From contig NC_057862.1 of the NCBI RefSeq assembly GCF_019393635.1, positions 481,744,669-481,808,668 on the forward strand: a stretch of 64,000 nt of DNA, in the 5' to 3' direction. The notes below the pieces were generated by a model. The model was given only the letters and a program-made list of their open reading frames with translations. It was not told the origin of the DNA and did not search any database. The position numbers were made by a program, and so were the translations under genes. The DNA comes from Dromiciops gliroides. Its lineage: Eukaryota > Chordata > Mammalia > Microbiotheria > Microbiotheriidae. This document shows positions 1-64,000 of this stretch, piece by piece. How positions within the stretch are numbered: the stretch's first letter is position 1; every line of letters begins with the position of its first letter.

Positions 1-904
1 GTCAAATACTTGAAAATAGTTATTTTATCCAGCTTAGTTATGTCATCTTTAAACTAATCAAGCCTAGTTCTTTTAACTGATCTACCTCTGAAATCTCTGA
101 AATAGTAATAATTCATTGTATGAAGCAGATACAAAAATTCTTAACATTCAAAAGATTCCCAGTCTATGTAAGACAAGACAAGGATGATGATAATGAAAAA
201 AAAAATAAAGTGATAGATTGGGTTTCAGGGGCATATAGGTAGGAAATATGCCTCACTGGGTTAAACAATGAGATCAAGCCTGGTTATAACTTTTGGAAAC
301 CATTGAAATATCTACAGTGTCTTAGGGCTTAAAGTTGCTCCTATTTACAGTGGTAGTATTGCCTTATTACTTTCCCTGGCATTCCTTTTAAATGAATAAA
401 ACATTAGTTAAGTGCTTCCTTTGTGAAAGCACTAGGCTAAGTATTGGGCATCCAAACTGAAAAGTGAGACAGTCCCTGCTCTCAAGGAGCTCAAATTCTA
501 ATGGTGAAGAAAATGTCTATGCAAGATTTAAGCTGAAATTCAGATAGAAAGTTTTGTCACTAGAATACAGCAACAAAGCTGGTAGTTATGCTTCTCTAAC
601 GTGTTATCTACTGATAAAATCATACAAGCCTTGGATGTTGAATCATTTGATAATATTATAGACGTCAATATATAGTCTATATATCGACAATATATAATCT
701 AAGTATCTGTGGCTGTTGCATGTACAGGAAAAATTGCCTGGCTGTATACCTATAGATACTGCCTCCTTGGATAATGATCAATGCCACTGGGCTAGAAACA
801 TTTCCACTCCTAAGACTCTTGTGTACAGAGGCCTAGACTATCTTCACTGGGTGTGAAAACAGACAGTAGTCAATCTGGTGGTGGTAGCTTGACTTTCCTG
901 GAAC
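1..904. other. Non-coding stretch with an L2/L3-like repeat end
   Basis: No gene is visible. Bases about 375-505 read like the 3' end of an old LINE or CORE-SINE common in marsupials, with a phrase on the pattern of 'agtgcttcctttgtgaaagc' followed by 'agtccctgctctcaaggagc'. The rest appears unique and AT-rich. Confidence 0.4.
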
Positions 905-1060
905 ATGCTGCTTCCTATCTCTTTTCTTTTTCTTTTCTTTTTACTTTTTAAACATTTTTATTTAAAATTTTGAATTCCAAAGTCTATTCCTCCCCCCTTC
1001 CTCCATTCACTCTCCCTTTCCTGAGATAGTAAACAATCAGATACCCCCTAGCTCTTTTCC
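905..1060 (-). mobile_element. L1 3'-end fragment
   Basis: A pyrimidine-rich tract is followed by a 'tttaaaattttgaattccaaa' type segment and a C-rich block. The same succession recurs at 22.07-22.21, 37.56-37.66, 41.05-41.17 and 47.47-47.57 kb and matches the 3' UTR of the marsupial-type L1 copies in this window, in minus orientation. It is short and 5'-truncated. Confidence 0.5.
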
Positions 1061-1370
1061 AGTGTGTCTCATTGCTCCAGCTAGGCTGGCTTGCCTGCTT
1101 TGAATATGGCATTTAGTTGGCAAGTGGTACAGGTAGCTAGCCCTTTCTCCATAAGTGCCACTTTACCAGATGATAGTTGTGAAATATGGGTTGAAAAAAA
1201 ATGACTGATGGTCTACTAGGTACTGCCTCCTCCATGGTTCCCAAGCCTTCCTATTGGTGGTAGTCATTCTGCAGTTATTACTAGTGGTGGTGAGAAAAAG
1301 GTATGATCCTTTTCCACCATGATTTCTCCCCTCAATGTTGGTTGCTGCTTTAGGACTAGAAGCAAGTAAT

Positions 1371-1459
1371 TTTTTTTTTTTAGTGAGGCAATTGGGGTTT
1401 AGTGACTTGCCCAGGGTCACACAGCTAGTAAGTGTTCCACTGTGCTACCTAGCTGCCCC
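1371..1459 (-). mobile_element. Truncated marsupial SINE with target duplication
   Basis: A minus-strand copy of the 'GGGGCAGCTAGGTGG' SINE, with the poly-T end at the left and the head at the right. It has an internal deletion between the 'cagctagtaagtgtt' and 'ccactgtgctacctagctgc' parts. It is flanked by a direct repeat 'agaagcaagtaat' at 1358-1370 and again from 1460, which supports retrotransposition by L1-type machinery. Confidence 0.8.
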
Positions 1460-1605
1460 AGAAGCAAGTAATTTTAATTGGAGAACATTGCTATTCCCAG
1501 AGTGCTAGGGTTTATTAAATTAGTTATCTGTAGTCCCTTTCAAAAGTCAAAAGATTTTCATATCACATTTTATCAGTTTAATATTGTTTTCAATTTACTG
1601 TTTAT

Positions 1606-1757
1606 GGGGCAGCTAGGTGGTGTAGTAGATAAAGCACAATCTCTGGGTTCAGTAGTACCTAAGTTGAAATTCAGCTTCAGACACTTGGCACTTTCTAGCT
1701 GTGTGACCCTGGGCAAGTCACTTAACCCACATTGCCCCACCCCCCCAAAAAAAATCA
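1606..1757 (+). mobile_element. Marsupial tRNA/CORE-type SINE
   Basis: Full-length plus-strand copy, from 'ggggcagctaggtgg' to an A-rich tail after 'aagtcacttaaccc'. The flanks share a short 'actgttta' repeat consistent with a target duplication. Confidence 0.85.
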
Positions 1758-3590
1758 CTGTTTACTCTGAACACAGCAAAAATTATATTTTTTCATAAAA
1801 TCATAGAAATATATACAGTAAAGAAATTATGGAAATAATCTAATGAAAACACTTCATTTGATGTAGAACGAAACCACAAGGCTTTGAAAGGTTAAATAAA
1901 TTTCAGAATATTATGCATTCATTGATAGTTCCACGACTAGAACTCTCACTACCCATCTAATTCTCTTCGCCAAACTCATCAGAAAGCATGCAACAATACA
2001 AGATTTTTTTAAAAATAAAATATATTTTTTGTTGATCCATCCATTGCTATTGCACAAAAGTAAAAAAAAAATACCTTCAAAAGTGTCATTAAATTGCTCA
2101 ACAGAAAAAAAATTTTTAAATCTCAGTTAAACAGCTTAATTTTTTTCCATCTATAGAATGTACCTGAAACTACTAGTTATAATCATGGGATATATTCTGC
2201 TCCTATTCAATGATACAACTATTGTTATAGTGGGGCTATGAAACAGCTGGTTTCCAAGTCTCTCTACACAGGGGAAGTCATATGTTATCATTCTAAAATA
2301 TCACAACTTGAAAACACTGTCTTTTTACACAAATATGTTCCTATTTTCCTTGTGTTGAAAATTGTTTATCACTGTCCAGTGGATTTGCAACATAACACTA
2401 TCAAAACACTCAATATATGACATTCTGGGCAGAGAAAATAAAAACACATACAAGATCATAACACTGTCATAGTTTGACAGAAGAAATTGGACTTCAGCCC
2501 AGTTGCTTTCTGCTCTTTCCTGACAGTAGAGTTTCTAATTAGCTTTAACTGTATTTTTCCTAGAGTTGGAAGAGATTGAAGTATCACTGATATTTTATGT
2601 CAGTTTTGGGGGCCATTGCCTAATCCTGTCCAACAAAATAAAAGAAAGGTGTGTGTATGTAATGCTAATTGATGTCCTTTAAAAATAATAACTTCAATAT
2701 GTGACTCATAGTATGATGTTTTATTATTCATGTTTGTTTATAGACTTGGTCTGTTGGTTTATTGATTGTTGTCTAATTCATCTCCCTCTTCCTCAATTCC
2801 TTTACAACCAGGAATAACATCTTGTTTAAAAGTAACTATTAAGTAGGAGAGGAAAATAAATTGCATGTGTGTAGGAGAGTCAGTATGACACAGAGTAGTT
2901 AATATTGGCATATGAATAAGTACACCTGAATTTGAGTACTACTCTGTCACTAATGGACTAGGTTCACCTTTCCGGTTCTTCATTTCCTCATCTATAGAAA
3001 GAAAAAGTTAATGTACATAAGTATTAAAGAATCTTTTGGCTCTATGTTCCTAATGAGTCATGACTTCTTATGATCACATAAAAGATAGTAGAGTGGTTTT
3101 GTATGGGTAGGTCCTTCCCATTCAAATCCTTTCTACACAACATTAAAAATAGGGAACAGCTGTGATATATTTCAGGTTGGTAAATGACAATAATATATAA
3201 TAGTACTTAACTACTAACAAAGCAAGCAAGGGCATAATTATCAGAAAGGTCTTTGTACCCATTTGGAAAGAATTATTCTCCTCCCCCCAACACACACAAA
3301 CAAACATATTTGCATCAAAGATAGATGTATGAAGGATTATTCATTTATTCCTTATCTAGAGGAATGCTTGGCCAAAGATAAGAACATTGTCAGGCCATGT
3401 GGATGCTTTCTAAAAATGTGCATGCATACATAGGCATATAGGTGAAGGCAGAGAAAGAAGTATCACCTTACCAAGCAGTAGTGGGAAGAAGATAGTATTT
3501 GAATTCTAGATATATCTTGCCCTAATTTGAAGTGGTCATCTTTGTCTCATTCCAGGTCATTTTTTCTTCCTCTTGTTCTTTTTCTTGTTC
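1758..3590. other. Non-coding stretch, mostly unique
   Basis: No supported gene. A weak MIR/CORE-SINE-like segment lies at about 2870-3020, ending in the 'ttcatttcctcatctataga' pattern. Short open frames here have no recognisable product. Confidence 0.4.
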
Positions 3591-3594
3591 TTTT

Positions 3595-3725
3595 TCTTGT
3601 TGTGACTGTTGTTGTTGTTGTTGTTGTTGTTTCTTCTTCTTCTTCTTCTTCTTCTTCTTCTTCTTCTTCTTCTTCTTCTTCTCCTTCTTCTTCTTCTTCT
3701 TCTTCTTCTTCTCTTCCTCCTCCTT
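3595..3725. repeat. Compound (GTT)n/(TTC)n microsatellite
   Basis: A run of about 8 GTT units passes into about 30 TTC units with a few interruptions, ending in TCC units. The long polypurine/polypyrimidine part could adopt triplex-type structure. Open frames across it are only homopolymer readings of the repeat. Confidence 0.95.
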
Positions 3726-3808
3726 ATTCAATTAAGATTTAGAATAATTGACTTGGACATGATTTGATTTTAAGCAATAAGACTCTTTTTTAAAAAGATA
3801 CTTATTGT

Positions 3809-3967
3809 GGGGCAGCTAGGTGACACAGTTGATAAAGCACCAGCCCTGGATTCAGGAGGACCTGAGCTCAGAGCTGGCCTCAGACACTTGACACTTACTA
3901 GCTGTGTGACCCTGGGCAAGTCACTTAATCCTCATTGCACCAAACAAAAACAAACAAACAAACAAAA
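3809..3967 (+). mobile_element. Marsupial tRNA/CORE-type SINE
   Basis: Full-length plus-strand copy with head 'ggggcagctaggtgacacag' and an (AAAC)n tail. Flanks carry a similar 'acttattg/atttattg' pair, a probable imperfect target duplication. Confidence 0.85.
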
Positions 3968-4424
3968 AAGGTATTTATTGAGGTTTATTCTAAATTAAAT
4001 AATGAAGAGAAATATCTAATGAAATATGGTATGAATTTAATATATTAAAAGAAAAGGTAATATGTAAAATGAGTGTTTTTACCTTGCCTCAATTTCATTT
4101 TGATAATTAAAAAAAAACTCTAAGCAAAACAGACAAGCCTTTTGATTGTGTCATATTTTAAAAAAACTAAGATACTATGCATAAGACTAGAAAATTGTCA
4201 AATTTAGAATAAGTACAGACTTAATTCTATGCATTTGTTGGTATATGTATACTCAAATCTCTTCAAAGATCATATCTATACAAACTAATTTTATGATTTA
4301 AACTTTTATGCAAATTTAGAATTATTTTCAAACTATTTTTGAAATCAAAAGGAAGTTATTTGTTACTGTTATAAGACAGATAACTCAAACCCCAGCCTTA
4401 ATGAATGGAAGTAACAGTACATTT

Positions 4425-4680
4425 AGAGGCACCTGGCAGTGTAGTAGAGAGTGCTTGGCTTGGAGCCAGGAAGGCCTTAGTTCAAATCAAATGTCAAATG
4501 CTAACTCAATGGCTCTGACATTTAACCTCTGTTTCAATTTTCTTCATTGTAAAGTGGGAATTATAATACCACCTACCTCTCAGAGTTGTTGTAAGGATCA
4601 AATGTGATAATATTTGTAAAATGCCTAATTCAGTATCTGGCATACAGTAGTTGCAATATAAATGCTAGTTATTATCATTA
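4425..4680 (+). mobile_element. MIR/THER-like CORE-SINE
   Basis: It has the tRNA-like head ('gcacctggcagtgtagtaga'), the 'gagccaggaaggcc' block, a degenerate core, and the 'cctacctctcagagttgttg' to 'atgctagttattatcattat' tail of old mammalian CORE-SINEs. More diverged than the GGGGCAGCTAGG SINEs. Confidence 0.7.
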
Positions 4681-5990
4681 TTCACAACAATATGATCTAA
4701 CCCTGACACTGTCATTAGGTGATAAAAAGATATTTGAGTTAGTGCATTAATAAATAAAAAAGAAACATGAAAAATTCCTTCACACCACTATTGAGCAAAT
4801 CAAATTAGGTTTACACTAAATGAGATGTGAACAAGCTAAACCAATTAGTAAGTACTTTTAGTCAATGGATGAAATAAGATGATAACGTGTTGGGATTAGT
4901 TGAAAATGTTAGACATACTTCTAGGCTATTATATCAGCAAAAGAGATTCTAGCAGAAGCATTCCAGCAGTTATGTAAGTTTGAAATTTCTTTGAGCATCC
5001 AGTTTCTTGTATATGTAACCAGAAGATATAAGGCAGTAAGAAGAGAGAGCCAAGAGAAAACATAATATTCCTTTTTATCTACCCTTACCCCCTTGACTAT
5101 GTCACTAGAGAAAAAAATGAATTGGAATCAAATTATGTATCCAAATAACAGCTAAGGGAAGAAAAATAGACATGATGAGCAAAGACATCTTCAGAGAGTG
5201 ATCTCTTTACGGTGAAGAGAAATGTAACTTCAGGACTCCATAGGAACCTCCACCCTTAAGACCCACCCAGAAGAGAGCTTTGGACATTTCAGAGGAACTT
5301 CACAAGAAGTCCAGAAAAGAACAAAAAGTTTTCCAACCAGGATCTGGGCTGCAGCTTTACCATGTTCTAAGTTGTCACTTCCTTTTCCTTAGATTCTCTA
5401 TTTGTACTTGTGGGGGAGTGTGTTCTAGATTATTTTTTTTGGAGGAAATTGTTTTTAACAATTTCTCTATAATCTCAAAAAATATACTTTTAAAATGATA
5501 ATCAACTCCAGCTGGCCAATTAACAATCAATGAGAAATACACTGATAGGGGCTTTGAACAACAGTACTCCAAATCAACATTGAATACTAAGGTTTAGCCA
5601 AACCTAGAATCCTAAGGTGAGAAGTAATCATCCAGACTTTGGGGATACAAACTGTCACAACGAATGGGATTTAGGAAGAAATCCAGGAGAGGATATTGTA
5701 ATATAAAAATTTGATATTTTGACATTGATAATGATAGAATTTGATCACTGGACATAGTGATCTAATATTCCACCTATCTTCATTTCAGTGTGTGGAAGAA
5801 ACTAGGACCTAGAGGGCTTAAGCGATATGTCTATTTAGTTGGAGACATGTCCTAAGTCTTCAAAGACATTGGAGTACAAGATTATTTTACTTGTCTCCTA
5901 AGGAGCTAAAATATTCATATATGAATTACTATAAGATTATCAAGGCATAGCCTTAGTTGAAATGACCTACAGTTCACCCTCCTGTGACTG
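4681..5990. other. Non-coding stretch, nothing recognised
   Basis: No gene, clear repeat family or RNA gene is visible. Short open frames (for example 5280-5498) lack recognisable homology. Confidence 0.4.
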
Positions 5991-5997
5991 GAATTTC

Positions 5998-6560
5998 ATT
6001 ACTTCCAAATTATCTTTAGTGTGACTCGACTCTCATTCACGGTGTATGTTTATGTCAGGAGTAGACTGAGAATGAGAAAGATAACAACCTTGATGGACCC
6101 TGGTCAAGCCCTCAAGCCTGCACTTAGGCAAACTGCCCTTGAATTCCACGAACTAGCCATTCCTGGGAATCAACTTCAATTTTTCTGGGGTCCTTGCAGG
6201 GTTTGCCCCTCCTGACACTTTATGTAGGGATTGACATTCTTCCAATGTTCTTGTCAATAAGTCTTCTTTTTTCTCAGACTTTTTAAGCTTGGCCCTTTAC
6301 CAGTGTAGTTGAGTCTCACCAGAGGGGCAGATGTGTTGCCCCAGGACCTTCCTGGTCAGGACTCTGGAGGCTGCTAACCGGGACTCCCTAGTTAGAAAAA
6401 ATCCACTTGTTGGTGCTCTCCTGACTTGGTGGAGTTTTTGTTTTCTGTGTCTTTTGGGAACCTCATCTGAGGGGAGGATGCATCAACCGGGACCCACCTG
6501 ATCGGATATCAAAGGTTGTGAATAGGGGTTCCCCAGACAGTAAATTGAGAGTTGTTTCTT
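5998..6560 (+). mobile_element. Possible old LTR or ERV fragment
   Basis: Higher-GC sequence than its surroundings, with an AATAAG poly(A)-like signal near 6255 followed by a T-rich stretch, and several 'gggactcc/gggaccc' boxes near 6385-6495 reminiscent of LTR/leader sequence. No convincing termini or target duplication were found. It could equally be another repeat class. Confidence 0.3.
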
Positions 6561-6574
6561 CCCTGATTCAGTGA

Positions 6575-6732
6575 TGTTTTATATATATATATATATATAT
6601 ACACATACATATATATATATGCATAGATGGATATATATATGTGCGTATATATGGATGGACATATGTATACATTGTATGTATATGTGTATATATGCACACA
6701 CATATGTATATGCATGTATATACACACATATA

Positions 6733-6763
<31 letters not shown>

Positions 6764-6765
6764 TT
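6575..6765. repeat. TA/TG-rich microsatellite
   Basis: Imperfect (TA)n, (TATG)n and (TG)n tracts, directly upstream of the L1 5' end at 6825. Open frames across it encode only Tyr/Ile/His-rich repeat readings. Confidence 0.9.
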
Positions 6766-8683
6766 GCTTTATGTGTGATCATACTAGGCTGTATTAGACA
6801 TTTTCTTTAAAAAACTGATCTGTTAGAGGGGCAGAGCCAAGATAGCGGAGAGTAGCCAGTAAATCTCTTAACCTCTCATTCTATTCCTCTGTTCCTTCAA
6901 ATAGAACATTAAATCAAGCCTCTAGATGGATTCTGAAACTACAGAACCTGCAAAGAGACAGAGAGACACAGTCTTCCAACCAGAGATAATTTAGAAGACT
7001 TCAGGAAAGGTCAGTCCCACTGGGGCTAAAGAGAGGTGCAGCATAGCACAGAAGGGGATGGGACAAGACAGCAGGAAGCTGTGGGTCACAGTCGAGCAAC
7101 TGAGGCCTCTGGATCCTGCCTCAACAAGCTGGTAGCCCAGCAGGACAGTGGCAAAATCCACCTGCTAGTGCCAAGAGGGCAGGTTGCCAGCTGAACGGCC
7201 ACCTATAGGACAGGTGTCCTACCAATGCTATTTGCACACCCCAGGCCTACACTGGGGTGTGCAACTAGCATTGGAAAGACAACTTACCTGGAAAACAGAT
7301 TCAGGAGAGATAATTAGAAAATTACTGGGCTGCCTAAAAGCCATGATCAGAAAAAGAGTCTAGATACCATATTCCAGGAAATTTTTAAGGAAAACTGCCT
7401 TGATATTATAGAATCAGAGGATAAAATCATCATTGAAAGAATCCACTGCTCACCTTCTGAAAGAGACCCCAAAAGGAAAACTCCAAGGAATGTTGTAGCC
7501 AAATTCCAGAATTATAAGGTAAAGGAGAAAATACTCCAAGCAGCCTGAAAGAAGCAATTTAAGTATTATGGAGCCACAGTAAAGATTGCTCAGGAACTGG
7601 CAGCTTCAACATTAAAGATTCGCAAGGCTTTATGATATTCTGGAAGGCAAAGGAGTTTGGATTGCAGTCAAGAATCTATTACACAGGAAAACTGAGCATT
7701 CTCTTTCAAGGGAAAAGAAGGACATTCAATGACCTTGGGGACTTTCAAGGTTTCCTGATGAAAAGAACAGATTTGAATAGAAAATTTGATCTTAACATCC
7801 AAGAATCAAGAGATGTTTAAAAAGGTAAACAGGGGGAAAAATTACTCAATAAGGTTAAATGGTTTACATCCATACATGGGAAGATAAAACTTATAACTCT
7901 TGAGAATGGTATATGTATTTGGGCAGACAGAAAGATTAGACACAGAACATATAAATTTAAACTGTCTTTGATATGATAATATCAAGAAAATTAAGGGCTT
8001 AAAAAGGGAATTTATGGGGAGAAGAGGAAAGGGGAGGTGGAATGAGGTGAATTGCATCATACAAAAAGGTGAAAAGAACCTATTACATTAGAGGAAAGGG
8101 AGGGAGGGGTGAACATTGTTTCACCCCTACTCTCACTAGATTTGATTCAAAGAGGGAATAACATATGTTCATTTGGATAAAGAAACTTAGCTTATTCATT
8201 AGGGAATTAAAAGGGTAAGGGGAAAGAGAGGGGCTGATAGAAGGGAGGGCAAAAGCAAAGGAGAGAAGGGTAAAGAAAAGGGAGGGGTGATAAAAAGGAA
8301 GGGCAGATTGGGGGAGGCAGGGGTAAGAAGCAAATCATTGGTGAGGAGGAATAGGGTGAAAGAAGGGGGAAAGTACAAAGGGAGCAAATAGAATGTAGGG
8401 GAATAGAAAGCTAGTAATAATAAATGTGAATGTGAATGGATTGAACTCTACCATAAAACAGAAGCAAATTGCAGAATAGATTAAAAACCAGAATCCTACA
8501 ATATGCTGTTTACAAGAAACACATCTAAAGCAGAGAGATACACACAGAGTAAAGATAAAAGGCTGGAGCAGAATAGATTATGCTACAGCTAAAGTAAAAA
8601 AAGCAGGGGTAGTAATCCTTATCTCAGACAAAGCGCAGGCAAAAATAGATCTCATTAAAAGAGATAAGGAAGGAAATTACATC

Positions 8684-9181
8684 TTGCTAAAAGGTACTAT
8701 AGATAATGAAGTAATATCAATATTAAATATGTATGCGCCAAGTGGTATAGCATCCAAGTTCTTAGAGGAGAAGTTAAATGGGTTACAAGGGGAATTAGAC
8801 AGTAATACTATACTAGTGGGGGATCTGAATCTCCCCCTCTCAGAATTAGATAAATCTAGCCACAAAATAAATAAGAAAGAAGTGAAAGAGGTGAATAGAT
8901 TACTAGAAAAGTTAGACATGATAGATGTCTGGAGAAAATTGAATGGGGATAGAAAGGAATATACCTTTTTCTCAGCAGTACATGGCACATTTTCAATAAT
9001 TGACCATGTATTAGGGAACAAAAACATCATAGTGAAATGTAGAAAGGCAGGAATAGTAAATGCATCCTTCTCAGATCATGATGCAATAAAAATTACATGT
9101 AATAAAGAGCAAGGGAAAGGAAGACTGAAAATCAATTGGAAAAGAAATAATTTAATTCTAAAGAATGAGTGGGTCAAATAA
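8684..9181 (+). pseudogene. L1 ORF2 endonuclease fragment
   Basis: A 165-codon open stretch from the L1 ORF2 endonuclease domain. Visible motifs include 'MYAP', 'VGDLNLPLS' (family GDFN) and 'FSDHDAI', placing it in the APE-like fold that nicks target DNA for target-primed reverse transcription. The frame is also readable upstream to about 8420, with an in-frame interruption. It ends in a stop at 9181 well before the RT domain, so no functional ORF2 protein can be made from this copy. Confidence 0.85.
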
Positions 9182-9625
9182 CAAATCATAGAAAAAATCA
9201 ATATTTTTATCCAACAGAATGACAATAATGAGATAACATAGCAAAATTTATGGGATACAGCCAAAGCAGTGCTTAGGGGAAATTTTATAGCTCTAACTGC
9301 TTACATGAATAAAAAAGAGAAGGAGGAGGTCAATGAATTCAGCATGCATGTTAAAAAGCTAGAAAAAGAACAAATTGGAAATCTCCAACTAAATACTAAA
9401 TTAGAAATACCAAAAATCAAAGGAGAAATTAATAAAATTGAAAGCAAAGCTATAGAATTAATCAATAAAGCTAACAGCTGGTTTTATGAAAAAAAAAAAC
9501 AATACAATAGATAAACCACTGGTTAATTTGATTTAAAAAAAGAAAGAAGAAAACCAATTTACCAGTATCAAAAATGAAAGGCATGATTCTACCACCAATG
9601 AACTGGAAATTAAATCGACATTTAG

Positions 9626-9629
9626 GAAC
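9626..9629. repeat. Left target-site duplication of the ERV (GAAC)
   Basis: GAAC directly abuts the outer TG of the LTR. The same GAAC follows the other LTR at 17951-17954, and the L1 text reads continuously when one copy is removed. A 4-bp duplication is typical of gammaretrovirus-type (class I) integrases. Confidence 0.95.
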
Positions 9630-10128
9630 TGTGAAATTTAAAATTGGATATTAGATCATAAATCTCCCCTACTTAACTTTTCCCTTAATTTATCTCCCAG
9701 ACTAGTAAATGGAAGAAGCTTCTGGTTTTCTAGATAGAGCCTTTATTGTAAATAAGGTGTTGTTGATTAGAAGGATAGGAAAGTAGAAATACAGTAGAAA
9801 TCGTCTTAAATCTAGGCTTAGTCTATATTTCTTATAAAAACTCACCAAACCAAAAAAGGCCACCTTTGGAGTGAGGGAGACCGTCTGTGCTGCGCCGCCA
9901 GGAGTCCCGCCAAGCAGGCAAAAAGGCCTACTCTGCTTCTCTCCACCCCGGAAGTCAAAAAACCCGGCAGGCAGTCTGACATGCGCAGCAGGCGGACTGT
10001 ACCCGGCAGGCAGTCTGACATGCGCAGCAGGCGGACTGTTCATCTCCTCCCCAAAAGGGTGGTCCTTGAAAAACTGGCGTCTTTCAGTTATCCTAACCGA
10101 CTGTTAAAAACTTTCATATTTTACCACA
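9630..10128 (-). repeat. 3' LTR of the ERV (499 bp)
   Basis: Bounded by TG...CA ends (TGTGGTAAAA to TTTCACA read on the minus strand). It has an AATAAA poly(A) signal (complement of 9742-9747) and a TATA-like TTTTTATAAG (9831-9840) upstream of it, so the promoter reads leftward. It carries two tandem copies of a 39-bp U3 unit (9962-10000 and 10001-10039), while the 5' LTR has one. Confidence 0.96.
9962..10039 (-). promoter_or_regulatory. 39-bp tandem duplication in U3
   Basis: Two exact 39-bp GC-rich units stand head to tail, each containing 'catgcgcagcaggcgg'. In the minus-strand LTR they lie in U3, upstream of the TATA-like box, where gammaretroviral enhancers often occur as direct repeats. 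An enhancer role is inference. The unit contains a GCGC-rich NRF-1-like 'tgcgcagc' core. Confidence 0.7.
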
Positions 10129-10140
10129 TTTCCCCCCTTT
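10129..10140 (-). promoter_or_regulatory. Polypurine tract (plus-strand primer)
   Basis: Read on the minus strand this is AAAGGGGGGAAA, immediately upstream of the 3' LTR TGTGG start. That is the expected place and composition for the RNase H-resistant plus-strand primer. A similar tract sits next to the related LTR at 26500-26510. Confidence 0.9.
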
Positions 10141-11676
10141 GCTTCCTCAAGAAATGGAATGTTTCCTTGATGGAACAGTAAAAAGAATATAATAACTTTT
10201 GCTGACTAATAATATGCGAACAACAATACAGAAAAAGAAGAGAGGAAAGTTTTGTCCAGAGGGGCGATTTTTTTTTTTTTTTCTTTCCTCATGAACTGAC
10301 GCTTTGACATTAGTCTTGCAAAGGGAGAGCCTCTGCAGAGAGTACATGTTACAGATAGTATATAACAGAAAGGAGATAGTAAAAGCTAATAAAGCAAAAC
10401 AGTTCATATAAAGTCTCTGAGTTCTCTTGTCTTCTTGAAGTGGTAAGATGTCATCAGGAGGAAACTGGATTCTGGTCTGGAAAACTGGTTGCTGGACTCT
10501 GGTCTGGATTCTGGACTCTGGACTCTGGTCTGGAAAGCTGGATTTCTTCTTTAACTGTTTGAATTGCTGTATTTTTTTTTACTAAACCTTAGCATAGCAT
10601 TTTGCAATCAGTAACACTTTTTACCACCATGTGTCTGGATCAAAGTCAAATTTAGTATGTGTTCATGACACCTGAAAATGTTATGGAAAGGTTATCATAC
10701 CATATCTCATGGTTCCGAGACAGCCAGTGATTGTGCTAGGCCACAGGTGAATTCAACTGAGTGAGATAAAAAGATAAGTAAGTTCAGTTAAATTAGGTTA
10801 AATTAGGAGGGAGAGAGGATGAATACTGGACTGTGCCTAGTAATTGTGCTCTACATAGTCACCATCATAAGCAAACCATGGACTTATGTATACCTGTCTC
10901 TCCTTTTGTTGCACATATATTCTCTCCAGGGCCTGCATCAGAGTTCACAGCAAGTTAGTCTCTGAAATGATAAGTTTCCATATTTCTGAAATCTCATTAA
11001 TTTCACCAAAGACAATATGATGGTAAAAATGTGTGCTATGCTGCATAACTGAGAATATATTAGTGATATATACAATAATTCCAAACCATACCCAGAGTAT
11101 AATGACATATAAATAATAAATGAATGTAAATAGCTGATTATATTAGACATTGTTACATAATCTTCTTTTAGACATTATTACATAATCTTCTTTTAGCAAG
11201 TAGACCACATCATCTTATACATGAATTCTCTAGTATAACAGTAGCAGATACTTAAAGTGGTGATTAATTCATCAAAAAGAAATAAGACTTCAATTAGCAA
11301 GATTCAATATTCAATAGCATATACTTAAAATGCCTTTGAAAAGTCACTTAGTTTACAAAATCGGGTTTTTAAAGAAAAGCAAAAGAAACAAAAGTAAAAA
11401 AAAAAAAAACAAAGCAAAACCAAAAACCAAAAATAAAAGGCAAAAGATTCGCTAAGCACCCTTTTGTGCTCTTAAAGAATTTAAAGGTGTGGTGAATTCC
11501 AGGTCTTTTCAGTGCCTTTCAAAAGTCAAAACAAAACAAAAAGCAAAAAGGATTAAAAAAAAAATAGGTATAGGGTAGGGAAAAGGGTGGGAGAAATTGA
11601 GGTGGGCCAGAAAACTAGGCCATGTGCTTCAGTGCTTTTGCCTGTGGAAGGAAATGCTTGTTAAATTTTAAGGTAT
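10141..11676 (-). other. ERV 3' internal region without recognisable env
   Basis: About 1.5 kb lies between the pol-OTU stop and the polypurine tract. The longest minus-strand frames (10147-10407, 86 codons, and 10938-11150, 70 codons) are hydrophobic but show no Env surface/transmembrane hallmarks such as a CWLC box, immunosuppressive-type segment or CX6CC. There are A-rich tracts near 11400 and 11550, and a degenerate 'ctggactctggtctgg' repeat at 10466-10540. A pyrimidine-rich splice-acceptor-like site (TTCCTTCCACAG on the minus strand, about 11643-11654) lies just past the OTU stop. What this region does is unknown. Confidence 0.7.
10466..10540. repeat. Short degenerate tandem repeat inside the ERV
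   Basis: Repeated 'ctggtctgga' and 'ctggactctg' words in head-to-tail order, about five units. They lie in the non-coding 3' region of the provirus. Confidence 0.7.
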
Positions 11677-14600
11677 TTAAGCTGCTAGAGTTTGGGGTAT
11701 GCCACATTGTTTTAACTGGTTCCCCAATTCTCTGCATGCCAAAGTGGCAGGGGTTTCTGAATTGTCATTGATCTTTCTAATGCTGTCATAATGTTCTTTA
11801 TGGTAGAAAATGTGGAGTTCTCTAGCATCAGTTTTGTCTGTGCCACTGATTCTCAATAAAGGCTGATTTAATTGATGAACCACAACATTCAGCTGATGCT
11901 GCTTAGCAAATGCTACAATTGTATCATTTCCTCCCCACTTTCCAAATTTCTTTAATTCATCAACATATTCTTCAAAAGGGGAGTCATTTACTCTAAAAGA
12001 CTCAAACTCTTGTCTATGGTTAATCATATAAGAAGCAGCTTCTTGTCTGTGTCTGAGATGATTTCTACAGTGACCTTCTAGCTGGTCTGCTAAAGCCCTA
12101 AAAAGGCAATTTCCGTCTCCTGATACTTTACGAAGACTGAGTCCCAAAGCATTTAACTGATCAGTGGGATTCTTAAATGGGAACTGCCTGTTTCCTCTCA
12201 ACTTTCTTTGCTCTTTAACAGTTGCTATCGTTAGGGTTTTTACCTCTTTAGCGTCTACCTCAGGTCTATCTGAAATCTCTTCACCTATGAATGGTGCAGG
12301 CTTTATATGAGAGCAATGAATCCATGAGTCTTTTTCACCAATTTTAATGGCAGTAGGAGTTGTCAATAATACCTGAAAAGGTCCTTCCCAGGCAGGTTGA
12401 GTTCCACTGGTTCTCTGAAAATTCTTTACATATATTTTATCTCCTGGGTTGAAGTTATGCAATGAAAAGTCTAATGGTCCTGCCTGGACCACAGCTCCTG
12501 CCTCATGGAGTTCACGTAGCCTGGTTTGTAATTCCTGTATATAGGAAGCAACAGAAGTATCACCTCCCACCAGTGATGTATAAACTGGGGAAAAAGTTTT
12601 AGCTTGGATAGGAGGGTGACCAAAAAGCATTTCATAAGGAGATATATGAAGTTCTCCCCTTGGTCTACTTCGTAGATAGAATAATGCCAATGGTAGAACA
12701 TCAGGCCATTTCAAATGGGTTTCAGTACATAATTTGCCAATCATGCTCTTAAGCTCTTTATTCATACGTTCAACTTGGCCTGAACTTTGTGGATGGTAGG
12801 GCGTGTGGAATTTTGGAGTCACTCCCAAGAAAGAGTAGATTTGGGATAAAATCGAATCAGTGAAATGTGTGCCTTTGTCAGAATCAATGCGGGCTGGTGG
12901 GCCAAAACGAGGTACTATCTCTTTAAGGAGAATTTTGGCAACAAAGGCAGCTGTGGCTCGGGGGCTGGGAAAGGCCTCCACCCACCGAGTGAGCTGATCA
13001 ACTATAACAAGGCAAAATTTATAATGTCCTGCTTTTGGCATAGTAATATAATCAATTTGTAAGTGCTCAAAAGGTGTATATGCTAGAGGACGCCCTCCAT
13101 AAGCTTTGGCCTTAAAAGCATACTGATTATAAGACTGACATGTGGAGCAGCCCGAGCAGATTCGAGATGCTGTATTAGTCACACCTGGTGCTATCCAGGT
13201 TCTCTTAATAGAGTCTACAATGCCTTGTGTACCAAAATGGCCTTTTCTGTGAACAGAGAGGCATACCTGGTGGTAGAATTTCCGGGGAAGAAATGGCTTA
13301 CCTTCCGGAGACACCCAGATGCCATTGATCTGTTTCGCCTTAAATTTCTTTTTCCACTTTTCTACTTCAGAATCGTCATAGGTTAGGTTGGAAGGAATAT
13401 CCTCAGAAGGTGAAAGGTTAAATACATGTTCAGGAGCTTCTAATGCAGCAAGCTTGGCTGCAGAATCGGCTCGTGCATTTCCCTTTGAAACAGGATCACT
13501 ATTCCCTGTGTGGGCAGGGCAATGTACAACAGCTAGGAAAGAAGGCAGTTTCAGGGCATCTAAGAGGTCCTTGATAAGGTCCCCATTGGCAATAGCCTTG
13601 CCCGAGGATGTTAGAAAGCCTCGTTGACGCCAAATCATACCAATAAAGTGGCATATGCCAAAGCCATATTTCGAGTCAGTAAAAATAGTGGCACTCTTAC
13701 CTTTGGCTATATTACAGGCCTGTGTAAGAGCCACAAGTTCAGCAGCCTGTGCACTAAAATGGCAAGGCAGAGAAGCTGCCCAGAGGGTGTCATAATCAGA
13801 AACTACAGCAGCTCCAGTAAAACGGGTTCCCTCTCTCATAAATGAGGAACCATCTGTATAGAGGACAAGATCAGGATTTTCTAAAGGTGTATCAAAAAGA
13901 TCATCACGGGGTTTTTCAGCCATATCAACTAAAGAAGCACAGTCATGCAACGGTTCCCCCGAGAATGGTAAATTAGGGAGTAGTGTTGCTGGATTAAGAA
14001 CTGTGCAGCGTTTTAAAGTGATATTCTCATTACCTAACAGGGTTATTTCATACTTAGCCAGCCTTTGATCTGAAAAGGCTTGTGTCCTGTGACGTAGTAA
14101 GAGAGCCTCCACTTCATGAGGGCATTGCACAGTTAGAGGGTTACCTAGGACCAAATCAGAGGCTTTTTCTACCAAAAGCGCTGTGGCCGCCACTGCTCTA
14201 AGGCAAGGTGGCACTCCAGCCGCTACAGGGTCCAGCTGAATTGAATAGTAGGCTATAGGGCGTTGGTTAGGCCCCAGTGACTGAGTCAGAACTCCAGAAG
14301 CCACCCCCCTTTGTTCATGCACAAAGAGAGTGAAAGGCTTACTATAATCTGGCAGTCCTAGGGCAGGTGCTGATAACAAGGCCCGTTTTAATTCTTTTAT
14401 GGCTGAGAGATGCTGGGGATCCAACTGTAAACTGTCTGGAACAGAACTTTTTGTAAGAGCTATGAGGGGTTTAGTAATTTCACCAAAAGAGGGTATCCAT
14501 TGTCTACAGTACCCGGCTGCTCCTAGAATGGCTCTCAACTGCCTCTTAGTAGTGGGGGCAGAGAGTTGTTGAATGGCCTGGACTCTCTTAGAAGAGACAG

Positions 14601-15855
14601 AGCGAGTTCCAGCAGCCAAAATAAATCCTAAATATTCTACCTGGGGCAAACACCATTGTACCTTTGTCTTGGAAACCTTGTGTCCTCTCTTGTGCAGCTC
14701 CAGCAGTAAGTGACGGCTATCTTCCTGACAAATTTCAGCATTAGGAGAGGCCAAAAGTAAGTCATCAACATATTGTACTAGTGTGGAGGCTTTAAAGGTA
14801 ATAGAGGCCAGATCCTGCTGTAAAATTTGGGAAAATAATGTGGGACTGTCTACAAATCCCTGTGGGAGTCTAGTCCAGGTCCACTGTCTATTTTTCCAGG
14901 TAAAAGCAAATAAATATTGGAAGTCCTCATGTACTGGTATGGAGAAAAAGGCAGAGCAAAGGTCTACCACTGTGAAACATGTAGATTCATAGGGAATTGA
15001 GGAAATTATCATAGCCGGATTTGCGACTATAGAATGTCTAGGAATAACATAATTATTAATCGCTCTAAGATCTTGCACAAAGCGATAAACAGGTTTACCA
15101 TCTGGCCCAGGCTTGGGTTTTTTAACTGGCAAAATGGGAGTATTGCATGGAGAGTGATGACATGGAATAATAATACCCTGGCTTTTCAAAGCCTCAATTA
15201 TAGGGGTGATCCCTTCTATTGCTTCCCTAGACAATGGATACTGTGGAATGGAGGGGGGTGGTCCCCCCTTAACTTTAAAGGTAACAGGCATGGCAGACTT
15301 AAGGAGCCCCACCTCATTAGGGGATGAGGCCCATAAAGACTCAGGAATGTCAGAGGGGATTTTGGATACCTCCCCTGCTGTTCCTTGAGCTTCTGTAAGT
15401 AAAATTGGTAATAAATGAACAGTATCCTCTGGCAATTGTAAGGAGACAGCCCCATCTGGAGCACAAGATATGGTTGCTCTAAGCTTGCAAAGGAGATCAC
15501 GACCTAATAAATTTACAGGGGCATCAGGCATGAGTAAAAATGAATGTTCTACTGTTAAGGGCCCCATAGATACCATGCGAGGATTCAATTTTGCCACTCT
15601 CTGGCTCTTTCCTGAGACTCCTACTACATTTAAATATCCTACAGGTCTACACCCAGCATCTGGTTTGCTTACTAACACTGATTTAGAGGCTCCTGTGTCT
15701 AGCAGACAATCATAATAAGTCTCCCCCACTTTTAAGGTGACATGTGGTTCATTACTCTGGGGAGGTGAATGGACTGGCACAAGTGCATTCAAAAAATCCG
15801 GATCTGGGAATATATGGCTTTCATTATCTATGTTCCATTCCTCCCCAAGACACCG
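11677..15855 (-). CDS. pol: ERV pro-pol polyprotein with C-terminal OTU deubiquitinase-like domain
   Basis: Replication polyprotein read from the gag frame by suppression of the UGA at 15856-15858. There is no stop between that codon and the open frame, and no ATG is needed. With residue 1 at the codon 15790-15792: protease Asp-Thr-Gly at 32-34; RT about 165-395 with Leu-Pro-Gln-Gly (309-312) and Tyr-Val-Asp-Asp (341-344); RNase H acidic residues Asp647, Glu685, Asp706, Asp776; integrase zinc site His848/His852/Cys882/Cys885; catalytic Asp914, Asp972 and Glu1008 (35 residues between the last two); GPF motif at 1137-1139. From about 1211 it continues into an OTU domain. All catalytic residues are present and the frame is unbroken over 1371 codons. 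It acts in reverse transcription and integration. Whether the viral protease frees the OTU part is not visible. Confidence 0.96.
11749..12162 (-). other. OTUD3-like OTU cysteine-protease domain fused to Pol
   Basis: The last ~160 residues of Pol form an OTU fold segment. It has the Asp-Gly-Asn-Cys motif (Asp1226, catalytic Cys1229; TGC codon at 12106-12108), followed by 'LFRAL' and 'DQLEGH'. A 'GND..VAFA..HQLNV' block comes next, and the Glu-His-Tyr-Asp-Ser motif carries the catalytic His1334. Block order and wording match the host deubiquitinase OTUD3 more closely than other OTU proteins I know, judged by recall. Host OTUD3 cleaves ubiquitin chains and has been linked to PTEN stability and MAVS signalling. 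The segment is intronless and starts soon after the integrase C-terminal domain, suggesting capture from a processed transcript. OTUD3's C-terminal UBA-type part is absent. Enzyme activity is inferred from the intact triad only. Confidence 0.93.
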
Positions 15856-15858
15856 TCA
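15853..15858 (-). promoter_or_regulatory. Probable UGA readthrough site between gag and pol
   Basis: The gag frame ends TGA followed by CGG, and the next 21 codons lead without a stop into the protease. Gammaretroviruses express Pol by suppressing an in-frame stop, usually UAG. UGA-CGG is a known leaky termination context in other viruses and cellular genes. A downstream RNA structure was not evaluated. Confidence 0.75.
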
Positions 15859-17292
15859 TTCCTGTGTCCTCTTCTGAGGGGGACCTTGGTTACCATTATT
15901 CTGGTACTGCCTTTCTGTATTCCTCCGAAAAGATCTATTTCTATTTTGATTTCGCCTGTAATTAGAATTAGAATTTCTTCTCCAAGTCCTACATTCTCTC
16001 AATTCATGCCCCTCCTTACGACAGTAACAACACACCTTAGTGTCCTTGCTCCGGTGTTCACATGGCTGACTAGGAATCGCTGGTGCCAGAATGCTCTGTT
16101 TAGGGTGATCTGGATCTTCCTCACGTGAGTCAAAGACATAATTTGCAAGTTCCTTAATTCTATCTACTGTGAGATTTCTCCAGTCTGGACATTGTTTCAG
16201 AAAGTATCTGCGTATTTCTGGCAGTGAATTATAAACAAATGTGTTGAGAACGATATAGGAATCTCTTAAATCTACTGGATCCAATCTGGTGTACTGTCTA
16301 GCGGCCTCACAAAGTCTATCATAAAATCTGTTTGGTCTTTCATTAGCCTCCTGAGGTAGGCTTAAAAATTTCTGCCAGTTTTCCGGTTTTCTAGAGCAAG
16401 ATTCCATTCCCTTCAGAAGTGTTTCTCTAGCATCTTTTAATCTTTGGAAATCCCTATCATCATTATAATTCCACTCTGGATCCTTTAGAGGCCATTCCAC
16501 ATTGGCCTTACCTTTCGCAACAAGGGCATTTCCTGCTGAGATAATATCTGTAATCTCAGTTGGGGACAGTAAAGTTTCCAAAAGGCAAGTAACATCAGCC
16601 CAACTGGGTTGATATGCATTAAATATAGTCCTTAACTGTGAAATTACAGTGTTTGGATTTTTCTCAAAACTAGGGATGAAAGATTTCCATGCGCTCAAGT
16701 CACTTGGTCTAAAGGGGCTATATTTTCTGACTTGAATTGGCACTCCCTTTTTACTATGTTCTATAGCTTCCTGCAGAGGGAGTAGTTTCTGTTGATCTGA
16801 TTCTAAACTTGGATCATCTCTAGTAGAAACAGCCATTTTGAGGTCTCTCTCCATATGTGAGAATTTCATTTCGAGGTCTCTCTCCATATGTGAGAATTTC
16901 ATTTTGAGGTCTCTCTCCATATGTGAGTATTTCATTTTGAGGACTCTCTCCATATGTGAGAATTTCCCCCATATCATAACAATGATAATAACAAAAACAA
17001 AACAAGACAAAAAAAACCCAAAAAAAATAAAATCCTTAGTCGTATGAACTATGGATGTGGTATTAAAAGGTATTTCAATTGCAGGCATAAAATTTCTACT
17101 TATATTAAACGTATTTTCCCAAAGATTCTCACTTATACTATTATACAAAAAACTTTTTGCTGCCTGAATGAGGAAAAAACCAATAATGTTTTGAAGGACC
17201 ATTGAGTAAACTATTCCTCTAAGTCGGGACGTTATGCTGTCCCAATACATTCCGATGAGAAAAATCAAAGGGATAGTAGAATATTCGAGCAT
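15856..17292 (-). CDS. gag: ERV Gag with transmembrane N-terminus and 11-residue repeats
   Basis: 478-residue structural polyprotein with a true ATG at 17290-17292 and A at -3. Residues 1-50 and 87-108 are hydrophobic. Between them are two N-glycosylation sequons (Asn63-Ile-Ser, Asn77-Thr-Thr), compatible with a lumenal loop. Residues about 110-153 hold four 11-residue repeats built on 'FSHMERDLKMK', probably a coiled coil. From about 190 a capsid-like region begins (Pro-Phe-Arg-Pro, then helices with 'WADVTCLLETLLSP'), as in gammaretroviral Gag p30. A nucleocapsid zinc knuckle CX2CX4HX4C lies at Cys421/Cys424/His429/Cys434, followed by an Arg/Asn-rich tail. No N-terminal Met-Gly myristoylation signal and no recognisable matrix domain are present. 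The frame ends in UGA, in the same frame as pol. Confidence 0.94.
   Translation of the reverse strand: MLEYSTIPLIFLIGMYWDSITSRLRGIVYSMVLQNIIGFFLIQAAKSFLYNSISENLWENTFNISRNFMPAIEIPFNTTSIVHTTKDFIFFGFFLSCFVFVIIIVMIWGKFSHMERVLKMKYSHMERDLKMKFSHMERDLEMKFSHMERDLKMAVSTRDDPSLESDQQKLLPLQEAIEHSKKGVPIQVRKYSPFRPSDLSAWKSFIPSFEKNPNTVISQLRTIFNAYQPSWADVTCLLETLLSPTEITDIISAGNALVAKGKANVEWPLKDPEWNYNDDRDFQRLKDARETLLKGMESCSRKPENWQKFLSLPQEANERPNRFYDRLCEAARQYTRLDPVDLRDSYIVLNTFVYNSLPEIRRYFLKQCPDWRNLTVDRIKELANYVFDSREEDPDHPKQSILAPAIPSQPCEHRSKDTKVCCYCRKEGHELRECRTWRRNSNSNYRRNQNRNRSFRRNTERQYQNNGNQGPPQKRTQE
16842..16971 (-). repeat. 33-bp tandem repeats inside gag
   Basis: Four head-to-tail 33-bp units, each coding for 11 residues of the Phe/Tyr-Ser-His-Met-Glu-Arg type. 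Units differ by only a few bases, so they expanded recently. An 11-residue period fits a hendecad coiled coil. Confidence 0.9.
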
Positions 17293-17469
17293 CTTGCCCT
17301 TTAAACTGGGCTGGCTTTTCTGTTTAAAGCAAGACTTTTAGAGGCTTAAAGTCTTTAAGGGAGATTAGACAAAGGGAAAGTCCGTGGCGGGGGGGGGGGG
17401 GGGTATTCGGAAAATCCACCGAATTAGCCGGCTTATGGCCAAACTAGGGAGGGTGGGAGGGTCCTTAAG
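17293..17469 (-). other. ERV 5' leader
   Basis: About 180 bp between the primer site and the gag ATG. It contains a long G run on the plus strand (C run in the viral RNA sense) at about 17389-17403 and presumably part of the packaging region. No stem or dimerisation loop was proven. Confidence 0.6.
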
Positions 17470-17487
17470 GTCCCTTCGGGGTCGCCA
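17470..17487 (-). promoter_or_regulatory. Primer-binding site, tRNA-Arg type
   Basis: Three bases inside the 5' LTR, the minus strand reads TGGCGACCCCGAAGGGAC. This matches 17 of 18 bases of the 3' end of tRNA-Arg(TCG) as I recall it, one mismatch at position 9. The primer assignment is from memory of tRNA sequences. Confidence 0.8.
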
Positions 17488-17490
17488 AAC

Positions 17491-17950
17491 TGTGAAATTT
17501 AAAATTGGATATTAGATCATAAATCTCCCCTACTTAACTTTTCCCTTAATTTATCTCCCAGACTAGTAAATGGAAGAAGCTTCTGGTTTTCTAGATAGAG
17601 CCTTTATTGTAAATAAGGTGTTGTTGATTAGAAGGATAGGAAAGTAGAAATACAGTAGAAATCGTCTTAAATCTAGGCTTAGTCTATATTTCTTATAAAA
17701 ACTCACCAAACCAAAAAAGGCCACCTTTGGAGTGAGGGAGACCGTCTGTGCTGCGCCGCCAGGAGTCCCGCCAAGCAGGCAAAAAGGCCTACTCTGCTTC
17801 TCTCCACCCCGGAAGTCAAAAAACCCGGCAGGCAGTCTGACATGCGCAGCAGGCGGACTGTTCATCTCCTCCCCAAAAGGGTGGTCCTTGAAAAACTGGC
17901 GTCTTTCAGTTATCCTAACCGACTGTTAAAAACTTTCATATTTTACCACA
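17491..17950 (-). repeat. 5' LTR of the ERV (460 bp)
   Basis: Same termini, TATA-like box (about 17692-17701) and AATAAA (complement of 17603-17608) as the other LTR. It has a single copy of the 39-bp U3 unit (17823-17861). The length difference from the 3' LTR (499 minus 460) is exactly this unit. It is followed by the target duplication GAAC at 17951-17954. Confidence 0.96.
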
Positions 17951-18255
17951 GAACTATTTTGCCCAACTGTATGCCATTAAATTTGACAATCTAAATGAAA
18001 TGGATAAATATTTACAAAAATACAAACAGTCCAGTTTACCTAAAGAGGAAATAAAATACTTAAATAAGCCCATATTAGAAAAAAGAAATTGAACAAGCCA
18101 TTAATCAACTCCCTAAGAAAAAATCCCCACGGCCAGATGGGTTTACAGTTGAATTCTACCAAACATTTAAAGAACAATTAATTCCAATATTATACAAATT
18201 ATTTGGAAAAATAGGTAAAGAAAGAGTTATACCAAATTCCTTTTATGACACAAAT

Positions 18256-18768
18256 ATGGTGGTGATACCAAAACCAGGCAGAGCAAAAACAGAGAAAGAA
18301 AATTATATACCAGTTTCCCTAATGAGTATTGATGCTAAAATCTTAAATAAGATATTAGCAAGGAGATTACAGCAAGGGATCAACAGGATAATACACTCTG
18401 ACCAGGTAGGATTTATACCAAGAATTCAGGGCTGTTTCAACATTAGGAAAAATATCAACATAATCAACCCCATCAATAAGAAAACCAAGCAAAATTATAT
18501 GATTATCTCAATAGATGCAGAGAAAGCTTTTGACAAAACACAGCACCCATTCCTAATTAAAACACTAGGGAGCTTAGGAATAGGTGGAGCTTTCCTTAAA
18601 ATACGAAGCAGTATCTACCTAAAACCACCAGCAAGCATTATATGTAATGGAAATAAGTTAGAGTCCTTCCCAATAAGATCAAGGGTGAAACAGGGATATC
18701 CATTATCACCTCTATTATTGAATACTGTACTAGAAATATTAGCTTTAGCAATCGGAGAAGAAAAATGA
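18256..18768 (+). pseudogene. L1 ORF2 reverse-transcriptase fragment
   Basis: 170 codons from the fingers/palm of the L1 reverse transcriptase. Visible elements are 'IPKPGR', 'RPVSL'-like '[20 protein letters not shown]', 'DQVGFIP' and 'SIDAEKAFD', then '[12 protein letters not shown]'. The catalytic FADD is in the same element downstream, after a stop at the 3' end of this open stretch. It belongs to the broken L1 that hosts the provirus. Confidence 0.88.
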
Positions 18769-19875
18769 ATTAAAGGATTTAGAATAGGTAAGGGGGAAAC
18801 AAAACTATCACTCTTTGCAGATGATATGATGCTATACTTAGAGAATCCAAGAGAATCAACTCAAAAATTACGTGAAACAATTAACAACTTTATCAAAGTA
18901 GCAGGATATAAAATAACTCCACATAAATCATCAGCATTTCTATACATAACCAATAAAGTCCAGCAGTAAGAGAAAGAAAGAGAAATTCCACTTAAAGTAA
19001 TGGTAGATAATATAAAATACTTGGGAGTCTACTTGCCAAGACAAACCCAGGAACTCTATGAACAAAATTACAAACCACTTTTCACACAAATCAAATCAGA
19101 TCTAAATAATTGGAAACATATCAATTGCTCATGGATAGGCTGAGCTAATATAATAAAAATGACAATCCTACCTAAATTAATTTACTTATTCAGTGCCATA
19201 ACAATCAGTCTACCTAAAAATTATTTTATAGAGCTAGAAAAAATAATAACAAAATTCATCTAGAAAAAGAAAAAGTCATGAATATCAAGGGAAATAATGA
19301 AAAAAAATGCACAGGTAGGTGGGTTAGCTGTACCAAATCTGAAGCTCTACTATAAAGCAGCAGTCATTAAAACCATCTCATATTGGCTAAAAAATAGAGG
19401 GGAGGATCAATGGAATAGACTAGACACAGGAGAGACAGTAGTAAATGACATTAGTAATGTACTGTTGGATAAACCCATACTCCAGCTTCTTGGATAGGAA
19501 TTCTATAATACACAAAAAACTGCTGAGAAAATTGGAAGATAGTATCGCAAAAATTAGGCATAGACCACCATCTGACACCTTATACTAAAATAAGGTCAAA
19601 ATGGGTACATGATTTAAACATAAGGGGTGATACCATAGGTAAATCAGGAAAAGAAGGAATAGTTTACCTTTCAGATCTTTGGAAAGGAGAACAGTTTATG
19701 ACCAAACAAGAGGTAGAGAATATTATGAAATGCAAAATGGATGATTTTGATTACATTAAATTTAAAAGTATTGTATAAACAGAAAGAATGTATCCAAAAT
19801 TATAAGGGATGCAGAAAGCTGGGAAACAATTGTTATGGCCAGTACTTCTGATAAAGTCCTCATTTCTAAAATACA

Positions 19876-20547
19876 TTGGGAATTAATCAACTTTATAAGA
19901 ATCCAAGTCATTCCCCAATTGAGAAATGGTCAAAGGATATGAACAGGCAGTTTTTTGATGAAGAAATCAAAGCTATCTATTGCCATATGAACAAATGCTC
20001 TAAATCACTATTGATTAGAGAGATGCAAATTAAAACAACTCTGAGGTACCACCTGACACCTATCAGATTGGCTAATATGACAAAGAAGGAAAGTAATAAA
20101 TGTTGGAGAAGCTGTGGCAAAATTGGAACACTAATGCATTTTTGGTGGAGCTGTGAACTGATCCAACCATTCTGGAGAGCAATTTGGAACTATGCCAAAA
20201 GGGCTATAAAGCTGGGCATACCCTTTGACTCAGCAATACCACTTTTGTGTCTTTTTCCCAAAGAGATCATAAAAAAGGGAAAAGGACCCACATGTACAAA
20301 AATATTTATAGCTGCTCTTTTTGTGGTGGCAAGGAATTGGAAATTAAGGGGATGCCCATTACTTGGGGAATGGCTGAACAAGTTGTGGTATATGAATGTA
20401 ATGGAATACTATTGTGTTGTAAGAAATGATGAGGAGGAGTTCAGAGAAACCTGGAAGGACTTGCATGAACTGATGCTGAGTGAGATGAGCAGAACCAGGA
20501 GAACATTTTACACACTATCATCAACATTATGCATTGATCAACTGTGA
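19876..20547 (+). pseudogene. L1 ORF2 C-terminal fragment
   Basis: 223 codons covering the ORF2 C-terminus. It includes a Cys-rich motif (Cys-X3-Cys, then His and Cys, around 'CWRSCGKIGTLMHFWWSC'), the 'PFDSAIPLL' block and the 'EYYCVVRNDEEEFRETW' tail, ending near the natural ORF2 stop. The same blocks appear inverted at 41.91-42.38 kb. The upstream ORF2 is broken, so this is a remnant. Confidence 0.88.
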
Positions 20548-20857
20548 TAGACTAGATTCTTCTCATCAATCTAATGTAACAAGAAAGTTCCAAAGGACTC
20601 ATAATGGAAAAGGCTCTCCAAATCCAGAAAAAAAAAAAGGAACTGTAGAATATGGATGCTGATTGGACCATACTATTTCTTTTGTTTTTGGTGCTATTGT
20701 TTTTCTTTTTTTTTGAGGTTTTTCCTTTTTACTCTGATTCTTCTTGTATAACATGACTAATGCAGAAATATGTTTAATGTTATTATATATATACATACAC
20801 ACACACAAACACATATATATGTATATATATGTATATATGTATATATGTATATATTAA

Positions 20858-21221
20858 TGATTAGAATGACACCACCTACTGGACACTTACTGTAGGAAAG
20901 CTCCACCTTTAGGAGAAGGCCTCTGAGGGCAAGGCCATGCAGCTTTTCTTTGGCTTCAGAAAGTGATGTTTGCTTGTGGGAGGAAAAGGGAGCAAGGCTG
21001 CTTCTCTTGCTCTCTTTCTTCAGGACTTAGGTGGAGAAGGGAGCTAGAAATGTGCTCTTTCCCTTTAATGGATAGATGAATCTAAGCCTTTCTCTTCCTT
21101 TTCACCAAATTCTTATCCTCCTTAATAAATGCTTAAAAGTCTTACTCTTGGCAAAGATTATAATTTACTGGCGACCACTCAGTTATTTTAGACAGACTAA
21201 CTAGAATTTGAGCCCCTTACA
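20858..21221 (+). mobile_element. Possible small LTR inserted in the L1 3' UTR
   Basis: About 364 bp of non-L1 sequence splits the L1 3' UTR, which continues with 'cagattacctgctatctaat' just after it. It has an AATAAA near 21123 and, near 21170, 'tggcgaccac', which resembles the start of a tRNA-Arg primer site. It may therefore be a short LTR plus a truncated leader. Exact ends and target duplication are uncertain in the surrounding TA-rich sequence. Confidence 0.45.
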
Positions 21222-21400
21222 ATATATAATATCAGATTACCTGCTATCTAATGGAGGGAGGTAGAAAAATTTGAAATTTGAAATCTTATGTAAACAAATG
21301 TTGAAAACTAATATATGTATGTGTGTATATATATGTATATATATATATATATATATAAACAAACAAATAAATAAATAAATAAAATTTTAAAAACTTTTCT
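21222..21400 (+). mobile_element. L1 3' terminus
   Basis: Contains 'cagattacctgctatctaat', 'aaatcttatgtaaacaaatg' and 'ttgaaaactaa', then TA repeats and an (AAAT)n tail, as in the L1 3' ends elsewhere in the window. It closes the L1 that begins at 6825. Confidence 0.65.
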
Positions 21401-21559
21401 GCTTTTACCTTTCATTTAATTATTATATTCTATTAAATATCATTTTAATCTCTATTTGAGAGCATGTCATTTTGTAGGAGTTAATTGAAACCAAACTTCC
21501 TTAACTAAACAGGACCATATATACAGGTCATGAAGCTGCAGTTAGAAACAAACATGGAA

Positions 21560-22055
21560 CAACTGATTGATTTATGACAAGAAAAGGAATACATTCAAAG
21601 TTGTATATAGTTACCTTATTTATTCAACTTATATGCAGAGTACATTAGGAGATATGTCAGGTTGGATGAATCAAAAATTGAAGAAAAGTTGGTGTGAAAA
21701 TATCAACTGTCTTAAATATGTACATGTTATCACTCTTATGGCCAAAAGTGAGGTAGAATTAAGAAGCCTCTTTAGGAAAGTGAACATGGAGAATTTAGAA
21801 ACTGGCTTTAATCTTAATATCAAAAATAGTAAGATCATAGCAATTTGTCCCATCACTTTCTGGCAAATATGAGGAGAAGGAATAGAGGTAGTATTAGATT
21901 TTATATTCTTGAGCTCAAAGATGATTGAAGATATTGACTGTCATCATGAAATCAAAATATATTTACTCCTTTGAAGGAAAGCTCTGGCAAAGCTGGCAAA
22001 GCATACCAAATAGCCAAGATATCAACCTGCCAACAAAATTCCATATAATCAATGC
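21560..22055 (+). mobile_element. RTE/BovB-like LINE fragment
   Basis: The text resembles the 3' half of an RTE-clade reverse transcriptase: a 'tatgcagagtacatt' stretch, then 'aatatcaactgtcttaaata', a 'ggccaaaagtgaggtagaat' block and 'ggaaagctctggcaaa'. Frames are broken. Assignment is by recall of family wording. Confidence 0.6.
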
Positions 22056-22064
22056 TATTCTTTT

Positions 22065-22215
22065 TTTTATTTTATTTTTTTTATTTAAAAACTCTTCCTC
22101 ATTCTTTTCAAAAATATTTAGAGTATTGTATTTTTCCAGTTACATGTAAAGGTAGTTTTCAATATCTCTTTTTATAAGATTTTTAATTCCAAATTTTTGT
22201 CCCTCCCCCCTCCTC
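22065..22215 (-). mobile_element. L1 3'-end fragment
   Basis: 'tttttccagttacatgtaaa' followed by 'ggtagttttcaa' and a C-rich block. This is the inverted L1 3' UTR, as at 37.57 and 41.47 kb. It abuts the long TA repeat. Confidence 0.6.
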
Positions 22216-22217
22216 CT

Positions 22218-22339
<122 letters not shown>

Positions 22340-22514
22340 ATACTTAAGGAATGATAACCATTTTTCCTTTTTTCATTTCTCAATTGTCAGATTAAATATC
22401 TATCTTAGTAGGTAGAGTTGGACATGTAATTGTATCAGTGTTTTCTTTTTGCCTTCACTTTTTCTTATATTTTGATGTTGATTTTTACTTTAATCTAACA
22501 AGTTGGGGGAATAA

Positions 22515-22690
22515 GTGGGGGCATGGCATACCAGATAGAAAGGTAGTCTCAAGGCGAGGAAGACCTGTGCTTAAGTCCTGTTTCTGACATTTGGTGACTA
22601 GGTATGTGACCCTGAACAAGTTACTTAATTTCTTGGTGTTCTAGATTATCTCTTGAAGACTATGCATTATAGAGAAAATGCCAAATAATA
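22515..22690 (+). mobile_element. MIR/CORE-type SINE, diverged
   Basis: The tRNA-like head is degraded; the 'tatgtgaccctgaacaagtt' and 'acttaatttcttggtg' core is recognisable. Plus orientation. Confidence 0.5.
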
Positions 22691-23402
22691 TTGATAGATG
22701 CAGTTCCTTTTACCAATAAATTCACAAATTCAGTCCCTCTCCCAAAACAGACAGATTATTTTAAAATTACTTTCAAATCAGTATCTATGCATTTTCTGTA
22801 TGTTAAGATGTAGTTGATTTCTTTCTTGTTTGCTTTTTTTTTTGGCTTATGATGTTAAAATAAGATTTTTAAGGGTACATTAAATCATCTACTTCCTGAA
22901 CATCCAACCTCTCTCAGAGCACAAAGTGTAGCTGATTAAATGAAAATAAATCAAATTATTTTGGATTATTCTACTTTTAAAATCAATTCTTATTACTTTT
23001 TTTTTAAGTGAAGAGGAGAGTTGCAATTCAGTTTGTGACTCAGCAAACAGAAGGACCCCCAATAAACTATTCCAACATAGAACTAAATGTAATGTTTCAG
23101 ATTACATTGCAGTTTAGTACTTCTGGCAGATATGATTTGGTAGTAATATATGATGTATAAAATATTTCCTTGTAGTCTGAGGAAATGTATCAGGAAATAA
23201 GCCAGATTTGTTTAAAGAATATAGTTTGTCATTTTCTAAAGGCTCAGGAGATTAATTCCAGGAGGGAATTGGTCCAGAAATCCAATATTGCTATCTCAGA
23301 CTTTGAAGCTCTTGGTAATCTTTCTCACTGCCACCATTGCACCTAGTAAATGCTTGCACCTGTACAGTGATTTTGAGCAGACTATAGAAATGTGGCCTCA
23401 TA

Positions 23403-23575
23403 GGGGGCAGATAGGTGGCACAGTGGATAGAGCACTGGCCCTGGACTCAGGAGGACCGGAGTTCACATCCAGTCTCAGACACTTGATACTTTCTAGCTGT
23501 GTGACTCCGGGCAAGTCACTTAACCTTCATTGTCCTGCAAAAAAAAAAAAAAAAAAAAAAGAAAGGAAAAAAAAA
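23403..23575 (+). mobile_element. Young marsupial SINE with perfect target duplication
   Basis: Full-length copy with head 'ggggcagataggtggcacag' and a long A-rich tail. The 17-bp direct repeat 'agaaatgtggcctcata' brackets it exactly (23386-23402 and 23576-23592), so the insertion is recent relative to the other SINEs. Confidence 0.92.
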
Positions 23576-23592
23576 AGAAATGTGGCCTCATA

Positions 23593-24110
23593 TCACTGCT
23601 AATATGTTTGCTGCTTAGAATCTAGAGGTAGATTTATTGACTCATAATCACAGCATGGAGTAATGAGTTTACATGATTATTTAATGTTCAGAAAGAGGGC
23701 TTTCTAAGATACAATTTACCAACAGATAGAAGCATCCTTTACACATTTCCTATCTTAAATGTTACTATTATTCTTAGAGAAGAAGTTACAGCTGGAAAAA
23801 GCACGAACTCCCATTTATTGTGTGCTATTTACTCAACAATCAAAGCATAATTGGAAAGAATAGGAAAACACAAAAGAAAATTCTGGGAAAAATGCATGTC
23901 CTATAAAAGCTCTAGAACAACTAAACTGGCCAATTTATTCTATTACCTGAAGGGTTGCTCTTCACAGTTTCAAAGAGTAATTCATACTCAGTGAGCTATG
24001 TACAGAAGCAAGAAGAGGGACCTAAAAAGCATGACAGAATTAGGGAGACTCCATAACATACTGTTTCATATAATTTTGTAGCATATTGTATGATATTATA
24101 TGATATATTC
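23593..24110. other. Non-coding stretch, nothing recognised
   Basis: No gene, RNA gene or clear repeat. Confidence 0.4.
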
Positions 24111-24112
24111 TA

Positions 24113-24200
24113 TGCACACATGGATGCATATGCACATATGTATGCACATATGGATGCATATGCACATATGTATGCACATATATGCATTTATATATGCATT
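24113..24200. repeat. 30-bp tandem repeat of ATGCAC/ATATG words
   Basis: About two and a half units containing 'gcacatatggatgcatatgc'. The unit is rich in self-complementary words (ATGCAT, CATATG), so it could extrude a cruciform. Confidence 0.75.
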
Positions 24201-24319
24201 GTGAATATTCATATATATGCAATATTTGAAATGTGCTTACAACAATATATAAATATCATATGTTATCCTTAGGAGAATAGCAATGCTAAAAATGTAAAGC
24301 TTTTGGCAATTGAGAATCT

Positions 24320-24500
24320 TAGGTTTATTGAAAGTATTAATTAGTGATTGAGGATTGGTTAAATAAATTATAATACATAATTATAGTGGAATATTGCTCT
24401 GATGTGAGAAGTAAGGAAAAGCATAAATAAAAACACATGGAATGATTTATAAGATATTATGCTGAATGAAATAAACAAAGTGAAAAAAAAACTATATAAC
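24320..24500 (+). mobile_element. L1 ORF2-end fragment, diverged
   Basis: 'ggttaaataaattataatac', 'tggaatattgctctgatgtg', 'atgaaataaacaaagtg' match the L1 ORF2 C-terminal coding text seen at 20.39-20.48 kb. Old and broken. Confidence 0.5.
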
Positions 24501-24510
24501 CAAGAACTTA

Positions 24511-25165
24511 AGTTGACCAATCAGAGGTGATTAGGCATCCTTCAAGAACAACTCCTCTTCAAAGGGCAGGTGATCTCCCTGTCATTATGGGTCTTTGGTT
24601 TGGAGACCCATGGACTACAGCAACCATATAAAGAAGATATTTTGATATGTTGTCAATATTTTTGTCAGTAATGTCTAACTGTTTGTGATGCCATTTGGGT
24701 TTTTTTGGCAATATATCCTAGATATTGGAGTGGTTTGCTATTTTCTTCTTCAGTTCACATATAGAAATTGGGGCAAAGAGGGTTAAATGACTTGCCAGGT
24801 TCACACAGATATTAAGTGCCTGAGAACAGATAATTTCTTTGGCCCTTGTCAAGACTATAAACTTCTTGGAATCTTGATAAGGTAAGAATGACCCTCCTAA
24901 ATTCTTGGTAGGGCAATAAACTTTGTTCAATGGTGAAGATTTCCATTGTATTTTGTTAAGGTGATAGACCTTTTGTTTGGTTAGAAATACTATTTACCCA
25001 TTTGAAAGAGGATATGCAGTCTTTGAATAATTAGCCCAAGGTTAATGGGTTTTCTGCTATCAGCCTTTCATTGTAATATATCATATTTCCAAATTAATTG
25101 ACCAATCAAAGGTGATTAGGCAACCTTCAGGAATACTTCCTCTTCAAAGGGCATATAATCTGTGA
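24511..25165. repeat. Region bracketed by ~65-bp diverged direct repeats
   Basis: 24511-24577 and 25098-25163 share 'gaccaatcagaggtgattag' type text, the 'ccttca' step and 'cctcttcaaagggca'. Between them lies an inverted SINE-like segment (about 24650-24830). The outer repeats might be parts of one old interspersed repeat. Confidence 0.5.
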
Positions 25166-25169
25166 CCCC

Positions 25170-26076
25170 ACCACCATGAATGATTTTTGACCATAGAGAT
25201 AGCAATGGATGATCCTTTTATTAATAGCTGGCTGGTATATTCATAAAATTATTAAATTACCCATAAACTATGTCTCTCATAATTTTAATCATCACCCATG
25301 GGTCTTTTACCTTGCATATATTTTTAGATCTTTCAAAATATTTACTGAATTTACATATTTTTGTTTCTTCTTCATAAAATATAATATCAATAATTTTGCT
25401 GCTCTCCTGTTTTTATTTTAATTGGGTTTTTGTTCTAAATCATTATTGTCATTGGCTGTCATGTTTCTCTTCTTGAAAAGGAACTAAAATTATGTTTTGT
25501 CATAGCAATTTGTAGTCTCTTGTCTGTCACAACATGATGAATTTTATATCAGTTAAACATCTATAAGACATAGATGTCGTCATTCATTTCTTATTTCCTA
25601 GTCAACAACTTTACAAAATAAGCCAAGTCAAAGCCATTTTAAATATATGGCTTATTTTCCCCTTTTTAATTATCCTATTTTGGTATGAATTTTGCCCTTT
25701 TTTCTCACTAATGTTCAGGCTAGAAAAAAAAAACTACTTATTCAGATATGACTTCTACCTTAAGAACTGGTAAGTTACTATCTGGTAAGAAGACAGCATC
25801 ATTTTCAGTGATTAGAATTATACTTGAATAAATTAGTCATTTCATATAGGCATGAATCTTTAATGTAGCTGAAAAGACTGAAATCTTTTTGTCTTCAATG
25901 CCAAGTCAAATTTCCAACATTTTTTCTATTTGTTCCCTGTTCACTGTAAACTCCATGACTGAGATAGTATAAGTGAACTGATTTAAAAAATTCTTTCATT
26001 TTCCATTTAATTCGTATACTACTTCATTATTTGTAACATATGACAGCATTTTCATCAAATTACTTCATAAATATTG
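25170..26076. other. Non-coding stretch, nothing recognised
   Basis: AT-rich, without a gene or clear repeat family. Confidence 0.4.
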
Positions 26077-26499
26077 TATGAGCCAATTTTAATATGGGAA
26101 GAGTTAATAGGGTGGTTTGCCATAATATTGGGGTTCAGAAAATAATGAGGGACCTCTAGGTCCAAAGTTTCCTCGCCTCTGAACTGCCTTCAAGAGAGAC
26201 CACTTCCTACTGGGGGTCCCTTTTTCTACATTTTTCTCCATCCCCAAAAGGGGAGGTACTTCAAGTTGTGTGGTTGAGACTGGTCCTCTGTTGATGATGC
26301 AGGCCACAGTCTCTGAGGACACTCCTTCCCAGGGTTGGCCAAGTTTAAACTAGGCTTAACAGAGCTGGCCAGGTGTGGCTAACAATCTAATCATCTTAAG
26401 TGGGTACTTAGTAGTTTCTCATTCACACCCAATTCAAACACTACTAAATCAGTCAGGTGGGACCCCTGGGTGTCTGCCAAATTCTATTATTTTACCACA
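26077..26499 (-). repeat. LTR related to the full ERV (3' LTR of a remnant)
   Basis: The start and end resemble the LTRs at 51914 and 53022 (a 'gagccaattttaatatgg' end; the other end TGTGGTAAAATAATAG on the minus strand). It has the 'ccccaaaaggggaggtactt' box shared with the full ERV's U3. It is followed by a polypurine tract (26500-26510) and text like the full ERV's 3' internal end ('tttccttgatgaaacaac'). Confidence 0.75.
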
Positions 26500-26785
26500 T
26501 TCCCCCTTTGTTTCTTCCAGGAACACAGGGTTTCCTTGATGAAACAACATTATTATACTAATTGTGAGCACTAAAATGTAAAATATGCATTGATTCATAC
26601 AACATAGCAGCCTTGTTGACTCTGGATAAATGAAACCATTCTTACTAATGTAAAAAAAAATAATTAACTAGCTAATCTAGTCTGAAAAAATATATAACTG
26701 CCCTTATTTGAAAGATTATAATTATATGAAAAATTTTAACTTTAGAAAAATTATAATTGGGCCATAATCTGGGTCACCATTCAAA
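26500..26785 (-). mobile_element. ERV internal remnant between two unlike LTRs
   Basis: The left part (26500 to about 26580) resembles 10129-10190 of the full ERV, that is, its 3' internal end. The right part (about 26600-26785) resembles the leader after the LTR at 55299-56342, including a primer-site-like 'tgggtcaccattcaa' (complement TGGTGACCCA). The coding interior is missing. Confidence 0.65.
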
Positions 26786-27791
26786 TGTAGAAATATTTTA
26801 ACTTACTGGCCTAATTTGGGGGCACTCATCCGGGGGGATTTTGACTGGCTGGCTATCTAACTGCTATTAATTTCCTAAGCCAATCTGTTAGGACCTTTTA
26901 AAAATTTCTCCACACTGCTTCACTCCCCAAATTGATAAGCAAACAATTAAGAAGTTGCTTAATTAAATAACCAAAGAAAAATTTATTCATAAAAAATTTA
27001 AATGATAAGCATAAAGAAATGCAAATTATACAACCTGTCTGCTTTTAATACAATAAGGGCCCTTGCCACCTCTTGCCTTAGGGTATGCTCCAGCTTTCTC
27101 CAACTTTCTCCTTCATTCCAACTTCCCTGCACTTTCACTGCTCAACTGCTTTCTTCTAACTCCAAGCCCCTTTCACTTTGTTGACCCCCCCTTACCATCT
27201 AACTTTTCGTCTCTGTACTGAGAAGCCAAACCCCTGTGTTTCTCTCTCACTGATCTCTCCTTCTGTTCTCTTAGTGCTCTGGCATCCCCACTTTGTCCAT
27301 CTTCCCTTCCTGTCTTCTAAATCTTCTAGTTTCTCTGCATCCTCCTAGTCCTCCGACATCCTCCCCTTCACTGTCTTGCTAGCTCCCCTGTATATAGCTT
27401 CCTTCTCTCCCCTCAAACCTCGGTTTCCCTATGCCCCTGCACACACCAAGCTAATCCACCCACCGCACTAGGGCTGTGCCCAGTGGGGCTTGAGGGGCCA
27501 TGCCCACTGCTGTGTACCTGGGAACTCCACACGGGTTATGCTAGGGTCTGGCAGGACAAGCCTGGGATCTCCAGGGCAGCTCCACTCATGGTGTAGAGAG
27601 CTGGGGCTTCTTCTTTATTTTCCCCCAGCCATCTTACCTGGTGTCCTGAAAAGCCAATGGGGCTTTTTTGGCTCAGTTGAAGTGGAGGGGGAGGAGCAAC
27701 AGACCCTCACACAGAAAAATACCCCCGAGAGCCTAAGGCTTTTTAATCTCATCCCAAAGGCAGATTCCCCAAATCAAAATAAATTTCCACA
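26786..27791 (-). repeat. ~1-kb LTR of a second ERV family
   Basis: Minus-strand LTR starting TGTGGAAATTTATTTTG and ending ...TTCTACA just before the primer site. It matches 55299-56342 in inverted orientation over several blocks ('ccttattgtattaaaa', 'atttggggagtg', 'atagcagttagatagcc'). It is C/T-rich in the middle and has no coding potential. Confidence 0.75.
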
Positions 27792-27954
27792 CTAATAATT
27801 CCTTTAAAAAATTGTCCATCAAAGCTCTGTGAATCCTTCAACAATTTAGCACCAACTTCGATATGATCTCATCAACTCTGATGGATTCTATTAGCTCTAT
27901 TATCTATGCACACCTACACATCTAGTTTTAGCCATTATTCTGGAACCCATTTCT

Positions 27955-28117
27955 TTTTTTTTTAATTTTTATTTTTTTTTTGTGGGGCAATGGGGGTTAA
28001 GTGACTTGCCCAGGGTCACACATCCAGTAAGTGTCAAGTGTTTGAGGCTGGATTTGAACTCAGTTCCTCCTGAATCCAAGACCAGTGCTTTATCCACTGT
28101 GCCACCTAGCTGCCCCC
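27955..28117 (-). mobile_element. Marsupial SINE with target duplication
   Basis: Inverted copy, T-rich at the left and head 'gccacctagctgcccc' at the right. Flanked by 'gaacccatttct' / 'gaaacccatttct'. Confidence 0.88.
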
Positions 28118-28319
28118 ATGAAACCCATTTCTACATTACTAATTGTTTCATAGGAATCTCAAACTTTTGATGGCTCAGAGTAAGTGCAAATAACAATTGT
28201 TTCTGTTCTAGCCAGAAATTCTGGAGATCTTCCTCTTCCAGTCTGATTATTTTAGGTAGTCAAATTAGGCCATCTCTTGCCTCACTTCTTAGCTAGCCTT
28301 TAATCAATGAATGGGTGTT

Positions 28320-28575
28320 GCCTCAGAAAAACTGAGAACTGGAAAAGACCTTAACTTAAAAAGGCCAGGTTCCACCATTGCATCTGGAGCCATGACCAGT
28401 TGTCCTGACCTAGGTCCTGCTATAAGAATTCAATAACTTTGGAGGAAAGAGTGAGGCTAATGATTTTTTAAAGTCACATCCCACTTAGATTCAATTCACT
28501 TGCAAATCTAGACATCACCCTCCTGATGTCATTGGTCCTTTTTGAGAATGAAGAATGAAAAACAATAATTCTATA
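28320..28575 (+). mobile_element. SINE-like repeat ending 'gaatgaagaatgaaaaacaa'
   Basis: Tail text 'gatgtcattggtcctttttg' plus the AATGAA tail resembles a marsupial SINE type distinct from the GGGGCAGCTAGG family. Family name not certain. Confidence 0.45.
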
Positions 28576-29247
28576 GAAGACAGCACTATCATTCCAGTAA
28601 CACAGGTTCAAACCCTTTACATCATCATCAATTTCTTATTCTATTTTACCTCCTTTCCAATTTCCAATATAATCAGTTGACAAGTGTTATGGATTTTATG
28701 TCCACAGAAACTCTAGGTTGTGTTCCCTTCTTACCACTCACACAATGATCAACTTAGTTGATGTGACATCCCCTCCATCCTGGAGTATTATAGTAGCCTC
28801 TTATATAATTAAAACACAAGTCAGATTATGTAAACGACCCTTATAAAGGGATTAATGTAACTTCATTGCCTTTAAGATGATAAACAACCTCCTCAATTTT
28901 ATATTAAACATCATTATAATTTAGCTATTTTCTGTATTTCCAGGTTTTTTATACATTATTCTTCTTCACAAAGTCTTAAGTCCTTCTTACTATTCATTAC
29001 ACATGCCATTCCACTTCTCATTCCTGTCCATTTGTAAAGTTCTACTCTACGGCTCAAATATTTTTTCTCCTAATCTATGTACCTTGGAAAATCTGGCTTC
29101 CATCAAAACTTGTTTCATATATTACCTCGTATTTAAGACATTTCTGATGACTTCAATTGTAAGTATTCATTCATATCCCCATCAATGCCTTACTCTTGTT
29201 ATGTATGTCCTTTATATTTACATAGACAGATGGATACATAGATAGGG

Positions 29248-29296
<49 letters not shown>
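29248..29296. repeat. (GT)n(TA)n microsatellite
   Basis: About 12 GT units followed by about 11 TA units. Confidence 0.95.
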
Positions 29297-29854
29297 CATG
29301 CATATATAAATAATTGTGTATTAACATATGATTTTTTTTCCCAACAGGAAAAAACCCAATGCATTTCAGATCAAGAATTATTTCCTCTTTCTATCCATAG
29401 TGATAAGCACAATGACTGGTATACAGTGGGTACTTAATAAATGCTTACTAATAATTGTTTGGTTCTTTAATTTCTATTATGGAAAGAAAAAGAAAAGGAA
29501 TATTATTCAATTTGATCATTATTGTATCTACTTGTTTTTCATTAGACAATTAAATTTGAGTAAGAGAACCACAATTAAATAAATGCCCATTACCAGCTAC
29601 AAACTGATTTTATGCACTATTTCTTCCTATGCAAGTACCAGTCTAGAAATATTAGAGCATTACATAGAACTAAAAATAATTTTGTACCAAAATCAAACAC
29701 AATAAGGTTTCCCTTTCCCTAAATAGTAATTCTTTCTACAGCATCTTATACAAGTGATCTTCAAGCCTTCATTTAAATATTTCTAGTGGGGCCAGGAGAA
29801 AAAAAATTTCAAGTAGATTGAGTCTGTTTTGGTATAAGTTTAATTCTACTATAG

Positions 29855-30110
29855 ATAGCTACATGATGTAGTAGTTACAGTGCTAAAACTGGATTCAGAA
29901 ATACCTGAGCTCATATCTCACATAACATACTAATTATGTCACCCTGTGCAAGTCCCTGATCCTCTATCAAGCTCAGTCTCCTCATATATAAAATGAGAAT
30001 AATATTAGTACTTACTGTCTAGGGTTATTATGAGAATAAAAAGAGGTAATATTTCTAAAGCACTCCGCAAACCTTAAAATATCATATGGATGCTAAATAT
30101 CATCACCCAA
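29855..30110 (+). mobile_element. MIR/THER-like CORE-SINE
   Basis: Diverged tRNA head, 'ggattcagaaatacctgagc', then 'tcaccctgtgcaagtccctg' and the 'ctcatatataaaatgagaat' to 'cactccgcaaaccttaaaa' tail. Plus orientation. Confidence 0.7.
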
Positions 30111-30878
30111 ATTATCATAAAAAAATACTAATTCAGGAAATAATTTATACATGAAACTTAAATCTACCTTTTTATAATTAAACTTTTTTTCTTTTAATCC
30201 TCCATCTGAGGCCAAGAAAAACAATATAACCATCATTTCATGGATTCCTACTTCAAATATTTGACAAAAGTCTCTATGACACTATTAAGTCTTTTCTTAT
30301 CTAGGCAAAACATCTCATACTCCTACAATTCATCCCAATATATCATGGTCTCAGATTCCCTTGCTATTTTGGTTCCCCTCCTTCTAGATATGTTCCAATA
30401 TAAAATGTGTCATCTAGAAATGAGAACTATATCATCATTTTAATAAGGCAGTTTAATAAGCAAAGTATAGCAAGTCTTTTATTCTGCACACCATATCTCT
30501 TCACAGAAATTAAGGTTATATTATTTTTTATCTGTGTTATAGCAGATTCTACTCATATTCATCTTACACACTATTAAAACCTCAGGATTTTTTCCTCACA
30601 CAAACTTCTAAACAAGCTTTCTGTTTGTAAATCTGAAGTTGATTTGCAGGTCTTAAGTTTAGGACCTTACACTTACACCCTTTAACATAAAAATCAGGGG
30701 TCACATTTTCCAACTGATACTTGAATAAGAATTCTTCCCTCATATGATGTTATCTTTACCAGAAAATTTCTAGTATTATGGAACATATGGCCCATTTTTA
30801 TCAGTTTTGTGGGTTTCCATAAGACACTAAAAAGCAAAGACATCACCTTAATGACAAAGGTCCAAATATTCAAAGCTA

Positions 30879-30880
<2 letters not shown>

Positions 30881-30940
<60 letters not shown>
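30881..30940. repeat. (GTT)20 microsatellite
   Basis: About 20 pure GTT units. The flanking frames encode only poly-Leu or poly-Asn from the repeat. Confidence 0.96.
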
Positions 30941-31074
30941 TCCCCTATAATGTATAACTGTGAGAGTTCAGATATAAGGAAATCTGAGTGCTGCTGAATT
31001 GATGTTTTCAAATTGTGGTGATGGATAAGACTTCTGAGAGTCCTTTAGACAGAAAGGAGTTCAAATAAGTCAAT

Positions 31075-31375
31075 ACTTAAAGAAATTAATTCAGGCTATT
31101 CACTGGAAGGTGAAATACTGAAGCTAAAGCTCAAATAATTTGGCTACATAATGAGAAGATGAAACTCCTTGGAAAAGACCCTGATGTTGGGAAAGATTTA
31201 AAGCAAAAGGAAAAGGGGATGACAGAAGATGAGATGTATAGTGTCATAAAAACAGTGAACATAAACATGGAAAGACTTTGAGAGATAGTGGAGTATAAAA
31301 GGACCTGCTATGCTATGGTCCATGTAATCATGAAGAGTTAGACACAACAGATCAACAGCAATGCCTATCTAACTC
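31075..31375 (+). mobile_element. RTE/BovB-like LINE 3' end
   Basis: Characteristic wording of BovB/RTE 3' ends: 'ctccttggaaaagaccctga', 'tgttgggaaagattt', 'gatgacagaagatgagatg', and a 'catgaagagttagacacaac' terminus. 5'-truncated. Marsupial RTE elements share this text. Confidence 0.75.
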
Positions 31376-32167
31376 ATTTTCCAACAACAAGCCATTCCAT
31401 AGGTAGTTAACTTTGTCTTCAGGTATATTATCTCACAAACATTTTACTTACAGCATTTCCAGTTTGGTTGAATCAGAGAATTCACACTCCTTTTATATAA
31501 ACTTTGAGAACTGCCCCTCCCCAGTTGAGTTCCAAAACACAATGAATGATTTATTTTGTATAGAAAGCAAAACTACAAAAATATACAAATATACAAGAGC
31601 TTTATTAAAACCAGAAGAGGCATCTTTCAAATAGTCACAACCCATAAACTCTTCAGACATTGTGGAGACAGAGAAAAGTCAGTAAGAGTAAAATGAGCCA
31701 AAAAACAAAACAAAAGAAGATGTTGATAGAGTATGGACAGAACATTCAGCAGATAACAAATTAAAAGAACTGCCTCATTATCCTATTTATTTTACTTCCC
31801 TTTTATTTTGCCCATATATATTCATCTTACCATATAGAATACCAGTCCTGTCTAACCTGGACATTTAGAATTATTGGTGGCAATTAATACAGAAGACTGG
31901 TCACTTGAATGTCTTTAACTTGAAGCATCATCACAATTAGGAAGAGTTGTGGAGTAAAATTTTGTCTCTAATGATTTTTAAGCTTCAAATCATATACCAG
32001 GAAGAAATAGTTTAGTAAATAAAGAAAATAAATTGAGGGAATCCTCATATTTCTGGTCTCCAGCTCAGAATATATAGGAGCTAATTTTCTTACCCTGGTT
32101 TTAAAACACTTTCTCAGCATCCAAGAGAAGTCCCACAGATCACCCATATCTTCAAATTTCCATCATG

Positions 32168-32174
32168 AGGGAAA

Positions 32175-32216
<42 letters not shown>
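32168..32216. repeat. (CA)n microsatellite
   Basis: About 23 CA units. Confidence 0.93.
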
Positions 32217-32218
<2 letters not shown>

Positions 32219-32512
32219 TTTGGTTGTAGATTGTCACAAAACATGTCTTGTATGTAGTTGGGCTTTAAAATAGGCAACTGTGTGTTGACATTAATTTAAC
32301 AACTATGTTAGTTACAAATTATGTAAATGTAAATTACCAGTTTGGAAGCAGAAAAAAAGATCCTGTGGTATCAGGGCTTGGGCCCCTATAGAAGAGCAAG
32401 GTGATCCTAACAGGGAAGACATTTGAATTTGTCACTTCAAAGATAAAAACTAAACAAATAAAGAAGTAAATAAGTAGACAAAGAAACAGATGATAGATAG
32501 ATGAATACAGCA

Positions 32513-32596
32513 AGGAGGGAAGGAAGGAAGGAAGGAAGGAAGGAAGGAAGGAAGGAAGGAAGGAAGGAAGGAAGGAAGGAAGGAAGGAAGGAAAGA
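32513..32596. repeat. (GGAA)n microsatellite
   Basis: About 19 GGAA units. In other mammals such repeats can bind ETS-family factors; nothing here shows that it does. Confidence 0.96.
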
Positions 32597-35500
32597 AAAT
32601 CTTGGTAGAATACATAATGACTGGGTGATAAACCTGGCCAGCATTCTTCTTAGGCCAAGTATAAGTGGTAACCTATTTGGGATGATTTGAGGAACAAATG
32701 ATCTCCTTATTTAGGCTTTGAAAGTACATAAAATCCATTTGTAAATATAAATTTCTTTAGAGTTGATATTTCTCTTGATTAATCCTCCAACACATTGCAA
32801 ATGTCAAAAAAGTTAACATGTGATACTAGGTATTAGATTTTAGTACCATTGGGTTATTTAGTTTATCAGATTACTTTCAAAATGATGGTTATATTAGAGC
32901 TGAATGAACATGAGAAAAATTCAAAATAACAAAGAAATGATAATGGTGAGAAATAAATATTAAGCATTGATATTTGAGAAACATGAGTAGTTGATGTTCA
33001 GCATAATCCAGTAGAAAAGGTAGACCTTTACTGTCAATTTATTTATATCAGGAAATCTCACATGAAGAAACTCACTATAATAACTCACTTTAAGAACAGC
33101 ATTTTCTGTGCAATTTGTAACCTTATCAAGTCTCCTACAATGAGGAAAGATTCTGATTTGCCAGTTTGTTCATATGGGGGATTATAACCCAGATCTCCAT
33201 GCTTTCTATATTGGCTTTCTACCCAATATTCTGTGATACTGCTAATTGCAAAAGAAAAAAAAATTATAATTTCAGTTAGAAGATATATATATATAAACAT
33301 ATATACATATATATATATATATAAGTTCTGATTCAACTAGCTTTGTAACTTTTTAAATACTCTTGTTGATTCAGTAAGATTTAATTTCCTTATTTGTAAT
33401 AGGAATGAGAAAATTGTATTAGATTGACTATAACCTCCCTTCTAGCTCTACCATTCTATAATTCTATAAAAGCTAAAGCAATGATGCTTTCAAACCTCTC
33501 ATATTATCCCATTATAAGTTGTAATGCCTTGTTTTCTGTTACTTTTCACTTATACTTCTCTTTATACTCCTTTGTACAAATTCTGCAAAATTAAATATTA
33601 TATTTAAAAGAATGTTAGTTCATTGTTCTGCATTTTGCTGACTTTATTGATTACAATTCACCCATATCTTATCATAATGTGTGATTCTTAGTTACCTTTT
33701 ACCATAGATCCTTCACAGAGAAACCATTCAATGTGTTTCATCCATCCTCTAAATTTTATTTTATTTCATGTAATACTCCTTAAAATCCTGTTCTAATATC
33801 TCATTTTGCAGTCAAATTAATTCTGCATTGTTGCCGACTATACCATGAGATGATAAAATCTTGAGGATATTATCATGCTGGAATGACTTAGAATATAGTC
33901 TTACCAATTGACTAAATTTACTTTCTAATGACAACCTCACTGAAAAGTTCATCACCAGTGCCACTGTGTGATAAATCATGTGTCCATGACAACCTATGAA
34001 TGCTCTTTATTCCTCTGTGATCCTCATTGTCTTCTGCTGTTGTGGGAAATGATTTGTAGGGCAATTTATGGACTATAATCATTAAATAAGAATATGCATT
34101 CTACACTTCCTGGGGTCCATCCAATATGGGAAAAAAGAGGAAGCAGCTAAACTCTCCCAACACTCCCCACCAAGCAACTTTAGAATAATGCCTCAAATTG
34201 AATTCTGGATTAGCAGAGACAACAAAAGGTTAGCATAAGACATTGTTTTCCAGATAAGGACAATTCAGAATATTGGAAGGAGACATCTCCAATACTGGGA
34301 TGGGGATGGAGTGGGTCCTAATTGACAGTAACACAATCTGTAATGTAGGCCTTGGAAATGGCATTAGGCACCTGGAAACTGGTAAGAATAAGATTATAGG
34401 CTACTACTATGCTAGCACTGTATAGAAGTGAGCACTATTTGGCAATCTAATTAACTCTACCTACTTCTAGGTCACAGTTCCACAGCAGAGGCCCTACAGA
34501 GCATTATCACTTGTGGCCAAAACAGATACAGATCCCTTCCTAGATAAGGAACAGAATGCAGACTAGGAGAGCAAAAATAATGATAAAGTAAATAATAATA
34601 AAAAATAATACCCATTACCAGATTGTATCACCATGTGAGAGCACAAAACTTTAAAACCCCCAGAACTATCTCTGAAAAAAAAACAATGTGAAAGAGACTA
34701 AAACTCCCTTTGACAACTGGTGAGCAGGGTCAAACTTTATCATAAAGTTCAAAGTCAAGAAATAAGCTGGGGAAATGACTAAAAAAGAACCTGAGCTTGC
34801 AAAGCTGCTATGGTGATAGGGAACATCAAGAACAAACTCAGAAGACAAAACTCATATCAAAATGGCTAAAAGCAAAACCTTGAGGATATTGCAACTTGGA
34901 AAGAAGTACAACAAACATTCCTAAAAAAACCTATAAAATTGGAGATCTAAAGGATGACAAAATAAAGAATAAATATGATGAACAGTGAATCAAAATTGGA
35001 CCAGTATCATATGCCTCTAAATCTATAAAATATTTGTAACTCAATTTTCTTAAATAAGGTATGTGGAAGGAGAAAGAATGAGGACCAAAAGATTTGGCTA
35101 TAAGTGGGTACCAAAAACAAACAAATAAATAAAAGAGCACAACTAATTTTTTTTTAATTTAAGTAAAATCCATATCTATGGATATTCTATTATCATGGTA
35201 AATGAGAACATAACAAAAGGAAATTAATTTAAGTTATCGTAATGGTGTAAATTTAAACAAAGCATGAAGAATAGTTGTCTTCAAAAGATGGAAAAAAAAG
35301 TTGTCAGTAAACCATCAAAATATCACTAACACAATTTTGCCTGGTATGAGCTTAAAGCAAAAATAAGTGACTAGATAGGTAGATAATAGAGAGATAGAGA
35401 TATTGACAGATAGATGATAGACAAACAAATTAAGGAATGGATGAACAAATGAATTGACTTTGCCTAGATATTCATTTTAGTCAATGGATTCCATGAAACG

Positions 35501-37517
35501 AATAAACATATAGACATATATTTTGTCTGAAGGGTAAGAAAAGCAGTCAATCAGGTATAATCAGCATGGATATTATAGGTTTGTGGAGGAGGTTAAGACA
35601 AATGAAGGTTTTTAATATGACATTCTATGTTCTTTTTTTTTCCTTTCACTTCTCCCTTCATATCACATCCATAATAATAAGCTCAGAATATTGAGGTTCC
35701 AAGTGTCATTCTACTCTCTCCTACAATAGGAAGTGATCATAATGAAGCTATATTTTTCTGTTTTTCCCTGATGTGATATTAATTGCTAAATCAACAATTA
35801 GGATCAGGTGCTAACTTTAAGGCACCTTTTATTAAAGGATCAATAATATGTAATGAGATACAGCACAGGTTACAAGTAGTCAAGCCAATATTATTAAAAC
35901 AAGTCTTTCCCTCATGTTGCTAAATATATTCTTTAAGCATGCTACCACAACTCCAGGTGGCTCAAAGGGCAATGGAAATATATATTCTAGTAGAAAGAAG
36001 GTTGAACTATCACCCATTATGACTTCAAGAAAAAGAATAAAATACATATTATCAAATGTATTAATGTCTAGAATAAAATCTGTAATACTCGTGTTGCAAG
36101 ATTGATGATAACCAAAGATAGATAACCCAAGATTTGCATTAGTGAATGAAGTAAAACACTGAGAAAAAACTATAGCATGTTAGATATATTTTATGGAGAA
36201 TTTATAGGCAAATATGAATAATAATCTAATATAATGAGATAATAGTTAGTTATTATAGTTTGAACTGGTTGATGGATTACCCATTTGGAAGGGATTCTGG
36301 CTATGTTGCTTATTGAGAAGGATGATGGAGTAGAAAGGGGGACTATATTTGATATCAGAGCACATGGGATCCACTTTTGGCTCTATGACTTACTACTTTG
36401 TTGATACCAGGAATTTTGCTTAGCCTCTGCTCCTAATTTTTCTCCTTTAAAATGACCACTGAATTCAACTCAATGGCAATTAAACATTTTTCATTGAATT
36501 GATGTGTTAATTAGGAAGTAGCAAGGCAGAACTTGTTGATAGAACAAAATCAGAAACATAGCTGTGTGGGAAGATGCTTCCATTATTCTCAGTAGTAAAC
36601 AAATATAATCCAGGGAAATAAACTAAAAGAAGCTAAAATAGGGCAGATGACAGTATCTAGCATTTTGGGACATCAGAGAGTAAGATGAGGCAGAGTATGG
36701 TTTTAGTTAATTCTTATCCTGAGAAAGCTATGTGATCCTAAATATGTTCATATTCTATAATCTGAAAGTGAATGATGACTTTGATGCCATAGAAGCGATA
36801 AGGTAGCTCGCTGAGCACTGAAAGTGAATCCTACAGCTGAATAATACAGAACCAAGGATTCTTTGCTCACCTCATGATTTGATTGAATGCATGGATAGAG
36901 CAGAGTCAGAGAATGATTCATTTTTACGGAAAGGACACGTGAATCAGTCACCTTATATGTGTCAATGAAGGAACAACTGGGTATTAAAACTTGAGTCTCC
37001 TTTGTATATTTACAAATATGTGTTATAGAAATAGGTGTGTTGCACAGAAAGAGCCAAAATGCAATGATTCTTAAATTCTAAATATATACATTTCCATGTA
37101 TTTCTTGTCAAATTCATAACCTCCTTGAAGAGAACCATAGAATACTTGAGCTGGAAGGAACTTTAAAAATATCATCAAATCATTTGATTATTTTACATAA
37201 AACCGAGCCTTATGACATTTTTGGATTAGAAATTATATCTCCAATATTTAAAAAATCTACTTTATTAAGACATACATATATTATTCAGAGCCAAGGATAT
37301 TATTGTTTCCCTCATAAAGTTAAAAAAATAATTATTTCCTTTATATGATCCCAAACATGAAGTTATCCAACATGTATGGTTACAGCAGTACAAAGTATCC
37401 ATTGACTGAATAATCCATTTTCTTTTTGTTTCCTATGAAATGTAATTAGTATTAAATAACTTCCCACATTTACCTATCCATTTGAAGACACAAAGTTCTT
37501 TTAGTATATTAATTAAA
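32597..37517. other. Long non-coding, largely unique stretch
   Basis: About 4.9 kb with no supported gene. Seen inside: a TA microsatellite at 33283-33323, GATA-like words near 35375-35415, and a diverged MIR-like segment near 36310-36480. All open frames are short and unrecognisable. Confidence 0.45.
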
Positions 37518-37531
37518 TGGATGCAATTAAT

Positions 37532-40285
37532 TTATTTTTTCCCAATGCAACACATATTTATTTTATTTTTCCAGGTACATGTAATGGTAGTTTTCAACAT
37601 TCATTTTCATAAGATATAGAGTTCCAAATATTTCTGCCTCTCTCCCTTTTCTCCCTCCTCCACAAGACGGCAACCAATCTGATATTAGTTAAATATGTAC
37701 AATCACAAGTGCTCCTTTTATCAGTTCTTTCTATGGGAGTGGAGAGTATGCTTCATCATTAGTACCTTGGGATTGCCTTGGATAATTATATTGCTGAGAG
37801 TAGTTAAGTCATTCGAAATTGCTCATCAAAAAATACTGCTGGAACTATGCACAATGTCCTCCCAGTTCTGCTCACTTCACTATATACCAATTCATATGAG
37901 TCTTTTCAGGTTTTTCTGGGATCATCCTCCTTGTCATTTCCTATAGCAAAATGCCATTCACTACAATAATATACCACAGCTTCTTCAGTCATTCCTGAAC
38001 TGATGTAAATTCCCTTGATTCCCAATTCTTAGCCACCAGAAAGAGTTGCTATAAATATTTTTTGTACAATTTCCTCCCTTTTCTCTTTTTTACAATTACT
38101 ATTGTTAACTGTTTCCATCCATCCTATTCCCTTTCCCATTATATTTGCTCTATTATCTAACTTCTTTCACCTTATCCCTCTTCAAAAGGGATTTGCTTCT
38201 GTCTGTCCCCTCCCCCAATCTGCCCTCCCTTCTTTTGCCCCTCTCGCTTTATCCCCTTCCTCTCCTATTTTCCTTCAGGATTAGATAGGTTACTCCACAG
38301 AATTGAGTGTGTATGTTATTCCCTTCTTGAGAAAATTCTGATGAGATTGAGGTCTTTGAGCCAATTCTGATGAATGTTAGGCTCATTAATAGAACAGATT
38401 AAATAGATTACTCCACCTAATTGGGTATGTCTGTGTTAATCCCTCCATGAGCCAACTCTGAAGAGATTAAGGACTTTGAGCCTTTTCTGATGAGTATAAA
38501 GTTCATTTACTGCCCTGCTCCTCCCCCAGTTCATTCCTCTCACCCCAAAATTTTACCCTGTCATCATGGGGCAGCTAGGTGACACAATGGACAAAGCATT
38601 CACCCTGGATCCAGGAGGACCTCAGCAAAAACCTGGCCTCAGACACAAGACAGTCATCCACTGCACAACCCCTCATATGTCTCACAACTTCAATTTTTTA
38701 TGGTTCTCTAGGGCCTTGTATTTAAGAATCAAATTTTCCATTCAGTTCAGGTCTTTTCATCATGAATACCTGAAAATGCTCTTTTTCATTGTAGTCCCAT
38801 TATTTTCCTCTCTAAGATTGCACTCTGTTTTGCTGAAAATGTGATTCATGGTTGTAATCCTAATTCCTTTGCCCTCTGGAATATCATATTCCATGCTCTC
38901 TGGTCCTTTAATGTAGAAGGTGCTAGATCTTGTGCTATCCTGACTGGGGCTCCACAGTACTTGATTTTGTTCTTTTTGCCAGCTTGCAACATTTTCTCCT
39001 TGACCCTGGAATTTGACTATAATATTTCTGGGACTTTTCCCTTTGGGATCTCTTTCAGGAGGTGATCAGTAGATTCTTTCAATTTCTATTTTACCTTCTG
39101 CTTCCAGAATATCAGGTCAATTTTCCCTGACAATTACCTGGAAAATGATTTCTATGCTTTTTCCTTGATCATGGTTTTCAGATAGACCAATAATTTTCAA
39201 ATTATCTCTCCTGGATCTATATTCTAGGTCAGCAGTTTTTCTAGAAGATATTTCACATTGCCCTCTATTTTTTTATTCATTTGGATTTGCTTTATTGGGT
39301 CTTGGTTTCTCAAAAAGTCACTAGCTTCCATTTGTTCAATCCTAATTCTCAGGCAATTATTTTCATCAAAGAGCTTTTCCATTTGGCTTCTCAAGCTATT
39401 GACTTTTTTTCTCCTGTCTTTCCTGCATCACTCTCATTTCTCTTTCCATTTTTCCCCTTACCTCTCTAACTTTATCTTCAAAGTCTTTTTGAGCAACTCT
39501 ATGGCCTGAGACCAAAATTTATATTTTTTCTTGGAAGATTTAGATATAGGGGCCCTGATGTTGACATCTTCCTCTGAGGGTGAATCTTGATCTTCCTTGT
39601 CACTAAAGAAATTTTCTGTGGTCATCAACTTTCTATGTCTGCTCATCTTGCCTTTTTTGTACTTGATGTTTAGCTCCTTAAAGTGGGGCACTGTTCCTTC
39701 ACTGCACTATCCCAAGTTTCAGGAGGTCCTGGGTGGTAAGATTTAAGGAGGAGTAGGTTCTTCACTAGCCTGGACTGCTCCCTGGTCTGTAGGTGATCCC
39801 AGATCAACTTGCTAATAAACAAGCTTTGTGTGCTGTGGTTGTCAGCTCAAATGAGCCTGTGCCCCTCCTGCACCTGGGCTGCTGCTACTCAAGCCTACCT
39901 CCCAGCAGGAATGAAAAACTCAAGTTCTGCCTCAGTACCAGCAGAGTCCCCTGTAATCTCCCCCCTTCCAAGGGCTTAGCCCTCTCACCAGACTATGAGC
40001 TTAGTTCCAGATGACACTGGCACTGCAGCTGATTCAGAGTCTCTGGGGGGTCTCCTCCTCTGTTGAGGCCTTCCTGGGACTAGATCTGTGTCAGCCTGAC
40101 TGTGGGGTTGGCTTCCATTCCTGTCTCAGCACAGCAGCTCCCTCCTTCTGACCTTACAAGTTGTCCTCAGTTGGAAGATGATTTCAGCACATTCTTCTGT
40201 GGATTTTGCTGCTCCAAGAATTGTCCTATGGCATTATTTGGATATTTTTAGGAGCAATCATGTTGTGAGTTCAAGAGCTCACCTG
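37532..40285 (-). mobile_element. L1 insertion lacking most of ORF2 (HAL1-like), with target duplication
   Basis: Read on the minus strand: 5' UTR-like GC-richer part (about 40285-39690), broken ORF1 (about 39690-38690; start Met-Pro, later 'KMSRHRKLMTTENF'), an inserted SINE piece (38568-38700), inter-ORF text (about 38560-38090), then directly the last ~0.5 kb of ORF2 and the 3' UTR (38080-37545). The whole unit is bracketed by 'ggatgcaattaatt' at 37518-37531 and again from about 40286. It therefore inserted in this deleted form or lost ORF2 in place. Confidence 0.75.
38568..38700 (+). mobile_element. Partial marsupial SINE inside the L1
   Basis: Head 'ggggcagctaggtgacacaa' to 'cctggcctcagacac' is clear. 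The second half is diverged or missing. Confidence 0.65.
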
Positions 40286-40289
40286 GATG

Positions 40290-41035
40290 CAATTAATTAC
40301 TTTTAATTAAACTAATGTCCATATGTGAGCATTGTATTCTCAGAAAATTCAAAATAAAATTCAATGTTTATTTAATGCTGGGACAATTATTTCACTATAA
40401 TTCAATATCTGTAACTGTGTAAAATGTGAGTCACTATACAATTAAATGGTAATGAAAATGAAAAACAGCCTAGTCCTTGCCCTTGAGGCACTTACACTGT
40501 TATTGGTTAGGAATATGACATATAAATTTAAATATGATGAAAAGTTAAATAGGGAAATTAAGGAAAAATGAAAGATATAGAAAAGGTGCTATAAAATTTT
40601 TGAGGAGGAAAAGATCATTTTGCCTGGCTGGATGAGGGTAGACTTCATGAAGAAGGTAATAGTTGAACTGAACCATGAAGTAGAAATGAAACATTCAGAG
40701 ATGTGGAGGGAATATTTTCAAGGCTTCAAGAATAAACAAGCAAATGAAGACAGGAAAAGACTGGAAAACTGCCAGTAGATCAGCTTGGTTAAAGTAGAGT
40801 GCAAGAAGGAAAATAGTGAATTAAAGTAGGTTGGGACTATGTTATGAAAGCTATTAAGTTCTAGGCAAAGTGGTTCATTCTTTATCTTAATTGGGAACCA
40901 CTTGACAACTCCTCCCCACCACACACACACCAAGGGCAGAGTAATGACAGAGCTAGGCCAGTGAATTATCCAATACTCCAGGGCTCAAAGACTCTGTAAA
41001 TTCATTAGTTAACATTTTCTGAAAATATCTCCCTA
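40290..41035. other. Non-coding stretch
   Basis: A short L2/L3-like end near 40470-40510 ('ccttgcccttgaggcactta'). Otherwise nothing recognised. Confidence 0.4.
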
Positions 41036-41231
41036 TTTTTAAAATTTCTTTAATAAAAGAATGGCAATTTATTTTTCCCATTTACATATCAACACAATTT
41101 TTAGTATTCATTTTTACAAGATTTTGAGTTACATTTTTTCCCCTCTCTCCTCCCCTCTTCCTAAAATAATAGGCAATTTGATGTAGGTTATACATGTGCT
41201 ATCATGTAAAATATATATATATATATATATA
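41036..41231 (-). mobile_element. Older L1, 3'-end part
   Basis: Inverted L1 3' UTR text. Its continuation reappears at 44660 after a SINE and a younger L1, giving a nested order. Confidence 0.6.
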
Positions 41232-41237
41232 TTTGTG

Positions 41238-41352
41238 TGTTAGGCAATTGGGGTTAAGTGACTTGCGCAGGGTCACACAGCCAGTAAGTGTTAAGTGTCT
41301 GAGGCCGGATTTGAACTCAGGTACTCCTGACTCCAGGGCTTGTGCACTCACA
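41238..41352 (-). mobile_element. Partial marsupial SINE
   Basis: Inverted: 'aattggggttaagtgacttg' to 'actcctgactccagggc'. The head is missing where the young L1 inserted. Confidence 0.8.
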
Positions 41353-41909
41353 GTTCTTTTTCTTTTTTTTTTCCCAAGTTAAAATGATTTATTTTTTTCT
41401 CTTTTTTTTTCTTGTCTTTTTTTTTTCTTGTCTTTTTTTTTTCTTTACATATAAGGTATTTTATTTTTTCCGTTACATGTAAAGATAGTTCTCAACTTTT
41501 GTTTATACAAGCTTTACAATTTCAGATTTTTCTCCCTTCCTCCCCTCCCTCCCCCCTCCCCTAGACAGCAGGTAATCTGATATAGGTTATATCTATATAT
41601 CTATATATCATAGACATATACATATAGATAGATAGATAGATACACACATATATATACACATAATAACATTAATCCTATGTCTGCATTAATCCTGTTACAA
41701 GAGAAAAAATCAGATCAGTGATGCAAAACCTCAAAATAGAAAAAAAAAAAAAACAACAGCACCCAAAACAAAAGAAACAGTATGGTTCAATCAGGATCTA
41801 TACTCCACAGTTCTTTTTTTTTTTTTTTCTTGGATTTGGAGATCCTCTTCTATCATGAGTTCCCTGGAACTCTTCTGTACCATTGCATTGGTGAGAAGAA
41901 TATAGTCCA

Positions 41910-43001
41910 TCACAGTAGGTCAACACTCAATGTTGATGATACTATGTACAATGTTCTTCTGGTTCTGCTCATCTCACTCATCATCAGCTCACGTAAGACC
42001 CTCCAGGTTTCTCTGAACTCCTCCTGCTCATCATTTCTTACAGCACAATAGTATTCCATTGTATTCATATACCACAACTTATCCAGCCATTCCCCAATTG
42101 ATGGGCACCCCCTCAACTTTCAATTCCTTGCTACCACGTAAAGAGCAGCTATAAATATTTTTGTACATGTGGGTCCCTTTCCCCCTTCCATGATTTCTTT
42201 GGGAAAAAGATCTAAAAGTGGAATTGCTGGGTCAAAGGGTATGCAAAGCTTTATCGCCCTTTGGGCATAATTCCAAATTGCTCTCCAGAATGCTTGGATC
42301 AGCTCACAGCTCCACCAACAATGCATTAGTGTTCCAATTTTCCCACAGCTTCTCCAACATTTATGATCTTCCTTTTTTGTCATTTAGCCAATCTGATAGG
42401 TGTCACGTGGTACCTCAGAGTTGTTTTAATTTGCATCTCTCTAATCATTAGAGATTTAGAGCATTTTTTTCATATGGGAATAGATAGCTTTGGTTTCTTC
42501 ATCAGAAAACTGCCTGTTCATATCCTTTGACCATTTCTCAATTGGGGAATGACTTGGATTTTTATAAATTTGATTTAATTCCCTATATATTTTAGAGATG
42601 AGGCCTTTATCAGAAGTACTGGCCTCAAAATTGTTTCCCAGCTTTCTGCCTCCCTTCTAATTTTGGATGCATTGCTTCTGTTTGTACAAAAATTTTTTTA
42701 ATTAATATAATCAAAATCATCCATTTTGAATTTATAATATACTCTATCTCTTGTTGGTCAAAAACTGTTTTCCTTTCCAAAGATCTGATAGGAACACTAT
42801 TCCTTTCTTTCCTAATTTACCTATGGTATCACCTCTTATGTCTAAATCGTGTATCCAGTTTGAACTTATTTTAGTATAAGGTGTAAGATGTTGGTCTATG
42901 CCTAATTTCTGCCATACTATCTTCCAGTTTTCCCAGCAGTTTTTGTCAAATACTGAGTTCCTATCCCAGAAGCTGGAGTCTTTGGGTTTATCAAACACCA
43001 C
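41910..43001 (-). pseudogene. L1 ORF2 C-terminal remnant
   Basis: Several open pieces (42744-43001, 42120-42383, 41910-42116) correspond to blocks at 19.4-20.5 kb of the plus-strand L1: 'VFDKPKDSSFWDRNSVF', the Cys-rich 'CWRSCGKIGTLMHCWWSC', and 'EYYCAVRNDEQEEFRETW'. Endonuclease and RT catalytic parts are missing upstream. Confidence 0.85.
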
Positions 43002-43034
43002 ATTACTAGTGTCATTTACTACTGCATTTCCTTT

Positions 43035-44064
43035 TTAAACTTCTCTTGAGTCTTGTATGTTGAGATCAAATTTTCTATTCAGTTCTGGTCTTTTCACCAG
43101 GAAAGATTGATAGTCCCCAATGTCATTAAATGTCCATCTTTTCCCCTGAAAGAAAATGCACATTTTTGCTGGGTAATAGATTCTCGGCTGCAATCCAAGC
43201 TCCTTTGCCTTCCAGAATATCATATTCCAAGCCTTGCTGTCCTTTAATGTTGAAGCTGCCAGGTCCTGAGCAATCCTGACTGTGGCTCCATGATATTTAA
43301 ATTGCTTCTTTCTGGCTGCTTGGAGTATTTTCTCCTTCACCTGATATTCTGGAATTTGGCTACAATATTCCTTGGAGTTTTCCTTTTGGGGTCTCTTCAG
43401 GAGGTGATTGGTGCATTCTTTCAATGATGATTTTATCCTCTGATTCTATGATATCAGGGCAGTTCTCCTTAATAATTTCCTGGAATATGGTGTCTAGATT
43501 CTTTTTCTGGTCATGGCTTTCAGGCAGTCCAATGATTCTCAAATTGTCTCTGTTCGATCTGTTTTCCAGATCAGTTGTCTTTCCAATGAGGTATTTCACA
43601 TTTTCTTCTATTTTTCATTTTTTTTATTCTGCTTGACTGATTCCTGGTGTCTCATGGATTCCTTATCTTCCAACTGTCCCACTTTAATTTTTAAGGCATT
43701 GTTTTCTTCAGTGAGATTATGCACCTTTTTTTTCCATTTGGTCAAGTGAATTTTTTAAGGCTTTGTTTTCTTCAGTGAAATTATGTGCTTCCTTTTCCAA
43801 GCTGCTGATTCTTTTTTCATAGTTTTCTTGTTTTGCTTTCATTTATCTCCCCATTTTTTCTTCTACCTCTCTCAATTGATTTTTAAAATCCTTTTTGAGC
43901 TCTTCCAGGAAGGCTTTTTGTTCTTGAGGCCAATTCACCTTCCCTTGTGAGGCTTCACATGTAGGCAATTTGAGGGTATTGTTCTCATCTGAATTTGTGT
44001 TTGCCTCTTCCCTGTTGATATAGAAGTTCTCAATGGAGAGGACTCTTTTTTGCTTCTTACTCAT
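43035..44064 (-). pseudogene. L1 ORF1 (RNA-binding chaperone), frameshifted
   Basis: Begins with Met-Ser-Lys-Lys-Gln-Lys-Arg at 44064 and is interrupted by a stop near 43843 and by frame changes. Later pieces include 'NLRIIGLPESHDQKKNLDTI' in the RRM-like part (43360-43599) and the C-terminal domain ('QAARKKQFKYHGATVRIAQD', 43035-43424). The middle is Lys/Glu-rich, as in the trimeric coiled coil of L1 ORF1p. The protein would coat L1 RNA. This copy cannot make it whole. Confidence 0.82.
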
Positions 44065-44659
44065 TATTGCAGCTTATTTATTTATTTTTTAAGTTGAGGT
44101 CTGCTCTGGGGGCACCAGGGTCCCTGTTTTGGGCTTCTTGTGCAGGAGTATGGGTGCTGTGTGACCGGGTTTTTACTCTGAGGCCTTTATGGTGTGTGGA
44201 GATCCCACCGCCCTGTACTTTCTGTCTGATTGCGCTCGGCCAGCCAGGCGCCGGACCCCGGCGTCTGGTCCTGCCCAACCTGTTCGTGGCCCTCTCGGCC
44301 GGTGCAGGTAGTTTTTTCCACTGTCCTTCTTGGCCACCAGATTTTTGAACCAGGTTCCAGGGGCCTCAGTTGTTCGGCTGTGGCCCGCAGCTCCTGCTGA
44401 CTTGCCCCGACCCCCTCGGCGCTGGGTTTCTGCCCTGCACTGGGCCTCCCTTTTGCCTGAGTCAGACCGACCTTTTCCTGAAGTCTTCTAAATTATCTCT
44501 GATTGGAGGACTGTGTCTCTCTGTCTCTTTGCCAGTTCTGTAGTTTCAGAATCCGTCCAGAGGCCTGATTTAATGTTTGTTTTGAGGGAACAGAAGGAGA
44601 GCTCAGGCAGCTTGCTGCTTCCTCTCCGCCATCTTAGCTCCGCCCCCACTCACAGTTCT

Positions 44660-46490
44660 TAAAGAAGAAAAAGCTCAAGAGATAAAAAAAATAAATAAAT
44701 GAAAAAAAAAAGTATGCCTTGATCTGCATTCAGAATCCATCAGTTATTTACCTGGACATACGTAACATTTTCCTTCATGAATTCTTTGTAACTTGTCTTG
44801 GATATTTGTGTTGCTGATAAGATCTGAGTCATTCATAGTTGACCATGACACAATGTTGCTGATACTCTGTGTTCTCCTGGTTCTGCTTACTTCACTTACT
44901 TCACATCAGTTCATATAAGTCTTTCAAGGTTTTTCTGAAATCTGCCTGCTCATTATTTCTTATAGCTCAATAGTATTCCATTATATTCATATACCACAGC
45001 TTGTTCAGTCATTCCCCAATAAATGGATATACCCTCAAATTCTAATGGTTTGCTAGTATGAAAAGGCCTGGTACAATATTTTTGCACATGCAATCCCTTT
45101 TTAATGATATCTCTAAAATATGGAGTTCTTATTGCTAGATTAAATGGTATGCACAGATTTATAGCCTCTTAGGCACGGTTACAAATTGCTCTCCTTCATG
45201 GTTGGGTGAGTTAACAATTCCAGTAACACTGCATTAGTGTCCCAATCTTCCTACATACTTTCCAACATTTATCATTATATATTTTTTTGTTTTGGTCATA
45301 TTAGCCAATCTGATAGAAGTATAATGGTACTTGAGTTGTTTTAGTTTGCGTTTCTCTAATAAAAATTATTTAGAGCACTTCTTCATATGTCTGTAGATAA
45401 CTTTGACTTCTTTATCTGAAAATGGCCTGTTCATATCATTTGACCTTTGGAAAATGGCTTGTATTCATAAAATTTAACTCAGTTTTCCATGCATTAGAGA
45501 AATGAGGCCTTTATCAAAGACAGTTGGTGTAAATATTGTTTTCTAGCTTTCTGTTTTCCCTATGATCTCAGTTGCATTGATTTTGTTTGTATAAAAGCTT
45601 TTTAATTTAATATAATCAAAATTATCTATTTTACTTTTTTGTAATGCTTTCTATCTCTTGTTTGGTCATGAATGTATAACTACCTTTTAGTTCTTCATTA
45701 ATAATCTGGATGCTATACCACTTGGCGCATATATATTTAATATAGATATTGTTTTATCATCTATGGTACCTTTAGCAAGAAGTGGCTTCCTGCCTTATTT
45801 CTTTAAATTAGATCTATTTTTGTTTTTACTTTGTCTGAGATCAGAAATCTTACCTCTGTTTTTTTTTTGTTTTGTATCATCACCTGAAGCTTAATAGATT
45901 CTGTTCCAGCCCCTTACTTTTATTCTATGTGTGTCTGTTTCAAATTCAAAATCAAATAATAGATTCTGTTCCAGCCCCTTACTTTTATTCTATGTGTGTC
46001 ATATAAACAAGATATTGTAGGATTCTAGGTTTTGATCCACTCTGCTGTCTGTTTCTGTTTTATGGGAGAGTTCATCCCATTCCCATTCACACTTAAGATT
46101 ACCAACCGTGTAATTCCCTCCACCCTATTTTTCCTCTCTCTCCTTTCATTTTCCTTCCTCAACAGTGTTTTTTTTTTTCTGTAAATGTTTTGTTCAATTT
46201 TGTATTCTCCTTATGAAAGTTTGAAATCCTCCTATTTCATTGAATGTTTCCCAAAATTTCTGTGATATTTTAAATATTCCTGGTGACTAATCTACTGATG
46301 ACGTGTATATTTGAATATATTAAGTTTATTCTTCTAATAATTAACATAGACTCTCTCACTAGAATAAAAGTCTGTCTAGGATGGGACTATTTGTCTTCAA
46401 AAATGCATATTAGAGATATCTTCTATTCAGTGGTTGCAGTCTAACTTTTAAAGACCATTACTTGACCCAGAAGTGTTTCAAGATTTTGCT
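44660..46490 (-). mobile_element. Older L1, ORF2 region (continuation)
   Basis: Inverted and diverged L1 ORF2 3' half, for example 'cattatattcatataccaca' and 'tttgtataaaagctttttaa'. Continues the 3' end at 41036-41231. It contains a local tandem duplication at 45893-46000. Confidence 0.7.
45893..46000. repeat. 43-bp direct duplication
   Basis: 'aatagattctgttccagccc' and the following 23 bases occur at 45893-45935 and again from about 45957, separated by about 21 bp. The two copies look identical. Confidence 0.85.
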
Positions 46491-46519
46491 CACTCCATAT
46501 ACTGTACTGTGATATTTTG

Positions 46520-46675
46520 TTTTTGTTTTTGTTTTTTTGCAGGGCAATGAGGGTTAAGTGACTTGCCCAGGGTCACACAGCCAGGTAAGTGTCAAGTATC
46601 TGAGACTGGATTTGAACTTAGGTCCTCCTGAATCCAAGGCCAGTGCTTTATCCACTTCACCACCTAGCTGCCCCC
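46520..46675 (-). mobile_element. Marsupial SINE with target duplication
   Basis: Inverted full-length copy. Flanks share 'tgtgatattt'. Confidence 0.88.
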
Positions 46676-47098
46676 TGTGATATTTATTTTCAAACATGTT
46701 CAGTCTTGCAAAGCTGGATTGTAACAGACATGAGGAGTTAGTGCTAGGCTTTGTCTTTTACCACTCTTTGGCTTCTTATGTCCTTCCTACAGTACTCCAA
46801 AAACAAATTTATTAATACTGTATATTATGGCTCACTTCAAATATTTCCCCAAAAAGGAATAACATGATTGTTAAAATATTGAATTTAAATTTGAATAATA
46901 TAGGGGACACATAATTTATTCCTACATAACAAATATATTTTAAATGTAAAAGCTTCATAGTTCACATCAAACAGTGAGTTAAGACAACATCCAGAAATTT
47001 AGCTTTTCACTTTGTTATAGTTTTCTAAGAGGATAAAACTTAAATTCGATCAGACGACTAATTGGTCACCTTTCATTTCACTTTGGCACTGTACTATG

Positions 47099-47162
<64 letters not shown>
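47099..47162. repeat. (TA)n microsatellite
   Basis: About 31 TA units. Confidence 0.95.
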
Positions 47163-47164
<2 letters not shown>

Positions 47165-47469
47165 TATAATATATATATTTATTTTTTTTTTGCTTATTTG
47201 TTTGTTTGCTTGTTTATTTATTTTTTATGGGACAATGAGGGTGAAGTCACTGGGAAAGACCAAATACAAGAGAGAAAACTTAAATGCAAACTCAGAGATG
47301 CCTCATTAGTATCAGTGCTTTAGATGACATGTTCACAGACACATTAAGGCAAAGATAGAGATTGAGGTGAACTCCCCATCTCTCTATCCCTCTCTCTGGA
47401 AGCAGTTCAAAAACAGTTCTGGCATGATTTATTGTCAGAAAGGGAGATGGAGTTGAGCATTGGTTGCTG

Positions 47470-48010
47470 TCATTTTTTTTTTTACAATAAACATTCTTAT
47501 TTAAAGTTTTGAGTTCTGAATTTGAGCCCTCCTTCCCTCCATTCTGCCCCCTCCCTGAGGTGAGAAGCAATCACATATAGGCCATATTTGTGCAATTATG
47601 TAAAACATTTATCTTATTAGTCATTTTGTATAAAAAAATTGAATAAAAGAAAAAAATGAAAGAAAGTCAAAAGTAGCATGCTTCAATCTGTGTTCAATAG
47701 ATATCACTTCTTTCTTTGGAGATGGATATTATGATTCATCATTAGTCCTTTGGTATTGTCTTGGATAATTGTATTGCTAAGAATAGTGAAGTCAGTCACA
47801 TTGATTCAACAAACAATATTTTTGTTACTGTACCCAATGTTCTCCTGGTTCTGCACACTTCACTAACATGCGTTTTATAAATCTTCCCAGGCCTTTCTGA
47901 AATCATACCACTTGTCATTTCTTATAGTAAAATATTATTCCATCACAATCATATAACACAGCTTGTTTAGCCATTCTCTAATCGATGAGCTTTAATTCCT
48001 ATTCTTAGTC
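47470..48010 (-). mobile_element. L1 3'-end fragment, diverged
   Basis: Inverted: 'ttaaagttttgagttctgaa', C-rich block, 'gtattgtcttggataattgt', 'ctcctggttctgcacacttc', 'cttgtttagccattctctaa'. These correspond to the L1 3' UTR and ORF2 end. Confidence 0.65.
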
Positions 48011-48359
48011 AGTAATGACAGTCACATAATAACAGGGCTTTTTTGCCCAGATGAACACTCTAAGGTTATTATGAAGAATGGGAAAGAACTCAGTGGGCTT
48101 TGGAGGTAAAAGAAAAAAAAATCAAGAGAACATTTGTACATAATGAAATGATTTTAATTGTCACAGTATCAGAAATCTGGCCTTTGGTTATTTTCTCAAA
48201 GGATCAAGGTCTTTTAGAAGTATTTGTTTTCTTCTCCCCTATGTCCCTCACAATTCTTCAACTTAATGTGCACTCATATTCCACATGCAAAATGGGAATA
48301 AACATCTAATTCACAGACAACTAAGACTCTAACAAAACTTATTAAAATATCTATGTATA

Positions 48360-48510
48360 GGGCAGCTAGGTGGTGCAGTGGATAAAGCACTGGCCTTGGA
48401 TTCAGGAGGACCTGAGTTCAAATCCAGCCTCAGACACTTGACACTTAACTAGCTGTGTGACCTTGGGCAAGTCACTTAACCCTCATTTCCCTGCAAAAAC
48501 AAAAAAACCC
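48360..48510 (+). mobile_element. Young marsupial SINE with 16-bp target duplication
   Basis: Near-consensus copy. The repeat 'aaaatatctatgtata' lies at 48344-48359 and 48511-48526. Confidence 0.92.
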
Positions 48511-48849
48511 AAAATATCTATGTATAAATGTGTATGTAGCAAGAAATCTTTATTCATTTGTATTCCTTGAAGTAAGAAAGTATAAATTTCCAATTCCAAA
48601 ATATTTAAAAAAGAAAAATCAAACTTTATACACATAATAAGAAGACATCTATATCTATTGAGATCATATATAATTGAAAGGGTTATAGCATTAAATAATA
48701 ATAAATCAATAAAAATGTTTAGGTGCCTACTATGAAGTAGCACTGTGCCACGCATTAGAAACATTAGGAATCCAAAAAAAGGGAAAAGATATTTCTATCC
48801 TCAAACAGCTTGCAATCTAATGGAGGAGGCAATATGCAAATATATATAT

Positions 48850-48891
48850 GTGTGTATAGAAAGAGAGAGACAGAGAGAGACAGAGAGAGAC

Positions 48892-48941
<50 letters not shown>

Positions 48942-48945
48942 AAGT
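48850..48945. repeat. (GAGACA)n/(GA)n microsatellite
   Basis: GAGACA-type units followed by pure GA. Confidence 0.93.
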
Positions 48946-49762
48946 TATATGTAGCATAAGAAGGAAATAATTAACAAGGATAGGCCCTAGAAGAAGGTTT
49001 CCTCTAGAGGGTAGGATTTTAGTTTGAAAGTTAAAGTTATCCAGGGAAGTTAGTATTCTGATGGAGAAGGAAGAACATTTTAATCATGGGAGATATCCAG
49101 AGGAAATGTCAAGAATCAAGTGATGTAGTGTTTTGTTTGTGGAACAACGAGGAGCTGAGTTTCACTGGATCTGAGTACTTATGAGAAAATTAGGTTTAAG
49201 AAGACTGGAAAGATAAGAGATAGCTTGATCATTAGGGTATTTCAATGCCAAACAGAACATGCTCATGGAGGTGATAGGAAGCCACTGGAATTTACTGAGT
49301 GTGTGGCAAGGGGAGGGGGGGAGGACAGTTACATGATCAGACCTATATTTTTAAAAATGTATTTAATTACTAAATGCCACATGGATTGCAGTGGGGAGAG
49401 ACCTGAGGCAAGCAGATCCACCAGCAAGTTATTGCAGTAATCAAGGCATAGTATGAACTAGAGTGGTCATTGTAGAGAAGGAGAGCACATTTGAGATATG
49501 TTGTGGAGGTAAACAATATAGGTTTGGCAACAGCTTGAATATTTTGGTTGGGAAACACTGAAGAATCCAGGATGTGTACTAAGTGATGAGCTGAAAGATG
49601 AGAAAAATAGTGTTGCCCTCTACAGTAATCTAAGATGGTAAAAGGTTTAGGGAAAAAGATAATGAGCTCTGTTTTGTACATATTGCATTTTATGGGACAT
49701 TCAATTTGAGATTTCCGAAATGTAGTTAGGCATCTAAGATAAGTGGTCAGCAGAGAGATTGG

Positions 49763-50449
49763 GGGGACTTCCTGGGCAGAGCCAAAATAGCAAAGGACAG
49801 GCAATGACTCCTTGGAGCTCTACACCAAATCCTTTCAAATCCCTTCAAATAATGTCATAAGTCAATTCCTGGAGCAGGAGAATCCACAAAAGGATAGGGT
49901 GAGATCATTTTCTAGCCAACGATGGCTTAGAATGTCAGTAGGAAAGGTCTATTGTACTGTGGTGAGAGTGGAACCCAGACCCAGGCCATGCCAACACAGA
50001 TCCAGCCCCAGTCAGGCACAACAGCATCTACTTCTGGAACTCAGCTCACAGACCAGTGAAAGGTGCCAAGTGGTTGGCCCAGGGGGAGATTGCAGGGGTC
50101 TCTGCTGGTGCTGAGGTGAAACTCTGTTGTGTTATCCATGTTTGGAAGGAGGAAGCAGTCTTGAGTGGGGGCCCAGGTAGGGGAGGAGCATAGACATGCC
50201 TGAACTTTCAACCACAGTGAAACAGAAAGCTATTGCCAGGTTAAAAAGCAAGCAGACCTGTGGTTACTTAAAGACTATAACATAGGCCAGGGGAGTGCAG
50301 AATGGGTCACTCCTTATATCATACCACCTGGGATCCCCTGAAGATTTTGACAGTGTGCCCTGGAAGTAGTGTTTCCCTTTAAAAGTAGTTGAAAATTCAA
50401 GTAAAGTAAGAGGCTGTCAAAATGAGACGATGGAAAAAGATGCTGACCC
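49763..50449 (+). mobile_element. L1 5' UTR piece of an older subfamily, with target duplication
   Basis: Starts 'cttcctgggcagagccaaaa', the L1-start wording, and continues GC-rich. It is bracketed by 'agagagattggg' (about 49754-49765 and 50451-50462). No poly-A tail or ORF text is visible, so the 3' part is missing. Confidence 0.6.
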
Positions 50450-50969
50450 TAGAGAGATTGGGACAGGAAAGTTAAATCTGAGAATAATCAGCATAGAGAT
50501 TTGAATTAAACTCATGGCAACTGATGAGATCATGATGTGAAATAGTCTAGAGGGAGAAGAAAAGACTCAGGACTAAACTCTCAGGGACAGCTATGATGAT
50601 GAAGTATATTGCAAAGAAGATAAAGATGGAGCTATCAGACAGGTATGAAGAGAACCAGGAGTAACTTGTATCCTAAAAATAGAGAAATAAGAGAATACCA
50701 AATTGGAGAGGATGATCAACAGTACTACAGTCTTTAACAGGGTCAAAGAGAATAAGGGCTGAGAAAAGGATATTAGACTGGAAAACTAAGAGATCATTGG
50801 TAAATTAGGAATAAGCAGTTGTAGTTGAATAAGATCAGAATCCTGATTGTAAAGGCATTAGGAAGAGAGTGAGAGGAGAGAAAGGGGAGGCATCTATTTT
50901 AGAAGGGCTTTTCAAGGAGTTTAGTTTAAAAGTATAGAAGATATATAAGTCAAGAGCAGGGATGGAGGT

Positions 50970-51048
50970 CTTTTTTGTTGTTGTTTTAGTTTTAGTTTTA
51001 GTTTTGTTGTTGTTTTAGTTTTAGTTTTGTTGTTGTTTTTGTTTTTAG
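50970..51048. repeat. TTTTAG/TTGTTG tandem repeat
   Basis: Alternating (TTTTAG)n and (TTGTTG)n blocks, twice. Confidence 0.85.
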
Positions 51049-51913
51049 GATATGGGTAGAATAGCCATGTTTGTAGGCAATAGGAAATGAGATAGAAAGG
51101 AGAGGAAGAGTGAAAATAAATCAAATAGTAGGAATAACAGGATAACTTGAAAAAGTAGAGGGGTTAGCCTTCATAAAGGGTAAGGTCACATCATTATGTG
51201 AAACAGGAATGAAAAAGGAAAATCAGAAATCACATAAGTGTAAGGAAATGAAGAAGAATAGAGATATGAAAGTTCACAGAAAATGCCCTCGGTAGTTTTT
51301 TCTGTAAAATATAAGGCAAGGTTTTCAGATGAGATAATTATGGGAAAGAGAGCCATGGGAGACTTAAAGAGGGTTGAAAAGTTTTGAAAGAGCCATGAAG
51401 AAGAGTGGGATAATAAGTTGATAAGGAAGATACAGGAAAATTGCCTAGCAGGAGTGAGGGTCCAGTTGAGGTTCTGTAAGACAAATTAGTTCAGGATCCA
51501 ATCAGAACATTAGTGTTTTTCTATACTTTTATTTGGGAGCGTGTGTGTATTAGCAAAGACAACAAGTGTGAAATGGCAAAAGACTAAGGCTTGGTTGGGA
51601 ATAATTGGTGAAATAAGGGGCAAGGAATTCAAGAAAGGACATTATAGAGTTCATGTGGTTCACAAATGGGTCAAGATAAGGGAATAAGAGGAGTGGCTGC
51701 TGCAAGGGAGATGGCCTAATGTAAAAATGAATGATTAAGGAATCAGAGATCATAGTGCAGACAAATTCTACGCAAAGTAGAATTTTGTAAGGGATGCAGA
51801 GGAAGACATGAAAAGCCACCAGGTTATGTTCAGTCAAGGGTATTTCAGATTCTTGAAGACAGAAATGATACATTTTTGAATGATGAAAGATGAAGGGTAT
51901 GCCTATCTTGTGG

Positions 51914-52535
51914 TGTGAGGGCCAAAATTTGATATATGGAGCTTTATTTGAGTGACACGCCTTAAATTTGGGGGTCCCGGAATATAAGGGACATTTTAGG
52001 TTTAAACATCCCCTCTGAACAGCCCTTTTAAAATATTTTTCCCAGGCCAATAAGAAAGGAGCCTCTAAGCTTTAGTTCAAACAAGGATCAGCTTTTATTA
52101 CTTGGGAATTCATTAAACAACAAAGGTGAAACTAAAAAAATTTCAAAGATAAAGAAATAGGAAAATGGAAATACAAATGAAAATTATTAACTCTAAACTT
52201 AACCAATGCAACCCCAGACTGATTTCCAATTAAGCTATTTCAAAGGAATTTAGGGTTTTCTGTCATTAATTCACCCATGCCTGAACAGCCTGCCAGACCA
52301 AGAACCAGCACACACCACCTCAAGGGCCAGGACCACAAGAAGAGCAAGAGAGTGAGCTTGTGTACCAGAAGTAGACTGCCTCCCTTCCAGGAGCATTCAA
52401 TCTCTCCTCCCCCAAAAGAGGAGGTCCTTCAAAAAGCTGCCTTTGTAACCTCAGGGTGGGCTAGGTGTGGCCCCTCTCAAATGAGTTAGCTAAAAATGCG
52501 AATATTAGTTTTTACCACAAATAATTTTTACCACA
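51914..52535 (-). repeat. Solo LTR A (622 bp), 4-bp target duplication GTGG
   Basis: Plus-strand ends TGTGAGGGCC and TTTTTACCACA, with GTGG at 51910-51913 and 52536-52539. AATAAA is on the minus strand near 52096. The U3 box 'cccaaaagaggaggtccttc' is shared with the full ERV. Confidence 0.9.
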
Positions 52536-53021
52536 GTGGATGGCTAAGGTGGTGGCCTAAGATTACTAAGTTGAGGAACTGAGTGGAAGAATAAATATGT
52601 ACATTGAAGTCCTTTAGTCTGAAGGAAGGAATTGGGAAGGAGAGAAAAATTGCAAGCCAGGTATCAAACTTAATGAGGAAGGAAGGGGAGAGATCAGAAA
52701 TTTGTAGACAACAGCTAGTTGCATTTTAATTGGTTGGTAGATATGAATAGCATTACCTCAAAGAGAGATTACTGAGTGATAGAGGAATGGGGAGAACATA
52801 GAAGTGGTAAATAGGGAACAAGAAGTATTCTAACTCCCCTGCCTCAACCAATGAGCTAAGGAGAGTGAGTGAATATATAGCCAGTACTGTAAAGGGTGAT
52901 CAGGAAGTCTGTCTCATCAGTGGGGAAGCCAGTTTTTTAGAAAATTGGTTGTATATGGAAGGAGTATGAAAGGAAAGAGCTTAAGATGAAGGAAAGTTTG
53001 TTGCCTATTGGAACAGGAATG

Positions 53022-53647
53022 TGTGAGGGCCAAAATTTGATAAACAGAGAATTAATTGGGTGATTCGCCAAAATATTGGGGTCCCAGAAATATGAGGAAC
53101 CTTTAGGTTCACCTCCCCTATGAACTGCCCTTTTAGGTATTTCTCCCAGGTCATTAAGAAAGGAAGCCTTACAGCTTTAATTCACAGAAGGATCAGATTT
53201 TATTACTTGGGAATTAAACAACAAAGGTGAAACTAATAAAAACCCAAGATTAGAAAATAGGAAAAATAAACACAGATAAATACTCTTAACTCTAAACTTA
53301 GCCTATGCAATCCCCAGATCATTTCCAATATAAGCTAATTCAAAGGAATTTAGGGTTATTCTGTGTTCACTCAACAAAACCTAGAAAGTCTACAGTTGCT
53401 ATGCCACCTGGAAGGGCAGAAGCCAAAGAGAGAGAGAGAGAGAGTTCCACCCAGAAAAGCCTCCACCTTCATTCAGGGAGTGTTCAATCTTCCTTCCCCT
53501 AAAGGGAAGGTCCTTCAAAAACCGCTTATGGAGAGTTATCCTTCTGACCTCAGTAGCATACATAACTTCAGGTGGGCCAGGTGTGGCCCCTCCCAAATGA
53601 GTCAGCTAAAACTCCAATAATTTTTACCACAAATAATTTTTACCACA
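53022..53647 (-). repeat. Solo LTR B (626 bp), 4-bp target duplication AATG
   Basis: Same family and orientation as LTR A, with the same termini and AATG at 53018-53021 and 53648-53651. It has its own duplication, so A and B are two insertions rather than the ends of one provirus. Confidence 0.9.
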
Positions 53648-54481
53648 AATGCCAGAGGGCACAGTGGAAGGGCCGTGTAGAGTTGAAATGAAACGCTAGA
53701 ATGGCAGAATTGAGGGTAATGGCAATGAAGAATTGGGGGTTAATAGGAGATGATTGGGGTTTGGGTGGTGATCTGATGCAGTTCAGAGTTACTGGGATGT
53801 GAAGGTTATGATCATGTGTGGAAATATTTATTATTGAGTGGAGAAAGCCATTCATTTACCCTCAAAGGACAGGTGTAGTGAGAAATGGGAAATCTGAATT
53901 TGAAGGTAGGGTAGCTTTTCTTTGCATTTAAGGTTGTCCACATTCCATTTGGATTATTGGACCAGCAGTAGGAGGGAGAAGCTGTCTTGTACTAGTACAG
54001 ATGGGAGTGTTCCGTTGGCGAAATAGAAAATGACTGGTCTGGCCCCTGGAAGTCTTCCCTTAGAAGAAATCCTACATTCAGCTGGAGATGAAAGGATCAG
54101 GTTGCAAGATCAGGTGTAGCCTGAATATTCTCACCTGATGAAGCTGGCTATAAGGAAGTGCTAAACTCCCTGTGGAAATGGAAGAACTCATGGCTTAGCC
54201 TCTTGCAGCCATGCGATGGAAAGGCTCAAGGTGAAAGATATAGTGGAGGAATCCAAGATGAATCCTAGGTTTATGAACTCAAAGGGATGGGAGGATTGTG
54301 TTGTCCCTCTACAGTAACAGGAATAGTGGGAGAGGTGTAGGATTTAGGGGGAAAGAAAATTACTTCCATTTTAGACATATTGTGTCAAGATTTTTACTGG
54401 ATATCCAATTTGAAATACCTGAAAGATAGCTGGAGATTGCAAGAAGACATAGAGAATTAATTTTAAAAAATACCAATATCG

Positions 54482-54638
54482 GGGGGCAGCTAGGTGGCAC
54501 AGTGGATAAAGCACCGGCCCTGAATTCAGGCGTACCTGAGTTCAAATCCAGCCTCAGACACTTGACAATTACTAGCTGTGTGACCCTTGGCAAGTCACTT
54601 AAGCCCTCATTGCCCTTGCAAAGAAACAAACAAAAAAA
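54482..54638 (+). mobile_element. Marsupial SINE
   Basis: Near-consensus plus-strand copy. Flanks share 'aataccaatatc' / 'atatatcaatatc'. Confidence 0.88.
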
Positions 54639-54689
54639 TATATCAATATCAACAACAATAACAAGAATTTATATGATGCTTACTAAATT

Positions 54690-54912
54690 TTGGTTCTATG
54701 CTAAATGTCTACAAATATGAACTCATTGGAAATATGAAACTCACAGAAACCCTGGGAGGTAGGGGCTATTATTTTTCCCCATTTTACAAATAAGCAATTG
54801 AGCAAAAAGATTATGGGACTTATCCAAAGTCACATAGCTATTGTCTGAGGCAAGATTTGAACTCAGATTCTTGACTTTTGGTCCAGTGCTCTTCCATTCT
54901 GCCACCTTTGTT
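54690..54912 (-). mobile_element. MIR/CORE-type SINE
   Basis: Inverted: 'ccccattttacaaataagca', 'gtcacatagctattgtctga', 'gatttgaactcagattcttg'. Confidence 0.7.
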
Positions 54913-55298
54913 GAAACTTTCATATCTGTGCCTTCTATTTTGTTTCTAAACTCCCTTTATGAAATCTTCTATTTCCATAGCTATAAATTATCTCTAAGAA
55001 GCAGACTTTTTAACTCTATTTGAAACCCTAACATACACTTGGATACCCTGTTGGCCCTACTCTGAATTTTAAAAAAAAAGTAATATTTTCTCCCTTAAAT
55101 TCAATCCTTCAAATTTCCCTGTCTGTGGATCATATATTCCAGTCAATGAATTTCCTTAAAAAGCATCATTTATTTTTTAATTTCCTTCACAATGTCCTTC
55201 AAGTATGAGCCAAAACCTATTGATTCTATCTCCACATCATCTCTCACATCCATACCATCTCACCATTCACATGACACACAGCCTGATATAGTCTCACA

Positions 55299-56342
55299 TG
55301 TGGAAATTTATTTTGATTTGGGGACCCTACCTTTAGGCTGAGATTAGAAAGCCTCAGGCCCTCAGGGTCTCTTCCATGTGGGAGGTGCTGGTGCCCCTCC
55401 ACCTCTGCTTCAGCTGAGTCCAAAAGCCTCATGGGCTGTACAAGACCCAGGTCAAACAGTTGGGGAGAAAAAGCCCCCCAGCTCCCCTGCCCCTGAATCG
55501 GGGTATCTGAGAGATCCTGAGCTTGTCCAGGCTGGGATCTGGTATAGCACATGAGGCTCGAGTGCACCCCCCCCAGTCCCAGACACAGCCCTGACTGCAG
55601 ATTAGCTTGGTCTGTGGGGGCACGAGAAGCCCCGAGATTTGAGTGGAAAAAAGAAGATATATATAGATCTGAGGGTTAGACTCAGGGAGATGGATGAGAG
55701 AGGCCTGAGAAGAGGGGGGACAAGGAGACGCGGGCTGAGAAGAGGAGGGGGATGAGATGAACAGTAACGCAGGACTAGGAGCAAGTAGGAAAGGCTGGCA
55801 GACAAGATTAAGAGAGGCAGACAAGATTAGAGGGGTGGCAAAGGTGGCAAAAGGGCAGACTGATGGATCAGACAGACAGACAGACTGACCAGGAGGCAGC
55901 AGAGAGCACAGAAGTGGTCAGCACAGGGTACAGGTTGGAGAAAGTGAAGATTAAGAGGAATTAGAGAAAGTAGCTGAGCAGGGAAAGTATAACATACCCT
56001 AAGGCAAGAGGTGGCTAAGGCCCTTATTGTATTAAAAAGGTTACAGGCTCAGCAGGTGAAAGGAAGAAACCGGAAAACAGTCAGGTTGTACATTTTATTT
56101 CCCTGTATTCTTAATTTTAAATAGTATCTCATAAATAAACTCTGCTTTGATTACTTAGTTAAGAGGGCTTCTTAATATTTTGTTTATCAATTTGGGAGTG
56201 GAGCAGTGTGTTGGAACTTTATAAACAGCCCACATTAAATTAATAGCAGTCAGATAGCCAAACAGTCAAAAGTCCCCTGATTAGTCCTCCAGTCAGCTTT
56301 AGCCCCAAAATTAGCCCTAGTCCATTCAAACATATTTTTACA
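55299..56342 (+). repeat. ~1.04-kb LTR of the second ERV family
   Basis: Starts TGTGGAAATTTATTTTG and ends TTTTTACA. Homologous in inverted orientation to 26786-27791. It is purine-rich in the middle. Confidence 0.75.
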
Positions 56343-56347
56343 TTTAA

Positions 56348-56365
56348 TGGTGACCCAGATGGGAC
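56348..56365 (+). promoter_or_regulatory. Primer-site-like sequence after the LTR
   Basis: TGGTGACCCAGATGGGAC five bases inside the LTR end. It resembles a tRNA primer site (partly Arg- or Trp-like) but with several mismatches, so the tRNA is not assigned. About 250-300 bp of leader-like sequence follows. Confidence 0.5.
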
Positions 56366-56899
56366 TTATGGCCCAATTATAATTCTCTAAACTTATATTT
56401 TTCATATTATCATAATTTATCCTAAGTCCAATTATATAATTTTTCCAAATTAGATATAGTTGCTAATAATAATTTTTTTACACACATCAGCATTCACCTG
56501 GTCTAAAGTAATCATTCCCTAATTAATCTTATTACTACTATTTCTCATACCCAATCATTACTTCACACAACTTCCCAAAAAGTCTTTCTCAGGAATAGGT
56601 ATATCATGTTTACAGCTCATCTCAAAAATCCTTAGTATCTCCTTTTTTAAAATTAAAATATCCTTAGTTTATTCATTATCTTATTAGTGTGACAGTATAG
56701 TGTTACATTGGAATTAAGAAAGAGCTACATTCTGATCCTAACTCTAACACTAATAGCAATACTAGCCTGGCAAATTCTTTTCTATATTCTCATGACTTTT
56801 TCTGGCTACTTAATTCTTTTCCTTTGTTATTGGTGTTCTAGAGTTTGTTGGTTATTTTGTTTTTTCATGTATCATAAGTTCTATTTTTTTTAAAGCAGT

Positions 56900-57500
56900 A
56901 CTAAATATTTTAAGATTACTTTTCCAAATGGAAGGGATGTCCATGAATTGGGGAAAGGATAAACAAGTTGTGGGATATAAATTAATGGGATATTTTTGTA
57001 CTATAAGATATGATGAACAATATTATTTCAGAAAAAAATGGAAAGACTTACATAAACTAATAAAAGTAAAGTGAGCAGAACTAAGAGAACATTCAACACA
57101 ATAACAATAATATTGTATGATGAAGAATTATGAATGATTTGGCTATTCTCAGCAATACACTGATCCAAGAAAACCCTATAGAACTCCTAATGAAAAATAC
57201 TATCCAACTCCAGAGAAAGAACTGATATCTGAATACAGATTAAACCATACTACTTTTAACTTCCTTTCTTCCTTTCCTTCTTTTTGTCTTCTTGTAAAAA
57301 ATGACTAATAAAAAAGATTTTACATTATTACACAAGTATAGCATATGAAATTGTTAAAAAAAAAAAAGTTTGCCACCTCAGGTAGGGGTAAGGGGAATGA
57401 GGGAGGGAAAAATAGAATTTGGAACTCAAAACTTAATCTAAAAAAACAATGAATGTTTAAAATTATTTTCCTGTAATTATAGAAGAAATAAATATTATTA
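56900..57500 (+). mobile_element. L1 3'-end fragment
   Basis: 'tccatgaattggggaaagga', 'acaagttgtgggatataaa', 'gagcagaactaagagaacat', then 3' UTR text and a C/T-rich block. Frames are broken. Confidence 0.7.
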
Positions 57501-58425
57501 ATTTTAAAAGATGACTTTTCCAAATCAGCATTTGTAACTTGGGAATGTTAGGCTCAGTTTTTTAATTTGTTTTTGTCACTTTTAAAAAATTATTGCCCTT
57601 TTGCCTGAGTGAATTTTATTATCATTTCATTTTATTCTACAAAGTAATCCTTTTGTTAGTTTAATTGTGATGTCATTGAGATTCTAAATTGATTTAAATA
57701 ACATGGATAATGTTAGTATGTAGGTAAGGCTAGGCTTGAACAATGCATACCTTTCCAAAATGGAATTCTTCCTTTATTTTTATAGAGTGCTTGAAGTTGC
57801 AGTAAGTCCTGCAAGTTTCTTAGGGTAATTCCCTGATATTTTGCACATTTTATAAATATTTAAATGGATTTTTCTTATTCCTCCTGCTGTATTGTTAGCA
57901 ACATAGAAAAAGCTGATAATTTTGAGGTTTTATTTAAGATCCTGCCACTTTAATGAAGTTAATAATTTATGTTGTTCAGCATTCCAGATCAGGATTATTA
58001 CAGTGGTCAGAGTCCAAAGACAAACCATGATTCAAGTTCAGCAATTCCAGTTAAGTTTTCAGGACATCAAGGTTAGGATCCAAATCAACCACCCATACAA
58101 TGACCAGGATCTCTGTCAAAAAGTACCAGGGAAGGTGTCTTAGTGGGCATGGGGCCAATAATCTTAATAAATAAACTCATACTTGGAGTAGACAGTTCTG
58201 AGTATGGACTTTGAGGGATAGAATAGGGTAACTTAAGCACTGGCTCGAATTGGAGCCCATTCAGTAGCAGGTCCCTGTGCTGTTGTGATCTTTTGCAATT
58301 ATTTCCTCTTCCTCCCCCTCCTCCTCCTCCTCTCCCCCTCCTGACATTCCCCTCCTCCCTCCTCCGTGGCCAGATCCTTTTGTAAGTTATCTCTTGATCA
58401 CCTCAAAAGAACAACTGTCCGGTGT
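57501..58425. other. Non-coding stretch
   Basis: A GC-richer patch at 57970-58380 with a CCT-rich run near 58310-58370. No gene or family recognised. Confidence 0.4.
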
Positions 58426-58429
58426 ATTT

Positions 58430-58456
58430 AATAATAATAATAATAATAATAATAAT
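58430..58456. repeat. (AAT)n microsatellite
   Basis: About nine AAT units. A second (AAT)n of seven units is at 62061-62085. Confidence 0.9.
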
Positions 58457-58464
58457 ACATATTT

Positions 58465-58690
58465 ATATAATGTTTTAAGGTTTGATAAGCAAAAATATTA
58501 ACTCATTTTACCCTTCACAACACCGTGGGGGAGATGCTTTGTCATTTTAGAGATGAGAAAACTGTAGTATATACAAGGTAAACATCTGTCCTTGTACACA
58601 CAACTAGTAATGCCTGAGGTCAGATTTGAATTCAGGTCTTCTTGAAGCCAGGTTCTAGTACTCAATTCATTGTACTACCTAACTGCTTCA
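58465..58690 (-). mobile_element. MIR/CORE-type SINE
   Basis: Inverted: 'cacaacaccgtgggggagat', 'agatttgaattcaggtcttc', 'tactacctaactgc'. Confidence 0.72.
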
Positions 58691-59456
58691 TGGCTGACTC
58701 CTTATTCTAGTCCCTTATAGCCTGTACTTTCTCTTCCTACATTAGAATTAAATTGATATAGACTCCTTAAATCTTACCTTCTACCTTTTTTCACTGCCTG
58801 CCATACATTGGCTGATAGGCAAAGGCAGTTTTAGGGGGTATATATACAATCTGATTATAAATTAAGTTAGACTTGGTTTTCCTCAAAGCCTCATTAATAG
58901 AGCAGCATTTATTACTTTTTTTATCCTTTTCCTTTCACTTATGGTGATCTTCATTTACATTGGCAGCTGTTTAATTATAAAAAAATTTCTTATATATATA
59001 TTTTCTAATATTGAACATAAATTGTCCCCATTCCTGATTAAGTACATCATTTAAACATCTTTGCTGACTTATGAGAATTAATTTTCTGAACTATTTATAC
59101 CTTCATTATTTGTTAGTAGATACTTTATTATTCTACCCTAGCTTTCTTTTTTCTCTTAGAATGAAAATTATGAATGCGAGATAAAGTATGAAGAAACTTA
59201 CAAAGAAATTTCATATCTTTTGAAACCCCTTCCAATCCATTTGAAGAATGCCATAAAGGGAACATGATTCTATTGCTGTTTCAAAAGAAAGGATCATGGC
59301 TTTTTAGCTATATAATTCATAATGATGTAGCATTTACTTATTATGTGTGCACTTCAACACTAAAATTTTGAAGAATATTATATAACTCACAGAATCAAAT
59401 ATACTAACAGATTCTATAGGAAAGACTGAAATAAGCACTTATTAAACAATTACTGT

Positions 59457-59592
59457 AGGGCAGCTAGGTGGCACAGTGGATAAAGCACTGGCCTTGGATT
59501 CAGGAGGACATGAGTTCAAATCCTGCCTCAGATACTTGACACTTACTAGCTGTGTGACCTTCGGCAAGTCCACTTTTAACACATCATTGGTC
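59457..59592 (+). mobile_element. Marsupial SINE
   Basis: 'gggcagctaggtggcacagt' to 'gcaagtccacttttaac', with the tail shortened. Confidence 0.88.
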
Positions 59593-59659
59593 CTAAAATA
59601 GAGATATAGAGAGATAGACCACTTCAGTATTGCAATATACAAATTAAACATGGGGGAAA

Positions 59660-59905
59660 CAACAGAAACATCTAGGTGTTACGTGAAGATTATTAGAGTG
59701 AGGAAACCTAAGTTCAATCCAGTCCTCAGAATCTTACTAGCTGTGTGACCCTGGTATAGTCCACTTAACTGCTAACTCTTGGTTTCCTTATTTGCAAAAC
59801 AGGGATAATATAGCACCTAGCTCCCAGGGTTTTTGTAAAGAGAAATGAAATAATACTTGTAAAGTATTTTGTAAACCTGAAAGTGCTAAATTATTATTCA
59901 AACTT
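59660..59905 (+). mobile_element. MIR/THER-like CORE-SINE
   Basis: 'ttactagctgtgtgaccctg', 'ttatttgcaaaacagggata', 'cctagctcccagggtttttg', then the 'aaagtgctaaattattattc' tail. Confidence 0.75.
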
Positions 59906-59999
59906 TTTGTCTTACTAGTATGGCAGTGATGACTATGACAATATGATGATGATGACTACGACTACGCCTAATGCAACTCATTTGACTGTCATTAATATA

Positions 60000-60250
60000 T
60001 CTAGAATGCCAGTCCTAGAATCAGGAAGATTCATCTTTTTGAAGTCAACTCTGTCTTTAGAAACTTATTAGCCTCTGTGAACCTGGACTATTCACTTAAC
60101 CCTGTTTGTCTGTTTCCCCATCTGAAAAAAAAAAAATGATTCTGGAGAAGAAAATTGCAAACTACTCCAGTATCTTTCCCAGGAAAACCCTTAATGGAGT
60201 CACTGAGTCAGATAAGACAGAAAAATGACTGAACAGCAACAACAAATCAT
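60000..60250 (+). mobile_element. MAR-type marsupial SINE
   Basis: The core-SINE half is followed by 'ctggagaagaaaattgcaaa', 'ctactccagtatctttccca' and 'aaaatgactgaacagcaaca', the tail I associate with MAR/RTE-derived marsupial SINEs. Confidence 0.65.
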
Positions 60251-60930
60251 GTTACCCTAAGTTGTCAGAGTACCTTGTTGTAGCTCCTTACTACTGTGTT
60301 CAGTATCCAGGCTCCATACTTGTCCTTTGTTTCTCCTTTCCAACAAAGTCTACTGGTCTTCTGTTCCATTACTAGACCTTGTTATTTCCTTTTCCAAAAG
60401 GTAATCATAAAAAGTATGGCATGTTAATCTGTAAATGAATACTAAAGAATTAATGACTAAAGTTCCCAAGTAACCAGCAATAACTCCTGTCAAGGGGAGT
60501 GTCATGTATTATAGCCACAATTATCCCAGCCTTGTTAAGTCAGAGCAGGATGTAGTTGTATTGTGCTGTGTGACCACTGTAGATACCGAAGAACATGAAA
60601 CCACAATGTTTAGCAATCAACTGATTAATTACTTTAATTAATTAGTAATTAAAATAGTTTTCACTCAATCAAGATGAGTAAAAGTGATGCCTATGGCTGG
60701 TAGTTATTAGGTTGGTTGATAATTGAAAAGACACTGAACAGATTAAGGTATCTGCAGAGTGACTCAGACAAGGTAAGCTTCTGCCTTATATTGTATGCTT
60801 TCCTCTAGAGACGTTCTTGATGTGGACATGTTTCTGGCAGTTACTTACACAGATCTATGGAAGTTAGGAAGCATTTCTATGATTGTTATGTTTGTTTTTT
60901 GCCTAACCCCCTGAAACTGAGTACTATGAC

Positions 60931-61240
60931 TGTTATGGATATCCTTTGTTTCTGGAATAGAGAGAGAGGTATTAGTCCTATGATATAGTTGATTTTGGCA
61001 TGTTAGGATATATAACAGTGGAGAATGTGAAGGTAACACTCTTCGGAGCATTTAGGCTACATATGTTTATATATAAAGACATATCTATGACATACACATA
61101 TAAACATATGTAACCTAAATTGCTCCGAAGAGTGTTACCTTCACATTCTCCACTGTTATATTTCCTAACATGCCAAAATCAACTATATCATACGACTAAT
61201 ACCTCTCTCTCTATTCCAGCAACCATGGATATCCATAACA
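60931..61240. repeat. Near-perfect 142-bp inverted repeat with 26-bp spacer
   Basis: The arm 60931-61072 pairs with 61099-61240, with only a few mismatches and small gaps by eye. Checkpoints: 'ttatggatatcc' near 60933 against its complement ending near 61238; 'gtaacactcttcggagca' at 61033-61050 against 'tgctccgaagagtgttac' at 61121-61138. It is not bounded by an obvious target duplication. Transcribed, it would fold into a long hairpin. Confidence 0.93.
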
Positions 61241-61269
61241 TGTATGTATGAATAGACACACATATATCT

Positions 61270-61362
61270 AACATACATGTGTATAATGCATTTATTTATA
61301 TATTTGTATATATACACACATATGCACATCTACATACACACACACACACACATATATATGAA
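61270..61362. repeat. CA/TA-rich microsatellite
   Basis: Imperfect (CA)n and (TATA)n with ATACACAC words. Confidence 0.85.
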
Positions 61363-61729
61363 AATAAATCAGCAATTCTTGCTACATTCAACACTATCAG
61401 ATTATATGATCCCAACACCTAAGAGTTGAAGTGACTTCAGAGCACATATAAATGCAATTTATACCTGAACAAGAGAGAAGAAATGTCATATAGAAAATTT
61501 AGACACAGATTTTGCCACTGACACACTGTTTATTTAAACAAAGACAATTCATTTAACTTCTCAATGATCTTGGGAGCTGTTTTCAGGAACAAACCAGTTT
61601 CTAAATTGGGAATTACCCAATAGATGAAACAGTATCAACCAACAAAATAAACAAGATTTACCACTGACATTCCCATCAAAAGGTTATCTGGACCTTCGTT
61701 TGAGACTTCTGTGGTGATGATGATGATAA

Positions 61730-61982
61730 TGATAAAGCTTGTTATAATATATACCTTTAAGCTTTGTAAAACACTTTACAAATATTATCTCATTTTATCT
61801 TCACAACAACCCTAAGAAGTAGGGCTATTATTATCATCATGTTACAAATGAGAAGACTGAGGCAGACAGAAATTAAATTACTTTCCCAGAGCCTTATAGT
61901 AAGTATTTGAGGCTGAATTTGAATGCAGGTCTTTCTGACTCTAGGCCCAGTGCCCTATCCACCAAGCCACCCAACTGCTTCA
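61730..61982 (-). mobile_element. MIR/CORE-type SINE
   Basis: Inverted: 'tttgtaaaacactttacaaa', 'cacaacaaccctaagaagta', 'tgaatgcaggtctttctgac', 'ccctatccaccaagccaccc'. Confidence 0.75.
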
Positions 61983-62089
61983 GTCTTCTTATGTGTAAAA
62001 ATCACAAATAATTGTTATCAACATGTATTACCATTGCTGTTCTAAGGAAAGCACTTTGTAATAATAATAATAATAATAATAATAAGCCA

Positions 62090-62335
62090 AGATTTGAATC
62101 ATACTCTAAGGTTTGCAAAACATTTTTAAAATGTCTAGTTATTTGACTCTCCCAACATACCCAATGTAGATACATTACATATTATCACTCATATCTTTTT
62201 GGATGAGTAAACATTCTCAAAAAAAGATAAAATAATTTATCCATGGTCACCCAGTGGCTGTCTGAAGTATGAAATGACCCCAAATTTTCTTTACTCCAAA
62301 TCCAAGACACTAACCATGAACTTATATCATCTATC
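62090..62335 (-). mobile_element. MIR/CORE-type SINE, diverged
   Basis: Inverted: 'ctctaaggtttgcaaaacat', 'tggtcacccagtggctgtct'. Confidence 0.55.
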
Positions 62336-63103
62336 TTTGTATAGAGTAAAGTAAATAAATGAAATGCATATGAACATTTATGCAAATATTTTTTCATTCA
62401 AAATGGAAATCTTAAAGTATGTAGTCAAGAAAATTCTAGATTAATAATAGGCTTACTAATACTTACTGAGGTGTGTGTTCCATTCATTTTCTTTTAAATC
62501 TTAAAACAAACAAACAAAAAAACCCTGCTTTAAAAAAAAAAAGTTTCCGGTGTTACTTTAAGATTCTATCCAAAGTTTTTTCATTTATTAACTAAATTGA
62601 GAACATTTACCACCTAGTCTTCATTCTTGTTTTTTTTTTTTCCTTAGTCATTCAGAGACTTCTACTTTCTTGGTTTCTTAATAACAAGAAGGCACTAATG
62701 CACTCAAATAAAAATAATCCTTTATGCTAAATGGCTTTAGTCAGTTTTGATACCTACACTGAGCAATTCAGCCTAAAATAATAAAATTATGTTTCCCCAG
62801 AGAACCAAAATTCTAGGTATGACCTGTCAAAAGCAATAAAAACAGACTTATGTCATTCAGTCCATAAAGACCCAAGAGGAAAGAAATTTAAAGCAAAACA
62901 TGAATGTGTTGCCTTTAATAAGAATAATTCTGATGAAAGTAATTACTGAATTAAAGACACTCTGTGCTTCTAGGTAGAAAAACATTTGGGAAGCTACAAG
63001 AGTCAGAAAACCGAGGGATCAGATTGTTGAAGCTATGTTGTTATAAGTTTAGTAGTAACTGATTGGTATGAATAGTAGGGCATTCTAATTCACTGTAGGT
63101 TAT
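62336..63103. other. Non-coding stretch
   Basis: AT-rich, no gene or repeat family recognised, up to the target duplication of the retrocopy. Confidence 0.4.
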
Positions 63104-63894
63104 TTGCAATGACTATTTTTTTTTTATTAAAGTGAATTTCTATTTATTTGTATTGTTAAAAAATGTTAACCTAAAATAGAAACTTTAGGTTATTTGCAAT
63201 AATAGAGATGAAAATTCTTTCAGTACAGAAAAAGAACAGGAACGAGGTAATTAAATATAATTTAAACATTTAAATAGAAATATTACGTATATTAGGGAGA
63301 TCTCTAAAATATCTACCCCATATCTGGTCTCAGAGAAAAGTGTGAAAGACAATATCAGAGTAGTTGCTCCATTTCATCAGTTCCATTTTTAAAGCAAAGA
63401 CATCCTTTGTACAAATAGTTTTAATCTGTCTTTTTGTTGCAGCTTTCTGTTGGTTCTGGTGTAGAGATTCCATTTGTTTCTGCAATCTTATAGTCTCTTT
63501 TGTCTTTTTTCTCAATAGAGCTTTCTTTTAGACCCTTTTTAGACCACAGACAATTAACAAAAGGTGAGATTAGATGATATACATATGGCTCCAGGAATTT
63601 TTTGTAGATCCAAAGGAGGATAGGAATGATGATACAAGGAATGCCCACCATTGCCTCAGGCTTGACTGATTGACAGAACCACTGAATCACTGCCCCAGCC
63701 CCATTCACGCAGGAGACAGCAGAGCCAGAAGCGAAGCACCCTCACTTCGGGGACCATGAAAAGGTCGGGACCAATGGGGAGCCGGGAGAAGCTCCAGCCA
63801 CGCTCCTATCACGTGATCTGAGAATGTCAAGCCTCTCTGCGCAGTCCTGATGACCTTGTGGGAACCCAATCGCCCAGAATTGCAATGACTATTT
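63104..63894 (-). mobile_element. Processed retrocopy of C18orf32 with 15-bp target duplication
   Basis: Insert 63119-63879, bracketed by 'ttgcaatgactattt' at 63104-63118 and 63880-63894. The left end is a T run (the complement of a poly-A tail) and the right end a GC-richer 5' UTR. No intron is evident. This is the standard signature of an mRNA copied by L1 machinery. Confidence 0.9.
63421..63651 (-). CDS. C18orf32-like (UPF0729) retrocopy, open 76-codon frame
   Basis: Starting at the Met encoded at 63649-63651 the product is 76 residues, the length I recall for mammalian C18orf32. It has the family's N-terminal 'MVxIPC' start, a single hydrophobic segment ('IIIPILLWIYKKFLEPY') and a charged tail ending near Asp. 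The frame is also open 19 codons upstream, but that part looks like translated 5' UTR. The family protein is a small ER/lipid-droplet membrane protein reported to influence NF-kB signalling. Substitutions are spread through the tail. Whether this copy is expressed or simply young enough to be unbroken cannot be decided here. Confidence 0.8.
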   Translation of the reverse strand: MVGIPCIIIPILLWIYKKFLEPYVYHLISPFVNCLWSKKGLKESSIEKKDKRDYKIAETNGISTPEPTESCNKKTD

Positions 63895-64000
63895 GAGTCA
63901 GAGAGAATGCTAACATAGAGGATGTACTTTGACCAAGACTATGAAAAGCTATCAGATACAATACATATCAGCATTTTCTGGTACGATACCCAGAGATGAC

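What the first reader, a model, noticed from the sequence alone, without database searches (positions are those of the whole stretch)
11677..12162. A host-like OTUD3 deubiquitinase domain fused in frame to the C-terminus of retroviral Pol
Seen: the integrase (DDE at Asp914/Asp972/Glu1008, GPF at 1137) runs without a stop into an OTU domain with the Asp-Gly-Asn-Cys motif (Cys1229) and the Glu-His-Tyr-Asp-Ser motif (His1334). Known: OTU domains are ubiquitin or ISG15 proteases. Nairoviruses and arteriviruses use OTU-type enzymes to blunt innate signalling, and host OTUD3 acts on several substrates including MAVS. Inference: an ERV captured an OTUD3 transcript and kept the catalytic half, possibly to protect viral proteins from ubiquitin or to dampen sensing. 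I know of OTU domains in some other mobile elements, but not of an OTUD3-like domain in a vertebrate retrovirus Pol.
Basis: partly seen in the sequence, partly recalled or inferred. Interest (0 to 1): 0.97.

Follow-up and report, generated by a model that had tools for sequence, protein, structure and literature searches.

The report
Retroviral polymerase carrying captured deubiquitinase domain
A large and still very young family of endogenous retroviruses in what looks like a marsupial genome carries, fused to the end of its polymerase-integrase protein, a ubiquitin-removing enzyme domain taken from the host gene OTUD3, with its catalytic residues intact and signs of long selection to keep it; I found no report of such an arrangement in a vertebrate retrovirus.

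Summary
Window 9630-17950 (minus strand) is a complete, very young class I ERV: LTRs without substitutions, 4-bp TSD, gag, pro-pol, no recognisable env. Pol runs in frame past the MLV-type integrase C-terminus into an OTU domain with intact Asp/Cys/His. It is of the OTUD3 family by sequence (201 bits to OTUD3, 41 to OTUD5) and by predicted fold. Three introns of the host OTUD3 gene are missing from it, so a spliced mRNA was the source. The window's own genome has 1,206 matches to the young-type OTU start, plus older sublineages; the 17 copies put on a tree form one clade (99/94), so one capture is enough. Young against older types, the OTU shows purifying selection (dN/dS about 0.19); each catalytic residue is kept in at least 46 of 48 older copies. 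Two opossum ERV Pols, the nearest outside relatives (69-75%), end just behind integrase without OTU. Most likely it is an active deubiquitinase delivered with Pol/integrase and acting on integrase or the pre-integration complex (inferred); blunting of innate sensing is the main rival. The donor species is not settled and no activity has been measured.

The parts
9626..9629 (-). target-site duplication GTTC (3' side)
   Evidence: read
9630..10128 (-). 3' LTR, 499 nt, with a 39-nt tandem duplication not in the 5' LTR
   Evidence: LTR alignment
10129..10140 (-). polypurine tract AAAGGGGGGAAA directly upstream of the 3' LTR
   Evidence: read
10129..11676 (-). 1.55-kb tail without recognisable env; stretches of similar tail (68-82%) follow the OTU of three older copies
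11677..11739 (-). end of Pol behind the OTU homology (20 residues not matching OTUD3) and stop codon
11740..12165 (-). OTUD3-like OTU domain (residues about 1210-1351) with Asp1226, Cys1229, His1334
12166..12294 (-). linker of about 43 residues between integrase C-terminal domain and OTU; older copies differ here by gaps of 8-11 residues
12295..15792 (-). protease, reverse transcriptase, RNase H, integrase (MLVIN_C ends at residue 1166)
15793..15855 (-). start of the pro-pol open frame directly behind the gag stop, same frame
15856..17292 (-). gag, 478 aa (Gag_p30 E 1.9e-24), ending in UGA followed by CGG
17470..17487 (-). primer-binding site TGGCGACCCCGAAGGGAC (resembles the 3' end of an Arg tRNA; recalled, not tested)
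   Evidence: sequence
17491..17950 (-). 5' LTR, 460 nt, no substitution against the 3' LTR
17951..17954 (-). target-site duplication GTTC (5' side)
   Evidence: read

Best explanation
A class I (gammaretrovirus-like) ERV lineage took up a spliced OTUD3 mRNA, in frame behind integrase, and has used the resulting Gag-Pro-Pol-OTU product ever since. Shown by computation: identity as an OTUD3-family OTU domain, mRNA origin, one clade for the copies tested, presence in several sublineages and about 1,200 young-type copies, intact catalytic residues, purifying selection. Inferred: the domain is an active deubiquitinase; it is made only as the C-terminus of Gag-Pol (through readthrough of the gag stop), so it travels with integrase in the particle; its main task is to strip ubiquitin from integrase, other Pol products or proteins at the pre-integration complex, sparing them from proteasomal loss or easing integration in an element without env that probably amplifies inside the cell.
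For: Domain, triad and OTUD3 identity. Predicted fold (pLDDT 84.9) best matches OTUD3 4bou, 63% identity, TM 0.78/0.82. Three introns of the host gene (the first inside the GDGNC motif at the active site) absent from the ERV. ERV OTU rows one clade 99/94, 17 of 67 copies used. dN/dS window against 48 older copies: median 0.19 (dN 0.210, dS 1.10); host against older copies dN 0.206, dS about 2.1 (11 of 48 saturated). Asp/Cys/His kept in 18 of 18 young loci and 47/46/46 of 48 older copies. The fused position behind integrase is shared by older copies L015 (one stop near its end), L016 and L020. No in-frame Met lies between the integrase C-terminal domain and the catalytic Cys (sequence). Integrase with a C-terminal OTU or Ulp1 protease is also found in Ginger1 transposons (passages of PMC2836005). 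HIV-1 integrase is degraded by the ubiquitin-proteasome system (passages of PMC6389893).
Against: The same paper found MLV integrase long-lived and nearly insensitive to proteasome inhibition, and this integrase is MLV-like. No activity, expression or protein was measured. The His loop, where a change lowers human OTUD3 activity (RYGE to LSNG; figure legend in PMC3705208), is altered and one residue shorter in the ERV, so activity or linkage choice may have shifted. OTU dN is about three times that of integrase (0.207 against 0.069), which a host-facing role would also give. Between the older groups dN/dS is less strict, 0.26-0.49 (drift after insertion is included).
Confidence: 0.45

Rival explanations
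1. The OTU domain is an immune antagonist: in the cell it removes ubiquitin (or ISG15) from RIG-I, MDA5 or MAVS and blunts sensing of retroviral RNA, as host OTUD3 does.
For: Host OTUD3 removes K63 chains from MAVS, RIG-I and MDA5 and suppresses anti-RNA-virus immunity (passages of the review PMC10566363). Nairovirus OTU proteases are among the PDB fold matches. OTU dN is about three times that of integrase. The Lys that I align with OTUD3 Lys129, whose acetylation is needed for activity, is kept (human numbering recalled).
Against: Low expected dose (Gag-Pol only) and fusion to integrase rather than a separate gene. Host OTUD3 promotes cGAS signalling, the wrong direction for a virus that makes DNA. 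dN/dS is well below 1 between types; no site test for positive selection was run.
Confidence: 0.3
2. The domain serves as a protein interaction or solubility module, or as a polyprotein-cleaving protease, rather than as a deubiquitinase.
For: OTU-type domains in some other viruses cut polyproteins (recalled). Loops that shape substrate choice in OTUD3 are changed.
Against: Cys, His and Asp are kept in nearly all copies looked at, and Pol already has its own aspartic protease.
Confidence: 0.15
3. A passenger: the domain was captured by chance and merely hitch-hikes on a successful ERV.
For: The present burst is so young that intact frames alone prove nothing: LTRs differ by no substitution over 460 sites. 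Neutral drift from koala OTUD3 to the same protein distance leaves no stop in 10% of 2,000 simulations. Within young copies pn 0.0060 and ps 0.0073, median dN 0.009 and dS 0.
Against: dN/dS 0.17-0.20 between the young type and each of five older groups, kept triad in older copies, no frameshift and one one-residue gap between the window's domain and OTUD3.
Confidence: 0.06
4. Artefact: a retrocopy of OTUD3 inserted into a single provirus, or an assembly error.
For: None found.
Against: 1,206 matches to the 48-mer at the OTU start; same fusion in old and young copies.
Confidence: 0.01

Closest known systems
OTUD3 (OTUD subfamily of OTU deubiquitinases)
   Same: Homologous catalytic domain, Asp/Cys/His set, predicted fold; 63.6-68.6% identity over 140 residues to the 120 OTUD3-type proteins listed
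   Different: Only the segment from the end of host exon 1 to exon 4 is represented; no UBA domain or tail; V loop and His loop changed; fused to retroviral integrase
Ginger1 DNA transposons (integrase-type transposase with C-terminal OTU or Ulp1 protease; PMC2836005, passages seen)
   Same: DDE integrase with GPY/F motif followed by an OTU domain in one protein
   Different: Ginger1 is a cut-and-paste element with terminal inverted repeats; this is an LTR element with gag, protease and RT, and its OTU is OTUD3-like. How the Ginger OTU relates to this one was not tested
Crocodilian ERVs with captured host mRNAs (KIT ligand, nectin3; PMC4299795, section 15 and passages seen)
   Same: Spliced host mRNA in an ERV, reported under purifying selection; in the nectin3 case at the expense of env, and env is missing here too
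   Different: There the captured gene is an additional ORF; here it extends the Pol frame, and it is an enzyme of the ubiquitin system
Class I ERVs of Monodelphis (UniProt K7E2C3 and A0A5F8GG34)
   Same: Closest Pol relatives, 75% and 69% identity over RNase H-integrase; sister group, 100% SH-aLRT
   Different: End 8 residues behind the conserved SWIHCSHVK, no OTU; these are database gene models. A third opossum row (P0130) stops before the integrase end
Viral OTU proteases of nairoviruses and others
   Same: OTU fold, viral use against ubiquitin or ISG15 (titles; function recalled)
   Different: 15-23% identity in the listed matches; viruses without integration

Membership tests
OTUD3-family OTU deubiquitinase | OTU domain by profile | tested here: met
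   PF02338 E 6e-12, 46.6 bits, cut-off 23.3
OTUD3-family OTU deubiquitinase | closer to OTUD3 than to other OTU enzymes | tested here: met
   201.5 bits to OTUD3, 41.2 to OTUD5, less to the others among 8 PDB sequences; in the 120 listed of 324 hits, those named as OTU proteins are named OTUD3 or ubiquitinyl hydrolase 1
OTUD3-family OTU deubiquitinase | nested in vertebrate OTUD3 on a tree | tested here: inconclusive
   a 100/100 branch parts the ERV and tetrapod rows from four unnamed outgroup rows (presumed invertebrate), but the ERV clade stands beside the tetrapod rows, not inside them (81/84); with the window's domain alone none of eight placements was rejected. Fish OTUD3 and OTU paralogues were not in the trees
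OTUD3-family OTU deubiquitinase | catalytic Asp, Cys, His | tested here: met
OTUD3-family OTU deubiquitinase | UBA domain behind the OTU domain | tested here: not met
   homology ends before host exon 5; so it is an OTUD3-derived domain, not an OTUD3
OTUD3-family OTU deubiquitinase | cleaves ubiquitin chains (human OTUD3: Lys6 and Lys11) | not testable with these tools
   needs biochemistry; specificity of human OTUD3 from passages of PMC3705208
Marsupial OTUD3 as donor | ERV clade joins marsupial OTUD3 | tested here: inconclusive
   ERV + marsupial p-AU 0.0504, ERV + mammals 0.183, ERV + amniotes 0.42
Class I (gammaretrovirus-like) ERV | Gag_p30, MLV-type IN C-terminal domain, gag and pol in one frame separated by a stop, 4-bp TSD | tested here: met
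   that these mark the class is recalled
Class I (gammaretrovirus-like) ERV | env gene | tested here: not met
   no long ORF in the tail (longest 143 aa, no Pfam match); tblastn with one Env-bearing protein finds none behind OTU in three older copies. One query only, so weak
Ginger1 transposon | cut-and-paste element with terminal inverted repeats, no LTR or RT | tested here: not met
   LTRs, RT and gag present

The most novel reading that the evidence does not exclude
A vertebrate retrovirus lineage made a host deubiquitinase a permanent, selected part of its integrase: an integrase-deubiquitinase enzyme acting at the pre-integration complex or on chromatin at the insertion site. With Ginger1 as a second case, this would point to a recurring need of DDE integrases for removal of ubiquitin or ubiquitin-like proteins.
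Probability: 0.4. Interest if true: 0.92.

Novelty: new variant of a known kind. Interest (0 to 1): 0.86.

Why it matters
Captured host genes known in retroviruses are mostly oncogenes or signalling ligands (partly recalled, partly PMC4299795 section 15). Here a ubiquitin-system enzyme became a lasting part of Pol in a lineage that was amplifying until recently. It offers a natural test of whether ubiquitin limits integrase, the pre-integration complex or sensing of retroviruses in mammals, and its sublineages are natural variants of a deubiquitinase whose loops have changed.

Tried and rejected
Tried without result: IMG/VR scan for relatives of the OTU part (3 pattern hits, none confirmed). 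Viral structure library: of 453 matches 50 were listed, none named as a retroviral protein, several without a name. The first fold, with 22 rows and the linker, was poor (pLDDT 54) and was not used. A blastn comparison of the provirus tail with 60 kb around the host OTUD3 gene, to see whether the tail is OTUD3 3' UTR, gave one strong match, an ERV-like tail upstream of the gene, and otherwise only weak short ones (only about 3.6 kb behind the last coding exon were held). The RNA behind the gag stop folds no better than shuffles (z -0.55). A count of integrase ends over the whole genome, to set against the 1,206 OTU starts, was asked for eight times and never answered, so the share of young copies without OTU is known only from 10 loci.

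Considered and rejected: assembly error, single retrocopy insertion. A marsupial donor is left open. Dating by dS to the host gene was dropped because dS is near saturation.

Limits of samples: the 48 older copies (8 returned, 40 fetched) are the rows that look most like OTUD3, so they lean towards intact ones; the 18 young loci were picked by matching the window's OTU (8) or the opossum integrase (10). 13 of 48 older copies were left out of the integrase comparison for having 150 or fewer integrase codons. In one search six of 19 young rows were used against the older groups. The Pol tree used 24 of 120 relatives, quick method. One search scored only the 8,000 candidates sharing most words.

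The odds did not rest on it and are unchanged.

Full report
What is there. On the minus strand of the window lies a complete provirus, 9630-17950: LTRs 17491-17950 and 9630-10128, a 4-bp target duplication GTTC on both sides, a primer-binding site, gag (478 aa), a pro-pol frame that follows the gag stop in the same frame, a 1.55-kb tail without recognisable env, and a polypurine tract. The two LTRs have no substitution over 460 shared sites; the 3' LTR has one extra copy of a 39-nt unit. With assumed neutral rates of 1.5-3e-9 per site and year this means an insertion younger than about 1.1-2.2 million years (95% bound; the rates are assumed). The element sits between LINE-type endonuclease and reverse-transcriptase pieces, both on the plus strand, so it probably inserted into a LINE-1.

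The fusion. Pol is open for 1371 residues from the first start codon, 1392 from stop to stop. Behind the MLV-type integrase C-terminal domain (residues 1112-1166) and a linker of about 43 residues comes an OTU domain.

Identity of the domain. The solved structure with the best sequence match is OTUD3 (201.5 bits); OTUD5 follows with 41.2. Identity to the OTUD3-type proteins listed (mammals, birds, squamates, amphibians) is 63.6-68.6% over 140 residues, to six unnamed proteins found (presumed invertebrate) 52-56%, to a fungal one 39%. A predicted model of residues 1203-1352 (pLDDT 84.9) matches OTUD3 4bou first (E 2e-19).

Origin. The window's genome is held (G000, 3.30 Gb, 17 contigs). Its own OTUD3 gene lies on C3, minus strand. 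The segment homologous to the ERV is spread over four exons there: exon 1 ends inside the second Gly codon of GDGNC (614314992), then exons 614308645-614308497, 614306836-614306724 and 614305112-614304990 (splice sites chosen by me from GT/AG and the koala protein). The ERV has none of these three introns, so a spliced mRNA was the source. Homology ends three codons before the end of exon 4 as I set it. Which vertebrate gave the mRNA is open. With the window's domain alone, none of eight constrained placements was rejected, p 0.32-0.78. With 17 ERV copies (of 67 in hand) the ERV rows form one clade, 99/94, beside all 45 tetrapod OTUD3 rows (81/84), parted from four outgroup rows by a 100/100 branch; the AU test gives p 0.0504 for ERV + marsupial, 0.183 for ERV + mammals and 0.42 for ERV + amniotes. 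The tree holds no fish OTUD3, so it does not place the domain inside the vertebrates; that the donor was a vertebrate rests on identity and on the host range of such viruses.

How widespread. A query of the last 207 Pol residues gave 2,706 first-look candidates; the 150 scored were 97-100% identical over the whole query, 147 without a stop in that part and 83 in the full 1392-codon frame (my counts of the rows; best rows only, so biased to intact copies). A 48-mer at the start of the OTU domain has 1,206 matches with up to 3 mismatches, control 0. With koala OTUD3 as query older, more OTUD3-like copies come first. I took 48 of these and 18 young loci plus the window. The older ones fall into several groups, which I call B-F from the tree and the alignment. 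The median synonymous distance within group B (0.097) corresponds, at the assumed rates, to about 16-32 million years, so OTU-bearing elements seem to have been inserting over a long time. In older copies L015, L016 and L020 one match runs from integrase into OTU, with one stop near the end in L015. The 10 young loci that were taken by integrase match alone carry OTU, 10 of 10.

Selection. Window against 48 older copies: median dN 0.210, dS 1.10, ratio 0.19; for integrase, in the 35 of 48 with enough sequence, dN 0.069, dS 0.673, ratio 0.11. Host OTUD3 against older copies: dN 0.206, dS about 2.1 (near saturation; 11 of 48 beyond it); against the window dN 0.265, dS saturated. Against each of the groups B-F the young type gives 0.17-0.20; between the older groups the ratio is 0.26-0.49. 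Over all old pairs it is 0.44, and within young copies pn is 0.0060 and ps 0.0073, with median dN 0.009 and dS 0, as expected for copies that drift after insertion. The catalytic Asp, Cys and His are kept in 18 of 18 young loci and in 47, 46 and 46 of 48 older ones. A weaker, protein-only test agrees less strongly: of 63 columns invariant in the OTUD3 rows of the tree the ERV differs in 11, against 36 of 141 overall (hypergeometric p 0.036), and neutral drift to the same distance leaves no stop in 10% of simulations. dS is higher in OTU (1.1) than in integrase (0.67) in the same comparison; recombination between lineages could explain this, but I did not test it.

Relatives without it. The closest Pol sequences elsewhere are opossum ERVs, 75% and 69% identical over RNase H-integrase. 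They end 8 residues behind the conserved end of integrase and have no OTU; they are database gene models, and the opossum genome could not be searched. None of the 120 listed Pol relatives (of 236 found) has PF02338 in the precomputed column; of the 112 of 120 whose alignment reaches the integrase end, none has an OTU-like Cys motif in the rest (one pattern). A search among proteins of Pol-like length by the OTU part found seven, none with Pol domains in the Pfam column shown (six of the seven read). So OTU was gained in, or lost outside, this lineage; with OTU dN about three times that of integrase, both remain possible.

How it most likely works. Shown: an intact, selected OTUD3-type catalytic domain at the end of Pol. 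Inferred: it is translated only by readthrough of the gag stop, since no Met lies in frame between the integrase C-terminal domain and the catalytic Cys; it therefore travels with integrase; it removes ubiquitin. I think its likeliest targets are integrase and its complex, because the fusion point is shared by the older copies and because Ginger1 transposases carry OTU or Ulp1 proteases at the same place (PMC2836005, passages), whose authors suggest a part in transposition. HIV-1 integrase is cleared by the ubiquitin-proteasome system, but the same paper reports MLV integrase as stable (PMC6389893, passages), which speaks against a simple protection model. The main rival is immune evasion through RIG-I, MDA5 or MAVS, reported substrates of OTUD3 (PMC10566363, passages). 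The ERV's His loop and V loop differ from OTUD3; in human OTUD3 a His-loop change lowers activity, more so on Lys11 than on Lys6 chains (PMC3705208, figure legend), so a shifted linkage choice is possible. The missing env, also in three older copies by a weak test, fits amplification inside the germ line, as described for an env-less betaretroviral ERV group of dasyurids (PMC11334065, passages).

Novelty. Eight searches of the open-access library returned no paper whose listed title or abstract start reports an OTU domain in a vertebrate retrovirus (8 of 8, 20 of 44, 10 of 11, 20 of 56, 15 of 15, 20 of 51, 10 of 1,435 and 12 of 682 papers were listed). The dasyurid ERV paper and the crocodilian capture paper have no word beginning with OTU or ubiquitin in their main texts. 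Subscription papers and repeat libraries were not searched. The kinds 'host gene captured by a retrovirus' and 'integrase with OTU' are known; their combination as a lasting Pol-OTU of OTUD3 descent is, on this evidence, new.

Genome size and the seven large contigs seen (764, 702, 671, 497, 303, 281 and 85 Mb) fit a dasyurid marsupial (my inference, karyotype recalled); the opossum kinship of Pol and the 99/94 pairing of its OTUD3 with koala OTUD3 agree with a marsupial.

Noticed in passing
window 8684-9181 (+) and 18256-18768 (+): Endonuclease and reverse-transcriptase pieces of LINE type flank the provirus in the same orientation: the ERV probably inserted into a LINE-1.
   Followed up: partly
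window about 9958-10035: 39-nt unit present twice in the 3' LTR and once in the 5' LTR, although the LTRs are otherwise identical.
   Followed up: no
window 15853-15858 (-): gag ends in UGA followed by CGG, with pol in the same frame: a readthrough-type junction with UGA instead of the UAG of MLV (MLV recalled). The RNA behind it shows no unusual fold.
   Followed up: partly
window 16801-16965 (-): 33-nt tandem repeats inside gag.
   Followed up: no
L024:5166-5458 (C3:614331166-614331458): A relative of the provirus tail (83% over 302 nt) lies about 16 kb upstream of the host OTUD3 gene, in the opposite orientation; possibly chance in so large a family.
   Followed up: no
window 11740-12165 against 12295-12915: Synonymous distance between young and older copies is higher in OTU (1.1) than in integrase (0.67); recombination between lineages is possible.
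   Followed up: no
L079:1873-2787 (-): 305-residue open frame behind the OTU of an older copy, no Pfam match.
   Followed up: partly
rows: Many older copies have open frames of only about 165-240 residues around OTU, so a stop lies not far upstream of the domain; whether some share one stop (an OTU-only reading frame) was not resolved.
   Followed up: no
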